A stretch of DNA of 64,000 nucleotides from Fusobacteria bacterium ZRK30 (GTDB lineage Bacteria; Fusobacteriota; Fusobacteriia; Fusobacteriales; Fusobacteriaceae): assembly GCA_024628785.1 (NCBI GenBank), contig CP102404.1, positions 1 through 64,000 on the forward strand. The letters run 5' to 3'. Below the pieces are notes generated by a model. That model was not told where the DNA came from and ran no database searches. It saw only the letters and a program-made list of their open reading frames with translations. The position numbers and the translations under genes are program-made. Positions 1 to 64,000 of this stretch are shown one piece after another. How positions within the stretch are numbered: position 1 is the stretch's first letter; every line of letters starts with the position of its first letter.

Positions 1-238
1 AAAATTCAAGCCCGGAATATCACCCTCAAAAATCTCTATAAAATTCTCCACCTTCAGGAGTATATATTATATGCTGAGTTTTACCTTCTATTAAATAGTA
101 TGTATTAAATTTTTTAAACCGTTCATAATAGATAGAAGTTCCCTTAGTCAGTTTTTCGATTGACATAAGGTCTTCAAATTTAGTTCCAATAAGTTCTTCA
201 AAATTAATTTTACGCAGTATATCTGATTTAGCAATCAT
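1..238 (-). pseudogene. N-terminal part of a Crp/Fnr-like regulator, frameshifted, cut by window edge
   Basis: An ATG at 238 follows a strong Shine-Dalgarno (GGAGGAGA at 241-248) and opens a 70-codon frame ending at TGA 26-28. A longer GTG start at 253 would sit on the ribosome binding site, so I prefer 238. The protein looks like the first half of a cyclic-nucleotide-binding fold, with a segment YYLIEG followed by IIYTPEGGE. Removing one base from the run of four A at 40-43 joins it to a second frame reading FIEIFEGDIPGLNF. That matches the usual Crp pattern of a beta strand followed by a 'xxxGDxxG' turn. I infer a one-base insertion or sequencing error in a gene that continues left of the window. 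The family assignment rests on pattern only. Confidence 0.5.
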
Positions 239-461
239 AGTCTCCTCCTTCACTTGAAATTATTCATCTAGACAAATAAATATTCAAAATTATAGCATAT
301 TTATTTAACTGGTACTATTTAAAATAAGGAGGTTATAGAGGTCAAAATAAGCCTCCCTCAGTAAAAATGATTACTATAAAAGACTATTTTTATGAATTTC
401 GTTTACCTTTAATTATCCTGTCGTTATTATTTTTTATAATAATATCTACACATCTTTTTAA

Positions 462-1391
462 CTAATTTATTAAAAATATCAATCCTCCAATTGTAAAAAT
501 AGATACTATTGTTCCCAAGACTGTAACAGCAGCCGTTTCCTTTTCATATATTTTAAATTTCGATGAAAAAATAGGCGCTGTAGAAGCTGTAGGCATAGCA
601 GAAACAATAAGAATCTCATTAAAAATATTTCCTGTAACTCCTATTCCCACCATTACACCATAGAATATTATGGGGGATGTAATATTTCTTATAAATATAA
701 GAAGTGCTACCTCACGAGTAATAGCTATCCTGGTGTAAGCCATAAAAAGCCCTGTGGTAAATAATGAAATAGCTGGTGCTGTATCTCCTAAAAATTTAAA
801 GCCGGATATAATATATTCTGGTATCGATATATGAAAAAATGAAAACATAAGTCCCAGTATAGGTGCAAAGACAATCGGGGTTTTAGCCAAATTAAACAAC
901 TGTAAAAATATTGATTTAAAGCTGACATTACCCGGATCATCATGATACTCTACCAAAAACATCGTAATAGGAGTTATTAATAGAAACACAAGGAGACTCC
1001 CAATAACTACAACTGCTATTCCTTCACTTCCATAGAGATGAGAAATTATAGGAATTCCCATAAAAGCTGCATTTGGAAAAGCAGACATGAGAGAAGCCTG
1101 GGAAGTTTCTTTAGGATGTTTTTTTAATTTATAGTGGTATATAGTATACGTTTTAATATACGTCAACAAAAGACCTATACTAATTACAACAATTATATTT
1201 ATATTCAGAAATGTTTCTATCGGCTTTGTCACAGTCATATTGAATAAAAGAGCCGGCGTGGCCAGTAAAATTATAAAATCAACCAATGATTTTGAGTGTT
1301 CCTCCTTGAATATCCCTTTTTTTCCTGCATACCATCCTATTAAAATAGTAAAAAATAAAGGAAATAGAATATTAATAATCAATAAAATCAT
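462..1391 (-). CDS. AEC (auxin efflux carrier) family transporter
   Basis: The 309-residue protein is almost entirely hydrophobic, with about ten predicted membrane segments. It carries the AEC/malate-permease pattern: an N-terminal segment ending in a GWYAGKKG turn, an 'ATPALLFNM' segment near residue 45, and a central 'AFPNAAFMGIPI' segment near residue 105. AEC proteins export or exchange organic anions such as malate across the cytoplasmic membrane; the substrate cannot be read from the sequence. The ATG at 1391 is preceded by a GGGGGA ribosome site. The gene stands alone, divergent from the molybdenum/purine island, with a perfect palindrome in the shared upstream region. Length is normal for the family. 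Confidence 0.85.
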   Translation of the reverse strand: MILLIINILFPLFFTILIGWYAGKKGIFKEEHSKSLVDFIILLATPALLFNMTVTKPIETFLNINIIVVISIGLLLTYIKTYTIYHYKLKKHPKETSQASLMSAFPNAAFMGIPIISHLYGSEGIAVVVIGSLLVFLLITPITMFLVEYHDDPGNVSFKSIFLQLFNLAKTPIVFAPILGLMFSFFHISIPEYIISGFKFLGDTAPAISLFTTGLFMAYTRIAITREVALLIFIRNITSPIIFYGVMVGIGVTGNIFNEILIVSAMPTASTAPIFSSKFKIYEKETAAVTVLGTIVSIFTIGGLIFLIN

Positions 1392-1575
1392 AGCTGTCCC
1401 CCTATTTTATTTGATATCTCATTCATAATATTCACCCTCTTTATTTATTTTATTCTTACAAATTCTTGCTTCTCACTTCCTTTCTTACTGTTAAAGATTT
1501 AAATCCTTCGATCTAAATTCACCTGCCTTTTGCTTGTTTTATATTTGAATTATAGTGAAGATCGTTTTAAAGTTA

Positions 1576-1591
1576 AACGTCAATTGACGTT
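1576..1591. promoter_or_regulatory. 16-bp perfect palindrome, candidate operator
   Basis: AACGTCAATTGACGTT is its own reverse complement. It lies in the divergent region between the AEC transporter and yqeB, 185 bp from the former and 165 bp from the latter. Its symmetry and position fit a dimeric repressor site. The regulator is unknown. Confidence 0.4.
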
Positions 1592-1643
1592 ATCTTTTTC
1601 ATTTTGAACCATTTCATAAAAACATGACTATGTAAACATAATA

Positions 1644-1695
1644 GATATCTGATTAACATATCTAATAACCGGTAGTTCCCTTTAAGAACTTGGCA
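1644..1695 (-). pseudogene. Remnant of a pepP-like gene upstream of yqeB
   Basis: This stretch aligns with 23816-23871 inside the intact Xaa-Pro aminopeptidase gene, with about 46 of 52 aligned positions identical and one 4-base gap. On the minus strand it still reads FLKGTTGY, matching the aminopeptidase segment, and then hits a stop. The 4-base deletion destroys the frame, so it is a relic and not a gene. Its end overlaps the -24 element of the yqeB sigma-54 promoter. Confidence 0.6.
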
Positions 1696-1706
1696 TATAA
1701 ATTGCT
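1691..1706 (+). promoter_or_regulatory. Sigma-54 (-24/-12) promoter of yqeB
   Basis: TGGCATATAAATTGCT matches the TGGCAC-N5-TTGCW consensus, with GG at 1692-1693, GC at 1704-1705 and exactly 10 bp between the two conserved G positions (1693 and 1704). It lies 51 bp before the yqeB start. A partial match to the upstream activator motif seen before ygeX (TTCATTTTGA) is at 1598-1607. Confidence 0.75.
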
Positions 1707-1756
1707 ACATGTATATTTAAAAGTACATTATTAAATAGTTATCTGGAGGGTATGAA

Positions 1757-2602
1757 ATGAAAGATGTAATAGTGATTAGAGGCGGAGGAGATATAGCTTC
1801 TGGAGTGATACAAAAATTTCATAGGAGTGGGTTTAAAGTAATCGTGTTAGAAATAGAGAAACCATCTTTTATTAGGAGGAAAATATGTTATGGAGAAGCA
1901 GTATATGAAGGGGAAATGTTCTTAGAGGGAAGCAGGGCTATTTTAGCTCAAAATATATTTGAAGCTGAGGAAATAATAAAAAATAATCATATCGCTATAC
2001 TGATAGATCAAACAGGGAATAAAATAAAAAAGTTAAAGCCACTAGCTGTAGTCGATGCTACTTTAGCGAAAAAGAATTTAGGAACTAACATAAAGATGGC
2101 TCCCATAACAATAGGGCTGGGACCAGGATTTGAAGCTGGAAAAGATGTAAACATTGCAATAGAAACAATGCGTGGTCACGATCTTGGGAGATTAATTTTT
2201 AAAGGAAAGACACTGGATAATACAGGAGTTCCAGGGGTAATCGACGGTTACGGAAAAAAAAGGGTTGTCTATAGTGAAACTTCAGGAGTAATTAGAAATA
2301 TAAAAAATATAGGGGACATGGTAAAGAAAGACCAGGTATTGGGCTACATAGGTGAAACTGAAATAAAATCTCCTCTAACGGGTATTATAAGAGGACTTCT
2401 AAGGAATGGCTATACGGTACCAAAGGGGTTTAAAATAGGAGATATTGATCCAAGATTAGAAGAAAGAAAAAATTGTTTCACTATATCTGATAAAGCAAGA
2501 AACATAGGTGGATCAGCTTTAGAAGCCTTTTTTTATTTGAGGAGGAGACTGGATGAGAAAACTAATAATATTAATAATAACACTAGCAATAATAGGGTGT
2601 AG
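1757..2602 (+). CDS. yqeB: Selenium-dependent molybdenum hydroxylase accessory protein YqeB
   Basis: The 281-residue protein starts with a Rossmann-type glycine motif, RGGGDIASG (residues 8-16). A second beta-rich domain around residues 175-235 resembles a lipoyl/biotinyl-like fold (SGVIRNI, GDMVKKDQVLGYIGE). This is the architecture of YqeB (EF2563 family), which is distantly XdhC-like and occurs in genomes with selenium-dependent molybdenum hydroxylases. Its biochemical step is not firmly known; it is thought to help mature the labile-selenium molybdenum cofactor. It opens the island under a -24/-12 promoter and overlaps the start of modA by about 50 bp, so the two are translationally linked. 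Context with xdhD, moaA and the molybdopterin-binding protein supports the assignment. Confidence 0.85.
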   Translation: MKDVIVIRGGGDIASGVIQKFHRSGFKVIVLEIEKPSFIRRKICYGEAVYEGEMFLEGSRAILAQNIFEAEEIIKNNHIAILIDQTGNKIKKLKPLAVVDATLAKKNLGTNIKMAPITIGLGPGFEAGKDVNIAIETMRGHDLGRLIFKGKTLDNTGVPGVIDGYGKKRVVYSETSGVIRNIKNIGDMVKKDQVLGYIGETEIKSPLTGIIRGLLRNGYTVPKGFKIGDIDPRLEERKNCFTISDKARNIGGSALEAFFYLRRRLDEKTNNINNNTSNNRV

Positions 2603-3257
2603 TAAACCTGAAGAGCATCAAGAAGTTATAATTAATGCAGCAGCAAGCCTTACAGAAGGGATAGAAGAGGTCGCCAAATCTTATGAAAAAGAAACAGGAA
2701 TTAAAGTGATAATAAATTTAGGTGGTTCTGGTTCTTTAAGAAAACAGGTAGAAGAAGGAGCTCCTGTTGATTTTATCTTTTTAGCTTCTGAAAAAGATTT
2801 AAGAAAATTACAGCAGGAAGATCTTGTGGAAAAAAAAGAAGATTTGCTTGAAAATAATTTAGTAGTTATAGGAAAAAATAAATTAGACGAATTAAAGGAT
2901 ATAACTGGATTAATAGCGATAGGAGATCCTGGTTTTGTTCCAGCGGGGAGATATGCTAAAGAAGCTTTAATAACAGAAGGTATATGGGACAGCGTAAAAA
3001 AAAATATTTTATTAACAAAGGATGTAAGATCAGCATTATCATATACTGAAAGAGAAGAAGTTGATTATTCATTTGTTTATAAAACAGATGCAAATCCCAA
3101 AAAAGGGTATCAAATCTATCAGGTGGACAAAAGAAAACATTCTCCTATTATATATTCTGCAGGAGTTAGAAAAGGGAGTGTTGAAGGAAGTAAATTTAAC
3201 GAATATCTGCTGAAAAGAATATCAATTTTTAAAAAATATGGATTTGTGGTGAGATAG
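2553..3257 (+). CDS. modA: Molybdate ABC transporter substrate-binding lipoprotein ModA
   Basis: The 234-residue protein begins with a lipoprotein signal peptide ending in the lipobox IIGC (Cys16), so it is probably anchored outside the inner membrane. The mature part has the ModA pattern: an 'AAASLTEGIEEV' strand-turn-helix, 'NLGGSGSLRKQVEEGAPVD', and a late 'YSAGV' segment. It should bind molybdate or tungstate for the molybdenum cofactor made by MoaA and used by XdhD. The start lies inside the 3' end of yqeB behind an AGGAGGAG site. No modB or modC follows; only a possible modB tail remains, so import must rely on components elsewhere or be lost. Confidence 0.85.
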   Translation: MRKLIILIITLAIIGCSKPEEHQEVIINAAASLTEGIEEVAKSYEKETGIKVIINLGGSGSLRKQVEEGAPVDFIFLASEKDLRKLQQEDLVEKKEDLLENNLVVIGKNKLDELKDITGLIAIGDPGFVPAGRYAKEALITEGIWDSVKKNILLTKDVRSALSYTEREEVDYSFVYKTDANPKKGYQIYQVDKRKHSPIIYSAGVRKGSVEGSKFNEYLLKRISIFKKYGFVVR

Positions 3258-3267
3258 AACTCAATTA

Positions 3268-3366
3268 GTGTTTACTCAAAAAGCGGGATTAATAGCTTGT
3301 ATAACTGTATGTATTAACTTTATTGCAATGTGGAATTATAACTATTGTTGGATAAATAAAAAATAA
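3268..3366 (+). pseudogene. Possible C-terminal remnant of modB
   Basis: Directly after modA a 32-codon open stretch from a GTG reads as one hydrophobic segment (LIACITVCINFIAM) followed by a short basic tail ending in NKK and a stop. No ribosome site precedes it. Its position and shape fit the last membrane helix of a ModB permease whose upstream part has been deleted. It could also be chance coding-like sequence. Confidence 0.3.
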
Positions 3367-3382
3367 AAAAAGGGATGAGTCT

Positions 3383-4345
3383 ATGAAAGATAAGTTTGGC
3401 AGAGAAATAGATTATATGAGAATATCTGTAACAGAGCAGTGTAACTATAGGTGCTTTTATTGTATGCCTCAAGAAGAAAATATTAAACTGGCAAAAAAAA
3501 ATGTTATAAGTAAAAATGAAATACTAGATATTGTGAAGGTAGGGGTAAAATTAGGGATAAAGAAAATCAGAATAACAGGCGGTGAGCCTTTAATCCGAAG
3601 AGATATAGATAAAATATTATATGAAATATCTAAAATAAAGGAAATAAAAGAATTATGCCTTACTACAAATGGGAGTACTTTAAATGAAAAAATAGAATTT
3701 CTCAAGATTTGCGGAGTAACAAGAATAAATGTAAGTTTAGATTCTTTAAAAGAAAAAAAATTTAAAGAAATAACTAAGACAGGAGATTTTAATAAAGTTT
3801 GGAAAGGAATAAAAAGAGCTATAGAAAATGGGATAGAAGTGAGGATTAATAGTGTAATAATAGATGGAGTAAATGAAGATGAAATAATAAATTTAGCTAA
3901 TTTAACAGAAACATATCCTATAGATGTAAGATTTATAGAATTAATGCCAATAGGAGAAGGGAAGAGGTATCAAGGATTTACAGGAAATGATATACGAAAG
4001 ATCATATGTAGGAGTAAAAAGCTAAAGAATTTAAAAAGAAAAGAGGGGGCTTCAGAATATTATAGATTAGAAGGGGGAAAAGGGAAAATAGGGTTTATTA
4101 ATCCAATAAGTAATTGTTTTTGCCGGGAATGTAATAGGATAAGAGTCACATCAAAAGGAATAATGAAACAGTGTCTTAATAAAAAATCAACCTTTAAATT
4201 AAGTAATGTTATGAAAAATAGTATAAATGAAAAAGAAAAAATAGAAATTATTGCTAAAGAAATATATAATAAACCTGAAAAGCATTTATTTAATAACATA
4301 AATAAATTCGAAGATGAATATAATATGAATCAAATAGGCGGGTAA
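3383..4345 (+). CDS. moaA: GTP 3',8-cyclase MoaA (molybdenum cofactor biosynthesis)
   Basis: This 320-residue radical-SAM enzyme converts GTP to 3',8-cyclo-7,8-dihydro-GTP, the first step of molybdopterin synthesis. The N-terminal [4Fe-4S] motif is C20-x3-C24-x2-C27 (CNYRCFYC). The second cluster typical of MoaA is the CRECNRIR...KQC region near residues 245-265. The protein ends in the conserved Gly-Gly pair (NQIGG) that enters the active site in this family. An AAAGGGATG site precedes the ATG. It lies between modA and the sigma-54 activator, which starts only 6 bp after its stop, and should supply cofactor for XdhD. Confidence 0.95.
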   Translation: MKDKFGREIDYMRISVTEQCNYRCFYCMPQEENIKLAKKNVISKNEILDIVKVGVKLGIKKIRITGGEPLIRRDIDKILYEISKIKEIKELCLTTNGSTLNEKIEFLKICGVTRINVSLDSLKEKKFKEITKTGDFNKVWKGIKRAIENGIEVRINSVIIDGVNEDEIINLANLTETYPIDVRFIELMPIGEGKRYQGFTGNDIRKIICRSKKLKNLKRKEGASEYYRLEGGKGKIGFINPISNCFCRECNRIRVTSKGIMKQCLNKKSTFKLSNVMKNSINEKEKIEIIAKEIYNKPEKHLFNNINKFEDEYNMNQIGG

Positions 4346-4351
4346 TTTATA

Positions 4352-6097
4352 ATGATAAAAGATGGAATAGGGTTAGTACAGATAAAAAGTCATGTAAAAA
4401 AATATGCTGCTATAATTTCTTCAACAATTAAGGTTGACGTAGAGATAATTGATAAAGATATGATAAGAATAGCAGGAACAGGAATCTTTAAAAAAAGTGT
4501 TGGAGTGACAGCCAAAGGATCAGTTTATAAAGATGTATTAAAAACAGGAGAACCTCATGTAATAAAGGAGCCGGGAAAAGATAAATTATGTATGACGTGC
4601 TTAGAAAAAGATAGGTGCCCAGAAACGCTGGAAATATCAACTCCAATATTTTATAATAGCAAGATAATAGGAGTAATAGGCTTAGTGTGTTCTACAAATT
4701 ATCAAAAGGAAAGAGTTCTAGAAAATTTAAACTCACACCTTAAGTTTATAAAACAAATAAGTGAATTTATTTCTATAAAAATAAATGAACAAAATGATAA
4801 TTTATTTAGAAAAGAAAGGGAAGAACTCTTCTATGAAATACTGAATGTTATAGATAAAGGTGTAATAGTATTAGACCAAGAGAATAAGTTGATTCATTTA
4901 AATAATTCTGCCATGAAAGAGTTAGAATTATCTCCTAATTCATTGAATAAAAAGATAAATATAGAAAATAAGAATGAATTCTTATTTGGAAAAGAAACCT
5001 ATGAAGTAACTACCTGTGAAAGAAGTTATACTATAGTAGGAAAAATGTTTGAAACTGAAAATCTAAAAGAAGAAACAAATAATGTCTTTATATTTGATAG
5101 TATTAAAAAATTAAATGATGAATTTCAACAATTATCAGCAGAGAGGGCTTTAGGGATAGAAGCTATAATAGGGGAGTCTTATCCAATGCTCAGGCTGAAA
5201 GGAAAAATAAAAAAAATAGCTCCAACTAAATCTACTGTATTAATAACCGGAGAAAGTGGAACCGGTAAAGAATTAGTAGCCAGAGCTATCCATGCTCACT
5301 CAGATAGAAAGGATAAACCTTTTATAGCAATAAATTGTGCAGCGATACCAGATTCTCTACTTGAAAGTGAATTATTCGGTTACATAAAAGGAGCTTTTTC
5401 AGGGGCTAGTTCTAATGGGAGAATGGGAAAATTTGAATTAGCTAATAAAGGGGTAATATTTTTAGATGAAATAGGAGATATGCCTCTTTATTTACAGGCA
5501 AAACTTCTAAGAGTACTGCAAGAAAGAAAATTAGTAAGAATAGGATCTAATAAATTAATGGATTTAGATATAAGGGTTTTGGCAGCTACAAATATAGATC
5601 TTAAAGAGAGGATTGAAAAGAAAAAATTTAGAGAAGATCTTTATTATCGATTAAATGTAATTCCTATTGAAATTCCAAATCTAAAGAGCAGAGGAAAAGA
5701 CATACTGTTAATAATAGAACAGTTGATGAAAAAATATAATAAAGTTTTAAATAAGTATGTTCATACCATAGATATTGAAACTAAAAAAATATTAATGTCT
5801 TATGAGTGGCCTGGAAATGTCAGGGAATTAGAAAATGTAGTAGAATTTATGATAAATTTATCTGATGAAAGTGGTATTATAACGAAAGACTTACTTCCTG
5901 ACAATTTAATTTCAGAAGAAAAATCTGCTGTAAATATTTTAGAAAGTGTTTTAACTATAGCTGATGCAGAAAAGATTTTAATAGAAAATGCAATAAAGAA
6001 ATATGGCAATAATACAAGTGGGAAAAAAGAAGCTGCAAAAGAATTAGGGATAGGAATAGCAACATTATATAGGAAAGTTGAAAAATATAATATTTAA
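4352..6097 (+). CDS. Sigma-54-dependent transcriptional activator (YgeV-like)
   Basis: The 581-residue protein has three parts. Residues 1-150 form a GAF/PAS-like sensory region with a cysteine group C80-x2-C83-x5-C89, which could bind metal or an Fe-S cluster or sense redox. A PAS-like linker follows. The AAA+ domain has Walker A GESGTGKE at about residue 300 and the sigma-54 contact loop GAFSGA near residue 347. A Fis-type helix-turn-helix ends the protein (SGKKEAAKELGIGIATLYRK). This is the layout of E. coli YgeV, whose gene sits next to ygeX and ygeY. It probably acts on the -24/-12 promoters before yqeB and ygeX through the TTATCAAAATGAKAA sites. A strong terminator follows at once. Confidence 0.9.
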   Translation: MIKDGIGLVQIKSHVKKYAAIISSTIKVDVEIIDKDMIRIAGTGIFKKSVGVTAKGSVYKDVLKTGEPHVIKEPGKDKLCMTCLEKDRCPETLEISTPIFYNSKIIGVIGLVCSTNYQKERVLENLNSHLKFIKQISEFISIKINEQNDNLFRKEREELFYEILNVIDKGVIVLDQENKLIHLNNSAMKELELSPNSLNKKINIENKNEFLFGKETYEVTTCERSYTIVGKMFETENLKEETNNVFIFDSIKKLNDEFQQLSAERALGIEAIIGESYPMLRLKGKIKKIAPTKSTVLITGESGTGKELVARAIHAHSDRKDKPFIAINCAAIPDSLLESELFGYIKGAFSGASSNGRMGKFELANKGVIFLDEIGDMPLYLQAKLLRVLQERKLVRIGSNKLMDLDIRVLAATNIDLKERIEKKKFREDLYYRLNVIPIEIPNLKSRGKDILLIIEQLMKKYNKVLNKYVHTIDIETKKILMSYEWPGNVRELENVVEFMINLSDESGIITKDLLPDNLISEEKSAVNILESVLTIADAEKILIENAIKKYGNNTSGKKEAAKELGIGIATLYRKVEKYNI

Positions 6098-6135
6098 AAA
6101 GGTTAGTACAGTTAAATCTGTACTAACCTTTTTTT
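6097..6135 (+). terminator. Rho-independent terminator after the sigma-54 activator
   Basis: Perfect 11-bp stem GGTTAGTACAG (6101-6111) / CTGTACTAACC (6118-6128) with a 6-base loop, followed by a run of T. It separates the yqeB-activator operon from the ygeX operon. Confidence 0.9.
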
Positions 6136-6161
6136 TATTGTTAATAAAGATCCCCCTCTAA

Positions 6162-6273
6162 TTATCAAAATGATAACTTTGAGATAAAAATCACTATATA
6201 TATATTTAAAAGCCAGTAAAGGTTAAATTAAATCTATTCTCATTTTGATAACAATTAATTCTCATTTTGATAA
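6162..6273. promoter_or_regulatory. Three upstream activator sites for the ygeX promoter
   Basis: Three 15-bp matches occur: TTATCAAAATGATAA at 6162-6176 (palindromic arms TTATCA/TGATAA) and TTCTCATTTTGATAA at 6237-6251 and 6259-6273. The last two start 22 bp apart, two helical turns, and read TTATCAAAATGAGAA on the other strand. They end about 140 bp upstream of the -24 element, the normal distance for enhancer sites bound by a sigma-54 activator. The neighbouring YgeV-like activator is the obvious candidate. Confidence 0.75.
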
Positions 6274-6412
6274 TTACGTTTTTTATATCATTTTTAAATA
6301 GTGTTTCAACAACAAAATAAGAGCAAATAGAGTTAGTAGAAAAGGTGATGGCTGAAAAACTTAGGTTTTAACTTTTTAAAATATGCTTTTAATTTTATCA
6401 AAAGAGAAACAT

Positions 6413-6430
6413 TTGGCATAAAACTTGCTT
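6413..6430 (+). promoter_or_regulatory. Sigma-54 (-24/-12) promoter of the ygeX operon
   Basis: TGGCATAAAACTTGCT has GG at 6415-6416 and GC at 6427-6428 with exactly 10 bp between the conserved G positions. It implies a 5' leader of roughly 125 bases before the ygeX ATG at 6566, in which I see no clear structured RNA. Confidence 0.85.
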
Positions 6431-6565
6431 ATACTATTTTATAGATGGCAATAGGATAATTAAGTGAAACTTTTAATTTATTTAAAGTAGATGAAAAAAG
6501 AATAACTTATCTGTAACTTTAACTATTCTAAGAACATCTATAAAATTAAAATATAGGAGAGTGAC

Positions 6566-7771
6566 ATGGAAAAAAATATAAAATGGACTAAAAATAATAT
6601 CAAGAAAACCAACTATAAAGAGTGTATTGAATTTTTAAGTGAAAAAGAAGTAGGAAAAGCAAAAAGTTTTCATGAAAGTTTTGATCAATATACAGTAACT
6701 CCATTAGCTGACTTAGGTAATCTGGCTAACCATATTGGATTGAATGGAGTTTATCTAAAAGATGAATCATATAGATTTGGGCTAAATGCATTTAAAGTAT
6801 TAGGCGGGTCATTTGCAATGGGAAGATACCTTGCTTCTAAATTAGGTCGTGATATTTCTGAATTAGGATATAAAGAACTAATTTCAGAAGATGTAAAAAA
6901 AGAATTAGGAGATATTACATTTGCTACAGCAACTGATGGAAATCACGGTAGAGGAGTAGCCTGGACTGCTAATAAATTAAATCAAAAATCAGTAGTTTAC
7001 ATGCCAAAAGGATCTTCTATAACAAGACTTGAAAATATAAGAGCAGAAGGTGCTGAGGCAAGCATCACAGAAGTGAACTATGACGATGCAGTAAGAATTG
7101 CAACAGATTACGCAAATAAAAATAATGGAGTAGTTATTCAGGATACTGCGTGGGAAGGATATGAAGAGATCCCGGCATGGATTATGCAGGGATACGGAAC
7201 AATGGCCTTAGAATCAATAGAGCAGTTAAAAGAAAAGAAAATCGAAAAACCAACTCATATTTTTTTACAGGCAGGAGTAGGCTCATTAGCCGGTGCAGTA
7301 CAGGGAGTTTTCGCTTCAATATATGGAGATGACTGTCCGACAACTGTAATAGTGGAATCAAACTTAGCAGATTGCTTATATAAATCAGCAAAGGCAGGAG
7401 AAATGAAATATGTTGGTGGAGATATGCAGACAATTATGGCTGGTCTTGCTTGTGGTGAGCCAAACACAATAGGTTGGGAAGTATTAAAGAATCATTCGGC
7501 AGCATTTGTATCTTGTCCAGACTGGGTAGCTGCAAATGGGATGAGAATATTAGGGTGCCCTATTAAGGGAGATGACCAAGTAGTCTCAGGAGAATCAGGA
7601 GCAGTTACAGCGGGATTATTATTTGAAGTAATGACTAACCCTGAATATGCTCAAATGAAAGAAGATTTAAAGTTAGATGAGAATTCAAAAGTATTACTAT
7701 TTTCCACTGAGGGAGATACAGATCCTGAAGTATACAAAAAAATAGTATGGCAGGGAGCTCATACAAAATAA
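6566..7771 (+). CDS. ygeX: 2,3-diaminopropionate ammonia-lyase YgeX
   Basis: This 401-residue PLP enzyme of fold type II cleaves 2,3-diaminopropionate to pyruvate and two ammonia. The PLP lysine is K77 in NAFKVLGGS, the same position as in the E. coli enzyme. The phosphate-binding region includes TATDGNHGRGVAW, and the C-terminal STEGDTD segment is typical. Length equals the E. coli protein. In bacteria that degrade urate anaerobically, diaminopropionate is a proposed intermediate and ygeX belongs to the conserved cluster. It is the first gene of the long operon behind the -24/-12 promoter, with an AGGAGAG site. A short inverted repeat after the stop may tune expression against ygeY. Confidence 0.95.
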   Translation: MEKNIKWTKNNIKKTNYKECIEFLSEKEVGKAKSFHESFDQYTVTPLADLGNLANHIGLNGVYLKDESYRFGLNAFKVLGGSFAMGRYLASKLGRDISELGYKELISEDVKKELGDITFATATDGNHGRGVAWTANKLNQKSVVYMPKGSSITRLENIRAEGAEASITEVNYDDAVRIATDYANKNNGVVIQDTAWEGYEEIPAWIMQGYGTMALESIEQLKEKKIEKPTHIFLQAGVGSLAGAVQGVFASIYGDDCPTTVIVESNLADCLYKSAKAGEMKYVGGDMQTIMAGLACGEPNTIGWEVLKNHSAAFVSCPDWVAANGMRILGCPIKGDDQVVSGESGAVTAGLLFEVMTNPEYAQMKEDLKLDENSKVLLFSTEGDTDPEVYKKIVWQGAHTK

Positions 7772-7797
7772 CTCAAATATTTACGGTGTTTTGAGTT
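7770..7797 (+). repeat. Intercistronic hairpin between ygeX and ygeY
   Basis: AACTCAAA (7770-7777) pairs with TTTGAGTT (7790-7797) around a 12-base loop. No T run follows, so it looks like an mRNA stability or processing element, not a full terminator. Confidence 0.4.
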
Positions 7798-7842
7798 TCT
7801 GGAAATACAATAAAAAAATAATATAAATTCAGGAGGAATAAA

Positions 7843-9033
7843 ATGTTAAATCAAACTAGAGAAGAAAGGTTAATTGCATTATGCCAGGAATTAATTAGAA
7901 ATCCATCTGTTTCTGGAGAAGAGGAGAAGGTAGTAGAAGCAATAAAAAAGGCAATGTTAGATGAATTTGGATTTGATGATGTTCAGATAGATAGATATGG
8001 AAATATCATAGGAAGAATTAAGGGAAATAAACCAGGAAAAGCAATATTATTCGATGGTCATATTGATACTGTCCCGGTAACAGATGATTCAGTGTGGAAA
8101 TATGCTCCATTTGGAGGAGAAATTGTTGACGGTAAGATTTATGGGAGAGGAACTTCAGATATGAAAGGACAGGTGTCTGCAATGATTGCTGCTGCATCTT
8201 ATTTTGCTGAAGATATAAAAAAAGATTTTGCTGGAGAAATTTATGTAGCAGGTGTAGTACATGAAGAAATATTTGAAGGGATTGCAGCTAGAGAAATTTC
8301 TAAAAATATCAAACCAGATTATGTAGTAATTGGAGAATCTTCAGAGCTTAACCTTAAAATTGGTCAAAGAGGTAGAGGAGAAATTGTAGTAGAAGTATTT
8401 GGAAAACCTGCACATTCAGCTAACCCGCATAAAGGAATTAACTCTGTAGTTAAAATGGCCGGAATAATAGAAAGAATAGAAAAACTTGTGCCCACTGAGC
8501 ATCCAGAGTTGGGAAAAGGAATTCTTTGTTTAACTGATATTAAATCGTCACCATATCCAGGAGCATCTGTAGTCCCTGAACACTGTAGAGCAACTTTTGA
8601 TAGAAGGCTTCTTGTTGGTGAAACAAAAGAATCAGTTCTTGCTCCAATAGAAAAATTATTAGAAGAAATGATGGCAGCAGATCCCCAGTTGAAAGCAAAA
8701 GTATCCTATGCAATAGGTAAAGAAATGTGTTATACAGGAAACCATATCGAAGGAGAAAGGTTCTTCCCAGGTTGGCTTTATTCGGAAGAAGATGAGTTTG
8801 TACAGGCAGCACATAAAGGATTAAAAGAAGCAGGAATTAATTCTGAGATTACTCAATATTCATTCTGTACTAATGGTTCTCATTATGCAGGTGAAGCAGG
8901 AATCAAAACTATAGGATTTGGACCGTCAAAAGAAAATTTAGCTCATACAATTGACGAACATATTGAAATAGAACAACTTTGCTTGGGAGCAAAAGGATAT
9001 TATGGGATTTTAAAATCAGTTTATAATAAATAA
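7843..9033 (+). CDS. ygeY: YgeY-family M20 metallohydrolase
   Basis: The 396-residue zinc-dependent M20 amidohydrolase shows the metal-binding segment DGHIDTVP (D71, H73, D75), the catalytic acid pair VHEE near residue 143, and a late histidine in NLAHTIDEH. It is the length of E. coli YgeY and belongs to the group annotated as selenium-metabolism-associated hydrolases because it co-occurs with xdhD, ssnA and ygeX. The exact substrate is uncertain; hydrolysis of an acyl- or carbamoyl-diaminopropionate-type intermediate feeding YgeX would fit the context. It has a strong AGGAGG site and lies in the same operon as ygeX. Confidence 0.9.
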   Translation: MLNQTREERLIALCQELIRNPSVSGEEEKVVEAIKKAMLDEFGFDDVQIDRYGNIIGRIKGNKPGKAILFDGHIDTVPVTDDSVWKYAPFGGEIVDGKIYGRGTSDMKGQVSAMIAAASYFAEDIKKDFAGEIYVAGVVHEEIFEGIAAREISKNIKPDYVVIGESSELNLKIGQRGRGEIVVEVFGKPAHSANPHKGINSVVKMAGIIERIEKLVPTEHPELGKGILCLTDIKSSPYPGASVVPEHCRATFDRRLLVGETKESVLAPIEKLLEEMMAADPQLKAKVSYAIGKEMCYTGNHIEGERFFPGWLYSEEDEFVQAAHKGLKEAGINSEITQYSFCTNGSHYAGEAGIKTIGFGPSKENLAHTIDEHIEIEQLCLGAKGYYGILKSVYNK

Positions 9034-9051
9034 TATTAAGAAGGTGTGTAA

Positions 9052-10641
9052 ATGGATATTCTAATAAAAAATGGAAAGATAGTTGATGGAACACTGACAA
9101 AACCTTTCATAGGAGATCTGCATATAAAAGACGGGAAAATACATGCAATAGGTGAAAAAATTGATATTGATGGGATAAAAACAGTGGATGCCAAGGGCCG
9201 TGTAGTTGCTCCGGGATTTATTGATACTCATAGTCACTCAGATTTAGTGATGCTCCTTAATCCTTACAATGAAGTAAAGATTAGACAAGGGATAACAACA
9301 GAGGTGCTGGGCCAGGATGGAATATCTATGGCTCCGCTCCCTATTGAATATATCAGTCCTTGGAGAAAAAATCTGGCTGGTCTAGATGGTGATTCAGATG
9401 ATATAGACTGGGAATATGAAACAACAGAAAATTATTTAAACATGATGGCTAACCAGGGTGTAGGACTAAATGAAACATATTTAGTCCCCCACGGGAATAT
9501 AAGAATGGAAGCTATGGGGTTGGCCGGGGAAACAGCTACAGATAAACAGATAGAAAGGATGTGTGAAATAACAAGAAGAGAGATGGAAGCAGGAGCCTAT
9601 GGTCTTTCTACTGGACTCATCTATATGCCATGTGCTTATTCCGAGACAAAAGAAATTATAGAGATGTGTAAAGTGGTAGCTGAATATGATGGCGTATTTG
9701 TAGTCCATCAAAGAAGTGAAGCCGACACCATATTAAGCTCTATGAAAGAGATTATAAGAATTGGAAAAGAATCGGGAGTAAAAGTCCATTTTTCTCACTT
9801 TAAAGTATGCGGGAAGCAAAACTGGAAATATATCGATGAAGTTATTGAATTGTTGGAAGAAGTAAAAAAAACTGGAATAAAAGTATCGTTTGACCAATAT
9901 CCATATGCAGCAGGAAGCACTATGCTTGGAGTTATTTTACCGCCCTGGGCACATAATGGGGGAACAGATGAATTAATAAAAAGGTTAAAAAGTAAATCTG
10001 ATAGGGAAAAAATGAAATCTGATATAGAAAAAGGGATTCCAGGCTGGGATAACTTTGTGGATTTTGCCGGGATTGATCAAATATTTGTAACATCTGTTAA
10101 AACTGATAAAAATCAGGAAATAGTAGGAATGAGTTTAGAAGAGTTAGGAAAATTTAAAGGGAAAGATCCATTGGATGCAACTTTTGACCTTTTAAGGGAT
10201 GAAGAGAATGCAGTTGGAATGGTAGATTTTTATGGAAAAGAAGAACACATAATAAAATTCATGAAAAGACCGGAACATAATGTTTGTACTGATGGATTAA
10301 TGGCTAAAGGGAAACCCCACCCAAGAGCATATGGTTCTTTCCCAAAAATACTTGGAAGATATGTAAGAGAGAAGAAAGTATTTACTATAGAGCAAGCTAT
10401 CAATAAGATGACTAAAAAAGCTGCAGAAGCTATCGGGATTAAAGGAAGAGGCAGTTTAGAAGTTGGAAAACATGCTGATGTTCTTATTATAGATATGGAA
10501 ACCGTTATTGATAAAGGAACATTTATAGACCCTGTTCAATTTCCTGTGGGAATAGATAATGTTTTTATTAACGGACATCACGTAATAGATGAAGGTGTTT
10601 ATAATAAAATACTTGCAGGGAAGGTAGTTAAAAGAAGCTAA
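9052..10641 (+). CDS. D-aminoacylase / N-acyl-D-amino-acid deacylase-family amidohydrolase
   Basis: The 529-residue amidohydrolase-superfamily protein has the HxH metal motif at H60/H62 (DTHSHSD) after an N-terminal beta-sandwich strand, GHGxE-type segments replaced by DGISM and HGN turns, and a C-terminal 'GSLEVGKHADVLIIDME' strand typical of the family. These enzymes hydrolyse N-acyl or N-carbamoyl amino acids and hydantoin-like rings. Here it probably opens or trims an intermediate of purine ring breakdown. It starts 18 bp after ygeY with an AAGGTG site and is co-transcribed. Substrate not readable from sequence. Confidence 0.8.
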   Translation: MDILIKNGKIVDGTLTKPFIGDLHIKDGKIHAIGEKIDIDGIKTVDAKGRVVAPGFIDTHSHSDLVMLLNPYNEVKIRQGITTEVLGQDGISMAPLPIEYISPWRKNLAGLDGDSDDIDWEYETTENYLNMMANQGVGLNETYLVPHGNIRMEAMGLAGETATDKQIERMCEITRREMEAGAYGLSTGLIYMPCAYSETKEIIEMCKVVAEYDGVFVVHQRSEADTILSSMKEIIRIGKESGVKVHFSHFKVCGKQNWKYIDEVIELLEEVKKTGIKVSFDQYPYAAGSTMLGVILPPWAHNGGTDELIKRLKSKSDREKMKSDIEKGIPGWDNFVDFAGIDQIFVTSVKTDKNQEIVGMSLEELGKFKGKDPLDATFDLLRDEENAVGMVDFYGKEEHIIKFMKRPEHNVCTDGLMAKGKPHPRAYGSFPKILGRYVREKKVFTIEQAINKMTKKAAEAIGIKGRGSLEVGKHADVLIIDMETVIDKGTFIDPVQFPVGIDNVFINGHHVIDEGVYNKILAGKVVKRS

Positions 10642-10654
10642 AAAGGGGGGGAAG

Positions 10655-11992
10655 ATGTTTTTAATTGGAAACGGAAGATTAATAACACAAGAAGAAATGA
10701 ATCCCTTCTATCACAACGGAACTGTTGTGGTAGAAGGGAATAAAGTAATAGAAACAGGTGAAACTCAAACAATGAAAGAAAAATATCCAGATGCAGAATT
10801 TATTGATGCAAAAGGTCAACTGATAATGCCGGGAATGATCAATACTCATCATCATATATATAGTGCTTTTGCAAGAGGTATGGCTTCTACAGGACCAGCT
10901 CCAAAAAACTTTGTAGATATTTTGGAAAATATGTGGTGGAAAGTAGATAAAAATTTAAAATTAGAAGATGTAAAGTACAGTGCTCTTACGACATATATAG
11001 AAAGTATAAAAAATGGAGTAACAACAGTATTTGATCACCATGCAAGTCCAATGGCAGCAAAAGACAGTTTATTTACCATTGCAGATGCAGCTAAAGAAAT
11101 TGGGATAAGAACCTGCCTTTGTTATGAAGTTTCAGACAGAGATGGCATTGAGATACTAGAGGAGGGGATTAAAGAGAATACAGATTTTATTAAACACTAC
11201 AACACAAAAAACCAAAATATGATTAAAGGAATGTTTGGGATGCATGCTTCTTTCACTCTATCAAGTGAATCTTTACATAAGTGTGTAAAATCTATGGAAG
11301 GCCTAGATGCCGGTTACCACGTCCATACAGCGGAAGCTATAGATGATTTGGAAGATTCGCTAACTAAATATAACAAGAGAGTCATAGAGAGACTTGATGA
11401 ATATGGAATTTTAGGAGAAAAGACAATAGCAGTTCATTGTATCCACATAGATGACAATGAAATGAATATCTTAAAAAATAATGGAACTCAGGTAGTTCAT
11501 AATCCTGAATCAAATATGGGGAATGCAGTAGGTTGTTCCCCGGCTTTAGAATTATTAGAAAAAGGGATTAATGTAGGACTTGGAACCGATGGTTATACAA
11601 ATGATATGTTTGAGTCTATGAAAGTCGCTAATATAATACATAAACATGTAAAATCAAATCCTTCTGTAGCTTGGGGAGAAACACCTCAGATGTTGTTTGA
11701 AAATAACAGAAAGATTGTAGCTAAGTATTTTGATGGAAATATAGGAGTATTAAAGAAAGGAGCTATGGCAGACATAATAATAGCTGACTATAACCCATTA
11801 ACTCCTATGGATGAAACAAATTATAGCAGTCATATATTATTTGGGCTAATGGGTAGAAGTGTAAACACCACCATTATAGATGGAAAAATCATAATGAAAG
11901 ATAGAAAATTAGTAGGAATAAATGAAAATGAAGTATTTGAAAAGTCAAGAGAATATGCAAAAAAAATGTGGAATAAAATGTACTTAAAATAA
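10655..11992 (+). CDS. ssnA: SsnA-family aminohydrolase
   Basis: The 445-residue cyclic-deaminase-type amidohydrolase has the metal site NTHHH (residues 63-67), the later histidines in HVHTAE and VHCIH, and the aspartate segment GTDGYTND. It matches SsnA, a protein of the E. coli xdhD-ygeX region that is encoded beside selenium-dependent hydroxylases across gut anaerobes. Its chemistry is unproven; hydrolytic deamination or ring opening of a purine-derived compound is likely. It follows the deacylase-like gene by 13 bp behind a G-rich ribosome site. Confidence 0.9.
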   Translation: MFLIGNGRLITQEEMNPFYHNGTVVVEGNKVIETGETQTMKEKYPDAEFIDAKGQLIMPGMINTHHHIYSAFARGMASTGPAPKNFVDILENMWWKVDKNLKLEDVKYSALTTYIESIKNGVTTVFDHHASPMAAKDSLFTIADAAKEIGIRTCLCYEVSDRDGIEILEEGIKENTDFIKHYNTKNQNMIKGMFGMHASFTLSSESLHKCVKSMEGLDAGYHVHTAEAIDDLEDSLTKYNKRVIERLDEYGILGEKTIAVHCIHIDDNEMNILKNNGTQVVHNPESNMGNAVGCSPALELLEKGINVGLGTDGYTNDMFESMKVANIIHKHVKSNPSVAWGETPQMLFENNRKIVAKYFDGNIGVLKKGAMADIIIADYNPLTPMDETNYSSHILFGLMGRSVNTTIIDGKIIMKDRKLVGINENEVFEKSREYAKKMWNKMYLK

Positions 11993-12066
11993 ATTTTAAT
12001 TATTAGGATGAAAAGGAATGTGGATAGCTAAAAATCACAATAAAAATATTTAGGGGGAATTTTTTA

Positions 12067-13395
12067 ATGAGCGATAACAATAAATTATCAATAGGAGAAG
12101 CATTACCACTTAGTTTTCAGCATTTGTTAGCAATGTTTGTAGGGACAATTGTACCTCCAATTTTAATAGCAGGGGCAATTGGTGCCTCTATTGAGCAACG
12201 AATAACTCTTATTCAATCAGCACTTTTTGTATCGGCAATAGCAACTTTTATTCAGTTATTTCCACTACCTTTATTTAAAAAATACAAATTAGGATCCGGT
12301 CTTCCTATGATGATGGGAATGAGTTATGTATTTTTAGGATTAACTGTAGCAGTTGCAAAGGATCAAGGATTACCAGTTTTATTTGGTAGTTTGTTAGTTG
12401 CTTCAATAATTGGAGTTTTTATGGGGTTTTATGTAGATAGAATAAAAAAAATATTTACACCACTTATATCAGGAGTACTAGTTATATGTATGGGGATAGG
12501 TCTTTACCCATCAGCAGTAAGGAATCTTGCATCTGGGATAAAACCTGAAAACTATGGGGATCCTAAAAATATATTTGTTGGATTATTAGTAGTTTTCATA
12601 ATAGCTATTTTAAATAAAATTGGTAGAGGTATGATAAAAAATGCAGCTATTGTAATCGGAATGATAGTCGGTTATATAGTGGCAATTCCTTTAGAGATGG
12701 TTGATTTTTCAAGTATTGCTGAAGCTGGATGGCTTGCAATTCCAAAACCAATGGCTTATGGAATTGAGTTTGATACAGGAATAATAATTACATTTACCAT
12801 AGCTTATGCTATTTCTATTATTTCTTTACTTGGGTGTGGAACAGTAACAACATTTGGTGCATATGGAAGACCGCTTAAAGGTGAAGAAATTGCAAATAGT
12901 ACTATAGCAATGGGAGTAGGCTCTGTTATATCGTCTTTATTTGGATCTATACCAATGGCCGGACTTACACAAAATGCAGCAATTATTTCGATAAATAAAA
13001 AAACACAAAAAATTATATTTGTTTTAGCATCATTAATGGTACTAGTCACTAGTATATCCCCTAAAATAGCATCCTGCTTAATATCTATACCAAATTCAGT
13101 AATAGGAGGCGGAACTCTTGTAATTTTTGGAATGATTACTATCTCTGGGATGGGTCTTTTAAACAGAGTAGGTGATAATGAATATTCAAAATTAATCGCT
13201 GGAATATCGATTGCAATTAGTATTGGGATTACTTATAATCCAACAATGTTTTTAAAATTTTCACCAACAATACAAACGTTGATAGGAAAATCATCTCTTA
13301 TATCAGGAGTTATTATTGCTTTAATACTTCAGGAAATATACAGGTTAATAGATAGTTTTAATAGCAAGAAAAAGGTCATACAAGAAAATATTTAG
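12067..13395 (+). CDS. NCS2 nucleobase:cation symporter (xanthine/urate-type permease)
   Basis: The 442-residue protein has 12-14 membrane segments and NCS2/NAT features: 'SFQHLLAMFVGTIVPPILI' near residue 15, the glutamate-less 'GCGTVTTFG' and 'GSVISSLFGSIPMAGLTQNAAII' signatures, and 'GGGTLVIFGMI' near residue 340. Relatives import uracil, xanthine or urate with protons or sodium. Placed among purine-degrading enzymes, it most likely brings in xanthine, urate or a similar oxopurine. It sits 74 bp after ssnA with a GGGGGA site. The motif residues do not let me fix the substrate. Confidence 0.9.
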   Translation: MSDNNKLSIGEALPLSFQHLLAMFVGTIVPPILIAGAIGASIEQRITLIQSALFVSAIATFIQLFPLPLFKKYKLGSGLPMMMGMSYVFLGLTVAVAKDQGLPVLFGSLLVASIIGVFMGFYVDRIKKIFTPLISGVLVICMGIGLYPSAVRNLASGIKPENYGDPKNIFVGLLVVFIIAILNKIGRGMIKNAAIVIGMIVGYIVAIPLEMVDFSSIAEAGWLAIPKPMAYGIEFDTGIIITFTIAYAISIISLLGCGTVTTFGAYGRPLKGEEIANSTIAMGVGSVISSLFGSIPMAGLTQNAAIISINKKTQKIIFVLASLMVLVTSISPKIASCLISIPNSVIGGGTLVIFGMITISGMGLLNRVGDNEYSKLIAGISIAISIGITYNPTMFLKFSPTIQTLIGKSSLISGVIIALILQEIYRLIDSFNSKKKVIQENI

Positions 13396-13429
13396 GAACT
13401 TAAAATCAAATCAAATGAAGAGGTAACTA

Positions 13430-14797
13430 ATGAAAAATAAAACTTTATTTATAAAAAATGCAAAAGCCATAATTAGTTGTGATTCGAATGATCAAGTATA
13501 TGAAAATATGAATATATTCATTGAAAGTGGAGTTATTAAGGATATAAGTAATAAAGTTTATGAAGCTGAAAAAACAATTGATGCTACTGGAATGATCATA
13601 TATCCGGGATTAATAAATACCCACCACCATTTATATCAAATTTTTACCAGGAACCTCCCAGAAGTACAAAATATGGAACTTTTCCCTTGGTTATTACATC
13701 TCTATGAAATTTGGAAAAATTTAGATGCTGATACAATTAAATTTAGTTCGTTAGTTGGGATGGGAGAACTTTTAAAAACAGGTTGTACGACTTGTTTTGA
13801 TCACCATTACGTATTTCCTAATAATGTTGTTAATAACCTTATTGATGTACAGTTTCAAGCTGCAACTGAATTAGGGATTAGAATGCACTGTTCTAGAGGA
13901 AGTATGTCTCTAAGCAAAAAAGATGGCGGTTTACCACCTGATGCCGTTATTCAATCTGTTGAAGAAATTTTAAATGACTCTGAAAGACTTATAAAAGAAT
14001 ACCACGATTCAGAACCATACTCTATGAGACAAATGGTTTTGGCTCCATGTTCACCATTTAGTGTTACAGGGGAACTTATGAAGAAATCTGCTGAACTTGC
14101 GAGAAAATACAATGTTAGATTACACACCCATCTTTGTGAAACTATAGATGAAGAAAACTTTACAATTGAAAAATTTGGGATGAGACCACTTGAGTATATG
14201 AAAAGTCTTGGATGGATTGGGGATGATGTTTGGTTTGCTCATGGAATTCATTTTAATGATGAGGAGCTGGAACTATTAGCTAAAACGAAAACTGGAGTTG
14301 CTCATTGTCCAGTTTCAAATATGAAACTATCTTCAGGAATTGCAAGGATCTCTGAGATGCAAAAAATGAAAATTCCTGTAGGTTTAGCTGTTGATGGCAG
14401 TGCAAGTAATGATGGCTCTAACATTCTTGAAGAGATTAGGGTAGCATACCTGCTTCAAAGATTGAAATATAGTAATGAATCTATCGGTGGATATGAAATT
14501 TTAAAATTAGCAACTAATGGTGGTGCTGAAATTTTAGGAAGACAACATGATTTAGGCTCTTTAGAGGTGGGGAAAGCTGCGGATCTATTTATGATAGATT
14601 CCAATAGAATTGAGTTAGTCGGAGCCCAATATGATTATAAGGCTATCCTTGGAACTGTTGGAGTAAAAGGGAGTGTTGATTATACCATTGTTAATGGGAA
14701 TGTTGTAGTTGAAAATGGAAAATTAGTTAGTATAGATGAGAAAAAAGTGGCTTTAAAAGCCAACATTCTTGTTGAAAAATTAAATTGTTCCAATTAA
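13430..14797 (+). CDS. 8-oxoguanine deaminase-like amidohydrolase
   Basis: The 455-residue amidohydrolase has the metal triad NTHHHLYQ (H65-H67) followed by FTRNLPEVQNMELFPW, a stretch characteristic of 8-oxoguanine deaminases of the cog0402 group, plus HTHLCET, FAHGIHF and the aspartate segment AVDGSASND. The reaction converts 8-oxoguanine to urate and ammonia. That would link guanine-derived purines to a urate route inside this island. It shares the scaffold with SsnA but only modest sequence, so the two are separate family members. It lies 34 bp after the permease. Confidence 0.85.
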   Translation: MKNKTLFIKNAKAIISCDSNDQVYENMNIFIESGVIKDISNKVYEAEKTIDATGMIIYPGLINTHHHLYQIFTRNLPEVQNMELFPWLLHLYEIWKNLDADTIKFSSLVGMGELLKTGCTTCFDHHYVFPNNVVNNLIDVQFQAATELGIRMHCSRGSMSLSKKDGGLPPDAVIQSVEEILNDSERLIKEYHDSEPYSMRQMVLAPCSPFSVTGELMKKSAELARKYNVRLHTHLCETIDEENFTIEKFGMRPLEYMKSLGWIGDDVWFAHGIHFNDEELELLAKTKTGVAHCPVSNMKLSSGIARISEMQKMKIPVGLAVDGSASNDGSNILEEIRVAYLLQRLKYSNESIGGYEILKLATNGGAEILGRQHDLGSLEVGKAADLFMIDSNRIELVGAQYDYKAILGTVGVKGSVDYTIVNGNVVVENGKLVSIDEKKVALKANILVEKLNCSN

Positions 14798-14895
14798 ATA
14801 CTTATAAGAACAAGGGGTTAAAATATTACGCTGATATTAATAAATCAATTATTTAAAATATTGAGATAAAATTACAGAATACAGGGGGAGCAAAA

Positions 14896-15996
14896 ATGGC
14901 AAATATAAAAGTAAATTTCGCAGGACTAGAGTATGAAAATCCGGTAATCGTAGCAGCAGGGCCACCATCAAAAGATGCCAAAACTTGTGTGAATGCAATA
15001 AAAAATGGAGCAGCAGGAGTAGTAGCAAAAACTATATCATCTGTAGCAGCAGAGATCCCAAAACCATGTATGCATGATTTTAAAGGGAAACATTTTTTAA
15101 ATACAGAATTATGGTCTGAAGAATCTCCAGAACATTGGGTAAAAAATGAATATGCAAGATGTAAAGCTGCAAATGAGCCATTAATTATTGGATTGGGGTA
15201 TGTAGAAGCTGATATTAGAAAATTAATACCTATGGTAGACAAGTTCGCCGACGGATACGAAATATCAAGTCATTATGTTGGAAGAGATTTAACTCCAATG
15301 TTAAACACATTAAGAGCAGCTAAGGAATTATCTGTGAAGCCGGTATTCATGAAAGTATCTCCAGGTGTAGAAAATTTAGGTGAGGTAGCAAGACAATTAG
15401 AAGCAAATGGAGCAGACGGACTGGTAGCTATAAACTCTGTAGGACCATGTCTTTCTATAGATTTGGAAACTGGAAAACCTCATATGGGGTCTAAGAATGG
15501 ATATGGATGGATGTCAGGAGCAGCTATAAAGCCAATTGCAATGAGAGTAGTATATGAATTATCTGCAGCAGTTGATATTCCTGTATTCGCAGTTGGAGGG
15601 ATAACTAAAGGTGAAGATGTAATTGAATTTATAATGGCTGGAGCAACAGCAGTACAAGTATGTACTCAGGCAATTATTGAAGGTCCTAAGGCATTTGGAA
15701 GAATAGTTAGAGAGACTGAAAAATGGTTAGATGACCATGGATATGAAAGTTTAGATGATATAAGAGGAATGGTAGGGAAGCATTTAGAAAATAGAACAGC
15801 TCATAACTATGTAACTACACCACCAGTAGTAAAAGCAGAGAAATGTATCGGCTGTAGTATTTGTGCAAACCTCTGTCCATACCATGCAATTAAAATAAAT
15901 GAAGATAAGATAGCTGTAATCGATGCTAATGTATGTTTTGGATGCGGAGTATGTGTATCTAAGTGTCCTAAAGATGCTATGACTATTGCCAGATAG
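14896..15996 (+). CDS. PreA-like dihydropyrimidine/dihydroorotate dehydrogenase with ferredoxin tail
   Basis: Residues 1-300 form an FMN-binding TIM barrel of the dihydroorotate dehydrogenase/PreA family (GLEYENPVIVAAGP at the start, FMN-phosphate segment AVGGITKGEDV near residue 235). The C-terminus carries two [4Fe-4S] ferredoxin motifs, C317-x2-C-x2-C-x3-C and C347-x2-C-x2-C-x3-C. In E. coli PreA this subunit reduces pyrimidines together with PreT. At 366 residues it is shorter than E. coli PreA and no preT is present, so ferredoxin may be its partner. Its neighbours, a dihydropyrimidinase and xdhD, suggest reduction of a purine- or pyrimidine-derived ring before hydrolysis. GGGGGAG precedes the ATG. 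Confidence 0.85.
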   Translation: MANIKVNFAGLEYENPVIVAAGPPSKDAKTCVNAIKNGAAGVVAKTISSVAAEIPKPCMHDFKGKHFLNTELWSEESPEHWVKNEYARCKAANEPLIIGLGYVEADIRKLIPMVDKFADGYEISSHYVGRDLTPMLNTLRAAKELSVKPVFMKVSPGVENLGEVARQLEANGADGLVAINSVGPCLSIDLETGKPHMGSKNGYGWMSGAAIKPIAMRVVYELSAAVDIPVFAVGGITKGEDVIEFIMAGATAVQVCTQAIIEGPKAFGRIVRETEKWLDDHGYESLDDIRGMVGKHLENRTAHNYVTTPPVVKAEKCIGCSICANLCPYHAIKINEDKIAVIDANVCFGCGVCVSKCPKDAMTIAR

Positions 15997-16006
15997 GAGG
16001 TCAACA

Positions 16007-17380
16007 ATGAAACTTCTACTGAAAAACGGAACTATAGTAACAAGTGATAAAGTATTTAAAGAAGATATCCTTGTAGAAAATGGAGTGATATCCAAAATTG
16101 GCAAAAATTTATCTATAGATAGCGGGGAAGCAGTAGACCTCCATGGACAATATATTATGCCAGGTGGAATAGACGTTCATACACACTTTAATTTAGATGC
16201 AGGAATAGCAGTTGCAAAAGATGATTTTTATACAGGAACTGTGGCGGCTGCTTGTGGAGGGACCACTACAATAATAGATCATATGGGATTTGGACCTAAG
16301 GGGTGTACACTTCATCACCAATTGGATAAATATAAGGCAGACGCAAAAACAGATGCTGTAATTGACTATAGTTTTCATGGGGTAATCCAGCATATTAATG
16401 ATGAAATATTAGATGAAATGGATTCAATGGTAGAAGATGGAATAACTTCTTTTAAAGGCTATATGACATATGATTATAAGTTACAGGATAAAAATATGAA
16501 AGTTATTATGGAAAAGCTGAGTTCTTTGGGAGCAATGACAACTGTCCATGCTGAAGCCCATGATGAAATACAAGAACTTAGAAAAAAGTATATAGAAGAC
16601 GGGAAAGTTGAACCAATATACCATGCTAACTCAAGACCTGTAAAAGCCGAGGTTGAAGCTATAGAAAGAATGATAAAAATGTCTAAAGAAGCAGGAGAGG
16701 CTCCTTTATATATAGTTCATTTATCTTCTGGTGATGGTTTAGACGTGATAAAAAAAGCAAGAGCTGAGGGAGGTAATATTTATGCTGAAACTTGTCCTCA
16801 ATACTTATTTTTAAATGAAGATAACTATCTTGAGGATAAAAATAGAGGTCTTAAATATATAATGAGTCCTCCTCTCAGGGAAAAAAGCAATAATGAAAGG
16901 CTTTGGAAAGGAATAGCTGAAGGAGATATTCAGACTGTTGCAACAGATCATTGTCCTTTTGATTTTAAATTAAAAAAAGAACTTGGAAGTAAGGACTTTA
17001 CCAAGTGTCCAAACGGAGCACCAGGGGTAGAAACTAGAATAGCTCTTATGTATTCTGAGGGAGTAACTAAAAAGAGAATAAGCATAACTAAATTTGTCGA
17101 TGTTGTAAGTACAACACCAGCTAAATTATTTGGATTATATCCTAAAAAAGGAGAAATTACTTTAGGAGCAGATGCAGATTTTATGGTTATAGATCCTAAA
17201 AAAAAGATAACTATAGAACATAAAAATTTACATGAAAACGTTGATTATACACCTTATGAAGGAATAGATCTGGTCGGATACCCAACTATGACTATCTCTA
17301 ATGGGGAAATAATAGTAAAAGACGGAAAATTCTTAGGAAAAAAAGGACGAGGAAAATTTATAAAAAGGAATCGATTTTAG
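16007..17380 (+). CDS. hydA: Dihydropyrimidinase / D-hydantoinase-family hydrolase
   Basis: I place the start at the ATG at 16007, behind TAGGAGG, and not at an upstream TTG inside preA. The 457-residue enzyme has the metal pair H58-x-H60 (DVHTHF), the carboxylated lysine K150 (SFKGYMTYDYK), the later metal histidines (VHAEAHDE and IVHLSSGDGL) and the ATDHCPF aspartate segment. These are the full catalytic set for hydrolysing cyclic amides. It follows the PreA-like gene by 10 bp, so reduction then hydrolysis of the same ring is likely. hyuA/hydA genes belong to the cluster associated with anaerobic urate breakdown. Confidence 0.93.
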   Translation: MKLLLKNGTIVTSDKVFKEDILVENGVISKIGKNLSIDSGEAVDLHGQYIMPGGIDVHTHFNLDAGIAVAKDDFYTGTVAAACGGTTTIIDHMGFGPKGCTLHHQLDKYKADAKTDAVIDYSFHGVIQHINDEILDEMDSMVEDGITSFKGYMTYDYKLQDKNMKVIMEKLSSLGAMTTVHAEAHDEIQELRKKYIEDGKVEPIYHANSRPVKAEVEAIERMIKMSKEAGEAPLYIVHLSSGDGLDVIKKARAEGGNIYAETCPQYLFLNEDNYLEDKNRGLKYIMSPPLREKSNNERLWKGIAEGDIQTVATDHCPFDFKLKKELGSKDFTKCPNGAPGVETRIALMYSEGVTKKRISITKFVDVVSTTPAKLFGLYPKKGEITLGADADFMVIDPKKKITIEHKNLHENVDYTPYEGIDLVGYPTMTISNGEIIVKDGKFLGKKGRGKFIKRNRF

Positions 17381-17401
17381 CGTAATACCTAGGGGGGAGT
17401 A

Positions 17402-19957
17402 ATGTATAAAATTGAGATAAATGGAAATATTTATAAATCAGACAAAGTAAAAAATCTATTAGAATATTTAAGGGATGATCTTGACTTAAAAGCTTCTAAA
17501 AACGGATGCAGAGAGGGAGCATGCGGTACATGTATGGTTCTTGTAGACGGGAAAGCTATAAAAGCATGTATTCTTAAAACAAATAAATTAGAAGGGAAAA
17601 AGATAACTACTTTAGAAGGGTTATCGCAGAGAGAAAGAGATGTATTTTCATATGCTTTTACAGAAGCAGGGGCAGTTCAATGTGGTTTCTGTATTCCAGG
17701 AATGGTTATGAGTGCCACAGCTTTATTCTTAAAAACTCTAATCCCAACCAAAGCAGAAATAAAAAAAGCTCTAATCGGTAATATCTGCAGATGTACAGGA
17801 TATGTAAAAATAGAACAAGCTATTGAACTGGCGGCAGAAATATTAAGAACAGACAGAGTAATTCCTAAAAGAGAGTGTAAAGGAATGGTCGGGACAAGCG
17901 CACATAGAATAGACGGGCCGGCTAAAGCAATAGGTGAAGGAGTTTATGCAGAAGATATAAGGATAGATGGTATGTACTATGGAGGAGCTGTAAGATCCGA
18001 ATATCCCAGAGCAAAAGTAATATCAATAGATGTAAGTGAAGCAGAAGCAATGGAGGGTGTACTAAAAGTATTAACAGCAGCAGATGTCCCGGGACTTAAT
18101 AACATAGGGCACCTTTCTTTTATCTCAGATTGGGATGCATTAATTCCAGTTGGAGAAATAACCAGGTATAGAGGAGATGCTGTAGCACTAGTTACTGCTA
18201 AGGATAAAGAAACTTTGGAAGCTGCTAAAAAAGCTGTAAAAGTAAAATATGAAGTATTAACTCCAGTACTGACTATAGAGGAAGCAAAAAGAGAAGATGC
18301 ACCAAAAATTCATGAAAAAGGAAATTTATTATTTCATCAAACTTTGAATCGAGGAAATGTAGAGAAAGCAATAGCTGAATCAACACACACAATAACCCAT
18401 ATTTACAAGACTCCTGCAACAGAACATGCATATTTAGAGCCTGAAAGCGCAACAGCACTGCCAACAGAGGATGGAGTTCAGTTATACACTTCATCTCAGT
18501 CTATATATGATGAGCAAAGGGAAGTAAGCAGATTGTTAGGACTAGAACCATCTCAAGTAAGGGTAATCTCTACTTTAGTAGGTGGAGGATTTGGCGGAAA
18601 AGAAGATATGACAGTTCAGCATCACGCAGGATTAATAGCGTATGTTTTACAGGTACCTGTCCAGGTAACTTTATCCAGACAAGAAAGTATCTATGTGAGC
18701 ACCAAAAGGCATGCTATGGAAATTGAAATGACTACAGCTTGTGATGAAAATGGGATATTAACAGCAATGAAAGCTACTATTTTATCTGATACTGGGGCTT
18801 ACTCATCTCTAGGAGGACCAGTTCTTCAAAGAGCGTGTACTCATGCATCGGGACCATATAACTACCATAATATTGAAGTAGACGGAAAAGCATATTATAC
18901 AAATAATTCTCCTGGAGGAGCATTTAGGGGATTTGGAGTGACTCAGTCAGTTTTTGCTACCGAATCAAATATCAACAAATTAGCTGAACTAGTAGGAATC
19001 TCAGCATGGGAAATTAGACATAGAAACGCAATAAGGCCTGGACAAATATTACCAAATGGGCAGATTGCAGATAAAGGAACAGGGCTAGTAGAAACATTAG
19101 AAGCTGTAAAGGATGAATTTCATAAAAATAAATATGTAGGAGTATCCTGTGCTTTTAAAAATGCAGGAATAGGAGTAGGACTGCCTGACATAGGAAAATG
19201 CAGATTAACTGTTATAGATGGAAAAGTCCATTTAAGAACTTCAGCAGCATGTATAGGCCAGGGAGTAGGAACTGTTAACTTACAAATATTATGTCAGACA
19301 ACCGGAATTGATCCTAAAAACATAATTATAGAAACTCCGGATACTCATATAACTCCTAATTCAGGAACAACAACAGCATCAAGACAAACTGTATTCACAG
19401 GCGAAGCAGTAAGAGTTGCAGCATCCGAACTGAAAAAAGCTCTCAAGGGGAAAACACTGGAAGAGATTAACGGATATGACCATACTGGAGAGTATTCTGG
19501 AGTTACTGATAAAATAGGAATAGATAAAGAAAATCCTAAAAGTCATATAGCTTATGGGTATGCAACTCAATTAGTTGTATTAGATGAAAATGGGAAAGTA
19601 GAAAAAGTAGTAGCAGCCCATGATGTCGGGAAAGCTATAAACCCTAAATCTGTAGAAGGACAGATTGAAGGTGGAGTTGTAATGGGATTAGGTTATGCTC
19701 TCACTGAGGTAATGTCCTTTGAAAATGGTATGCCACAGGTAAAATTTGGGACTTTAGGATTATTAAGAGCAACCCAGATTCCAGAAATAAAATCAATAAT
19801 TGTAGAAAAAAATACCGAAGAGTTAGCTTATGGAGCTAAAGGTGTAGGAGAGATTGTAGTAATCCCTACTGCTCCAGCAGTCCAAGGAGCATACTATAAA
19901 TTTGATGGTGAATTTAGAACTGAATTACCATTAAAGAAAACAGCATACAAAAAATAA
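17402..19957 (+). CDS. xdhD: XdhD-like fused molybdenum hydroxylase (selenium-dependent xanthine/purine hydroxylase)
   Basis: This 851-residue fusion has a plant-type [2Fe-2S] domain (C36, C41, C44), then a second [2Fe-2S] domain with QCGFC and CRCTGY motifs, then the molybdopterin domains. The latter show GGGFGGKED, GGAFRGFGV, GQGVGTVNLQ and the catalytic-glutamate segment GAKGVGEIVV near residue 817. There is no FAD domain, as in E. coli XdhD, so electrons must leave to an external acceptor. Family knowledge plus YqeB nearby suggest a labile selenium ligand on molybdenum; no selenocysteine is encoded here. It should hydroxylate or reductively dehydroxylate oxopurines. It sits in the operon between hydA and ridA. 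Confidence 0.92.
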   Translation: MYKIEINGNIYKSDKVKNLLEYLRDDLDLKASKNGCREGACGTCMVLVDGKAIKACILKTNKLEGKKITTLEGLSQRERDVFSYAFTEAGAVQCGFCIPGMVMSATALFLKTLIPTKAEIKKALIGNICRCTGYVKIEQAIELAAEILRTDRVIPKRECKGMVGTSAHRIDGPAKAIGEGVYAEDIRIDGMYYGGAVRSEYPRAKVISIDVSEAEAMEGVLKVLTAADVPGLNNIGHLSFISDWDALIPVGEITRYRGDAVALVTAKDKETLEAAKKAVKVKYEVLTPVLTIEEAKREDAPKIHEKGNLLFHQTLNRGNVEKAIAESTHTITHIYKTPATEHAYLEPESATALPTEDGVQLYTSSQSIYDEQREVSRLLGLEPSQVRVISTLVGGGFGGKEDMTVQHHAGLIAYVLQVPVQVTLSRQESIYVSTKRHAMEIEMTTACDENGILTAMKATILSDTGAYSSLGGPVLQRACTHASGPYNYHNIEVDGKAYYTNNSPGGAFRGFGVTQSVFATESNINKLAELVGISAWEIRHRNAIRPGQILPNGQIADKGTGLVETLEAVKDEFHKNKYVGVSCAFKNAGIGVGLPDIGKCRLTVIDGKVHLRTSAACIGQGVGTVNLQILCQTTGIDPKNIIIETPDTHITPNSGTTTASRQTVFTGEAVRVAASELKKALKGKTLEEINGYDHTGEYSGVTDKIGIDKENPKSHIAYGYATQLVVLDENGKVEKVVAAHDVGKAINPKSVEGQIEGGVVMGLGYALTEVMSFENGMPQVKFGTLGLLRATQIPEIKSIIVEKNTEELAYGAKGVGEIVVIPTAPAVQGAYYKFDGEFRTELPLKKTAYKK

Positions 19958-19980
19958 AATTATAATAGAAGGAGAAAAAG

Positions 19981-20376
19981 ATGAATGAACCAATTTTTAC
20001 AGAAAAAGCACCTGCTGCAGTAGGACCTTACTCACAAGCTATGAAAGCAGGGAACATGTTATTCGTATCTGGTCAAATTCCATTCGTTCCATCAACTATG
20101 AAACTAGTATCTCAGGATATTAAAGAACAAACAAGGCAATCATTAGAAAATGTAAAGGCTATCCTAGAAGAAGCTGGAGCGTCATTATATGATGTAGTAA
20201 AGGTAGGAGTTTTTATTAAAGATATGAATGAATTTGCAGCAATAAATGAAGTATACAGTGAATACTTCAATAAAAATAAACCTGCAAGAGCTTGTATCGA
20301 AGTAGCTAGACTACCTTTAGATGTAAAAATAGAAATCGAAGTGACAGCATATCTTACAAAAAATTACTTAGATTAG
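19981..20376 (+). CDS. ridA: RidA-family enamine/imine deaminase
   Basis: The 131-residue protein shows the full RidA pattern: an N-terminal '[11 protein letters not shown]', the 'FVSGQIPF' strand, and the conserved arginine in '[12 protein letters not shown]' followed by 'IEIEVTAYL'. RidA trimers hydrolyse reactive enamine/imine intermediates from PLP enzymes. YgeX makes 2-aminoacrylate during diaminopropionate cleavage, so placement at the end of this operon makes biochemical sense: it would convert aminoacrylate to pyruvate and ammonia. The ribosome site is AAGGAG. Two weak hairpins follow. Confidence 0.95.
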
Positions 20377-20387
20377 ATATAAAATTT

Positions 20388-20464
20388 AGGGTGTCTTATG
20401 GCACCCTATAAAATATATTCATGAAATAAAAAAGCTAAAATAATATTTTAGTTTCTTTATTTTA
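20388..20464 (+). terminator. Two hairpins ending the ygeX-ridA operon
   Basis: AGGGTGTC (20388-20395) pairs with GGCACCCT (20400-20407) around TTAT. Next, CTAAAAT (20435-20441) pairs with ATTTTAG (20445-20451) and is followed by the T-rich TTTCTTTATTTT. Neither has an ideal T run; together they probably end or weaken transcription before rpoN. Confidence 0.55.
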
Positions 20465-20532
20465 TTAATTATTATTAATAAAATTTTACAAAAGGAACCC
20501 TTTTATTTAGAATGTAGTTGGGGGTGTGAGCT

Positions 20533-21798
20533 ATGGAATTAATGAACAGTTTATCAATAGGTTTATCGCAAAAATTATTTCTCACTCAAAAGATGAAACT
20601 TTCTTTAAAAATTCTTCAAATGAATTCAAAAGAATTAAATGAATTTATACAAAAAGAGCAGGAAAGTAATATTCTTATAAAAATAGAAAAAAGAGAAATA
20701 GGAAGAAGAAACAGTTATAAAGATAATGAGTATGATCCCTATGGAGAAGTTACCGAAAAAGAAATATCTTTTTACGACCATCTATACTCTCAAATAGGAG
20801 AACTAAGTCTTACTCAAAGGATGAAAGAGATCTGTGAATACATAGTTGATAATGTAGATTCAAGGGGATATCTCAGCCACTGGTTGAGACACCCTTATAA
20901 TCAATTTGATTTTGATAAGGGCTTAGAAATAGTAAGAGGTTTTGACCCTATAGGAGTAGCGGGAGATGATTTAAAAAGCTGCCTTTTATTACAGTTAAAT
21001 GAGGATGAAATATATGAAAAAATAATTATAGAAGACTATCTAGAGGATTTAGCTTATGGAGACAAACGTAAAATAGCTAAAAGTATTGGGATAGACATAA
21101 AAAAAATGATTAAAGCAATAGAAAGAATAAAGAGCTTAAATCCGATTCCTTCTAATGGGTATTATATAGAGGAGAGAAGAGAGAAGCTTATTCCTGATGC
21201 ATATGTAAAAGTAGATGGTGAAAACATAAGTATAAAGCTGAATGAACAAATTATTCCTAGAATACTCATAGAGCAATCAGAATCATCTGGCGGGAATAAA
21301 AAATATGAAAAATATATATCAAAATGTAGAAAAAGAGCAGAATTTATAATAAGCTGTATCAAGCAGCGTCAGGAAACTTTGAAAAGAGTTATTGAAGAAG
21401 TGATTATAAGGCAGAAAGAATTCTTTCTCGATGGAGAGTTAAAGCCTTTAACACTTTTAGAAGTAGCAGATTCTCTTGAAATGCACCAATCAACAGTATC
21501 AAGATCTATAAAAAACAGGTATATAGATATAGATGGAAGGATTCTGACTCTAAAGGATCTTTTTGCAAAGCAATTTAAACCCAAGAATAATAATGGTACT
21601 ACTGATGAAATGACAAGAGATTATATCAAAGACATTATTTATAAAACAATAATGACAGAAGATAAAAATACCCCTTATTCAGATGAAACTTTAGTAAAAT
21701 TACTTTTGAAAGAGAAAATAAAAATATCCAGAAGAACAGTTGCTAAATATAGGAAAGAAATTTCATTACCATCATCTCCAAAGCGGCGACGAAGGTAA
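20533..21798 (+). CDS. rpoN: RNA polymerase sigma-54 factor RpoN
   Basis: The 421-residue protein has the region I pattern (SIGLSQKLFLTQKMKLSLKILQMN, rich in Q and L), an acidic linker, the core-binding region with 'VDSRGYL' and 'RIKSLNPIP', the HTH segment 'SLEMHQSTVSRSIKNRY', and the diagnostic RpoN box near the end (SRRTVAKYRKE). It directs RNA polymerase to -24/-12 promoters and needs an AAA+ activator. It lies inside the purine island whose two mapped promoters are of this type, together with a cognate activator. Whether it is the cell's only sigma-54 cannot be told from here. It is a little shorter than E. coli RpoN. Confidence 0.95.
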   Translation: MELMNSLSIGLSQKLFLTQKMKLSLKILQMNSKELNEFIQKEQESNILIKIEKREIGRRNSYKDNEYDPYGEVTEKEISFYDHLYSQIGELSLTQRMKEICEYIVDNVDSRGYLSHWLRHPYNQFDFDKGLEIVRGFDPIGVAGDDLKSCLLLQLNEDEIYEKIIIEDYLEDLAYGDKRKIAKSIGIDIKKMIKAIERIKSLNPIPSNGYYIEERREKLIPDAYVKVDGENISIKLNEQIIPRILIEQSESSGGNKKYEKYISKCRKRAEFIISCIKQRQETLKRVIEEVIIRQKEFFLDGELKPLTLLEVADSLEMHQSTVSRSIKNRYIDIDGRILTLKDLFAKQFKPKNNNGTTDEMTRDYIKDIIYKTIMTEDKNTPYSDETLVKLLLKEKIKISRRTVAKYRKEISLPSSPKRRRR

Positions 21799-21861
21799 AA
21801 AACAATAGAACAGTATAACTCATGAACAAAGTCAAATAAATAAAAATATGGGGAGAGGGTT

Positions 21862-22878
21862 ATGAAAAAAATAAATGTTAAAGATTCAATAGGACATATC
21901 CTTTCGCATGATATTACAGAAATAATACCTGGAAAGTTTAAAGGCAGAGCTTTTAAAAAGGGAGATATCATAAGAGAGGTAGATGTTGAAAAACTTTTAA
22001 AACTGGGTAAAGAGCATATATTTATATTTGAAATGGGAGAGGATGAACTCCATGAAAATGAAGCAGCTATTATCTTAGGAGAGATTGGCCGCGGAGAAAA
22101 TATCTATTTAAGCAAAGATATTAAAGAAGGAAAGATAGAATTCTATGCAAAAACTGACGGACTCCTCAAAATAAACAAGGAGAAACTTTTCGAATTGAAT
22201 ATGTTAGGTCAGATCTCCTTTGCTACACTCCCTGAAAATATTCCTGTAAAAAAAGGAGATAAGATAGCTGGAGCAAGGGTAATCCCCCTCATTATAAAAA
22301 AAGAAAAGATGGAGTCAGCTAAACAAATAACTCCCCATAAATTAATAGATGTAAAAGAATTTAAAAAGATGGATATTGGTATAGTAACTACAGGGAGTGA
22401 GATCTTTCATAAAAGGATAGTAGATAAGTTCGGACCTGTAGTTGAAAAAAAAGTGACTAAATATGATTGTAATGTAATCGATCAAATTGTAGTAACTGAT
22501 GATAAAGAGATGATAAAGGATGCTATTAAAACCCATATAAATAATGGAGCAAATATGGTAATATGTACAGGTGGTATGTCTGTAGATCCAGATGATCTCA
22601 CACCTAGTTCTATAATTGAATTGGGAGGAGAATTAGTGAGTTATGGATCCCCTGTTCTTCCAGGTTCCATGTTTCTACTTTCATATTTAGATGAAATCCC
22701 AATCATGGGTCTTCCCGGTTGTGTGATGTATTGTAAAAAAACGATATTTGATCTGGTCTTACCCAGGGTTCTAAGCGGAGAAAAATTGAATATGGAAGAC
22801 ATTATGAGATATGGTCATGGTGGTCTTTGTCAAGATTGCGATATATGCAGATACCCAAATTGCAGTTTTGGAAAATAA
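21862..22878 (+). CDS. Molybdopterin-binding protein (MoeA/MogA-related)
   Basis: The 338-residue protein carries the MPT-binding fold: TTGSEIF near residue 176, GGMSVDPDDLTP near 238, and LPGCVMYCKKTIFDLVLPR near 285. The N-terminal 150 residues are not like full MoeA domains. The C-terminus is a cysteine-rich tail, C-x2-C-x2-C-x4-C (CQDCDICRYPNC), which may bind metal or an Fe-S cluster. Proteins of this shape accompany selenium-dependent hydroxylases and probably handle the cofactor during molybdenum or selenium insertion. It lies 63 bp after rpoN. Confidence 0.85.
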   Translation: MKKINVKDSIGHILSHDITEIIPGKFKGRAFKKGDIIREVDVEKLLKLGKEHIFIFEMGEDELHENEAAIILGEIGRGENIYLSKDIKEGKIEFYAKTDGLLKINKEKLFELNMLGQISFATLPENIPVKKGDKIAGARVIPLIIKKEKMESAKQITPHKLIDVKEFKKMDIGIVTTGSEIFHKRIVDKFGPVVEKKVTKYDCNVIDQIVVTDDKEMIKDAIKTHINNGANMVICTGGMSVDPDDLTPSSIIELGGELVSYGSPVLPGSMFLLSYLDEIPIMGLPGCVMYCKKTIFDLVLPRVLSGEKLNMEDIMRYGHGGLCQDCDICRYPNCSFGK

Positions 22879-22950
22879 GAGATGAGTCAACAACTTTGGT
22901 CTGTACAAACAGACTTAAAGATAAAAATAAATAAAAGGCGGGAAAACAAT

Positions 22951-23298
22951 ATGAAAATTAAAAGATATGAAACTAAAAAAAGAATGAGTAGAGCAGTAGT
23001 ACACAATAATACAGTATATCTATGCGGACAAGTGGCCAAAGATTCTACTAAAGGAATGAAGGAACAAACAATCACAACACTTGAAAAAATAGATGAATTA
23101 TTAGCCAGCCTAGGGTCAAACAGAGATAAGATATTATCTGCTACTATCTACGTTAAGGATATGTCATTATTTCAAGATATGAATGAAATCTGGGATAACT
23201 GGGTAAATGAAGGGTTTGCTCCTGCTAGAGCATGTGTAGAAGCTAAAATGGCAAGAGAAGAATTACTTGTAGAAGTTTCAGTTGTAGCAGCAGTATAA
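22951..23298 (+). CDS. Second RidA-family protein (YoaB-like)
   Basis: The ATG at 22951 follows AAGGCGGG; an in-frame ATG at 22882 lacks a ribosome site. The 115-residue protein has the RidA core, 'YLCGQVA', 'DMNEIWDNW' and the arginine segment '[11 protein letters not shown]', and resembles the YoaB/RutC-like branch more than the first RidA. A role in deaminating or hydrolysing an unstable enamine or carbamate in the purine route is plausible. It is the last gene of the island and ends at a bidirectional terminator facing pepP. Confidence 0.9.
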
Positions 23299-23369
23299 GG
23301 TTATAAGAAGATATTTTATATCGGGAGTGTCAAAAAAAAATCTATGAATAAAATATGATTATCTAAAAA

Positions 23370-23393
23370 CCCCCTACTAAATTTAGTAGGGGG
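23370..23393. terminator. Bidirectional terminator between ridA2 and pepP
   Basis: A 24-bp perfect palindrome with arms CCCCCTACTA and TAGTAGGGGG around AATT. A flanking A run (23366-23369) and a T-rich end let it work for both converging transcripts. Confidence 0.85.
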
Positions 23394-23399
23394 CATTAT

Positions 23400-25166
23400 T
23401 TATATTTGCTTAGTTTTTTCTCTTAACCAGTTTGTTTCATCTTCATTTAAATATGGAGACAGTTTAGCAAATGTAGCAGCATGGTAGGAGTTGATCCATT
23501 CTAATTCATCACTATTTAACAGGGCAGGATCGATAGAATTTATATCAATCGGGAAGAATGATATAGTCTCAAACTCATAAAAAGTCCCGTTTTCATTGGT
23601 AAAAGCTTCCTTTACTATAACTGTATTTTCAGTACGAATACCATGTCTGCCTTCTTTATATACACCAGGTTCAACAGTTAAATTCATACCTACTTCTAAA
23701 GGAAGATCGTGACTTTTTCTAACAGAAAAACCTTGCGGACCCTCGTGAATATTTAGGAAAAACCCAACCCCATGACCAGTTCCACACTTATAATCTATCC
23801 CTTCTAACCATAGGGGATATCTGGCTAACATATCTAATTTATAACCGGTAGTCCCCTTTAAGAATTTAGCCCTGCTGAGGTTAATTACACTTTTTAGTAC
23901 CAGAGTAAAGTCTTTTTTCTGCTCAAGTGTGATATCTCCTAATGAAAATGTTCTGGTAATATCGGTAGTCCCATTGAGGTATTGTCCCCCTGAATCTACC
24001 AATAAAAACCCACAAGATTCCAGAGTGTATGTATTTTTTTCATTGGCTTTAAAATGCATAAGAGCTGCATGGTCTTTATGCCCTGCAATAGTATCAAAAC
24101 TTATCCCTTTAAACCCGTCTATCTTTGATCTTTCATTTTTGATAATATCTTCTACATCTAATTCAGTGATAGGAGTTTTTTTGAAATTTTCTTCAATATG
24201 TTTAAACCCTTTTAGGAGAGCTATAGAATCATTTAAATAGCATTCCCTTGAATTTTGTATCTCTACCTCATTTTTAACAGCTTTTAAATGGGTAGTGATC
24301 TCTTTATTGTGGATAATTTTATTATTTTTAAGCAATGACTGGATAAAAATACTTGTTCTTTCCGGGCTGAGATAGATATTTTTATTCTCTAAATTAGATA
24401 AAATATCAGTGATCTCATCGTAGGATTTTAAAATTACATTGTTTTCTTTAAGGTATGATTTAGTTTTTTCATCTAATTTATCCTGATCTATAAATATAGT
24501 AGTCTTATCATCTTCAATAAGTGCATAGGCATAGAAAGTAGTATTGTTCAGTACATCGCTTCCTCTCAGGTTAAAAGTCCATGCAATGTCATCTAAAGAA
24601 CTCAGAATATAGCTGTCAGCTCCATGGGAGTGATAGATTTCCCGAATAATATCAATCTTTTCCAATGTAGACTTACCAGCATAACAGAGGTCATGAACAA
24701 ATATATTTTCCTTTGGGAAACTAGGCCTGTCATCCCAAATAGATTCCAATAGGTCATACTGGATTTTAAAGTTGTCTTCCTCGAATCCTTTTTTTAATTC
24801 ATTATAGGCAGAAACAGAGATAACTTTTCCATCAAATCCAATAATACCATCTTCTTTGACAACACTTTTTAACCATTCAGGGTAGGTAGGTACTCCCTCT
24901 TCAGCCATTTTAAAAAGATCAAAGCCACTTCCTTCAAGTTCTTTTTCAGCCTGGATAAAGTATCGTCCGTCTGTCCAAAGACCAGCAGAATCAGAGGTAA
25001 TAACAGCAGTCCCAGCACTCCCTGTAAAGTTACTAACCCATCTTCTGCCTTTAAAATATTCTGCTACATATTCACTCTGGTGTGCATCTGAACTGGGAAT
25101 AATATAAGCATCTATTCCCTTTTGACTCATTTCATCTCTAAGTTTTAAAAGTTTATCGTTTAACAT
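23400..25166 (-). CDS. pepP: Xaa-Pro aminopeptidase (M24B)
   Basis: This 588-residue three-domain aminopeptidase P releases N-terminal residues before proline. There are two creatinase-like N-terminal domains and an M24 catalytic domain with the metal ligands in LLVDSGGQYLNGTTDITRTF, the histidine in GTGHGVGFFLNIHEGP, and the glutamates in VEPGVYKEG and GIRTENTV. A C-terminal extension of about 60 residues is usual for the long form. It lies just downstream of a POT peptide importer and near proC and hypD, so it fits breakdown of Pro/Hyp-rich peptides. A fragment of a related gene is found upstream of yqeB. The ribosome site is AAGGGGG. Confidence 0.95.
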   Translation of the reverse strand: MLNDKLLKLRDEMSQKGIDAYIIPSSDAHQSEYVAEYFKGRRWVSNFTGSAGTAVITSDSAGLWTDGRYFIQAEKELEGSGFDLFKMAEEGVPTYPEWLKSVVKEDGIIGFDGKVISVSAYNELKKGFEEDNFKIQYDLLESIWDDRPSFPKENIFVHDLCYAGKSTLEKIDIIREIYHSHGADSYILSSLDDIAWTFNLRGSDVLNNTTFYAYALIEDDKTTIFIDQDKLDEKTKSYLKENNVILKSYDEITDILSNLENKNIYLSPERTSIFIQSLLKNNKIIHNKEITTHLKAVKNEVEIQNSRECYLNDSIALLKGFKHIEENFKKTPITELDVEDIIKNERSKIDGFKGISFDTIAGHKDHAALMHFKANEKNTYTLESCGFLLVDSGGQYLNGTTDITRTFSLGDITLEQKKDFTLVLKSVINLSRAKFLKGTTGYKLDMLARYPLWLEGIDYKCGTGHGVGFFLNIHEGPQGFSVRKSHDLPLEVGMNLTVEPGVYKEGRHGIRTENTVIVKEAFTNENGTFYEFETISFFPIDINSIDPALLNSDELEWINSYHAATFAKLSPYLNEDETNWLREKTKQI

Positions 25167-25208
25167 CTTTACCCCCTTAATTATTTTTAGTATTTATATC
25201 TAGATTAA

Positions 25209-26555
25209 TTAAACTGTTACTTCTTCTGCTTCTGCTTCCTCTTCTACTAAGCTGTTTAACTTCTTGTCCAGTCCCCAAAGGATAATTCCCGCGAAGATAG
25301 CAATTGCTGCAATAACAAAATATGCCTTGGCAAAGTCAAACTTTAGCGTATATGCATATAAGTAACCATATGATTTACCTGCAAAGAATACCGCTAATAC
25401 CCAGATACTCATCATCCCAGTTAATAATCTTGGTGGCGAGAACTTTGCGATAAATGAATTTCCAAGTGGAGAGAACACCATTTCACCTGTTGATAATACA
25501 ACACCCATTGCAATTATCCAGGCGATAGGAGCAAGATTATTTCCTCTTGAAATGTCAGCTAGTGCAAATATTACATAAGATAGTCCCATAAGCATCATAC
25601 CTAAAGAAGTCTTTTTAAACATACTAAGGTCACCTTTAGGTCTCTTTGCTAACGTTGACCATACTTTACCTAAAATTGGTCCTAATGCTATACACATAAA
25701 TGCGTTTAATGAGTCAAACCAAGCTGTAGGAATTGTAAAGTTTCCAATCATCCAGTTTGCAGCTCCGTTGTCTCCACCCCAGTAATAATAAACAGGCATA
25801 TATGCCAAGTACCATAATACCCAGAAGATAATTGAGAAGACCGACACTAAAACAATAGCACCAATTCTTTTCTTTTCAATTGTAGTTAAAGGAACTTTTT
25901 CTTCCTTTACTTCAACTTTTTTCTCCTCTTTATTTTCAGCGATTTTAAATGGTTTTTTACCTGTATCCCCTAAAAATCTCCATCCATATACAAAGAAGAT
26001 TGCATTAACAAACATTACTATTGCAATAACTAAAAAACAGAAAGAATATCCTTTAAATCCCACAAGTAAACCGATAATAGTTGTCCCCAAAAAAGCACCA
26101 ACATTAACAAATGAATACTGAGTAGAAAACGCACCGTCTAATTCCCCGGGATCATCAAAAAGTCTACCTGTTATAGCGTTTGTCTGGCACTTAAATAACC
26201 CTGTACCTAAAGACAGCAAGATAATCATCAAGTTAACCATCCCGGTACTATTAGCCTGCCATCCCACTAAGTAACCTGCTCCCATGAGTAACATACCGAT
26301 AGGCACAAGGTATCTGGCTCCAAATACTTTATCTGAAAGATATCCCCCGATTATTGGCGCTAAATAAGTAAATGCTACCAAGTTGGCTGTCATCTTTGCT
26401 GCATCCCCTGGTTCAATACCTAATCCACCATCTGCTATCTTTGCAACTAAGAATACTGCGATTAACCACTTAGCTGAATAAAACGAAAATCTTTCCAATA
26501 CGAAAGCCATTGAACACACGTAAAATCCAAACGGCTTTTTTCCTGCTTTTTCCAT
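25209..26555 (-). CDS. POT/PTR-family proton-dependent peptide transporter
   Basis: I start at the ATG at 26555, after a GGGGGG site, giving 448 residues; an upstream in-frame start adds an unlikely polar leader. The protein has 12-14 membrane segments with the POT helix-1 motif in modified form (ERFSFYSAKW, where ExxERFxYY is usual), and 'TKLVAFTYLAPIIGGYLSDKVFG'-like helix-2 features in shortened form. A charged loop (KKPFKIAENKEEKKVEVKEE) separates the halves. POT carriers import di- and tripeptides with protons. The gene is preceded by a strong hairpin with a T run and a 10-codon reading frame, which could form an attenuator. Confidence 0.88.
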   Translation of the reverse strand: MEKAGKKPFGFYVCSMAFVLERFSFYSAKWLIAVFLVAKIADGGLGIEPGDAAKMTANLVAFTYLAPIIGGYLSDKVFGARYLVPIGMLLMGAGYLVGWQANSTGMVNLMIILLSLGTGLFKCQTNAITGRLFDDPGELDGAFSTQYSFVNVGAFLGTTIIGLLVGFKGYSFCFLVIAIVMFVNAIFFVYGWRFLGDTGKKPFKIAENKEEKKVEVKEEKVPLTTIEKKRIGAIVLVSVFSIIFWVLWYLAYMPVYYYWGGDNGAANWMIGNFTIPTAWFDSLNAFMCIALGPILGKVWSTLAKRPKGDLSMFKKTSLGMMLMGLSYVIFALADISRGNNLAPIAWIIAMGVVLSTGEMVFSPLGNSFIAKFSPPRLLTGMMSIWVLAVFFAGKSYGYLYAYTLKFDFAKAYFVIAAIAIFAGIILWGLDKKLNSLVEEEAEAEEVTV

Positions 26556-26597
26556 CTTTTTTACCCCCCGATTAAAAAAATTGATATTGCTTTTGTA

Positions 26598-26647
26598 TTT
26601 ATAAAAAATCAAGTTACTACCTTAAAATCAGATAGTAACTTGATTTT
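26598..26647 (-). terminator. Strong hairpin with T run between ppnP and the peptide transporter
   Basis: On the minus strand a perfect 15-bp stem (arms at 26605-26619 and 26633-26647, 13-base loop) is followed by TTTTTTAT. It can end the ppnP transcript. Because it is only about 45 bases before the transporter start it may also act as an attenuator for that gene. Confidence 0.8.
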
Positions 26648-26680
26648 AAATACCATAACTATATATTACTAATCAAACTT

Positions 26681-26713
26681 CTAATATAACTCATAAATTA
26701 TTTTACCTTTCAT
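26681..26713 (-). CDS. Candidate 10-residue leader peptide upstream of the POT gene
   Basis: An ATG at 26713 follows GAGAGGA (26721-26727) at 7-base spacing and encodes MKGKIIYELY then TAG. It ends 34 bases before the terminator hairpin. The good ribosome site is the main support; the residues give no obvious stalling code, and chance is possible. Confidence 0.35.
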   Translation of the reverse strand: MKGKIIYELY

Positions 26714-26765
26714 TCTGTGCTCCTCTCAAGTCATAGGATCTTTAGGTCTATATTATTATTCAGGA

Positions 26766-27047
26766 TTATCTATATAGACAAAGATAAGAAATTTCATCCT
26801 CTACTTTTACTAAAAATGAACTATCTGCCTCCACTTCAAAGGTATTTCCTGCTTCTACTTCCTCCCAGTTTTCATTTCCAGGTAACTTTACCGTCATCTT
26901 GCCACAAGTTACAGTCATGTATTCCTTCTTCGAAGTTCCGAACTTATATTCGCCGGGAGCCATAACTCCTATTGTTGCTGGACCTTCACTATTTTCAAAA
27001 CTAAGAGATTTTACCTTCCCATCAAAATATTCATTTGTATTAAACAT
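26766..27047 (-). CDS. ppnP: Pyrimidine/purine nucleoside phosphorylase PpnP
   Basis: The 93-residue cupin matches PpnP (formerly DUF1255) throughout: [15 protein letters not shown], then the family core [18 protein letters not shown], '[11 protein letters not shown]', and the ending YLCLYR. The enzyme phosphorolyses several nucleosides to base and ribose-1-phosphate. It thus links nucleoside salvage to the purine island upstream, though it lies in the peptide/proline module. Start behind AAGGGGGAAGG; 20 bp after proC, so probably co-transcribed. Confidence 0.95.
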
Positions 27048-27066
27048 TAACCTTCCCCCTTATTGT

Positions 27067-27870
27067 CTATTTAGACATTTTTTTTGATTTTTCTGTACAG
27101 CTTCTCATAGCTGTAATTACTGCATCTCTAAGACCTTTTTTCTCCAAAGTAGTTACTGCCTCTATCGTTGTTCCCCCTGGAGAACACACCATGTCTTTAA
27201 GCTGACCAGGATGCATTCCAGTTTCCATTACCATTTTAGCCGCTCCTAATACTGTTTGAGCTGCCATTTTATAAGCTTTATCCCTTGGCATACCATCAAG
27301 GACTGCCCCGTCAGCCATAGCTTCTATGAACATATAGACATAAGCTGGTGCAGATCCGCTTACAGAGGTAACTACATCCATAAGTTTTTCTTCCACAATC
27401 TCGGTACTTCCAAAACTTTCAAATACTCTTATTATCTCTTCTAATTCCTGTGTTCCTGTTAACTTGTTGGGAACCATAGAAGACATTCCCTCTCCCACTA
27501 GAGCAGGAGTATTAGGCATAACTCTAACCACCTTTATATTTTTTCCAAAAGCTGTTTCAGTGCTTTCTATACTCTTTCCTGCGGCTATGGTTACAATGAT
27601 AACATCGTTTTTAACTGTGTCTTTTATCTGTGAAATAACTAAGTCGTATAGATTAGGTTTTACAGCAAGTACCAGTATATCGCTTCCCTTTGCTACTTCT
27701 AAATTATCGGTAGTTGTAGTAACTCCGTATTTATCAGCTACACTTTCTAAACTTTTTTTGTTAAGGTCAGATACAAGGATATTTTTCCCTTGGAATATCT
27801 CTGCATTTACTACCCCGCCAATCATTGCCTGTGACATATTCCCACAGCCTATAAAACCTATTTTTTTCAT
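27067..27870 (-). CDS. proC: Pyrroline-5-carboxylate reductase
   Basis: The 267-residue protein has the Rossmann motif GFIGCGNMSQAMIGG (residues 5-19), the 'VLAVKPNLY' strand, VRVMPNTPALVGEGM near residue 118, and the C-terminal signature 'QLKDMVCSPGGTTIEAVTTLE'. It reduces pyrroline-5-carboxylate to proline with NAD(P)H. It lies 27 bp after hypD in the same direction; HypD makes pyrroline-5-carboxylate from trans-4-hydroxyproline, and this hypD-proC pairing is also known in clostridia. The product proline could serve biosynthesis or Stickland-type reduction. Confidence 0.96.
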   Translation of the reverse strand: MKKIGFIGCGNMSQAMIGGVVNAEIFQGKNILVSDLNKKSLESVADKYGVTTTTDNLEVAKGSDILVLAVKPNLYDLVISQIKDTVKNDVIIVTIAAGKSIESTETAFGKNIKVVRVMPNTPALVGEGMSSMVPNKLTGTQELEEIIRVFESFGSTEIVEEKLMDVVTSVSGSAPAYVYMFIEAMADGAVLDGMPRDKAYKMAAQTVLGAAKMVMETGMHPGQLKDMVCSPGGTTIEAVTTLEKKGLRDAVITAMRSCTEKSKKMSK

Positions 27871-27897
27871 TGTTATCCTCCAATTTTTTTATTTTTT

Positions 27898-30258
27898 CTA
27901 AAATTCCTGTTCCGTTCTCTCTATTATCTCATCCTGAAGTGCTTTATCAAGATTCCAGAAGAAATCACTAAACCCTGCAACCCTTACAATAAGATCCTTA
28001 TACTCTTCAGGATTTTCCTGAGCCTTTAAAAGTATATCCCTGCTGATTATATTAAACTGAATATGGTGGCCGTCTAACTTGAAATACGATCTCACCAGAT
28101 GAGCCAGGTTGTCTATTCCCTGCTCTCCCTCTACCATGGAAGGCGTAAACTTCTGATTAAGAAGTGTTCCTCCTGTTATCAGGTGATTCATTTTAGATGC
28201 CGATTTTATAACTCCTGTAGGTCCTACCCTGTCTACTCCCTTAGATGGTGATATTCCATCTGCCAGAGGTTTATTTGCTTTTCTACCATCTGGAGTGGCT
28301 CCTATTACTGCACCAAAATATACATGACAAGTGGTAGGAAGCATGTTTATTCTGTGTTGTCCGCCGTTACAGTTAGGCCTTCCATTTACCTCATTATAGT
28401 AAGCATAAAATATCTCCTGCATGATGTCATCTGCATAATCATCATCATTCCCGTATTTAGGAGTTTTGTTGACAACCAGATGAAAGATTTCTTCATGCCC
28501 CTCAAAATTATCTTTCGCAGCTTCCAATAATTCCTTCATCGACATCCTTTCTTTATCAAAAACATTGTATTTAATGGATGTCATCATATCTGCAATATTA
28601 CCTATACCTACTCCCTGGATATACGATGTGTTGTATCTTGCTCCCCCTGCATTATAGTCTTTTCCCTTCGTAATACAGTCATCTATGATTACAGACAGAA
28701 ATGGTACAGGCATCCTTGTTGCATACAATCTTTCAATTATCCTGTTTCCTTTCACCTTAATATCAATAAAGTGCTTTAATTGCTTTTTATAAGCTTCAAA
28801 CAGCTCTTCATAAGTAGAAAAAGTTTCCGGATTTCCTGTTTCTATTCCCAGTTTTTTCCCGCTCTGAGGATCGATTCCATTGTGAAGAGTTATTTCTAGT
28901 ATCTTAGGAAGATTCATATACCCTGTAAGAATATAAGCTTCCTTACCAAAAGCTCCAGTTTCTATACACCCGCTGTTTCCACCGCATCTGGCATCCTCTA
29001 TTGTTTTTCCTGCAATAAGCATCTCCTGAATTACAGCGTCTGTATTATAAAGTGCAGGCTGTCCCCACCCTTTTCTTACTACTTCTAAAGATTTTTTTAA
29101 AAAAGCCTGGGGAGTTTTTTTACTTATGTGAACATTTGAGCTTGGCTGCAATAACTTCAATTCATCCATTACCTGTAGTATGATATAACTTACTTCATTG
29201 ACACCATCCGATCCGTCTGGCTGAACCCCGCCTGTATTAAGATTAGCAAAATCTGTGTATGTCCCGCTCTCTTTCAGGGTAATTCCTACTTTAGGAGGTG
29301 CCGGCTGGTTATTAAACTTTATCCATAGACACTGCAGCAGTTCCTTGGCTTTTTCAGGATCCATCGTTCCTTCATCTACTCCCTTTGTATAAAATGAGTT
29401 TAAGTGCTGGTCCAGTCTTCCTGGAGAAAATGAATCCCAAGGATTTAACTCACTGATTACACACAGGTGGATAAACCAGTACATCTGGATAGCTTCTTCA
29501 AATGTCTCTGGAGCGTGAGCAGGTACTCTGCTACATCTCTTTGAGATATCTAAAAGTTCCTCTTTTCTTGCAGGATCGCTTTCCTTCTCTGCCATCTCCC
29601 TGGCAAGTTTTGAATAACGTTCTCCTAATATCATTACCGCGTCACATGCTATGCTCATTCCCTCTAATTGATGCTTTCTGTCCAAGGCTTTTTCGTCAGT
29701 GTGGAAATCCAAAGAGTCTATGGCTTTTTGTATGTCGACTTTAAAATCTAAAAATCCCTTTGTGTATATTTTTCCGTCTGCCACTGTGTGCCCTGGTCCT
29801 CTCTGCTCCATAAATTCAGTGAAGATTCCTGCCTGATAGCAAGAGTTCCATTCATCTGTTACATTATTCAATATAGAGTGACGCATAGATCTTTTTTCCC
29901 AGTGAGGAATTATTTGTTCTCTTTGGATATCCTTTGCCTCTTCAGATACCTTAAAAGATATCTTCTCTCTCTGATTCATAACCTCAAAATCATCTATAGT
30001 ATGACAGCATAGTTCTGGATAAGTAGGAGTAACTGCCGGTTTTTCCCCTCTTTCTCCTACAATTAACTCGCCTTCATTTATACACAGTTCTTTTTTACTC
30101 ATTAACTCCTTTAACACTAGGGCTCTTAGTACTGGTGTGGAGACACTTCCTTCATGTTTTTTATAAACCTCATCTACTATGATTGCTCTTTCCATTGATA
30201 TTCTAGGCACTGCTTCTACACTTTGCTTTCTAAGTTTTTTTATTCTCTCTGTCATCAT
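27898..30258 (-). CDS. hypD: trans-4-Hydroxy-L-proline dehydratase (glycyl radical enzyme)
   Basis: This 786-residue glycyl radical enzyme has the active-site GCIETG (Cys431, Glu433) followed by AFGKEAYILTGYMNLPKI, a stretch shared with clostridial HypD. The glycyl radical motif is RVAGFSD (Gly762) near the C-terminus. It dehydrates trans-4-hydroxyproline to pyrroline-5-carboxylate. The adjacent dedicated activase and the downstream proC support this over glycerol or propanediol dehydratases of the same superfamily. The enzyme is oxygen-sensitive, so the host is anaerobic. It starts two bases after the activase stop. Confidence 0.93.
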   Translation of the reverse strand: MMTERIKKLRKQSVEAVPRISMERAIIVDEVYKKHEGSVSTPVLRALVLKELMSKKELCINEGELIVGERGEKPAVTPTYPELCCHTIDDFEVMNQREKISFKVSEEAKDIQREQIIPHWEKRSMRHSILNNVTDEWNSCYQAGIFTEFMEQRGPGHTVADGKIYTKGFLDFKVDIQKAIDSLDFHTDEKALDRKHQLEGMSIACDAVMILGERYSKLAREMAEKESDPARKEELLDISKRCSRVPAHAPETFEEAIQMYWFIHLCVISELNPWDSFSPGRLDQHLNSFYTKGVDEGTMDPEKAKELLQCLWIKFNNQPAPPKVGITLKESGTYTDFANLNTGGVQPDGSDGVNEVSYIILQVMDELKLLQPSSNVHISKKTPQAFLKKSLEVVRKGWGQPALYNTDAVIQEMLIAGKTIEDARCGGNSGCIETGAFGKEAYILTGYMNLPKILEITLHNGIDPQSGKKLGIETGNPETFSTYEELFEAYKKQLKHFIDIKVKGNRIIERLYATRMPVPFLSVIIDDCITKGKDYNAGGARYNTSYIQGVGIGNIADMMTSIKYNVFDKERMSMKELLEAAKDNFEGHEEIFHLVVNKTPKYGNDDDYADDIMQEIFYAYYNEVNGRPNCNGGQHRINMLPTTCHVYFGAVIGATPDGRKANKPLADGISPSKGVDRVGPTGVIKSASKMNHLITGGTLLNQKFTPSMVEGEQGIDNLAHLVRSYFKLDGHHIQFNIISRDILLKAQENPEEYKDLIVRVAGFSDFFWNLDKALQDEIIERTEQEF

Positions 30259-30260
30259 AA

Positions 30261-31160
30261 TTATCCCCCCACTTTTACTTTTATTCCTGCTGTTTTAAAT
30301 TTTTCTGCTATTTTTTTCATCTCATTATCAGATGGTTTTTCTTCCCCTGTTAATTTGTATTCTTTGTCTAATTTTTCATATTTATCCATACCTAATTTAT
30401 GATATGGAAGCAGGTTCACCTGAAGTATATTAAGTTTTGATAAAAACTTCACACAATTATCCACATGTTCACTGTCATCATTTATACCTTTTATAATTGG
30501 CATCCTCACATATATATTCTTACCCAGGCTGGATAATTTTTTTAAATTTTCTAATATCAGTTTATTGGATACCCCGGTATATTTAATATGTTTTTCATCA
30601 TCAAATATCTTTAAATCATATAAAAATAGGTCTACCTTATCATGGATCTTCTCTATTTTTTCCCAGTCCGAATAACCACAGGTATCAAGAGTAGTATTAA
30701 TGTTGAAGTTTTTACATCTCTTTAAAACTTCATTTAAAAATTCTCCCTGCATTAAAGGTTCTCCTCCTGAAAAAGTTACTCCTCCTCCTGATTCTTCGTA
30801 AAATGGGATATCTTTTTTTATGTGAACCATCAGTTCATTTACATGAACTTCTTTCCCTACATGTTCTTTAGCTTCGCTTATACAAAATTCAGCACACCTG
30901 CCACAAGATTTACATTTTTCCAGTTCTACAAAGGGGTTTCCATCCTTTAGCTTTATAGCTTCCTCTCTGCATATCTTTATACATCTTCCGCAATTTGTAC
31001 ACTTGTCTTTACAAGACATAATTTCTTCTTTTAAACTTATATTTTCTGGGTTATGACACCACCAGCACTTTAACGGACATCCTTTAAAAAATATAGTAGT
31101 CCTTATACCGGGCCCGTCATGAACTGAATATCTTTGAACATTTACAATTGTCCCTTTCAT
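30261..31160 (-). CDS. Glycyl-radical-enzyme activating enzyme (HypD activase)
   Basis: This 299-residue radical-SAM protein has C28-x3-C32-x2-C35 (CPLKCWWC) after the usual 'VHDGPGIRTTIFFKG'. A ferredoxin-like insert holds two CxxCxxCxxxC groups (residues about 50-105: CTNCGRCIKIC and CKSCGRCAEFC), and 'SGGVTFSGGEPLMQ' is the SAM-binding GGE strand. It cleaves SAM to place the radical on Gly762 of HypD. As first gene of the minus-strand operon it lies behind paired AAAC-N5-GTTT sites. Length and domain order are normal for the class. Confidence 0.94.
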   Translation of the reverse strand: MKGTIVNVQRYSVHDGPGIRTTIFFKGCPLKCWWCHNPENISLKEEIMSCKDKCTNCGRCIKICREEAIKLKDGNPFVELEKCKSCGRCAEFCISEAKEHVGKEVHVNELMVHIKKDIPFYEESGGGVTFSGGEPLMQGEFLNEVLKRCKNFNINTTLDTCGYSDWEKIEKIHDKVDLFLYDLKIFDDEKHIKYTGVSNKLILENLKKLSSLGKNIYVRMPIIKGINDDSEHVDNCVKFLSKLNILQVNLLPYHKLGMDKYEKLDKEYKLTGEEKPSDNEMKKIAEKFKTAGIKVKVGG

Positions 31161-31266
31161 TTTTCCTCCCTTTTCAGAAGTAATAATTTTATCTGTTTTA
31201 TTTTTATTTTATACCGAGAGTATATAACATTTTTTTCACTAAGTCTAGACTAATTTTTATATTTAT

Positions 31267-31300
31267 AAACATTTTGTTTACAAATATAAACGAAGTGTTT
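31267..31300. promoter_or_regulatory. Two AAAC-N5-GTTT inverted repeats upstream of the hypD operon
   Basis: AAACATTTTGTTT (31267-31279) and AAACGAAGTGTTT (31288-31300) share the same symmetric frame and lie 21 bp apart centre to centre, two helix turns. This looks like a double operator for one dimeric regulator. The XRE-cupin protein encoded next door is a candidate. Confidence 0.55.
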
Positions 31301-31396
31301 GTTTTCAACATTATAAAAGACCTCGATATTCTATGTTTATGTTATAAATTAACAATATTTTGGTGATGCCTTTGCAGGTATAATTTCCTGGATAAC

Positions 31397-31428
31397 AAAA
31401 AAACCTGTTTTAAAAAACAGGTTTTTTT
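31397..31428. terminator. Terminator of the XRE-cupin gene
   Basis: An AAAAAACCTGTTTT arm pairs with AAAACAGGTTTTTT. The T run on the minus strand and the matching A run on the other side allow use in both directions. Confidence 0.8.
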
Positions 31429-31429
31429 A

Positions 31430-32008
31430 TTATTTCTTATAGCCGTTAGGTGTTCCTACAGCTATTATTCTTGTTTTCTTACTCGTATTGTTCCCCCAGT
31501 TATGGAGAGAATCAGAACTATAGTGTGCACTGTCTCCCGGAAATAGAGTTTCTTCCCTGTCATCCATCACAAGGGTAAGAATTCCTTCTAGTACATATAT
31601 GAATTCCTCTCCATCATGGGAATATCCCTTTAATCTTTCCTGTTTCTCCTTTGGCAAAATATCTATCATTCTTGGTACCATATCCTTGTCTGTAAGGTTA
31701 TTACTCAAATGATAGTGGACAAACTGTGAATTAACCAGTTCATAAACTTCCTTTTCATATCCCCGCATTACTACTTTTTTTTCATTTTTTACTTCCACTT
31801 CACGGAAAAAATAAGTAAGTTCCACACCTAGTTCCACTGAAATTCTCTGAAGTACATCCACTGAGATAGTTGTAAGACCTCTTTCCAGCTGGGATAAAAA
31901 TCCTGCAGACAGATCTACTGTTTCTCCCAAAGCCCTTAGTGTCATCCCCTTATTTATTCTGAGCTCTTTTATCTTTTCTCCTATATTTTCACCTATATTC
32001 TCTAACAT
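31430..32008 (-). CDS. XRE-cupin transcriptional regulator
   Basis: The 192-residue protein has an N-terminal XRE helix-turn-helix (residues about 12-66: 'TLRALGETVDLSAGFLSQLER' then GLTTISVDVLQRI) and a C-terminal cupin barrel (residues about 115-185: HDGEEFIYVLEG, LFPGDSAHY, and HNWGN). Such proteins bind small ligands in the cupin pocket and control amine, amino-acid or sulfur metabolism. The location beside the hypD-proC operon suggests a sensor of hydroxyproline, proline or a related amino acid; that is inference. The N-terminus has a GENIGENIGEK repeat, perhaps a disordered tip. Confidence 0.88.
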   Translation of the reverse strand: MLENIGENIGEKIKELRINKGMTLRALGETVDLSAGFLSQLERGLTTISVDVLQRISVELGVELTYFFREVEVKNEKKVVMRGYEKEVYELVNSQFVHYHLSNNLTDKDMVPRMIDILPKEKQERLKGYSHDGEEFIYVLEGILTLVMDDREETLFPGDSAHYSSDSLHNWGNNTSKKTRIIAVGTPNGYKK

Positions 32009-32273
32009 ATATACTCCTTATGGGTCTTTACTCTTTGAAAATAGTATACTCGATATATATACAAAAGTCTAACGTTAAAATGTTAATTCTAATACGGATA
32101 ATCCTTCATTCTCCACAAAATAGGCCGGACCTTACTTAGATTCCCGGCATATACAGCTACACATATATAGAAGATAAATTCAAAGAAAATTCTATATATG
32201 AAAGAGAATATTGGTTGTTAGGAAGATAAAAAAATCATATTTAATTCACATAATAAGATATATTTCTCAGAAC

Positions 32274-32816
32274 CTATAGAAATAGATTAATATATTTCCC
32301 TCCAAAATACCCTGCGACTATAAATTGTCCAATTCCAAGAATAACTCCAAAAAAATTATAGATGAAAAACTTTTTATAATCCATAGCATATACACCGGAA
32401 ATAAATGGGGTAATCCATGAAACAGGCCCCATAAACCTTGCTAAAAATACACTGACAGGTCCTGTTTTCATAAAATATGTGACACCTCTATCATAATTTT
32501 TTTTATTTATAAATTTTTTGAAAAACCTATATTGAGAAAAAGTTTCGTAAAGTTTCATCCCATATTTCCTTCCGATAAAGTAGCTGATATTATCCCCTAT
32601 AATTCCGCCTAAATATAATACTACTATGACTTTTCCTATATCTAATCTCCCTGTGCTGGCTAAAATACTTCCAGCCAGAAAAAATATCTCCCCAAAGAAT
32701 AAAAACGAAAGACCTATAATAGTTTCAATCATGGAACCCATAAATAATATTAAGTAAGCTATACCTTGGTATCTCAGCAAAATTTCTATAAATTTATCAA
32801 CTTCTGTTATATTCAT
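32274..32816 (-). CDS. DedA-family membrane protein (VTT domain)
   Basis: The 180-residue membrane protein has the DedA features: 'FFGEIFFLAGSILAST' near residue 40, GDNISYFIGRKYG near residue 75 and the FLARFMGPVSWITPFISG arginine segment near residue 125. DedA proteins are thought to flip phospholipids or undecaprenyl phosphate. Its ATG overlaps the stop of the upstream glycosyltransferase gene (ATGA), implying a coupled role in moving a lipid-linked product or carrier. Confidence 0.88.
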   Translation of the reverse strand: MNITEVDKFIEILLRYQGIAYLILFMGSMIETIIGLSFLFFGEIFFLAGSILASTGRLDIGKVIVVLYLGGIIGDNISYFIGRKYGMKLYETFSQYRFFKKFINKKNYDRGVTYFMKTGPVSVFLARFMGPVSWITPFISGVYAMDYKKFFIYNFFGVILGIGQFIVAGYFGGKYINLFL

Positions 32817-34618
32817 AAATTTCTCACAACCTTATATTTTTTATTTCTTTTTATTTTTTTAGGTAGTACACTCTGCAATATCCATAAGCAGGTTAAGGTT
32901 AGATAACCATATTTTTCAAATCTTCTCGTAGAGGTATAAACATCTTTAGTTTTAAAGAAAAAGAACTCCCCGTATTTTTTCATATCTCTTATAAATTTTA
33001 AATCTTCTGAATAATGTAATTCCTCATCATAGTCCACTTCCCTAGAAAAATTAGTCTTTGCAATTTGGATGGAATATGAGGTATTTGAAACAGAATGACA
33101 AACATCATAAATTTTAAACCACAGCTTTGAATAAAAAGAATCACTGTCCCAGGGTAAAATCGAACAAGTTCCCACTGTAAAATCTTTATTTTCATTTTTA
33201 TTTAGATAATTATTCAACTCCCTTAAGAAAGGTGGTTCAATTATACTGTCTGCATCCAAAAAGATGGTCCAATCAGATCTCTCACTGACCAGGTTCTTCC
33301 CTAAATTTTTAGCTATAGAAACTCCTGTTTCACTTTGATAAACTTTTAAGTTAGAAATATATTCTTTGCATTTCAATGCTATTTTATATGTCCTGTCACA
33401 GGATCCATTTTCAATCAAAATAATTTCAAAGTCTTCTGTAGAATAGTTCAATTTAGATAAATTTCTCATTGTATCTTCTAGAAATGCCTCCTCATTATGA
33501 GCCGGGATTACAATGGAAAAGAAATTTTTCTTTATATAGGGGTCTATACTCCTCCTTATCGTTCTTAAAGAATCAACAGTTTTCTTATTATTTATAATTT
33601 TTTTAGTCTTAACAATTTTATTGACCAGAGTATTTAAATTAATTTTTTTATTACTGTTTTCTATAACAAAATGATCATTAAGTTTATTAGAACGGGCTAA
33701 ATATTCCTGTTCTTCCTGGTTGGGTGTAGGAAATAAGATTGCATTTTTTTCTAACTCTGCCAAATCCATAATAGTCGTATAGCCACTTCTAGACACAATA
33801 ACTTTTGACCTATTGAAAAGTTCATTTCTCAATTTCCCTGTAACCGATGGATATATCTTAATATTAAACTCATCCATCTCCTTAATTTCATTGGAAGTCA
33901 TGTCCCCTAAAATAAACACTTTTTTCCCGCCTAATAATTTTGATTCCTCTATGAGGTTTGAAATAAAACTATTTTTATTGTCCCTTAAATAACCGCTGAT
34001 AATAAATAAATAATCTATATCACATTTTAAATTATCCTTTTTATATGAGGATAATATCCCGATAAATTCATGATTTAGATTTTTTAAAGATCTTGTATGG
34101 GATAATTCACCTGCGAGAGAGTCTTTTTCTTGAAAAAAATCCGGGATGAATAACTTATCAAATTTTTTGATATAACGATAATTAATCCAATCTACTAATG
34201 ACTGAAGAAATGATAAATATTTTGGTAAAATCAATGAAATTTGATGGGATAATAAAAAGGATGGAATTTTCTTGGAATTAAATCCATATCGTCCATCAGA
34301 AAATATAAAATCATATTCACCCTCTATTGTTTTGACATAAGCGGCCTCTTTCTTTATAAGGAAATTAGTTTTAATAAAATCTATAATCAAATTAAAATAA
34401 ACCGCTATCCCCTTTCCCCTGCCAAATTTTGGATAATCCTCCATAGAGATAAACTCAATATTATTCTCCTCAGAAAACTCTGCTTCTAAAAAATTAAGGG
34501 CATTGCCGTATGAAACTATTGTAATAAAGTTATCCTCCTTTAAATCATTGATTATAGACAAAGTTCTAGTTGCATGACCCAATCCTAAAGAACTTATGGT
34601 AAATAATATTTTTTTCAT
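32813..34618 (-). CDS. Two-domain glycosyltransferase (GT-B/MurG-like plus GT2)
   Basis: The 601-residue protein joins two transferases. Residues 1-330 have the MurG-like GT-B start (ISSLGLGHATRTLSI) and its nucleotide-sugar site (VSRSGYTTIMDLAELEKNAILFPTPNQEEQEYLA). Residues from about 366 are a family 2 GT-A domain (FFSIVIPAHNEEAFLEDTM, then ENGSCDRTY and LDADS). No membrane anchor is evident. The fusion suggests two consecutive sugar additions to one acceptor, likely a glycolipid or wall polymer. Direct repeats like those near the two-component system lie upstream at 34691-34712. Confidence 0.82.
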   Translation of the reverse strand: MKKILFTISSLGLGHATRTLSIINDLKEDNFITIVSYGNALNFLEAEFSEENNIEFISMEDYPKFGRGKGIAVYFNLIIDFIKTNFLIKKEAAYVKTIEGEYDFIFSDGRYGFNSKKIPSFLLSHQISLILPKYLSFLQSLVDWINYRYIKKFDKLFIPDFFQEKDSLAGELSHTRSLKNLNHEFIGILSSYKKDNLKCDIDYLFIISGYLRDNKNSFISNLIEESKLLGGKKVFILGDMTSNEIKEMDEFNIKIYPSVTGKLRNELFNRSKVIVSRSGYTTIMDLAELEKNAILFPTPNQEEQEYLARSNKLNDHFVIENSNKKINLNTLVNKIVKTKKIINNKKTVDSLRTIRRSIDPYIKKNFFSIVIPAHNEEAFLEDTMRNLSKLNYSTEDFEIILIENGSCDRTYKIALKCKEYISNLKVYQSETGVSIAKNLGKNLVSERSDWTIFLDADSIIEPPFLRELNNYLNKNENKDFTVGTCSILPWDSDSFYSKLWFKIYDVCHSVSNTSYSIQIAKTNFSREVDYDEELHYSEDLKFIRDMKKYGEFFFFKTKDVYTSTRRFEKYGYLTLTCLWILQSVLPKKIKRNKKYKVVRNL

Positions 34619-34690
34619 TTAATTCTCCTTTTAGTAATTATTTTTATATGAAATTATTATAGAAATGAAATATTATATAAAAATTATACA

Positions 34691-34712
34691 TTTCTTATAA
34701 ATGTCTTATAAT
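34691..34712 (-). promoter_or_regulatory. 11-bp-phased CTTATAA direct repeat before the glycosyltransferase gene
   Basis: TTCTTATAA and GTCTTATAA start 11 bp apart. On the minus strand they sit 11 bp before a TATAAT-type -10 box, where a -35 element would be. Tandem sites with an 11-bp step are typical of OmpR-family regulators. Confidence 0.55.
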
Positions 34713-34731
34713 TAAATTTTATCCATGTCAT

Positions 34732-35367
34732 CTAAACTAAAGTTTTCGCTATTTCAATTAATTCTGACGGGGCTTTTATCAGGTAATTTGGATTATACTC
34801 CCTTAAATGAGATATTGTATTAAACCCCCATCCCACTGAAACAATGTCTACCCCTGCCTTTTTACAGGCATCTATATCCCGTGATTCATCTCCCACGTAG
34901 ATAATGTCATTTAATTTTTCTGATTTCATTATTTTTTTAATAGCCCTGTCCTTACCCAAAGGATTTTTTTCTGCATAGACAAATTCAAATAAATAATCTA
35001 TTTCATAGTGCTTTAAAAAAGATTTAACATTTTTTTTATTGTTTGAAGTCAAAACCCCCATCTTATAACCCATTTTATGAAGTTTATCTAAAGACAATTT
35101 TATATCATCTATAAGCTGGATTTCATCCATTCTTTTAGCCATTTTCCTCTTCAAATGAAACAACAATATTGGTAGTTTAAAAAAACTAATATTGTGCTCC
35201 TTCAATAATTTATGAAAATTGGTCCCCTTTAAAATTTCCATGTTTTTCTCCTCTATTTTTTTACATCTGAATTTAGGTGCTATTTGTTTATTATATATAT
35301 CTACCCCCATCTGTAATGAATCAGCTAGTGTCCCATCAAAATCAAAAATAAATGTAGTTTTTTTCAT
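34732..35367 (-). CDS. HAD-superfamily phosphatase (phosphoglycolate phosphatase-like)
   Basis: The 211-residue protein has the four HAD motifs: FDFDGTLADS (residues 8-17), GVLTSNN near residue 105, the lysine in 'EKNPLGKDRAI' near 135, and GDESRDIDACKKAG near 158. It dephosphorylates a small phosphorylated metabolite; the substrate is not visible. It lies upstream of the glycosyltransferase and has its own copy of the CTTATAA tandem repeat at 35469-35490, so both may answer to the same regulator. Confidence 0.9.
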   Translation of the reverse strand: MKKTTFIFDFDGTLADSLQMGVDIYNKQIAPKFRCKKIEEKNMEILKGTNFHKLLKEHNISFFKLPILLFHLKRKMAKRMDEIQLIDDIKLSLDKLHKMGYKMGVLTSNNKKNVKSFLKHYEIDYLFEFVYAEKNPLGKDRAIKKIMKSEKLNDIIYVGDESRDIDACKKAGVDIVSVGWGFNTISHLREYNPNYLIKAPSELIEIAKTLV

Positions 35368-35468
35368 AGTTCTCCTCCTCTAATATCTATCTTTAAAATT
35401 TTATATTTTTACGATTTATATTTATTTATGGTAATTATAAATATAGAAGGTTATAGAATAGTTAAGCA

Positions 35469-35490
35469 TTTCTTATAAATTTCTTATAAT
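35469..35490 (-). promoter_or_regulatory. 11-bp-phased CTTATAA direct repeat before the HAD gene
   Basis: Two copies of TTTCTTATAA start 11 bp apart. Read on the minus strand they precede TATAAC by 11 bp, the same spacing as at 34691-34712. The site is about 100 bp before the HAD start and 220 bp before the divergent secreted-protein gene. Confidence 0.55.
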
Positions 35491-35707
35491 TATTACTCCT
35501 CTTTACAGCAAAATTTTGAAATTAATTTTATTCTTACTTCTAAGAAACTTGTAAGATTTCTCCAAGAAATAGATAAGTTATCTAAAGTATTATATTAGTA
35601 GATTCAGGGAGACACAGCTTTAAAGCTCTACATCAAAAAAATAATAGGAGATGGTTTAGATGAAAAAAGAGATGAATGAGATAAAAAAACAATGGGAGAT
35701 GATTAGA

Positions 35708-36106
35708 ATGAAAAAACAATTTAAAATTGGATTAGCTAGTTTAGGAATATTATTACTATCTACAGGAGCATTAGCAAATGATGGTGATAACCATGACAAG
35801 GAAGGTAATAAAAGAATCAAGAGTTATTCAAAAATACTTGAAGTACAATATGCAGATTTAGAGATAGATTCTAAAAAATATGAACTTGACTACAAATTAA
35901 AAGATTTAGATACATTTTTATTAATGGTTGTTGAAGTAGAATCTAATTTCTTTGGTAAAGCACCTACAAATGCAGAAATTGAAAAAGCAATAGAACCTAT
36001 ACTAGAAGAGATAAATAAGGATATTCAAACTGATCTAAAGAAACCTTTAAGAGTCCTTGTAGAATATAAAGACACAAATATTTTAAATAAAAGATATGAA
36101 AATTAA
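35708..36106 (+). CDS. Small secreted protein of unknown function
   Basis: Starting at the ATG at 35708 (behind GGGAGATG) gives 132 residues with a clean Sec signal peptide: basic start, then 'IGLASLGILLLSTGALA' with cleavage after ALA. An in-frame ATG at 35660 has its own ribosome site but would add a charged extension before the signal. The mature part is charged and soluble, with the pattern Y-x-x-x-LE-x-QY...Y-x-LD-x-x-LK...FLLMVVEVESNFFG and a basic 'DLKKPLRVLVEYK' end. I recognise no family. A broken paralogue lies at 38433-38870 across the two-component genes, suggesting a shared envelope function. A strong terminator follows. Confidence 0.8.
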   Translation: MKKQFKIGLASLGILLLSTGALANDGDNHDKEGNKRIKSYSKILEVQYADLEIDSKKYELDYKLKDLDTFLLMVVEVESNFFGKAPTNAEIEKAIEPILEEINKDIQTDLKKPLRVLVEYKDTNILNKRYEN

Positions 36107-36120
36107 TGAAAAACTTTTAT

Positions 36121-36162
36121 AAAAAGAGGAGTAATAATTCTTTAATTATTACTCCTCTTTTT
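36121..36162 (+). terminator. Terminator of the secreted-protein gene
   Basis: AAGAGGAGTAATAAT pairs with ATTATTACTCCTCTT and is followed by TTTT. Confidence 0.88.
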
Positions 36163-36257
36163 TAATATCTTAGATTTTTTTATGTTAGCAGTAGAGTATA
36201 AAATTAAACTCTTTCAAAGTTTATATTTTAGACAGGCTGCCCAGAAAAATCTGCAAA

Positions 36258-36302
36258 TAAAAAAATAGCTTCCTTTAGCAAAATTATTACCACAGGAAGC
36301 TA
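36258..36302 (-). terminator. Terminator of the two-component operon
   Basis: On the minus strand TAGCTTCCT and AGGAAGCTA form a 9-bp stem with a 19-base loop, followed by TTTTTTTATT. Confidence 0.8.
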
Positions 36303-36317
36303 CTTATTCATATTTTT

Positions 36318-36983
36318 TTATCTGAGACTATATCCAATCCCTCTTATAGTTTTTATCAATTTTTCATCATATTCTTTGTCTATTTTATCTCTTAAATATT
36401 TTATATATACATCCAATACATTAGGGTTAGAATAGTCCTCATCTCCCCATATTTTAGCTAGTATTTTATCTCTACTCATAGCTATTCCACTATTTATAAG
36501 AAGATATTCAAGGAGATCAAACTCTTGTTTAGAAAGATTGATTTCATTTCCATCCCTTATAACTATTCTTTTATTTGAATCTAAGGTTAAATCTTTGTAT
36601 GTCAATATAAGGGTATCTTCTTTTTTAGTTTTCCTTAAATTTGCTCTTATCCGGGCAGTCAATTCTCCATAGCTAAAAGGCTTAACCACATAGTCATCTG
36701 CTCCTATATCCAAACCTATTATTTTATCTCCTATTTCTTCCTTTGCAGTGAGCATTATTATGGGTATATCGGATGTTTTTCTTATCCTTTTACAGACTTC
36801 ATATCCGTCTACCTTAGGAAGCATTATATCCAAGAGTATAAGATCGTAATCTCCTTCTTCAAATTTTATCAAAGCATCAAAACCATCTCTTGCTATATCT
36901 GAACTATACCCCTCATATGAAAGTTGTAAACTTAAGACTCTTGAAAGTTTTTTATCATCTTCTACTAACAGTATTTTTTTCAT
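36318..36983 (-). CDS. OmpR/PhoB-family response regulator
   Basis: I use the ATG at 36983 behind GGAGG, giving 221 residues. The receiver domain has the acidic pair E8-D9-D10, phosphorylation site D52 (LILLDIMLPKVDGYE) and the lysine in 'YVVKPF'. The C-terminal winged helix (residues about 125-221) ends in KTIRGIGYSLR. It overlaps the end of the kinase gene by 29 bp, so the two are coupled. Phased CTTATAA repeats at three nearby promoters are candidate targets. Confidence 0.94.
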   Translation of the reverse strand: MKKILLVEDDKKLSRVLSLQLSYEGYSSDIARDGFDALIKFEEGDYDLILLDIMLPKVDGYEVCKRIRKTSDIPIIMLTAKEEIGDKIIGLDIGADDYVVKPFSYGELTARIRANLRKTKKEDTLILTYKDLTLDSNKRIVIRDGNEINLSKQEFDLLEYLLINSGIAMSRDKILAKIWGDEDYSNPNVLDVYIKYLRDKIDKEYDEKLIKTIRGIGYSLR

Positions 36984-38370
36984 TTGTTCCTCCATTTTTA
37001 GCAAATATGATTTCGAAAGTAGTGCCTTCTCCTATTTTACTCTTTACATTTACCTCACACCCATGGAGTTCGGTTAATTTTTTAACTATAGAAAGTCCTA
37101 GACCTACACTTCCGTTATCTCTATTCCTGGATTTATCTCCCCTGTAAAATCTATCAAAAATTTTATCTATCTCACCTGAATCAATTCCGTTTCCAAAATC
37201 TTTTACATAGATTACAGCCTCAGCAGGTCTTTCGTAGTATCCAAGTTCTATCCCTTTATTTTCACCATATTTTATTGCATTATCAATAAGTGCACGAAGT
37301 ATTTGAATAAGAATATCCTGATCACATTTAAGAAGTGAATCTGATTCGACAGAAGTCTTTAATCCCCCGCTTTCCTCTATTGAGCCATAATCATTTTTTA
37401 ATTTTTTAAAAAGATTTTTTATATCTATTGTATCTATGTTTAATTTAAAATTTTCTATGTCTTTTCTTGCCATAAAAAGAAGTTTTTCAATCATCCTGTT
37501 CATACTTTCATTTTCTTCTTCTATAGCTGTCATAGCTTCTTCTAAAAGTTCTTTATTATCTGGTCCGACCTTTCTATAAAGATCTAAATAACCCTTCATA
37601 ACAGCTATAGGGGTCCGAAGTTCATGAGATATGTTTGATACAAAATCCCTCTGATCATCAAATGACTGATCTAATCTTTCAAACATTGTATTAATAAGTT
37701 TGGATAACCTTGAAATTTCATCTGGTTGATCCCCTATAGGGAGCCTTTGATCTAAATTTTCAGCAGTTATTTTCTCAGTCAGATCACTTATTCTATTTAT
37801 AGGTGTAATGACTTTATTTCCAATTCTTATCCCTAAAAATATTGCTATAAAAATGCTAAGTAATTCTATTATAATAAGTACCTGCATCAGCACTTTAAAA
37901 TATTCTTCATAATCCGTAATTAGCAAATATTGAAATATATAATCATTTCCATTATATTGACGTACTTCATCGAGATAAAAATATTCTTCATGATTTTTTC
38001 CTTCTAATAGGACTATCTTGTTGTATTGTTTTAAATCAAGACTTATATCTCTCGGTATTTCCCCTACCTCAATTCCATTGGGATTTAATATCCTTATATA
38101 AAAATCTCTACTGTGTGCCCTGACTTTATTTATCTCAACTTCTAATCTTTTTTTAGACATTACAACATTTTTTTCTTCAAGACCTTTAATATTTTCAAGG
38201 AAAAAATCTTTGTTTGTATAAAAAGTATCCTTTTTTATATTAATAATCATTTTACTAGATAGCTGGTATATAAGAACATTTAAAAAGAGAAGTGTCCCTA
38301 CAAATACAATTACATAAGTAAAAATGATATTCATTTTTATAGTTTTAAATTTTTGAAACAATATACTCAC
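36955..38370 (-). CDS. Sensor histidine kinase
   Basis: The 471-residue kinase has two membrane segments (about residues 13-33 and 158-180) around a sensor loop of about 120 residues. A HAMP linker follows (RIGNKVITPINRISDLTEKI), then the H-box SNISHELRTP with His249 and the ATPase boxes ALIDNAIKYG, DFGNGID and GLGLSIVKKL. It phosphorylates the response regulator encoded downstream. The loop sequence does not reveal the signal. The surrounding genes for secreted, glycosyl-transfer and membrane proteins suggest envelope sensing. Confidence 0.93.
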   Translation of the reverse strand: MSILFQKFKTIKMNIIFTYVIVFVGTLLFLNVLIYQLSSKMIINIKKDTFYTNKDFFLENIKGLEEKNVVMSKKRLEVEINKVRAHSRDFYIRILNPNGIEVGEIPRDISLDLKQYNKIVLLEGKNHEEYFYLDEVRQYNGNDYIFQYLLITDYEEYFKVLMQVLIIIELLSIFIAIFLGIRIGNKVITPINRISDLTEKITAENLDQRLPIGDQPDEISRLSKLINTMFERLDQSFDDQRDFVSNISHELRTPIAVMKGYLDLYRKVGPDNKELLEEAMTAIEEENESMNRMIEKLLFMARKDIENFKLNIDTIDIKNLFKKLKNDYGSIEESGGLKTSVESDSLLKCDQDILIQILRALIDNAIKYGENKGIELGYYERPAEAVIYVKDFGNGIDSGEIDKIFDRFYRGDKSRNRDNGSVGLGLSIVKKLTELHGCEVNVKSKIGEGTTFEIIFAKNGGTNEKNTVSRR

Positions 38371-38432
38371 TCCTCTTTTGACAAATTATAGTATTAATAT
38401 AATACCTTATAAAAAAATGTTTGCCCAACTTT

Positions 38433-38870
38433 TTAATATTTTTTCATAAAAATATTCTTGTTTTTATATTTAACTATTACTCTTACAGGTTTTTTTAAAT
38501 CATCTATTATATTTTTAGCTACCTTTCTGGTTATTGGTTCTACGGTACTTATTATTTAAAAATCTGTGTACCTTTCTCCTAGAAAATTTTTATCTACGTC
38601 TACTTCTAACAATAAAAAATTTCCTGGATTTTTTAAATCGTATTCAAATTCATATTTTATATCTTCTACAAGTCTATCTATATATTGTTTTTCAAGTGTA
38701 TTTATGTAATTTTCCATCTGATTATTTCCATCTTCATTGGATAATTCTGTTGATAAAACTTCAACTATATCTTTTTCATTAATAGTTTTTTCTGTTTCAT
38801 TATTGGCTAAAATTCCTGTGGATAACATTATTACTCCTGCAATTACTAATTTTTTTAATTGGTTTTTTAT
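38433..38870 (-). pseudogene. Decayed paralogue of the small secreted protein
   Basis: Read on the minus strand this encodes a relative of the protein at 35708-36106: a signal-like MLSTGILAN, then YINTLEKQY, DLKNPGNFLLLEVDVDKNFLG and, after a stop, TVEPITRKVAKNIIDDLKKP and VRVIVKYKN. Two lesions are visible. The start codon aligned to the paralogue's ATG is ATA (38868-38870), although the AAGGAG site remains. An in-frame TAA (38556-38558) also stands where the paralogue has GAA. The frame is otherwise intact to the TAA at 38433. It probably degenerated recently from a duplicate. Confidence 0.75.
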
Positions 38871-38911
38871 TTTAACCAGCTCCTTATATATATTTTTTAA
38901 TCTTCTATAAT

Positions 38912-39703
38912 TTAACTCAATAACTGAATAACTGAATATGTAGTTATTAGATATAATATTAATACGACTAATGAAAATAGACCTGGATTTACTTTTTTCC
39001 CCAAAAACTTTAGTTTCAGAGCATCTATTTTAGCAGGGCAGGTTTCACCGTCTACACAATTGAAACATGAAATACAATCTTTTCCACATATTTTCTTTTC
39101 TTTAGACACTTTTATATCCATTGGACAGGCCCTATCACATCTACCGCAGGATACACATTTTTTTTCATCTCTTTCTACAACTAAAATTGGTAAAAATTTA
39201 TGAATTATATTATACATAGCTTTTTGCGGGCATATATATTTACAGAAAAATCTTGGGATTAGTAAGGGAATAATTATGATCATGTATTTTTTAAATTTTA
39301 AAAATTCAAGAGATATAGCATTAGATTTATATATTGCCATGTGGCTTCCCCAAAAATAATCATATCCCCCTGCTATTATCAAATAAACGAATCCTGATAA
39401 AAATACATATTTTAGCAACCTCAAAATTTTGTCCAATCTCCCTTTAGGGAAAAACTGTAAACTGGGAAAAAGATTTCTACCAATTTTTTCTATAAAATAA
39501 GATAGATTTCCAAAAGGACACAACCACCCACACCAAAAACTTCCAAATACAATAAAAAATAAAAATGTTACCATCTCTACCTCAAAATCAATTTTTACTC
39601 CAAATAAGTTTTTTGTAAACCACCCTAACCAGGGTACCAATAAAAGTACGGTCAAAAACCTTATAAAATCTCTAAGTTCCCTTATTTTTAATTTATTTTC
39701 CAT
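38912..39703 (-). CDS. Membrane polyferredoxin (NapH/YccM-like 4Fe-4S protein)
   Basis: The 263-residue protein has about five membrane segments with CGWLCPFG (residues near 58) and CKYICPQKAMYN (near 153), the paired CxxxCP motifs of NapH/NosR-type electron-transfer proteins. Two further 4Fe-4S groups follow: CVSCGRCDRACP and a cysteine-rich CGKDCISCFNCVDGETCP near residues 210-230. It probably passes electrons between the membrane pool and a redox partner; none is encoded next to it. Its upstream region bears a CTTATAA tandem repeat, linking it to the nearby response regulator. Confidence 0.88.
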   Translation of the reverse strand: MENKLKIRELRDFIRFLTVLLLVPWLGWFTKNLFGVKIDFEVEMVTFLFFIVFGSFWCGWLCPFGNLSYFIEKIGRNLFPSLQFFPKGRLDKILRLLKYVFLSGFVYLIIAGGYDYFWGSHMAIYKSNAISLEFLKFKKYMIIIIPLLIPRFFCKYICPQKAMYNIIHKFLPILVVERDEKKCVSCGRCDRACPMDIKVSKEKKICGKDCISCFNCVDGETCPAKIDALKLKFLGKKVNPGLFSLVVLILYLITTYSVIQLLS

Positions 39704-39765
39704 ATATTTCCTCCTCTTTTCGTTGCCATATAATAATAGTTATATATTAATTGTTTCTTGGACAA

Positions 39766-39787
39766 TTCTTATAATTTTCTTATAAGT
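39766..39787 (-). promoter_or_regulatory. 11-bp-phased CTTATAA direct repeat before the polyferredoxin gene
   Basis: TTCTTATAA occurs twice with an 11-bp step, as at 34691 and 35469. It lies about 65 bp upstream of the start codon at 39703. The -10 spacing is less clear than at the other two sites. Confidence 0.5.
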
Positions 39788-40114
39788 TTATAAATACGTT
39801 AAAAACGATATTACTGTGAGTGAAAAATTGAAATAAGTATCTTTACATTTAACTATTGAAGCACTACTCGTTATAAACTTAGTATTCTCATGAATCAACC
39901 TTCTGACTATTTTAGTATTGCAACTAAGAAATCTTTATTTTAGAGTTTTAAAATTTGATTCTGAAATTAATTGTAGTAATATACTAATGCTTCTTTAATA
40001 GTGAAGTAAATAAAGTAATATTAGTTTATGCTAGATGGATTTGAAGTATCCTAATTAGTTTTCTATCGTTACATTTGATTTGATGATTTAAGTGATAAAA
40101 AAGGAGGAAATAAT
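39788..40114. other. Intergenic region without recognisable genes
   Basis: AT-rich spacer upstream of the M1-like gene. I see no open frame with a ribosome site, no structured RNA and no strong inverted repeat, only the AAGGAGG site (40100-40106) for the next gene. Confidence 0.5.
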
Positions 40115-41261
40115 TTGATAGTTTATAAAGGTGATTTGGTCATAGATGTAATCGATAATATGATTAAGGTGGATTTAGAAATAACCTGTGACAACGAAAA
40201 AGAAAAATTTTATATCAATAAAAATATGGATATGGTCAAAATAACTTCTAAAAATAATATATCTTATGAAGTGAGTAAAGGTATAGTTCCTTCTAGTAAA
40301 ATCATTTCTGAAACAAAAAATATGTATAGATGGTCAAGAGAAAAATCTAACCTTTAATATAAAGTATTCTGGTAAAATTATAGATAATAATACTATCAAT
40401 CAAGTAAAAAAGGATTGGACAGAACTAGGATGCTACCTTCCATGGTTTCCAATAAATGAAAGTATAGAGAACTCAAAATTTGAGATAGATATTACCTGTA
40501 TTGGGGGAGAAAACAGTAAAATACTATACCCTCTTTCAAAGGAAAGTTTAATAGATTTTTCATATCCCGTTTTTGTCTCTAATAACCACTTGATGGAGGA
40601 GGTTGTTTTGGAAAAAACTAAAGTAATTATTTATTTTAGAGAAAAAGAGGGCAAAGAACTTAAAGATATTATAAAAAATAGTGCAGATAAAATTTTAACT
40701 CATTTTATGGAAACTTTTGGTAAGTTAGAGGAAGATGTTATCTTGACTGTCGTAATCTCTCCTAGAAAGAAAGGAGGAGGCTATTGCAGGAAAAACTTAA
40801 TCGTACTCAATGAATCTAAAAATATAGATAAAACTTCCTATGAACAATATTTTGCCCACGAATTAGCTCATCTTTGGTGGACTCATGGAAAAATGAATTC
40901 GTGGGAAGACTGGCTGAATGAATCTTTTGCAGAATATTCTGTTCTTTCCTATGTAAGGTCTGAATACGGGGAAAAAGTTTTAACTGAAAAAATTAAAAAT
41001 TATGAGGAAAAAATTAAAGGAACTCCTCCAATATTTAATTTAGACAGAGGTCATGAGATGAGTTATCTGGCACTTTATCCCAAAGGGGCATTGATTTTAA
41101 ATGATCTATATGAATTCCTTGGAGATCCTGAATTTAATAGATTGTTAAAAAGAATAAGTATGTTGAAGATTAATAATACTTCACACCTTTTTGAAGTAAT
41201 TGAAAATGAATTTTCTTCTAAAGCCAGAAAAAAATTAGAGTGGAACCTTCGAAACTTCTAA
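40115..41261 (+). pseudogene. M1-family (gluzincin) metallopeptidase, frameshifted
   Basis: The first 80 codons from a TTG (40115, behind AAGGAGG) end at TAA. A +1 frame then runs unbroken from about 40326 to 41261: IDGQEKNLTFNIKYSG, 'GCYLPWFPINES', then the zinc site HELAHLWWTHGK with the downstream glutamate in NESFAEYS. Removing one T near 40324-40326 (in ATGTATAG) joins the frames into a protein of about 381 residues. It has the M1 beta domain and catalytic domain but lacks the long C-terminal helical domain. The downstream frame alone (from 40590) could still give a 223-residue catalytic fragment. Either a true frameshift or a sequencing error. Confidence 0.7.
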
Positions 41262-41270
41262 AAAAAATTA

Positions 41271-41300
41271 AAAAAGTCGGATAACTAATCCGACTTTTTA
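41271..41300 (+). terminator. Terminator of the M1-like gene
   Basis: AAAGTCGGAT pairs with ATCCGACTTT around AACTA, with T-rich sequence after it and A-rich before it. Confidence 0.85.
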
Positions 41301-41440
41301 TTGTTATTATAAATTTTCTATAAATTCTAAAAATCAATATATTTAGAAGTCAATACTTTGAATATTAAGTTTCGTATAAGATAAATAACTTTAAGATAAC
41401 TACCCAGATTTGTATCGCTATCTCTTTACTTTTTATTTAA

Positions 41441-42694
41441 TTATAAGTCTTTTCTAAAAACTAAAAACAATGATTTTTTATACCTGGAAAAATAATAAAC
41501 ATTTACAATCAGTCCTAAAACGCCTACTAAAGTGCCTAAAGTTATATAACCTAATTTTTCTGCTATAAAACCACCTAAAAATGACCCTAGTAACATACCC
41601 ATATTACTCAAAACTAAAGAAATACTCGATAAACGTCCCCTCATATTTCCTGGGATATAGGCCATTAGTGAACTGGTTCTAATTGTTATTGTTATGATAC
41701 CTAAACTTCCAGTTATTCCCCATATAACATAGATACCATACAAAGGAGATATAAAAATAAATAAAAGTAATGAATCTATTATAAAATTTATTATTACATA
41801 TATTTTAAACTTATTCTCAGAACTGTATGTTACAAATATTGACTGTAAAAACCCTATAATAAATCTAGATCCTGTCATTACGATTCCTAAAATAATATAT
41901 TTATCCTTTCCTAAATCAACTTTAGACTCAAAATAAGGTAACATAACAGTCATAATGGCACCCCAAGTAACAGTAGTAAAAAAGATTTTCATATAAATAA
42001 CATAAATTCCTTTTTCTTCCCTTAAATATACATATCCTTCCTTTAAATTTTCTAAAAATGTAGATTTTGAATCTTTAATCAAGTTTTCTTTTACATCTAT
42101 AAAGCATTCAAATATTGCCACAATCAAATAAGTTATTGAATTAAAGATCAATATTCCTGACAGTCCTATTTTATTATATACAATCAAGAAAATAGGAGCC
42201 ATTAATCCTTGGGAAATTGGTCCTAAAAGAGAATCTATAGAATAAGACTTTTGAGATCTTCCAGGAGTTATAGTATCTGGTAATAATGTTGTAAAAGCTG
42301 CTGAATACACCGAATCCAATAAACTAATTAAAAAATTAAATCCCAAATATAAAGGTAAACTAAATTCTGTAAAATATATTATTACTGGCAGTAAAAAAAA
42401 TAATAAACAATAACAGCAGTCTGTTCCTATTACTATTTTTTTCCTACTATATTTATCTATTATTGGTCCCAACAACGGTGTTACAACTAGTTTAGGTATA
42501 TAATATGCTACATTAAACATTGCAAATAAAAACACAGATTTAGTCATATCAAAAACTGTAAAACTAATAGCCAAAGAAGCCATATAGCTTCCCATCATTG
42601 ATATAAAAGATCCGATCGTTAATAATGTAAAATTTTTATTCCACACTTTATTCTGCTTAGATGCAATATCTATTTCATATGTTATTTTACTCAT
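41441..42694 (-). CDS. MFS efflux transporter (DHA3/MefA-like)
   Basis: The 417-residue protein has 12 membrane segments with the MFS loop 'GPIIDKYSRKKIVIG' after helix 2 and 'MRGRLSSISLVLSNMGMLLGSFLGGF' in the second half. The pattern resembles MefA-type DHA3 drug exporters. Its ATG lies within the end of the kinase-like gene (8-bp overlap) behind GGAGGG, so the two form one operon. A leader peptide and terminator upstream of the operon fit antibiotic-induced expression. Substrate unknown. Confidence 0.82.
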   Translation of the reverse strand: MSKITYEIDIASKQNKVWNKNFTLLTIGSFISMMGSYMASLAISFTVFDMTKSVFLFAMFNVAYYIPKLVVTPLLGPIIDKYSRKKIVIGTDCCYCLLFFLLPVIIYFTEFSLPLYLGFNFLISLLDSVYSAAFTTLLPDTITPGRSQKSYSIDSLLGPISQGLMAPIFLIVYNKIGLSGILIFNSITYLIVAIFECFIDVKENLIKDSKSTFLENLKEGYVYLREEKGIYVIYMKIFFTTVTWGAIMTVMLPYFESKVDLGKDKYIILGIVMTGSRFIIGFLQSIFVTYSSENKFKIYVIINFIIDSLLLFIFISPLYGIYVIWGITGSLGIITITIRTSSLMAYIPGNMRGRLSSISLVLSNMGMLLGSFLGGFIAEKLGYITLGTLVGVLGLIVNVYYFSRYKKSLFLVFRKDL

Positions 42695-43553
42695 GCGTCT
42701 CCCTCCATTTCATTATCTCTTTCTCAAAACTTTCACTTTCTAAAAATTTGAGGGGCTCCTCAGCCCAATCAGGAAATTTTCCCCTATTAAATCCCTCTAA
42801 AACAGCAAATGTATGTGCTAATATATTATTCACTGTAGTTTCCAACATATTAATTTCCCCATATAACTCAATAAACTTTTCACCACATTTTTTTATAGAA
42901 GAAGTTACATTTAAAATATCAGAAGCTATAAGCCCTTCTCCTAACATATTATAGTCAAACATAAATGCTTCACTGTAATCTTTGGCAACTATCATATTCA
43001 CAAAATAAAAATCATTGTATGTTATTGTCCTTCGAGCTTTACAAAATTTATGTAATTTATCTATTTCAGAATTTAAAATATCCCATACCTCCTTATTTTT
43101 AACATTAATTTTATCTTTAAGAAAAGTAATAGATTCTCTAGTAATTAAATCATACTCAGAATAGAGTTTTATTTTATTATCTTTTAAATATATTTCTCCT
43201 TTCCTATGGAGCTTTTGATACCACCTTGCAAGAAGAACTATAACCTTTGGATTAAACATATCTTCTTTTGTTGCAAGTCTATATCTATCCGAAAATTTTA
43301 TATCTTCCATTAAAATAAATGATTCTGCAAAGCTATAAACTGGAATAGTTTGAATTCCTAATTCCATCAACACCTTATAGTTACTGATTTCCCTCTTATA
43401 AATTTCATTTTAAAACACTTTTAAAATTTTTGATGACTCTTGATCTTTAACTCTATGCACAAGAATCCCGTCTTTATTTGATATTTCTTCTAAAGTTATT
43501 TCTTTTAGATTTTTAACATTATGCTCTTCTAAAATTTTATAAATTATTTCCAT
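42687..43553 (-). pseudogene. Aminoglycoside-phosphotransferase/choline-kinase-like gene with internal TAA
   Basis: From the ATG at 43553 (behind AGGAGG) the frame runs 47 codons to TAA at 43410-43412 and continues in the same frame for 241 codons (NEIYKREISNYKVLMELGI) to 42687. The N-terminal part has a kinase-like 'LVHRVKDQESSKILKVF' strand. The C-terminal part has the catalytic loop as YNDFYFVNMIV (usually HGDxxxxN) and FDYNMLGEG for the metal-binding DxD region. It looks like a small-molecule kinase interrupted by one nonsense codon. Re-initiation at the ATG at 43373 could give a 228-residue fragment. Substitution of His by Tyr in the loop is unusual. Confidence 0.65.
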
Positions 43554-43593
43554 TTTTACCTCCTAATTAATTTCCCCAGAGTAAAAAAATGTA

Positions 43594-43630
43594 CAAAAAA
43601 AAGCCTATCTAGAAATATCCTAAATAGACT
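43594..43630 (-). terminator. Terminator in the leader of the kinase-MFS operon
   Basis: On the minus strand AGTCTATTTAG (43620-43630) pairs with CTAGATAGGCT (43602-43612) in an 11-bp stem with two G-U pairs, followed by eight T. It lies 41 bases before the kinase start, between that gene and its likely promoter, so it can act as an attenuator. Confidence 0.75.
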
Positions 43631-43788
43631 TCTGTTTAATTCACTTAAACTAATAGCTATTGATACAAACCTAAACTCTGGGAAAGAGTCATTTTGAATA
43701 AATAACAATAAATTTAAGCACTAAAAAATACTATAAGTAATTTATAGTTCTGCAATTATAATTATATTTACCAAACATCCTCTTTTTA

Positions 43789-43821
43789 TTAAATTACATC
43801 TACCCCTGTTAAGTTTCCCAT
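43789..43821 (-). CDS. Candidate 10-residue leader peptide of the kinase-MFS operon
   Basis: AAAGGAGG (43831-43838) precedes an ATG at 43821 encoding MGNLTGVDVI and TAA. It starts about 30 bases after the predicted transcription start and lies upstream of the attenuator hairpin. That is the layout of ribosome-stalling leaders of antibiotic resistance genes. Too short to prove by sequence alone. Confidence 0.45.
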   Translation of the reverse strand: MGNLTGVDVI

Positions 43822-43857
43822 TAATCTTTTACCTCCTTTTAATTTATTGATATTCAG

Positions 43858-43886
43858 ATTGTAGCATTTTATATTTTTATTGTCTA
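43858..43886 (-). promoter_or_regulatory. Sigma-70 promoter of the kinase-MFS operon
   Basis: On the minus strand TAGACA (43881-43886) and TACAAT (43858-43863) are separated by 17 bp, close to the TTGACA/TATAAT consensus. Confidence 0.65.
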
Positions 43887-44113
43887 ACAAATTTTTAAAT
43901 CAAAAAAGTTATTAAAAAAGAGGTCTGAAATATTCAGTTAGATATGGAGAAAGGAAAACTTAGAAGATCCCAGAAGATTATTCTAAAGGAAAAAGATGAA
44001 TTTTTTTACAAAAACTCCTCCACAAAACAGACTAAATTTTTAAAACTTTATTTATAAATTTATGTACATCTACCTAAAATTTCTGTGAAAATAATAATAA
44101 CGATAAACTTTTT

Positions 44114-44137
44114 TTGGGGCTGCATCCCAATTTTTTT
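44114..44137 (+). terminator. Terminator-like hairpin upstream of the glycine cleavage operon
   Basis: TTGGG pairs with CCCAA around GCTGCAT, followed by seven T. It precedes the predicted promoter at 44200, so it probably ends an unseen upstream transcript. No gene feeds into it. Confidence 0.5.
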
Positions 44138-44199
44138 AAGGGTTTCAACTAAAAAGTTATATTGTGCACACTATTGTAATGTGAAAATAATATTCCTTA

Positions 44200-44228
44200 T
44201 TGACTTTGTTAAAAAATAAGAATACAGT
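44200..44228 (+). promoter_or_regulatory. Sigma-70 promoter of the lipA-gcv operon
   Basis: TTGACT (44200-44205) and TACAGT (44223-44228) with a 17-bp spacer lie about 65 bp before the lipA ATG. I looked for a tandem glycine riboswitch here and did not find its core motifs. Confidence 0.55.
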
Positions 44229-44295
44229 TGATTAAAAGACTATACTTGGAACCACAGAGTATTAAAAATTATAAAGATCAGGAGTAGTGATATTT

Positions 44296-45156
44296 ATGAA
44301 AGACAGCAGAGTAGCAAAACCAGAATGGTTAAAAATAAACTTAGGAAGTGTTAAAGGGTTTCAAAATATAGAAAATATATTAAAGGAATTAAACTTAAAA
44401 ACAGTATGTAAAGAAGCAAACTGCCCTAACAGAGCAGAATGTTACTCTAGTGGAACTGCGACCTTTTTGATAATGGGAGGGATCTGCACTAGAAAGTGTA
44501 AATTTTGTAATGTAAAAGATGGCTCACCAAAAAGCTTGGATATTGATGAACCTAAACATATCGCTGAGGCTGTGAAAAAACTTAAATTAAATTATGTAGT
44601 AATTACATCAGTAACCCGGGATGATTTGGCTGATGGCGGTGCCGGCCATTTTTCTGAAGTTATAAAGGAGATAAGAAAGATAGACAAGGATGTCAGAATT
44701 GAAATATTGATTCCTGATTTAAAAGGGAGTGAAGACTCTTTAAAAATAGTTCTAAAGGCAATGCCGGAAGTATTAAACCATAATATCGAAACAATCCCAA
44801 GGTTGTATGAACTCGTAAGACCAGAGGCCGAATACAATAGGAGTTTGGAGATCTTAAAGATGTCAAAGGCAATCGATCCAAAAATTAAAACGAAATCCGG
44901 AATAATGTTAGGACTGGGGGAAACTCGAGAAGAAGTTATTGAAGTCTTTAAAGACTTGAGGAAAAATTCTTGTGATCTATTAACTATTGGTCAATATTTG
45001 AGACCATCTGCAGAACACTACCCTATGTCTGAATATGTAACTCCTGAAGAGTTTGAATGGTACAAACAAAAAGCTGAAGAAATGGGCTTTGAAGGGGTGG
45101 CTTCTGGACCTCTTGTTAGAAGTTCTTACAAAGCTTGGCAACTATATAATGATTAA
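44296..45156 (+). CDS. lipA: Lipoyl synthase
   Basis: I prefer the ATG at 44296 over an upstream GTG that would touch the AGGAG site. The 286-residue radical-SAM enzyme has the auxiliary cluster ligands CKEANCPNRAEC, the SAM cluster CTRKCKFC, the segment TSVTRDDLADGGAGHF and the C-terminal RSSY that ligates the sacrificial cluster. It inserts two sulfurs into octanoyl-GcvH. It heads the operon, so the cell makes lipoyl groups in step with the glycine cleavage proteins. Confidence 0.96.
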   Translation: MKDSRVAKPEWLKINLGSVKGFQNIENILKELNLKTVCKEANCPNRAECYSSGTATFLIMGGICTRKCKFCNVKDGSPKSLDIDEPKHIAEAVKKLKLNYVVITSVTRDDLADGGAGHFSEVIKEIRKIDKDVRIEILIPDLKGSEDSLKIVLKAMPEVLNHNIETIPRLYELVRPEAEYNRSLEILKMSKAIDPKIKTKSGIMLGLGETREEVIEVFKDLRKNSCDLLTIGQYLRPSAEHYPMSEYVTPEEFEWYKQKAEEMGFEGVASGPLVRSSYKAWQLYND

Positions 45157-45166
45157 GGAGGATAAA

Positions 45167-46267
45167 ATGGAATTGAAAAAAACATCGTTAAATGAAGTAC
45201 ATAAAAAACTAGGTGGTAAATTAGTAGACTTTGCAGGGTGGGAACTACCTATTCAGTTTGAGGGAATAAAAGCAGAACACCTGGCTGTCAGGGAAAGAGC
45301 CGGTCTCTTTGATGTATCTCATATGGGAGAAATTACTATTGATGGTTTAGAAGCTTTAAAATTTGTAGACTATTTAGTTGCCAATAATGCAAGTGTTATG
45401 AATGATAGTCAAGTGATGTATACATTTATGTGTAATGAAAAAGGTGGCGTTGTCGATGACTTGCTTGTCTATAAATATACCAATGAAAAGATATTATTGG
45501 TAGTAAATGCATCTAATATTGAAAAAGATTACAGATGGATAGAAGAAAAATCTAAAAATTTTGATGTTGTAACAAAAAACATATCTGATGATGTTTCACA
45601 AATTGCAATCCAAGGACCTAAAGCTCAAGAGATCCTTCAAAAGATTACAGGTATTGACTTAAATGAGATAAAATTCTTTACATTCAATTCTAAAGTTCTA
45701 CTATCTGGAATAGAATGCCTGGTTTCAAGGACTGGATATACTGGAGAGGATGGATTTGAAATATATCTGGATAATGATAAAGCTGCTTTTATTGTAGAAG
45801 AACTACTAAATGTCGGCGGGGAAGACCTTTCTCCTATAGGACTAGGAGCCAGGGATACACTTAGGTTTGAAGCAGGTTTACCACTTTATGGAAATGAATT
45901 GCGGGATGATGTTACTCCTCTTGAATCAGGACTTGGTTTCTTTGTAAAGTTAGAGGCTGGAGATTTTATAGGAAAAGATATCCTCGTAGCACAAAAAAAA
46001 GAAGGATTAAAACGAAGAACTGCTGGATTTAAATTAATTGGAAAAGGGATTGCCAGAGGCGGCTATAAAGCCTTTGCCGATGGAAAAGAAATAGGAGTTG
46101 TCACAACGGGCTATCAGCTTCCTGGACAAAAAGAAAGTATTGGTATTGCTCTTATAGATATAGAATATGCTAAAATAGGCAAAAATCTTCAAATTGAAAT
46201 TAGAAATAAACTTGTAGATGCAGAAGTAATCAGTAAAAAGTTTTTAGAAAAAAAATACAAAAAATAA
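45167..46267 (+). CDS. gcvT: Glycine cleavage system T protein (aminomethyltransferase)
   Basis: The start is the ATG at 45167 behind AAGGAGG, 10 bp after lipA. The 366-residue protein has 'FAGWELPIQFEGI', 'GLFDVSHMGEI' and 'RDTLRFEAGLPLYGNEL', all typical of GcvT, plus a C-terminal domain ending in 'GIALIDIEYAKIGKNLQIEIRNK'. It transfers the methylene from aminomethyl-GcvH to tetrahydrofolate with release of ammonia. Confidence 0.96.
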   Translation: MELKKTSLNEVHKKLGGKLVDFAGWELPIQFEGIKAEHLAVRERAGLFDVSHMGEITIDGLEALKFVDYLVANNASVMNDSQVMYTFMCNEKGGVVDDLLVYKYTNEKILLVVNASNIEKDYRWIEEKSKNFDVVTKNISDDVSQIAIQGPKAQEILQKITGIDLNEIKFFTFNSKVLLSGIECLVSRTGYTGEDGFEIYLDNDKAAFIVEELLNVGGEDLSPIGLGARDTLRFEAGLPLYGNELRDDVTPLESGLGFFVKLEAGDFIGKDILVAQKKEGLKRRTAGFKLIGKGIARGGYKAFADGKEIGVVTTGYQLPGQKESIGIALIDIEYAKIGKNLQIEIRNKLVDAEVISKKFLEKKYKK

Positions 46268-46294
46268 ACAAAAAATTTAGAGGAGGAATTAATC

Positions 46295-46669
46295 ATGGAA
46301 AAATTACTTTATTCAAAAAATCACGAATGGATAAAAAAAGAGGGAAATATAGCACTTATAGGAATTACTGATCATGCACAAAAATCATTGGGAGAAATTG
46401 TGTATGTAGAACTTCCCGAGGTTGATGATGAGTTTGAAGTTGAAGAAGCTTTCGGTGTTATCGAGTCTGTAAAAGCAGCTTCAGATTCATATATGCCTGT
46501 ATCAGGAAAAATCATCGAAATTAATGAAGCTTTAGAAGACAGCCCTACTTTATTAAATGAAGATCCGTATGGAACTTGGATTATAAAAATTGAACTTTCA
46601 GATGAAGGAGAATTAGAGTCATTATTAGACCTAGCAGCATACAATGAATTATGCGAGGAGGATAATTAA
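46295..46669 (+). CDS. gcvH: Glycine cleavage system H protein
   Basis: The 124-residue lipoyl carrier has the modified lysine K60 in ESVKAASD and the usual start '[22 protein letters not shown]'-like strand in family order, ending in a GTWIIKIE segment. It shuttles the aminomethyl group between the P, T and L proteins. AGGAGG precedes it, and its stop overlaps the gcvPA start by one base. No gcvL (lipoamide dehydrogenase) is in this operon. Confidence 0.97.
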
Positions 46670-48003
46670 TGTATAGATATATACCGGCTACGGAGGACGA
46701 TAGAAAAGAGATGTTAGATGTAATTGGTATTAACAGCGTCGAGGAACTTTTTGATGATATTCCTGAAGATTTAAAACAAAGTCAACCTTTAAATATTGGT
46801 GCACCTATGTCTGAAATAGAGTTGAAAAAAAGAATAGAAGAATTGGGTAATAAGAATTTATCAGATCTTATATGTTTTAGGGGAGCAGGGGCATACGATC
46901 ACTATATTCCTGCAGCAGTTAACCACTTGATCAGCCGCTCTGAATTTTATACAGCTTATACACCATATCAACCTGAAATCAGTCAGGGAACATTACAATG
47001 TATATTTGAATATCAGACGATGATAGCTAATTTAACCGGGATGTTTGCATCCAATGCTTCCATGTATGACGGTGCTACATCAGCAGCAGAAGGAGCTATG
47101 GTAGCAGCAACTGTTACTAAAAGAAAGGAGATCGTCGTTTCCAGAAGTGTTAATCCTGAGACAAGAAAAGTTCTTGAAACATATTGTAAATTTAGAGATA
47201 TAAAGGTAGTAGAGGTAGAACTGGATGAAGGTGTTACTTCTGTTAAAGGTTTAAAGGATAAAATTTCTGATAAAACAGCAGGAGTAATAGTGCAAAGTCC
47301 TAATTTTTTTGGAATAATTGAAGATTTGGATGAAATCAGAGAGAATATTACAGATAAAAAAACAAAATATATTGTCTATACAGACCTTGTAGCAATGGGA
47401 ATGCTTAAAACTCCCGGGGAATCTGGAGCAGATATCGTTGTTGGAGATGCCCAGAGTTTTAGCAGCGGACTTGCATATGGTGGACCTTATCTAGGATTTA
47501 TGGCAATAACCAAAGAACTTATCAGAAAGATGCCTGGAAGGATAGTTGGAGAAAGTGTAGATCAAGATGGTAAAAGATCCTATGTTTTAACTCTCCAGGC
47601 AAGGGAGCAGCATATCAGAAGGTATAAAGCCACTTCTAATATTTGTTCAAATCATGCATTAAATGCTTTAGCTGCTACTATTTGTATGAGTCTTTTGGGA
47701 AAAGTAGGATTAGAAAAGATGGCTGAGCAGTGTTATAAAAAATCTAATTATACATTGAGTAAAATCCTGGAAACTGGTAGATATAAATTAAAATTTAATA
47801 GACCTTTCTTCAAGGAATTTGTAATAGAGGGGGAGGAGTCTCCTGAAGTTATCAATGAAAAATTATTAAAGGATGGTATTTTAGGTGGGTATCCTCTGGA
47901 AAAAGAATATCCGGAATTAAAAAATACATCTTTAGTTTGTACTACGGAAAAAAGAAGTAAGTCAGAGATCGATAGTTTTGCTAAGAGGATGGGTGAGATA
48001 TAG
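46669..48003 (+). CDS. gcvPA: Glycine dehydrogenase (decarboxylating) subunit 1
   Basis: The 444-residue N-terminal half of a split P protein begins [16 protein letters not shown], as in other GcvPA, and contains 'CFRGAGAYDHYIPAAVNH', 'YTPYQPEISQGTLQ' and the GGPYLGFMA segment. It pairs with GcvPB to decarboxylate glycine. Split P proteins are usual in anaerobes and Gram-positives. The stop TAG is followed directly by the ATG of gcvPB. Confidence 0.96.
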   Translation: MYRYIPATEDDRKEMLDVIGINSVEELFDDIPEDLKQSQPLNIGAPMSEIELKKRIEELGNKNLSDLICFRGAGAYDHYIPAAVNHLISRSEFYTAYTPYQPEISQGTLQCIFEYQTMIANLTGMFASNASMYDGATSAAEGAMVAATVTKRKEIVVSRSVNPETRKVLETYCKFRDIKVVEVELDEGVTSVKGLKDKISDKTAGVIVQSPNFFGIIEDLDEIRENITDKKTKYIVYTDLVAMGMLKTPGESGADIVVGDAQSFSSGLAYGGPYLGFMAITKELIRKMPGRIVGESVDQDGKRSYVLTLQAREQHIRRYKATSNICSNHALNALAATICMSLLGKVGLEKMAEQCYKKSNYTLSKILETGRYKLKFNRPFFKEFVIEGEESPEVINEKLLKDGILGGYPLEKEYPELKNTSLVCTTEKRSKSEIDSFAKRMGEI

Positions 48004-49452
48004 ATGAGGGAATACAATAAACTTATATTTGAAATTTCTAAAAAAGGAAGATGTGGTTATTCACTACCGGAATTTGAGGTAGAGAATCCTGTTATTGACT
48101 CAGAAATACCAAAAAATTTACTAAAAACAAGGTCAGTAAAATTACCAGAAGTAAGTGAAAATGGAGTAGTGAGACACTATACTCGTTTATCTAATAAAAA
48201 CTTTGGATTAGATACAGGGTTCTACCCTTTGGGGTCTTGTACAATGAAATACAACCCTAAAATAAATGAAGAAATAGCCCGGAACTCTAAGATGGTAAAC
48301 CTCCATCCTTATCAACCTGAAGAAAGTGTACAGGGAGCTCTTGAAATGATGTATGAGGTGGAAACACATTTGGCTGAAGTCGCCGGGATGGACCAAGTAT
48401 CTCTCCAGCCTGCAGCAGGTTCCCATGGAGAGATGACAGGACTTATGCTGATAAAAGCTTACCATGAGAAAAATGGTGATTTTAAAAGAAAAAATATAAT
48501 ATTACCTGATTCTGCCCATGGAACAAACCCATCTTCAGCACAAATTGTAGGCTACAATGTAATTGAGATTAAATCAACACCAGAAGGTGATGTAGATGTA
48601 GAAGCTCTAAAAGAGCATCTAAATGATGAATTGGCAGGATTCATGTTAACAAATCCAAGTACCCTTGGGATCTTCGAATCAAATATAAAAGAAATAGCGA
48701 CACTTATACATGAAGCCGGAGGATTGCTCTATTACGACGGAGCAAATATGAACGCAATAATGGGCAAAGCAAGACCTGGAGATATGGGATTTGATGTAAT
48801 GCATTATAATTTACATAAGACTTTTTCTACTCCACATGGTGGAGGAGGTCCCGGGTGTGGAGCAATAGGATTTAAAAATAAACTTGCCCCTTTTCAGCCT
48901 GTACCTGTCATAGAAAAAACAAATAGTAAATATCACCTTAATTATGATAAACCGGATAGTATCGGTAAAGTTCGTAGTTTTTATGGGAATTATGGTGTTA
49001 TTTTAAGAGCATATGCATATATCTTGACAATGGGTGGAAGCGGCTTACAGACTGCTAGTGAAACTGCAGTTCTCAATGCAAACTATATGATGGCAAAATT
49101 AAAGGACCATTACCCTATTGCAGTTAATAGAGTATGTAAGCATGAATTTATATTAACAGAGCCGGAGCATGAAAAGGTAACTACACTTGACATTGCAAAA
49201 AGACTTTTAGATTTTGGATACCATCCACCAACAATCTATTTCCCTCTTATTGTAAAAGGAGCTATGATGATAGAACCTACAGAAACAGAGAGTAAAGAAA
49301 CAATGGATGAGTTTATAGATGCTATGATTGCTATAAAAAAAGAGATGGAGGAAGACCCTGAAATTGTTCTATCAGCACCTACAAACACATTAATTAAAAG
49401 AATTGATGAAGGAAAAGCTGCAAGAGATATAATTGTTACTCACTCTTGGTAA
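48004..49452 (+). CDS. gcvPB: Glycine dehydrogenase (decarboxylating) subunit 2
   Basis: The 482-residue PLP-binding half has the cofactor lysine in [20 protein letters not shown], '[18 protein letters not shown]' and '[16 protein letters not shown]'. With GcvPA it forms the P protein. It is followed after 36 bp by the UGA-containing small ORF and then glyA. Confidence 0.96.
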
Positions 49453-49488
49453 GATATAATTCAAAAATAATAATTAGGAGGGAAATTA

Positions 49489-49797
49489 ATGAGTTTTTTA
49501 AATGGTAAATCGGCTAAAAAAGCTATAGAAGATAGCATATTGGAATCTCTTCTTGAAAGGGATGCCAAAATGTGTGATACATGAGACAGAAATGCGGCAT
49601 TATCTCTGGCATTTGGAGTAAAGTCTGAACTATCTCAGGATGAGGTAGAAGAAGTTAAAAATTATGTGAATGATTCAAAAGATAAAGAACTTTTACTTAA
49701 GGATAAGATCAAAGTTCAATTTATAAAAGGAGATGTTAAAGAAAGAAAAAATAAAGCTCTTTTAATTTTTAGATATAAATATTTGGAGGGGTTATAA
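49489..49797 (+). CDS. Candidate small selenoprotein with CDTU motif (unknown function)
   Basis: An ATG at 49489 follows TAGGAGGG. The frame holds one TGA (49582-49584, codon 32) and is otherwise open for 71 further codons to TAA 49795-49797, overlapping the glyA ATG by one base. With selenocysteine at the TGA the product is 102 residues, with C29-D-T-U32, a CxxU redox-type motif, followed by [11 protein letters not shown]. The rest is charged and helical ([12 protein letters not shown]), with a basic strand near the end ([13 protein letters not shown]). I know no family for it. Downstream codon use and tight coupling to glyA argue that the second part is translated. The alternative is a nonsense mutation. 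Confidence 0.65.
49585..49621 (+). promoter_or_regulatory. Possible bacterial SECIS hairpin just after the in-frame TGA
   Basis: Two folds are visible by eye. In one, TTA(T)CTC (49600-49606) pairs with GAGTAA (49616-49621) with a bulged U, leaving a 9-base loop TGGCATTTG that begins 22 bases after the TGA and has G at its second and third positions; this resembles bacterial SECIS rules. In the other, AAATGC (49590-49595) pairs with GCATTT (49609-49614). They exclude each other. Confidence 0.45.
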
Positions 49798-51029
49798 TGG
49801 GCAATAAACAACTTAGTAATATTGATAAAGAGGTCTTTGACCAAATAATCAATGAAAGGGAGAGACAGGAGAATGGAATTGAGTTAATTGCCTCTGAAAA
49901 TTTTGTATCTAAAGCTGTAATGGAGGCAGTGGGTTCGGAATTTACAAATAAATATGCTGAAGGATATCCCGATAAAAGATACTACGGTGGTTGTGAACAT
50001 GTAGATGTTGTGGAAAAGCTTGCAATTGATAGATTGAGTGAGCTCTTTGGCTGTAAATATGCAAACGTCCAGCCTCACTCTGGTTCTCAAGCTAATATGG
50101 CTGTGTATATGGCTCTTATAAATACAGGAGATAAAGTTTTAGGCATGGCACTGGATCAGGGGGGACACCTTACTCATGGCCACTTTGTAAACTTTTCAGG
50201 TTCTCTCTATGATATAGTTTCATATAAATTAACTGAAAAAGAGCAGATCATTGATTATAACAATATTAGAGAAATGGCTCTGAAAGAAAAACCAAAGTTG
50301 ATTATAGCAGGAGCCAGCGCTTATTCAAGGGAGATAGACTTTAAAAAATTTAGAGAAATAGCAGATGAAGTAGGAGCGTATCTTATGGTAGATATGGCAC
50401 ATATTGCAGGTCTTGTGGCTGCAGGTCTTCATAATAACCCTGTCCCATACGCTCATGTTGTTACATCTACAACTCATAAGACATTACGTGGACCTCGTGG
50501 AGGAATTATACTTTCAAATGATGAAGATATTATGAAAAAAATTAATAAAACTATCTTTCCGGGGATTCAAGGTGGACCTCTAATGCACGTAATTGCAGGT
50601 AAAGCAGTGGCATTTAAAGAAGCTCTTTCAGATGACTTTAAAGAATACCAAAAACAGGTTGTTAAAAATGCAAAGATCCTTGGCGAAACTCTCGTAGAAA
50701 GAGGATTTAATTTAGTTTCTGGGGGGACAGATAATCATATGTTCCTTGTTGATCTGCAAAATAAAGGAATCACTGGTAAAGAAGCTGAAAGAATACTTCT
50801 GGAGTCAGATATCACTACAAACAAAAATGCCGTTCCAAATGATCCTCAAAAACCCTTTGTAACAAGTGGAATAAGAATAGGGACTCCTGCTGTAACTACT
50901 AGAGGGATGAAGGAGAAAGAGATGGTTAAGATTGCTAATATGGTTGCAGATATTATAGAAGGAAAATCTGAAAAAAACTATAGGAAAGAAGTTCAGGCTT
51001 TAGCAGCAGAATTTCCAATAAACAGATGA
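49797..51029 (+). CDS. glyA: Serine hydroxymethyltransferase
   Basis: The 410-residue PLP enzyme has the 'ASENFVS' and '[18 protein letters not shown]' start region, the cofactor lysine K228 in [13 protein letters not shown], and '[15 protein letters not shown]'. It interconverts serine and glycine with tetrahydrofolate. In this operon, methylene-THF from glycine cleavage plus a second glycine could be turned to serine. Its ATG overlaps the stop of the UGA ORF, and its TGA overlaps the lipB start. Confidence 0.97.
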
Positions 51030-51688
51030 TAAAAGATATAAGAGTTACAGACACAGGAAGGGTACCATATTTAAAATCTTATGAACTGCAAATGAAATTT
51101 TTTGACAACTTAATTTCTGATAAAGAAGTTTTGGGACACCTTATTATAACGGAACCTAATCCCACTATCACTAAGGGCATTAGAGGGGAAGATAGTGAGA
51201 TTTTTATTTCTAGAGAGGAAAGAGAAGAAAAAGGGATTGAACTTATTGATATTAGAAGGGGTGGAAAAGTAACTTTTCACGGTCCCGGTCAAATAGTTAT
51301 CTATCCTATCTTAAATTTATCTCATTTTAAAAAAAGCATTAAATGGTATATTGAATCTTTAGAAGATGTTGTAATTCTGACATTGAAAGAGCTGGGGATA
51401 AAAGCTCATAAAAAAGAAGGTATTGTGGGTATTTTTACTGAAAAAGGGAAAATTTGTGCTATAGGAGTGGAAGTAAAAAAATGGAGGACTCTTCACGGTA
51501 TTGCAATTAATCACGAAGTTGATCTGGACTATTTTAATAATATCAATCCTTGTGGTATAAGTAGTTTAGGAGTTACTTCAATATTAAATGAAGGTAATAA
51601 AATTGCAAGAGAGGATATAATAGATCTCTTTAAATTAAACTTTTCTAAGATATTTGATGTTTCCCTAAAAAATTACAACCGTTCGTAG
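51026..51688 (+). CDS. lipB: Octanoyl-ACP:protein octanoyltransferase
   Basis: The 220-residue protein has the LipB segments [20 protein letters not shown], the catalytic lysine in [13 protein letters not shown], the [11 protein letters not shown] strand and the catalytic cysteine in INPCGISS. It loads octanoate from ACP on GcvH, after which LipA adds sulfur. Start overlaps the glyA stop (ATGA). With lipA at the head and lipB at the tail, the operon brackets glycine cleavage with its own cofactor synthesis. Confidence 0.95.
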
Positions 51689-51748
51689 TACAAAATATAA
51701 AATAACTATTTTAAAAATTTCAAAAACAAAGTCAATAAAATCAATCTT

Positions 51749-51776
51749 AAAAGGACACTTCTAATAGTGTCCTTTT
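51749..51776 (+). terminator. Terminator of the glycine cleavage operon
   Basis: AAAAGGACACT pairs with AGTGTCCTTTT around TCTAAT, with further T after it. Confidence 0.9.
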
Positions 51777-51784
51777 ATTTGATG

Positions 51785-51839
51785 TTTTTTCAGTTTTTCA
51801 GTTTTTCAGTTTTTCAGTTTTTCAGTTTTTCAGTTTTTC
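51785..51839. repeat. Octanucleotide tandem repeat (TTTTTCAG x6)
   Basis: Six CAG units, each separated by five T, form a perfect 8-bp tandem array between the lipB terminator and the 3' end of the MFS gene. The unit is not a multiple of three, so copy-number change would shift any frame crossing it. Confidence 0.9.
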
Positions 51840-51856
51840 TGCTATTTCTTCATATT

Positions 51857-52603
51857 TTATTTACATACTCTTTGGAATACATCCTTTTTTTTTATCATCC
51901 TGTCATAGATTAGATATATTGCAAAAATTACTATAACTGAAGATAAGATAATTATTTTCCAGCTTTCTAAAATAGAATATTTATCTGATAGTTTCCCGCT
52001 TATGGGAAGGAGCATGGTAATAAACAAAGATTCTAAGGTGTTAAAAGATGATACCATAGTGCTTCTTAAAGAGTCTTCCTTTATGAGCTCTTCATGGAGA
52101 TAAACTCCTACTTTCATTTCTAATATCAGAATGATAAAAACATGGAGCATGAAGAAGATAAGAGTGTATCTGCTATATATCATAGCAAAAAGTTTCTGTA
52201 AATTTTCAGTATGTCCCTCTTTTTTGAGTTTATTTACTACCCAGCTTCTCAATGAACCAGACGACAGTGCTTCAGCTGTTCCTGTTAATATCCCCGAAAA
52301 AAGTAGAATACCATAATTTTTATTCATTAAAAGTAATAATAATCCCAATCCTCTAATAAATCCACTTATCATAAGGGTCCTTCTCTGACCTAAACTATCG
52401 GCCAGTATTCCAGTGGGGATCTCCAGTATAAATGTAACCAACCAAAATACCGACAGATAAAACCCTAATTCAGTCAGGGAATACCCTTTCTTGCTCAAAT
52501 AAATGTATAAAATAGGCATAAAAAATGTAACTCCTACAGATCCTAAAACAGATCCGGTAAAATAATAATTTTTTATTTTATCTACCTTCAATCTTACCTC
52601 CAT
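51857..52603 (-). CDS. MFS transporter, internally shortened
   Basis: The 248-residue protein starts like a complete MFS N-terminal half: six membrane segments with the loop GILADSLGQRRTLMISG. After about residue 145 it jumps to what looks like the last helices of the C-terminal half (LPISGKLSDKYS then one more membrane segment). Normal MFS length is near 400, so about 150 residues appear to be missing while the reading frame is kept. It is probably a deletion derivative and unlikely to transport. Its start overlaps the DUF2087 gene upstream, whose stop is at 52578. The end lies next to the 8-bp tandem repeat. Confidence 0.7.
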   Translation of the reverse strand: MEVRLKVDKIKNYYFTGSVLGSVGVTFFMPILYIYLSKKGYSLTELGFYLSVFWLVTFILEIPTGILADSLGQRRTLMISGFIRGLGLLLLLMNKNYGILLFSGILTGTAEALSSGSLRSWVVNKLKKEGHTENLQKLFAMIYSRYTLIFFMLHVFIILILEMKVGVYLHEELIKEDSLRSTMVSSFNTLESLFITMLLPISGKLSDKYSILESWKIIILSSVIVIFAIYLIYDRMIKKKDVFQRVCK

Positions 52604-52868
52604 TATCTCTTAAAAAATAAGCTTTTCCATCTTTACTTCTTTCTAAATACCCTATGTCAATTAATTCTCTCCTTAAAAGGCAGCTATCATTGAGGACAGA
52701 AAGATTATTGAGGCATTTATTAATCTCATTTTCAGTGTATATTTTTTTAGCTTTAAAAAATGTTATTAAATATTTTAAAATTTGTATCCGTTTATTTCTT
52801 TTAGTGGGATAAAGTTTTAATAAACCATTTTTATCCAAAAAATTATTAACTTTTTTTTGATCGAACAT
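52578..52868 (-). CDS. DUF2087-domain protein
   Basis: The 96-residue protein matches the DUF2087 pattern: 'VNNFLDKNGLLKLYPTKRNKR', an ILKYL helix, YTENEINKCLNNL, then 'DSCLLRRELIDIGYLERSKDG'. The domain looks like a small winged helix, often fused to or beside regulators; its function is unproven. It overlaps the shortened MFS gene by 26 bp, so they share a transcript. A second member of the family is at 61331-61597. Confidence 0.85.
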   Translation of the reverse strand: MFDQKKVNNFLDKNGLLKLYPTKRNKRIQILKYLITFFKAKKIYTENEINKCLNNLSVLNDSCLLRRELIDIGYLERSKDGKAYFLRDNGGKIEGR

Positions 52869-53368
52869 ATTATGCTCCTACTTATCTTCTAATTTTTTTA
52901 TTTATGGTACAAGAAGTTAAAAAACTTAATTTTTTCACTTAATATTCTCATAGAGTTTATATTTTTGTCTTAAAAAAAATCAGCTATTACAAACGATGAA
53001 ATAAGCGATATGCAATACATTAACGTTACCAGTAAGAATTTAAAGATTTTAATTATAATTTTAACCATCTCCTCTGGGATCTAATTTAAACAGTTTGAGT
53101 TTTATTCTCTGCTATTTCTTTTTAATTGAACAAATCGACACACACTCAACCCTGTTGGAATATAGAAATACATATCTTCTGATCCGTTCTTTTTTTAGAA
53201 TATTTATAATTTCATATTTTAAAGAAAAAAGAGAGCCCACGCTCCCTTGCTTCTTATTTTCTCAATTTTCATTTATCATGTTCTTTTTCGACTCTCTCCC
53301 AAGGGTCACTCTAACATATTATGTTGTTAAAACTAATTTTTCAATTTTTTTATAAAAAAACCTTAAAA
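52869..53368. other. Intergenic region with no supported gene
   Basis: AT-rich spacer between divergent genes. An 86-codon Phe/Leu-rich open stretch at 53095-53355 has no ribosome site and low-complexity composition, so I do not call it. A short GC-richer hairpin (GAGC/GCTC) lies near 53233-53250. Confidence 0.5.
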
Positions 53369-53439
53369 TTGGAATTTTTTTTCCTTTATTTTTCCAAAAC
53401 AAATCTTTTTTTTATTTTTTTATATAAATTTGGAATTTT
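53369..53439. promoter_or_regulatory. TTGGAATTTT repeats in the promoter of the HTH/TPR regulator
   Basis: TTGGAATTTT occurs at 53369-53378 and 53430-53439, and an inverted TTCCAA at 53392-53397 pairs with the first copy. The second copy lies just before TATACT (53444-53449), a likely -10 box, and 33 bp before the start codon. It fits an autoregulatory operator. Confidence 0.5.
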
Positions 53440-53471
53440 ATTGTATACTTTCATTACGATTAGGAGGGTTT

Positions 53472-54680
53472 ATGAATAAGAAAATATTTGAACTTATAAA
53501 AGAGCATAAAATTGGAATTAAGGAACTGGAGAATCCAAAAATGAGCCTGTCTCTACTATACAAGATCAGAAGCGGAAAAACACCTTTAAAACCAAAACAT
53601 CTACCATATTTAGTTATTTCACTTAATAAAATATTTAAAGAAAAAAATATAGATAAGATCATTACTACAAAAGACCTATATATTACTCCCCAGCAGGAGT
53701 TGGAACAATTAGTCAACAAAAGCCTTATAAATAAAAGCATCTATTCCACTGAAAAACAAGAAGAGATAAAGAAGTTTGAACGAAAAAAAGAAGTTCATAG
53801 CTGCAGATACCGATATATTGTAGCCAAGCACAATCAAAAGACAGGCAGAAAAGAAGAAGCTTTAAAGATCTATTATGACCTGTTAAATAATTTCTCCTGC
53901 TCTGACATTTTCTACTCTGTCTTAATTGAGATCATCAGATTGGAAAAATTAGAACTTACCTATGATATATATATGAAGTATATAAAACAGATCGATACAG
54001 CTCCGTATAAAACAAAGGCCCTCTTGGCTTACAATACTGGAGTTAATCTTTTAAGAACCACAAAATGGAAGAAAGCTGTCCCATGCTTTGAAGTTCTTGT
54101 GAATATGCCAGAGATTACAGAACACTACTATCACTCCTATAATAACCTGGGAATCTGTTGTCAAAACTTAGGCGAATATGAAAAAGCCATTGAATATTTT
54201 AAAAAAAGAGTGAGTGATCCATCAAATTATCATGATTTAGAAATTTGTTATATTAATATTATCTCCTGTGCCAGAGAGATGAAAAATGAAATACTGGTAA
54301 AGATTACTCTTAATAAACTTGAAAATATCCTTAAAGAATTAAAAGATAAAACACTATATCAAACTTATTGGAATATAGGGTTAGCCTATTTATATTTAGG
54401 AGAAAAAAGAAAAGCTGTAAGCGCATTTGAAAAGGAAGTTTCATTTCCTATAAATTTTGATAACCCTCATTTTAACCCAGTTAAATATTTAGATTCCATC
54501 AAACACCTTGTTTTACTCTATGACAGCCAGCCGTTAAAACAGCAGGGATTGATAAAAATAGTTAGCAGAATACCAAAAAAAATAATGGATTATGATTTCT
54601 TGACATATATATTAAAGTTCTACATAAATAATTCTTTGGAATATGAAGCCAGCCTTCTTATTCAGAAAATACCATTATAA
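53472..54680 (+). CDS. HTH/TPR cytoplasmic regulator (RRNPP-like)
   Basis: The ATG at 53472 follows TAGGAGGG, giving 402 residues. Residues 1-60 look like a divergent XRE-type helix-turn-helix (IFELIKEHKIGIKELE, then SLSLLYKIRSGK). Residues from about 110 are tetratricopeptide repeats, clearest in AYNTGVNLLRTTKWKKAVPCF, YNNLGICCQNLGEYEKAIEYF and YWNIGLAYLYLGEKRKAVSAF. No signal peptide or membrane segment. This layout is that of Rgg/PlcR/NprR/Rap regulators, which bind imported peptides. Nineteen bases after the stop a short secreted peptide gene begins. The match to RRNPP is structural, not a clear sequence hit. Confidence 0.72.
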   Translation: MNKKIFELIKEHKIGIKELENPKMSLSLLYKIRSGKTPLKPKHLPYLVISLNKIFKEKNIDKIITTKDLYITPQQELEQLVNKSLINKSIYSTEKQEEIKKFERKKEVHSCRYRYIVAKHNQKTGRKEEALKIYYDLLNNFSCSDIFYSVLIEIIRLEKLELTYDIYMKYIKQIDTAPYKTKALLAYNTGVNLLRTTKWKKAVPCFEVLVNMPEITEHYYHSYNNLGICCQNLGEYEKAIEYFKKRVSDPSNYHDLEICYINIISCAREMKNEILVKITLNKLENILKELKDKTLYQTYWNIGLAYLYLGEKRKAVSAFEKEVSFPINFDNPHFNPVKYLDSIKHLVLLYDSQPLKQQGLIKIVSRIPKKIMDYDFLTYILKFYINNSLEYEASLLIQKIPL

Positions 54681-54699
54681 ATTTAAAGGAGGAATTTCA

Positions 54700-54837
54700 A
54701 TGAAAACAAAATGTTTAATCTTTTTAGGTGTTCTGTTACTCTTTAGCATAACTTTTGCTAATAAAGATGACGGTCAGGGAAGAAGTGCTCCTAAAGTCCC
54801 AACTGACATATCTCAAATTATATTTGAATCAAACTAA
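54700..54837 (+). CDS. Small secreted peptide precursor downstream of the TPR regulator
   Basis: AAAGGAGG (54685-54692) precedes the ATG at 54700. The 45-residue product has a Sec signal peptide (MKTK, then a 16-residue hydrophobic stretch ending SITFA) with likely cleavage after Ala20. The remaining 25 residues are NKDDGQGRSAPKVPTD followed by ISQIIFESN. Size, signal peptide and position directly behind an HTH/TPR gene resemble Phr, PapR or NprX precursors. No family is recognisable by sequence. A terminator ends the two-gene unit. Confidence 0.65.
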   Translation: MKTKCLIFLGVLLLFSITFANKDDGQGRSAPKVPTDISQIIFESN

Positions 54838-54841
54838 AAAT

Positions 54842-54880
54842 ATAGCTCTTAAACTATATATGGTTTAAGGGCTATTTTTT
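54842..54880 (+). terminator. Terminator of the regulator-peptide operon
   Basis: ATAGCTCTTAAAC pairs with GTTTAAGGGCTAT (one T-G pair) around an 8-base loop, followed by T5-6. Confidence 0.88.
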
Positions 54881-55130
54881 AGTTATTTCGTTGTAAGATA
54901 AAGAAATAAGATTTCAGATAAAAATAAGGTACAAGTAAATATTACAAGGGATACTTTTTTAGAAAAGCAAGTTTCTTTTGTCATAAATTATATTGAGAGA
55001 ATTAAAAAAACAAAATCAGCCTTAAAAGGTCTAGCCTACCTTTGCTCTTACTTTTAAGAGATCCCATTCTCAATGGCAGCTATGAGATCTTAGAGAGTAA
55101 CAGCTGTATATACCTTATTTCATCAAAATA
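54881..55130. other. Intergenic region, no gene seen
   Basis: No supported open frame. Short imperfect inverted repeats around AAGAGATC and GAGATCTTA (55048-55092) are visible but form no recognised RNA. Confidence 0.4.
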
Positions 55131-55159
55131 AAAAAAATCTGACATTATCAGATTTTTTT
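55131..55159. terminator. Bidirectional terminator after the cytidine deaminase gene
   Basis: AAAAAATCTGA pairs with TCAGATTTTTT around CATTA. It serves the minus-strand deaminase operon. Confidence 0.85.
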
Positions 55160-55169
55160 GTGAAAATTT

Positions 55170-55586
55170 TTAAAAATTTATATCATCATACGCTCTTCCC
55201 CAATAATGAGGCATTAATTCTTCTAAAGTTCTAAATTCTAGAGTATTTTCTTTGTTTGTAATTGCACATCTGACTTCTTTTCCAAAGTAACTTAGCCTTT
55301 CCTGGCAAACTCCACAGGGACTTAAAATCTTAATTTCCGAATTTTCATCATCTCTTGCTATGGTTACTATATGAGTTATTTTTTCATCATATTTAAATGC
55401 TTCTAAAATAGTTCCAGTTTCTATACAAAGTTCCACACTGGGATTATGTACACTTGGAGCTATACTGGTTAATATTCTTTTTTTATCCGTAATAGCTGCT
55501 GTTACTCCTCCCCATTCCTTGGGAAATCTTTTAATTAAAAATTCTTTCGCTGTCTCAAATAATTTAATTTCAATATTTTTAGTCAT
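55170..55586 (-). CDS. Cytidine deaminase-family protein
   Basis: The 138-residue zinc deaminase has the first zinc ligand and catalytic glutamate as ELCIETG (C-x-E) and the second motif LSPCGVCQERL (PCxxC). It ends with an 'LEELMPHYWG' segment shared with cytidine/blasticidin-S-type deaminases. It likely deaminates cytidine or a related aminopyrimidine nucleoside. It is last in a three-gene minus-strand run with an FMN reductase and an S66 peptidase. Confidence 0.85.
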   Translation of the reverse strand: MTKNIEIKLFETAKEFLIKRFPKEWGGVTAAITDKKRILTSIAPSVHNPSVELCIETGTILEAFKYDEKITHIVTIARDDENSEIKILSPCGVCQERLSYFGKEVRCAITNKENTLEFRTLEELMPHYWGRAYDDINF

Positions 55587-55646
55587 TTTATTCCACCCCT
55601 TACGTATTGTTGCTAATATATATCTGTTCTTCTTCAGTCTTAAAAA

Positions 55647-56222
55647 TTATTTTCTTAATTCTAAGTTATTCGTAATTCTAAAAACTAATTCTTTCTTTAT
55701 CTCAGAATTATTAATAACAGGATTATGTTTTGTGTCAAAATATTTTATTTCATCAATTATTTTAACCCCTAATTCATCTATAGGTTTTCTCATAGCTTCC
55801 ATGGTGTATCCCATAGAATCTATACTCTTTCCTTTGCAGACACCTATTATTATAGCTTTTTTTCCTGGAGCCAGTTTCGATTTCCAACTGTTGTTGGAAT
55901 AATCATTCAGACTAAATGTCCTGTCCATCAATATTTTCATTTGGGAACTTACATTATAGTTATATGAAGGTGCAGCAAAAATATACCTGTCAGAAACCTT
56001 CATTTCATTGATTATCTCTGTCAAATCATCTGTAATATTACAGACTTCATTTTCAATACAGTATTCACAGGCATTACATCCAAAAATATTTTTACTGTTC
56101 AGATAATATTTTTTAACTTCTATATTTTTCTTATTTAGAGCTTCTATCACAAGATCAGTTACTCTATCTGTATTTTCACCTTTTCTGGGACTTCCAATGA
56201 CTGCAATCCATTTTCCCTTCAT
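55647..56222 (-). CDS. NADPH-dependent FMN reductase / flavodoxin-like oxidoreductase
   Basis: The 191-residue protein has the flavodoxin-fold phosphate loop IGSPRKGENTDR (residues 10-21), the cysteine group GCNACEYCIENEVC near residue 50 and APSYNYNVSSQMKILMDR near residue 88, as in iron-sulfur-flavoprotein-like reductases. It probably reduces small electron acceptors or serves as a redox carrier. The cysteine spacing (C-x2-C-x2-C-x5-C) is like that of ISF-type proteins, so a cluster is possible. Confidence 0.85.
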   Translation of the reverse strand: MKGKWIAVIGSPRKGENTDRVTDLVIEALNKKNIEVKKYYLNSKNIFGCNACEYCIENEVCNITDDLTEIINEMKVSDRYIFAAPSYNYNVSSQMKILMDRTFSLNDYSNNSWKSKLAPGKKAIIIGVCKGKSIDSMGYTMEAMRKPIDELGVKIIDEIKYFDTKHNPVINNSEIKKELVFRITNNLELRK

Positions 56223-56249
56223 AGGTACCTCCTAATAATTTTTTCTATA

Positions 56250-57236
56250 TCAATGATTTAAATGAATTATTTGTTTATTAGTAGCATCTAATCTTATATT
56301 TGACCCTATGGGCATTGTAAACATAGGATGGGTATGAGAGCAGTCCACATCAGCAAGAAAAGGAAAATCATACTCTCCTAAAACTTCTAACAGCACCTCA
56401 TAGGGTTTTCTACCGGTACCTTTATCATTAAATAACTCATGTTTACCTAAGATTAGACCACCGATTTTATCAAAAACTCCATTTATTTTAAGAAAAGAAA
56501 AAGTTCTTTCAATGGTAGCGATATCTTTTAAAGAATCTTCTATAAATAAAATATCACCTTTTTTTATTTCAGGCATATACTGGCTGCCCCATATTCCAGT
56601 AATAGTATTTAAATTTCCGATGATCAGTCTTCCTTCGGTTTCTCCATCCTTTAAAGAGATCCAGTTATTTTTAATTTTTAGTTTAGATCTATTCTGTTCT
56701 TCCCAGCTTATATATTCTTCTGTCCAAAATTCCGGAATTTTATATTCGTAATCACCATTAATATCTTTTACAAAAATATCTTCAAAATATTTATAAGTCA
56801 ACTCATTATAAGGTTCTAGCTCTCCAAAAGATGCAACAATAGCTGGTCCATAAAATGTTTTTATTCCGGTTTTAGCATATATTCCCATTAGTATCGCTGT
56901 CACGTCTGAATAACCGATTACAACCTTAGGGTCTTTCATAAAAGCTTCGTAGTCTATATAAGGCAGTAAAGAATTAGAGTTAGATCCTCCAATTGTAGAC
57001 ATTATACATCTTACTTCTGGATCTCTTATTAATTCATTCAGTTCCTCGGCTCTTTCTTCAATAGTTCCTGATCTATAAAAATCACTTTTTCCAGTAAGTT
57101 TTCCTTCTATTATTTTAAACCCTTTTTTCTCTAAGAACTCTTTTCCTCTATTGTATCTTTTAGGTGTAATTTTTGTTATAGGAGTAGAGGGTGAAAAAAT
57201 CCCAATACCGTCACCTTTTTTTAATTTAAATTCCAT
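56250..57236 (-). CDS. S66-family peptidase (LD-carboxypeptidase / MccF-like)
   Basis: The 328-residue serine peptidase has the nucleophile in VIGYSDVTAIL (Ser near residue 115), the STIGGSNSNSLLPYID segment, the glutamate in 'ILFIEDS' and the C-terminal histidine in DCSHTHPMF. S66 enzymes either trim murein tetrapeptides (LdcA) or cleave microcin C-type peptide nucleotides (MccF). The 'GGSNSNSLLP' form leans to the MccF group, which is inference. It heads the run with the FMN reductase and the nucleoside deaminase. Confidence 0.87.
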   Translation of the reverse strand: MEFKLKKGDGIGIFSPSTPITKITPKRYNRGKEFLEKKGFKIIEGKLTGKSDFYRSGTIEERAEELNELIRDPEVRCIMSTIGGSNSNSLLPYIDYEAFMKDPKVVIGYSDVTAILMGIYAKTGIKTFYGPAIVASFGELEPYNELTYKYFEDIFVKDINGDYEYKIPEFWTEEYISWEEQNRSKLKIKNNWISLKDGETEGRLIIGNLNTITGIWGSQYMPEIKKGDILFIEDSLKDIATIERTFSFLKINGVFDKIGGLILGKHELFNDKGTGRKPYEVLLEVLGEYDFPFLADVDCSHTHPMFTMPIGSNIRLDATNKQIIHLNH

Positions 57237-57547
57237 TGCTAATCCCCCTAATTAATGATCTTATATCTTTTATAACTATTATGATAACAAGAATAGACTT
57301 AATTTTACAACCATCAAAATAAAATCTATGAAATTTAATACTATACAGACTTAAGTACTAGGATGATTATAGTCAACAAATAAAATTGTTAAAACTTTAT
57401 TTAAATTTTTTTACTTGTTTCTACTTGATTTCATCAGATATTTCTCTTTTTCTTATACTCGGAGTATGGGAGGGATAAATAATCTCAGATATCCTTTTTT
57501 GTAAAATTATAGTATTATTATAGTAACAAATAAAGAAGGAGACCCAG
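57237..57547. other. Divergent intergenic region before the prepilin gene
   Basis: No open frame with a ribosome site. A near-palindrome ATACTCGGAGTAT lies at about 57457-57469. An AAGAAGGAG site (57532-57540) serves the prepilin. Confidence 0.4.
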
Positions 57548-58090
57548 ATGAAAAATAAAAAAGGTTTTACCTTGATTGAATTATTAATAGTAATTGCAAT
57601 AATAGGTCTGTTAGCAACGACATTAGCACCTAAATTAAAAGAACAGCTGGCTAAAGGTAAAGATGCCAAAGCTATAGCTCTTTTAGGTTCTTCAAGAACA
57701 GCCACGGAATTAGTATTAATAGAAAAAATTATACGCGGCAATGTAGACTCCAATGGAAACGTAGCTATAAAACTTTCAGATATAAAAAGTAAATTAGACA
57801 ATAAGAGTAATGAAATTTTTGAAAATGAAGCATATATTCCAATAGGAGGATCCCGTGAAACCTCTAAAGGAGAACTAACATACGGGGGGAAACTTATATT
57901 CTCTAAAAATAATGCAAATTGGGCTGAAGATACTTTTACAAGTAACGACGATATTGTTTATTACACCGGTAAAACAGAAGAAGCTCATCCTTCACGACAA
58001 GCTGAAAATCTTTATTTTGCCCTGCCGATACAATCAGGAGGATACAAAAACTTCAGTATCGAAGGTAAAAATTGGAGATATGATTATTAA
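57548..58090 (+). CDS. Orphan type IV prepilin / pseudopilin-like protein
   Basis: The 180-residue protein has the class III signal KKGFTLIELLIVIAIIGLLA, cut before Phe by a prepilin peptidase, with Glu5 of the mature form present. A single helix is followed by a small polar domain (KLSDIKSKLDNK...GGYKNFSIEGKNW) without a clear cysteine pair. No pilus assembly genes lie near, so it depends on machinery elsewhere, or works as a minor pilin or competence-type pseudopilin. A terminator follows at once. Confidence 0.88.
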   Translation: MKNKKGFTLIELLIVIAIIGLLATTLAPKLKEQLAKGKDAKAIALLGSSRTATELVLIEKIIRGNVDSNGNVAIKLSDIKSKLDNKSNEIFENEAYIPIGGSRETSKGELTYGGKLIFSKNNANWAEDTFTSNDDIVYYTGKTEEAHPSRQAENLYFALPIQSGGYKNFSIEGKNWRYDY

Positions 58091-58122
58091 AAAAAGCCTC
58101 CTTGCTGGAGGCCTTTTTTTTA
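58088..58122 (+). terminator. Terminator of the prepilin gene
   Basis: GCCTCC pairs with GGAGGC around TTGCT with flanking A run and T run. Confidence 0.8.
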
Positions 58123-58172
58123 CAGATACTGGCTTTATAATTTCCACTTTATTTAGATTTTTTTCATAGGAG

Positions 58173-58484
58173 CTATTTCCCCTTCTGCAGAGCCTTTACT
58201 TTCAATTCTAACTCTCTTAATCTCTTTTCGTGTTGTTCCAATATCTCTAAAGCTTCCACAGGAATACCTATATTTTTTTCTTTTGGCTGTTTTACTATCT
58301 CATATTTTTGAAATGAGAATAATTCTTTTTCTTCTGATGTAAACTCACCGGAAAATCTATTTATCCACTGAGCCATTTTAGTTTTACTTCCAGAAAATTT
58401 CTTATCCAATATATCTTTTTCATCTGCACCACCTTTCAGTAGCTTAATTATTTCATCTAATTTTTTTCTAGTCGCTCCATTCAT
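58173..58484 (-). CDS. Hypothetical protein with HTH-like start and coiled-coil end
   Basis: The 103-residue protein has no family I recognise. Residues 1-45 (RKKLDEIIKLLKGGADEKD, then SKTKMAQWINRFSG) could form a small helix-turn-helix. The C-terminal third (LEILEQHEKRLRELELKVKALQ) is a heptad-like coiled coil suited to dimerisation. The ATG follows TTAGGAGG. A short, possibly frameshifted ORF precedes it by 4 bp and may be its operon partner. A small DNA- or RNA-binding protein is one reading. Confidence 0.6.
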   Translation of the reverse strand: MNGATRKKLDEIIKLLKGGADEKDILDKKFSGSKTKMAQWINRFSGEFTSEEKELFSFQKYEIVKQPKEKNIGIPVEALEILEQHEKRLRELELKVKALQKGK

Positions 58485-58488
58485 ATTC

Positions 58489-58606
58489 TCAACCTCCTAA
58501 TTTTATAAAATAACTATGTAATTTATCCATAGTATCAAACTCTTCATTATATACCCCTTCAAATACTTCAATTATATCTGACTCCATATTTTAATGATTT
58601 AGACAT
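58489..58606 (-). pseudogene. Very small ORF, probably frameshifted
   Basis: AAAGGAGG precedes an ATG at 58606 whose frame stops after 12 codons (MSKSLKYGVRYN). An overlapping frame from the ATG at 58587 encodes 32 residues (MESDIIEVFEGVYNEEFD, then TMDKLHSYFIKLGG) and ends four bases before the next gene. A one-base shift would join them. Either a broken small gene or a 32-residue protein without its own ribosome site. Confidence 0.35.
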
Positions 58607-58912
58607 AAGATCCTCCTTTTTATTAAATATTTAATTACTGTAACTAAATAAAATAATTCTAGCCTTATATTATATTTAATATGATTATTCATATAAAAAT
58701 CCTTTTCTCTGATTTATATTTTTATTTATTCTATAATAATATTTTAAAATTTCCATTTCATTAAGTACTTTTTTTCTAAAAAAATTAAAGGTGCTTTATA
58801 TTTTTATTGTAGCAATTAATTTAGAAAACCAATATATTAAGTATAACTATTTGAAACGCTGAACCTTTAAAATTACAGCTGAAATAAATCTTTAAATTTA
58901 AGGAGGAGATGA
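58607..58912. other. Intergenic region, no gene seen
   Basis: AT-rich divergent spacer. I see only an AAGGAGGAG site (58899-58909) for the next gene. Confidence 0.4.
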
Positions 58913-59212
58913 ATGTCTAAATATACTAAAGAAGAATTAATTGAAGGATTTATGCCTGTCATAATAATGGCTGGAGCAGCCAAAAACATCGCATTGGAAG
59001 CATTAAAAAATAAAGATAAAAACAGCTTAGTAGAAGCTAAACTCCTGCTTCTGAAGGCTCATAGTGTACATTGCCAATTTTTAACTACAGAGTGCAAGGA
59101 TTATCAAAATGTTGTCGTTGAAGTAAATCTGATAATTGCCCACGCAGAAGATCAGTATATGTCAGCTGAAACAATTATTCATCTGGTGGAAGTTTTACTG
59201 GATCTTATATAG
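58913..59212 (+). CDS. Orphan PTS lactose/cellobiose-type IIA-like protein
   Basis: The 99-residue all-helical protein has the IIA-lac/chb shape: an 'AAKNIALEALKNKDKNSLVEAKLLLLKAH' pattern and the late 'NLIIAHAEDQYMSAE' segment that mirrors HAQDHLM in the family. The phospho-histidine would be in the middle helix (KAHSVHCQFL), but its surroundings differ from the usual AH...T/LIQ. No IIB or IIC gene is near. It may be a phosphotransfer regulator or an inactive relative. Confidence 0.7.
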   Translation: MSKYTKEELIEGFMPVIIMAGAAKNIALEALKNKDKNSLVEAKLLLLKAHSVHCQFLTTECKDYQNVVVEVNLIIAHAEDQYMSAETIIHLVEVLLDLI

Positions 59213-59230
59213 GAAAAATTCAAATCATTG

Positions 59231-59260
59231 TTGACAATTTTTGTTAGTATGTTGTAAGAT
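59231..59260 (+). promoter_or_regulatory. Strong sigma-70 promoter after the IIA-like gene
   Basis: TTGACA (59231-59236) and TAAGAT (59255-59260) with an 18-bp spacer. It leads to AGGAGGA (59291-59297) and an ATG at 59303. Confidence 0.6.
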
Positions 59261-59302
59261 TAGACGAAATTAACCAATAAAATATATTTTAGGAGGACAA
59301 AT

Positions 59303-59387
59303 ATGAGATCTATTCAATGAAAGTGACAATCAATTAAAACTTCCGGTGGAAGGAATGAGATCTGCTATAAATGGAGAATATAAATAA
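59303..59387 (+). other. Cluster of micro-ORFs or broken small gene
   Basis: Behind a good ribosome site an ATG at 59303 encodes only MRSIQ. Its TGA overlaps an ATG for MKVTIN, and 52 bp after the first start a second ATGAGATCT (59355) encodes MRSAINGEYK. A one-base shift after codon 5 would make a single 27-residue product (ESDNQLKLPVEGMRSAING...). It could be a decayed small gene, a leader, or a small regulatory RNA. Confidence 0.35.
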
Positions 59388-59753
59388 AACTAGTTTAGAT
59401 TAATATCTTTTTCTCTGTAGTTTTCAGACTATGCCTATTCTTTTTTCAGCACGATCATTTTTTTTAACAACTCTCAGCTTTTTTACGAACTAAAATCCCA
59501 AAGGGATCCATATTTTTATGCCGCCGGTTATAGGAGGTTTTTTCAGATGAAAAATAACTGATATAAAATGGAGAACGCTCTTTTTTATATTATTTTTTAA
59601 TGAACATAAAAACATTTGCTAGTACAAAAAACTTACCATAAAAGAATAAAGTGAAATCTACAATTTTTTTGTCATGCAAAAATTGCCATTTAAAATTAAT
59701 ATAGCTGGATTACTTTCAGCTGATCAAATCTATTAAAACTTAAGGAGAAAAAA
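59388..59753. other. Intergenic region, no gene seen
   Basis: AT-rich spacer with an isolated GC-richer island (GCCGCCGG at 59521-59528) and a short hairpin ATCCC/GGGAT near 59496-59508. No recognised RNA. The rhodanese gene has its own AAGGAG site. Confidence 0.4.
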
Positions 59754-61061
59754 ATGAAAAAAACAATGATATTAATCGGTCTATTTATACTAACCTTTAC
59801 CTGCTTATCTGCCAAACAAGAAGTACAAAAGATATCTTCTAAAGAAGCTCTAGAATATTTAACAAATGAAAATTATTTATTTATCGATACCAGAAGTGTA
59901 GATGAGTATATAGGATGGCCTATCAATATAGAAGTAGAAGGACATATCAAAGGGGCTGTTGATTTCCCAATAACATGGTTTCCAATGCTCAATAAAAAAA
60001 AATTAGAAAAAGAACTCATAAGACGTGGAATAACTAAAAATAAAACTTTAATCTTATATAATAATTTTGGAGAAGAAATAGAAACCCCTCTAACAAAAAT
60101 GGGGTATAATGTTCTAATTTTAAAGGATGGTATCAATGAATGGAATAATTTAAAATATCCAATTGAAAAATTAAAAGGATATAAGATCTATGTTTATCCT
60201 CAATGGATTGATGATCTGATTGACGGAAAAAAAGTTCCCAACTATGACGGCAAAAAATATGTGATTTTAGAAGTTAATTCTAAAAAAAAATCAAGTCACA
60301 AAATTAGAAATTCTATTTTTATAGATTATTCATTTTTAGAAACTGAAGAAATGTGGAATAAACCAAAGGATGAAATGATAGAAAAAATATTATTATCCAA
60401 AGGTATTACAAAGGACACAATGGTTATTTTATACGGGCCGAATTTAATGGCTTCAAACAGGTGTGCCGCTGTAATGAAGTATGCCGGAGTTAAAGATATC
60501 CGTATCTTAAACGGTGGTACCAAAAGACTGGAAAAAGAAAATTATCCTTTTGTTAGAGGTTATATAAAACCTGTTCCTGTTTCAGAATTTGGGGCTGAAA
60601 TCCCTAAAAATAAAGATGTTTTAATCGATTTTGAGAAAGAATTAGAGTTAGTTAATTCTCCAGCTGCAGTTATAGCGTCAATAAGAAGCTGGCCGGAATA
60701 TATAGGAAAGGTCACAGGTTATACTTATATAGATGTAAAAGGTGATATTGCAAATTCAAGATTTGGATATGCAGGGAGTGACCCCTACCATATGCAGGAT
60801 TATAGAAATATAGATAACACTATGTTTAATTACAATATCATAAGAAAAAGGTGGAAAAAATGGGGGATTACTTCAGATAAAGAAGTCAGTTTTCATTGCG
60901 GTACGGGCTGGAGAGCAAGTGAGACATATTTTTATGCTAAAGCTATGGGCTGGAAAAACATCCACGTCTATGACGGAGGATGGTATGAGTGGCATATGAA
61001 AAAAGATGCACCTAGAAAACCTATTGGTGTTCCCGATGATGCACCCTTATCAAAATTATAA
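59754..61061 (+). CDS. Secreted protein with three rhodanese domains
   Basis: The 435-residue protein has a signal peptide (MKKTMILIGLFILTFTCLSA). Three rhodanese folds follow, recognisable by FIDTRSVDEYIGWP (domain 1), the 'ILEVNSKKKSSHKIRNSIFIDYS' region (domain 2) and the CGTGWRASETYFYAKAMGW loop (domain 3). Only domain 3 has the catalytic cysteine; the matching loops are YNNFGEE in domain 1 and YGPNLMA in domain 2. It is probably a periplasmic or outer-surface thiosulfate:acceptor sulfurtransferase with two structural domains. It stands alone. Confidence 0.88.
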   Translation: MKKTMILIGLFILTFTCLSAKQEVQKISSKEALEYLTNENYLFIDTRSVDEYIGWPINIEVEGHIKGAVDFPITWFPMLNKKKLEKELIRRGITKNKTLILYNNFGEEIETPLTKMGYNVLILKDGINEWNNLKYPIEKLKGYKIYVYPQWIDDLIDGKKVPNYDGKKYVILEVNSKKKSSHKIRNSIFIDYSFLETEEMWNKPKDEMIEKILLSKGITKDTMVILYGPNLMASNRCAAVMKYAGVKDIRILNGGTKRLEKENYPFVRGYIKPVPVSEFGAEIPKNKDVLIDFEKELELVNSPAAVIASIRSWPEYIGKVTGYTYIDVKGDIANSRFGYAGSDPYHMQDYRNIDNTMFNYNIIRKRWKKWGITSDKEVSFHCGTGWRASETYFYAKAMGWKNIHVYDGGWYEWHMKKDAPRKPIGVPDDAPLSKL

Positions 61062-61200
61062 AGATAGAAAACCAGGAAGACTTTCTCTACAGGGCAGATA
61101 TTGCAATGTATACGGCTAAGAAAAAAATGATGGTGCTATTGTGGTGGCTACTGCTGAACTGATAGATCAATTTGAAAAAGATAAAAATCTCAAAAAATAA
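61061..61200 (+). pseudogene. Remnant of a GGDEF (diguanylate cyclase) C-terminus
   Basis: Right after the rhodanese stop the sequence reads ENQEDFLYRADIAMYTAKKK, the end of a GGDEF domain. It then needs a one-base shift in the A run near 61121-61127 to continue as NDGAIVVATAELIDQFEKD to TAA 61198-61200. No start or upstream domain remains, so it is a relic of a deleted gene. Confidence 0.7.
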
Positions 61201-61202
61201 TA

Positions 61203-61243
61203 AAAACAGCATCTTGGTTTAATCTGCCGATTTGCTGTTTTTT
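61203..61243 (+). terminator. Terminator downstream of the GGDEF remnant
   Basis: AAAACAGCA pairs with TGCTGTTTT, followed by T. It probably belonged to the lost cyclase gene and now ends the rhodanese transcript. Confidence 0.75.
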
Positions 61244-61330
61244 CATACTTTAATTCTAAAAAAAGTTGGAGACTGTAAATTTTTAAAGTATACTTGAAAT
61301 CGAGAATGAAGATAATAAAATGGAGGAAAT

Positions 61331-61597
61331 ATGGAGATAATAAATAGATTTTTTAAAAATGGACGACTGGAAAAGATCCCTAAAAAACTTTCTTTTAAAA
61401 TAGAAATTTTTAAAGAGATCTCAAAGTTATTTACTGCAAATACAACTTACAGTGAAAAAGAGGTCAATGAAATTTTAAAGGAAGTATTCAATGACTATGC
61501 CATTCTCAGAAGGTATTTAGTTGATTTTAAATTCTTAGATCGAAGTAAGGATTGCAGAGTTTATACACTGAATGAAATGTTAGAAAACCATGAATGA
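61331..61597 (+). CDS. DUF2087-domain protein (second copy)
   Basis: The 88-residue protein shares the pattern of the DUF2087 protein at 52578-52868: FFKNGRLEKIPKK at the start, TYSEKEVNEILKEVF in the middle and 'YAILRRYLVDFKFLDRSKD' near the end. GGAGG precedes the ATG. It may be a small regulator; alone on its transcript, with a long spacer to the hydrolase gene. Confidence 0.82.
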   Translation: MEIINRFFKNGRLEKIPKKLSFKIEIFKEISKLFTANTTYSEKEVNEILKEVFNDYAILRRYLVDFKFLDRSKDCRVYTLNEMLENHE

Positions 61598-61781
61598 TAA
61601 ATCTTTAATATCAGTAAGGAAGTTTTATATCATAAAGAAAAATATATCGTAAATTTAAACTAGATTTAAAAGAGATCTAATCAAATCACAAACAGAGGTT
61701 TAAAATCTTTTCATTGAACTTTTTCTTAAATTAAAGTATAATGATGATTTATTTTTGGACAATTTAAATAGGAGGAACAAG

Positions 61782-62657
61782 ATGATAAAAGAATTAGAAT
61801 TTTATTCAGATGGATATAAACTTAAAGGAAACCTCTATCTTCCAGAGGGGTACAACGAAGAGAAACCTCTTCCACTTATCCTCCTCTGTCATGGTTTTGC
61901 AGGAGTAAAAGAGCTCCTTCTTCCCAACTATGCATTGAAATTTATAGAGAAGGGATATGCAGCTTTTACATTTGATTACAGGGGCTTTGGAGACAGTGAG
62001 GGTCCAGAGGGACAGATCATCCCAGAGGAACAAGTTAGAGATATAAGAAATGCAATAACTTTTATCAGCTCTCAAACTGAGGTTGATTCTAATAAGATAG
62101 GATTATGGGGGACATCTTTAGGAGGAGCCAATGCTCTTATGACCTCTGCTGTGGATGACAGAGTAAAGGCACTTAGTGTACAGATAACATTTGGAGATGG
62201 GGAAAGAAACAATACCTATAACCTCTCAAAAGAGGATAAAGAAAAAAGAAATCTCTCTCTAAATAAATCTTTACTGGCTGCTACAACTAAGAATAAGGTT
62301 ATGAAGCTGCCATTAAAAAAGATTCTTTCAGATACACAGTCTAAAAAGTTTTTTGAGGAGTACAGCCCATTATTCCCAGAGGCTCTCAAAGCAAAAATAC
62401 CTTTTATTACCACTAAGTATATCGATGAATGGAAGCCTGAAAACTACCTTCATAAGATAGAGATTCCTGTATTAGTTGTAGGAGCTACCAATGACATGGT
62501 AAATCGTCCTGAAGAATCTGAAAAGATCTTTAATAAACTTTCTACTAAAAAGAAAAAGCTTCTTATGGTAGATTCTACTCATTATGACATATATATAGGT
62601 AAAGATCTTGATACAGTGAGCTGTGAACAGCTTAAATGGTATGAGGAAAACCTGTAA
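61782..62657 (+). CDS. Alpha/beta hydrolase
   Basis: The start ATG at 61782 follows AGGAGGA. The 291-residue protein has the oxyanion strand CHGFAG, YRGFGDSEG near residue 67, the nucleophile elbow GTSLGG near residue 107, the aspartate in GATNDMVNRPEE and the histidine in DSTHYDIY. It is a soluble serine hydrolase of the dienelactone/peptidase S9-like type. The substrate cannot be told. No partner genes are adjacent. Confidence 0.88.
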   Translation: MIKELEFYSDGYKLKGNLYLPEGYNEEKPLPLILLCHGFAGVKELLLPNYALKFIEKGYAAFTFDYRGFGDSEGPEGQIIPEEQVRDIRNAITFISSQTEVDSNKIGLWGTSLGGANALMTSAVDDRVKALSVQITFGDGERNNTYNLSKEDKEKRNLSLNKSLLAATTKNKVMKLPLKKILSDTQSKKFFEEYSPLFPEALKAKIPFITTKYIDEWKPENYLHKIEIPVLVVGATNDMVNRPEESEKIFNKLSTKKKKLLMVDSTHYDIYIGKDLDTVSCEQLKWYEENL

Positions 62658-63081
62658 AACTATATAAATATCAGTTAAATAGACCTTAAAAGGGCGCTAT
62701 AAATTAAACTGTACCCTTTGTCAAAGACACTTAAAAAAAGGTATGGTTAAGATACTGTTAAAAGATGATTTCTGTGTTGTGCAGGTGTCATCTTTTTTTA
62801 TTTTCAGTTTTTTCTATCATTATATAAAGTTTTGATTACCTCTGTCCCTTTAAACTTAAGTCGTTATATTTTCAAAATCTATTTTTTTATTCAATTTTGA
62901 AAAATTAAGTAGTATACTAATAATAATAATTACAGTACTCAATATAGAATAAAGGAATATTTATGGTATTAAACTCCAAAGATCATTAAAAATTATTATG
63001 TAATTTTTATTCATTAGTTCCGATAAAATTTTATATTTTAGAAGTTAAAGATATTAATTAAAAAATAATGGAGGATTTCGT
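62658..63081. other. Intergenic region with one terminator
   Basis: A terminator lies at 62760-62802 (AAAAGATGA paired with TCATCTTTT, 19-base loop, then T run). A possible -10 box (TATACT near 62914) and the GGAGG site (63071-63075) belong to the sensor gene. Otherwise empty. Confidence 0.6.
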
Positions 63082-64000
63082 TGAAAAAAAACCTAGAAAA
63101 TTCTATAAAAAAATGGTTCTTTTCTCTTGTATGTATAATGGCAGTCACTTATATAAGTTCTTATATTTTGGTTGTTATTCCGGCTCTTAAAAGGGCTACC
63201 AGAGAAAAACATAAGCAGGATATAAATAAATTATTTTCAGTTACATCACAACAATTTGATCACCTTTCCTCAATCCTAAAGGACAACTCCGAATGGGATA
63301 CACTATACGAAAGTATGGACGGATCTATGAGTAATGAAGAAAAAGAAATTTTTTTAAATGACCTTTTTGCAGAGGATTCACTAAAACTTTTTGGATTGGA
63401 TTATATTGGTATCTATGATGATGAGCAAAATGAAGTTATTAATTATTCTATATCCAAAACAAATATAAAAAACGCCATCTCATTGAAGGGAAAAAAATAT
63501 TTTTTCAGCAGCCAGCCAAATGGCATAAATCGAGTCAAAACAGTATCAGGGTATATGGATATAGCTGGAAAAGCTTATATGTTTTTTTCCCATGTTATTT
63601 TACACAACGACGGTACTGGAAAATCAGTTGGTCACCTTCTATTTATTAAAGAAATAGATGAAGATTATATATTTGATTTAAAGATAAAAAATAATTTGTC
63701 ACTGCAAATTTATATGCTCAATGAAAATAACGAAAAACTCATAGAGAAAATTCTTGATTCAAAACAAGCATTGGATTTTTACTCTCACCGGATAGAAGAC
63801 GGGAAGAGAATGTACTATGTCCCTTATATGAAAAGTGTTCATAAGATAGCATATATCATAAAAGTCACTGTAGATGATCGGATTTCCAAGGGAGCCCTAT
63901 TAAATTTTTGGATTGGAATGATTCCGATTATTTTTTCGTTCCTATTTATTTTCGTTATAAAAAATAGGTTAAATAAAAAATTGATTGCTCCTCTTATATC
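63082..64000 (+). CDS. CHASE4-type membrane sensor protein (partial, runs off the window)
   Basis: A TTG at 63082 behind GGAGG opens a frame that stays open to the window end (at least 306 codons). Residues about 12-33 form a membrane helix. The outer domain has the CHASE4 hallmarks LSSILKDNSEWDTLYESMDG and GLDYIGIYDDEQN. A second membrane helix is near residues 274-296. The output domain is beyond the edge; such N-termini usually lead to HAMP plus GGDEF/EAL or kinase domains. Confidence 0.8.

Follow-up and report, generated by a model that had tools for sequence, protein, structure and literature searches.

The window analyzed here, a stretch of 64,000 nucleotides, is part of a 1.04-Mb contig in the 3.6-Mb genome of a marine fusobacterium, whose genus within the Fusobacteriaceae is probably Psychrilyobacter. 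It carries a gene for a regulator with a helix-turn-helix (HTH) domain and TPRs and, downstream of it, a gene whose small peptide product has a predicted signal sequence. The following features were assigned at this locus.

51857..52603, minus strand: MFS transporter gene, 248 aa, probably truncated (Pfam MFS_1)
52578..52868, minus strand: gene for a DUF2087 protein, the next gene on the divergent side (Pfam PF09860, E = 8.5e-20; kept in the neighbor genome G007)
53229..53248, minus strand: terminator about 70 to 85 nt past the divergent promoter (terminator and folding analysis)
53316..53344, minus strand: divergent promoter TTGAAA-17-TAATAT, beyond the operator as seen from the regulator gene (promoter scan; homologous sequence upstream of several paralogues)
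53367..53399, plus strand: putative autoregulatory operator, inverted repeat AATTGGAATTT-N-TTTCCAAAA (pattern scan of eight genomes; position as in paralogues)
53430..53439, plus strand: third operator half-site, TTGGAATTTT, within the -35/-10 spacer (sequence; layout shared by paralogues)
53444..53449, plus strand: probable -10 element TATACT of the regulator-propeptide operon (by eye; position conserved in paralogues)
53462..53468, plus strand: ribosome-binding site (RBS) of the regulator gene, AGGAGGG (sequence)
53472..54680, plus strand: HTH-TPR regulator and putative peptide receptor, 402 aa (ORF, RBS, Pfam, AlphaFold, fold comparison)
54685..54692, plus strand: RBS of the propeptide gene, AAAGGAGG (sequence; retained in most copies)
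54700..54837, plus strand: propeptide, 45 aa, with a Sec signal peptide and cleavage site between TFA and N; putative autoinducer precursor (ORF, RBS, homologues)
54842..54880, plus strand: shared intrinsic terminator (terminator and folding analysis; similar hairpin in paralogues)

The regulator gene extends from the ATG at 53472 to the stop codon at 54678-54680, and no terminator separates it from the propeptide gene (ATG at 54700, stop at 54835-54837), whose product is MKTKCLIFLGVLLLFSITFA up to the predicted cleavage site and NKDDGQGRSAPKVPTDISQIIFESN beyond it. The pair is followed by a Rho-independent terminator with a T-tail (54842-54875; -17.4 kcal/mol; z = -6.5), and 0 of 200 shuffles were equally good. 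An earlier note on this DNA had described the 402-residue regulator, a gap of 19 bases between its stop and the propeptide ATG, the strong RBS, the signal-peptide gene and the shared terminator, and each item is correct in the sequence. The TTGGAATTTT repeats which it had noticed in the promoter are likewise real: they are half-sites of the operator pattern AATTRGAATTT..TTTCYAAAA at 53367-53399, with the third box at 53430-53439. The probable -10 element was not returned by a consensus promoter scan. The divergent promoter runs into the terminator at 53248-53229, and its product should therefore be a short RNA, or else the slot has been emptied of cargo. Rfam returned nothing near threshold for this transcript. 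A leader similar to it (53229-53344, minus strand), AACACTTAGGAGAGAG, was observed at several paralogous loci.

Pfam analysis of the regulator revealed TPR models above the cut-off (TPR_2, E = 1.3e-11) and nothing but TPRs. HTH_3 was matched by 5 of 13 aligned family members, but Pfam had no match for the HTH of the window protein itself. We assigned this domain because of its predicted fold, its alignment to the HTH_3-matching homologues and the operator evidence; thus, the HTH proposed in the earlier note stands on these grounds, although Pfam is blind to it. The AlphaFold model (4-row alignment; pLDDT 87, pTM 0.72) shows an HTH-like domain at residues 1 to 70 and then a TPR superhelix, the part for which a structure prediction had been suggested.

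When the N-terminal domain was folded alone, the closest solved folds were those of ComR (Z of 7.4 and 7.2) and of Rgg2 and PrgX (6.5), scores tied with those of other XRE-type HTHs, e.g., HigA and DdrO. In a fold comparison of the whole model (VIA-align), LGN was best (Z of 21), and the bacterial quorum receptors among the matching TPR superhelices were NprR (17.8) and Rap (15.6 to 16.4). Since the eukaryotic LGN scores above both, the fold alone does not discriminate. Foldseek with the whole model placed no RRNPP entry among the best 50, and a family-profile search of solved-structure sequences yielded generic designed and eukaryotic TPRs only, among the 60 matches listed. The modeled fold is compatible with RRNPP but is no proof of it. 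The named RRNPP subfamily models in Pfam and NCBIfam did not match the regulator, which had generic TPR matches only. A phage search gave no match, and a plasmid search (query P0001) gave none at an E value of 1e-3 and generic TPR matches only at an E value of 10.

The signal sequence of the propeptide consists of a K-rich n-region, a LIFLGVLLLFSI core and the TFA-N site; Sec signal peptides were called with an in-house hydropathy scorer. Comparison with a 93% identical orthologue showed that the small ORF stays open in both genomes. Four of the five changed codons in the signal sequence are synonymous and one is non-synonymous; the stretch NKDDGQGR does not differ, and amino acid changes are frequent in the C-terminal half. 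Among the genus copies, too, NKDxGxGR beside the cleavage site is better conserved than the last 5 to 10 residues near SQIIFESN; these last residues, for which the earlier note had suggested docking, are thus only a possible pheromone. In a chance test of genes of at least 150 aa in the fetched loci, with one scorer used for all, a signal-peptide-like small ORF with an RBS was found within -20 to +120 of the stop after 16 of 371 genes. Ten of these cases are the regulators, and because these are related to one another, the test counts as no more than two to four independent observations. Another case is a family peptide that has been displaced, and the rest (about 5 of 350 unrelated genes) correspond to a background of about 1.4%.

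The cassette belongs to a genus-wide paralogous family, and 11 copies with an intact regulator were compared, plus broken ones. The propeptide gene lies directly downstream in 10 of the 11, with its frame shifted by a poly-A run in three of those, and is missing in the second copy of L047, where the regulator is intact. The propeptides of the genus (40 to 45 aa) share a conserved signal followed by N[KE]xxG[QMR]xx and a tail that varies. At L050, the regulator is broken and no peptide is present; at L053, the regulator is broken and the family peptide is displaced about 2 kb downstream; at 55 kb of contig C2 in G007, the operator and propeptide are kept and the regulator is lost. Across 10 copies, mature-peptide distance correlated with TPR residues 181 to 290 (r = 0.67, P = 0.0004) but not with the HTH (r = 0.11, P = 0.2). 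This covariation supports binding of the peptide by the TPRs but does not prove it, because adjacent genes are linked and the 10 copies are related. L052 combines the HTH type of the window with a TPR C terminus and peptide type as in L049, which has HTH type C.

Propeptides starting with MKKKW (L044, L045, L046, L047 and L051) have a homopolymer of A7 to A10 directly after the ATG. Two copies have A9, which keeps the frame; the other three have A7, A8 or A10 and are out of frame, the remaining ORF being intact. These three frame-disrupted copies among five with an uninterrupted poly-A run count against the peptide-signaling reading. Phase variation, transcriptional slippage, decay and assembly error are all possible causes, and a phase-variable pheromone is one possible outcome.

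Regulators of the genus have an inverted repeat about 110 bases upstream and a third half-site in the promoter. Three operator cores were distinguished, type A (ACTGAATTTT..ATTCAGT), type C (AATGAATTTT..ATTCATT) and the type B of the window, and across the genus copies HTH type and operator core covary. In eight genus genomes, the three patterns occurred 12 times. Ten occurrences lie at regulator copies, counting broken ones, and the other two at a remnant in G007 and at the end of a contig in G002. With the patterns reversed as controls, 0, 0 and 1 sites were obtained, and the control pattern was empty in the genome of the window. When ungapped inverted repeats were tested against shuffles, the type A and type C operators reached significance but not type B, which was judged instead by the genome-wide specificity of its pattern. 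Because the patterns are confined to cassettes, remnants and one contig end, the regulons appear, as far as sequence can tell, to be very narrow and limited to the regulator's own operon and the divergent unit.

The genes on the divergent side of the operator vary from copy to copy. In the window, the DUF2087 gene is a possible target of the regulator. At L051, in the same genome, three MFS genes lie on this side, and HD-GYP genes are divergent at two genus copies in other genomes, as well as in the clade with tandem precursors described below. At L053 (oriented 492-5611; G000:C2, about 1.12 Mb), a RiPP-like operon is divergent to the broken regulator. It comprises a 29-aa Cys-containing peptide (MKIIVIPKNEAFEMEARHNCCNGNTGGAS), a radical-SAM protein (294 aa), a SPASM protein (97 aa) and an MFS protein (426 aa), together with a partial MFS-like ORF (120 aa), a SPASM-like protein (94 aa) and an ABC protein (565 aa); its radical-SAM protein was found in none of the other seven genus genomes. 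At L052 (oriented 3773-4657; G000:C2, about 160 kb), a 25-aa Cys-rich peptide (MKKINYTVTKTQRHCGGGCCGHSEW) is followed by a PapB/CcpM-like radical-SAM protein that is cut short; an insertion interrupts it, and transposase genes separate it from the regulator. RiPP-maturase models matched the radical-SAM proteins below their cut-offs.

Beyond the genus, Ilyobacter polytropus DSM 2926 (NC_014633.1; receptor WP_013388349.1), two congeners and one genome of a further genus carry a homologous HTH-TPR gene upstream of a secreted precursor built of repeats. The precursors of these four genomes contain (SSRRATSGGWAV)x7, (SSRRAGSGGWAV)x6, (SSRRSGSGGWAV)x6 and (PSTRRSSGGGWEAVEAT)x4. With 4 to 7 units in 86 to 105 aa, each stops exactly after the W of its final unit (GGW-stop), so that all end at the GGW of the repeat unit, whereas the C terminus of the genus propeptides varies. 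In RefSeq, the two Ilyobacter polytropus proteins are annotated as helix-turn-helix regulator and hypothetical protein. In two additional genera, the secreted peptides are divergent and small (30 and 41 aa). In a tree, the genus copies form one group, which the divergent-peptide pair joins, and the tandem clade forms another. Relatives without a detected peptide fall between the two, and therefore a single origin of the peptide-regulator pairs of the genus and the tandem clade is possible but unproven. More remotely related HTH-TPR genes in further fusobacterial genera (g13, g4 and g12) had no convincing signal-peptide ORF nearby; they were rejected as parts of the same system, and their lack of such an ORF counts against the peptide-signaling reading. 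Single-copy distant regulators occur in nearly every genome of two genera (L064-L075 in g13; L076-L089 in g4), and these peptide-less regulators are possibly orphan or eavesdropper receptors.

RRNPP_detector selects RRNPP candidates by five published criteria (PMC10075063). Compared with these, the window propeptide of 45 aa lies within the range of 10 to 100 aa, which the 105 aa of Ilyobacter polytropus slightly exceed; it has a predicted signal peptide for Sec secretion; the receptor (402 aa) is within about 250 to 500 aa; TPRs of the peptide-binding kind are indicated by the Pfam TPR models and the predicted superhelix; and receptor and propeptide are adjacent. The N-terminal HTH, a feature of RRNPPA transcriptional regulators, is indicated by the fold, HTH_3 in aligned members and the operator covariation. 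Like RRNPP/RRNPPA systems (PlcR-PapR, NprR-NprX, Rap-Phr, AimR-AimP, Rgg-SHP, ComR-ComS and PrgX), the pair consists of a receptor gene for a 250- to 500-aa protein with HTH and TPRs and then a small Sec-type propeptide, with an autoregulatory operator, adjacent target genes, Opp-type importers encoded in the genome, and tandem pheromone copies in some precursors. Unlike them, it occurs in diderm Fusobacteriota and matches no named subfamily model. Because no such model matches, we class the pair as working like RRNPP and take membership by descent as no more than possible.

Several units in one secreted precursor are known for some Rap and NprR propeptides of Bacillota (PMC11343458, PMC9765709). 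The fusobacterial clade resembles these (PMC11343458) but differs in having 4 to 7 near-identical units, a conserved RR..GGW core and an HTH-bearing receptor. The closest known arrangement to the radical-SAM-linked cassettes is the control of RaS-RiPPs (streptide, streptosactin and tryglysin) by streptococcal Rgg/SHP, where the cassette likewise adjoins an operon of a short precursor and a radical-SAM maturase. However, SHPs are short and exported by PptAB, while the fusobacterial propeptides have classical signal peptides, and both RiPP-linked copies in the window genome are damaged, the regulator being broken at one and the radical-SAM gene interrupted at the other.

We propose, with a probability of about 0.72, that the pair is an RRNPP-like export and re-import autoinducing peptide system in a diderm. 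In this model, the N-terminal HTH would bind the operator between the regulator's own promoter and the divergent promoter, as the operator evidence supports. The propeptide, judging from its signal sequence, would be exported by Sec, cleaved by signal peptidase and trimmed further to a short fragment. After passage of the outer membrane, an oligopeptide permease would take the fragment back up; 16 SBP_bac_5 proteins are encoded. The fragment may then bind the concave face of the TPR superhelix, consistent with the covariation with residues 181 to 290, and so alter how the regulator binds the operator; both the regulator-propeptide operon and the divergent cargo would thereby be switched in a density-dependent manner. 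Cassette duplication, with joint change of HTH and operator and of peptide and middle TPRs, would have created parallel private channels for different cargo (RaS-RiPP operons, MFS exporters, HD-GYP genes), the divergent slot of the window holding merely a short terminated transcript ahead of DUF2087/MFS. The RRNPP-like reading of the earlier note is supported by these comparisons: relatives keep the pair, with the ORF present in 10/11 genus copies and 4/4 genomes of the tandem clade, signal-sequence codons are conserved, the C terminus varies, and the search for Opp importers which the note had advised found 16 Opp/Dpp-type binding proteins. A TPR gene kept in relatives without any downstream signal-peptide ORF, or a small ORF without codon conservation, had been named as the outcome that would speak against it, and the comparison did not bear this out.

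Fusobacteria are diderms with an outer membrane, and therefore an exported peptide first enters the periplasm. The same parts could thus form a cell-autonomous sensor whose peptide stays in the producer's periplasm and monitors not density but secretion, periplasmic proteolysis or peptide uptake. Sec export does end in the periplasm, and the genes beside the pair include no dedicated outer-membrane exporter; nevertheless, porins may let short peptides through, and divergent mature peptides that track their receptors, together with tandem precursors, better fit cell-to-cell signaling, so we regard a periplasmic sensor as unlikely. Rather less likely still is that the peptide is a bacteriocin-like or envelope-active effector whose expression the HTH-TPR protein controls upon another cue. 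Such peptides would be small, secreted and variable, as these are, and MFS exporters and RiPP operons lie near paralogous loci. However, the two-gene unit has no immunity gene, the weakly conserved mature part tracks the TPRs, and the hydrophilic 10-aa units of the tandem clade (SSRRATSGGW) are unlike pore formers; moreover, the peptide is kept beside the same receptor type in two clades and two orientations. Least probable, and in our judgment very improbable, is that the small ORF encodes an uncleaved membrane micropeptide or arose by chance next to an ordinary XRE-TPR repressor. Signal peptides of this length can remain membrane anchors, and the peptide is lost at the second L047 copy and at L050 with its broken regulator, but homologues occupy the same place across the genus with RBS and signal conserved, well above the background of such ORFs.

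In the literature searched, which left most subscription journals and preprints outside its scope, RRNPP signaling is treated as a Gram-positive trait, the family being described from Bacillota, their plasmids and phages only; we found no report of it outside Bacillota, including Fusobacteria. With a well-supported candidate in Fusobacteriota, cytoplasmic sensing of peptide pheromones would reach into the diderms, and the question would arise of how the peptide passes the outer membrane. The wider proposal is of an RRNPP-type branch in an outer-membrane phylum whose ribosomal peptide is exported across two membranes and re-imported, with several private channels per genome, some wired to radical-SAM RiPPs, and with up to seven pheromone copies per precursor in Ilyobacter and relatives; it seems to us evenly poised. 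Ilyobacter polytropus is a named type strain with a ready candidate pheromone, SSRRATSGGW, which makes the claim directly testable, and the radical-SAM peptide operons linked to such cassettes suggest natural products that are unexplored and possibly density controlled.

Finally, in the propeptides of L048, L049, L052 and L053, the signal sequence ends in FTLVLC, a near-lipobox whose Cys, at the cleavage site, is conserved. Judged by this motif, they may be processed by signal peptidase II.
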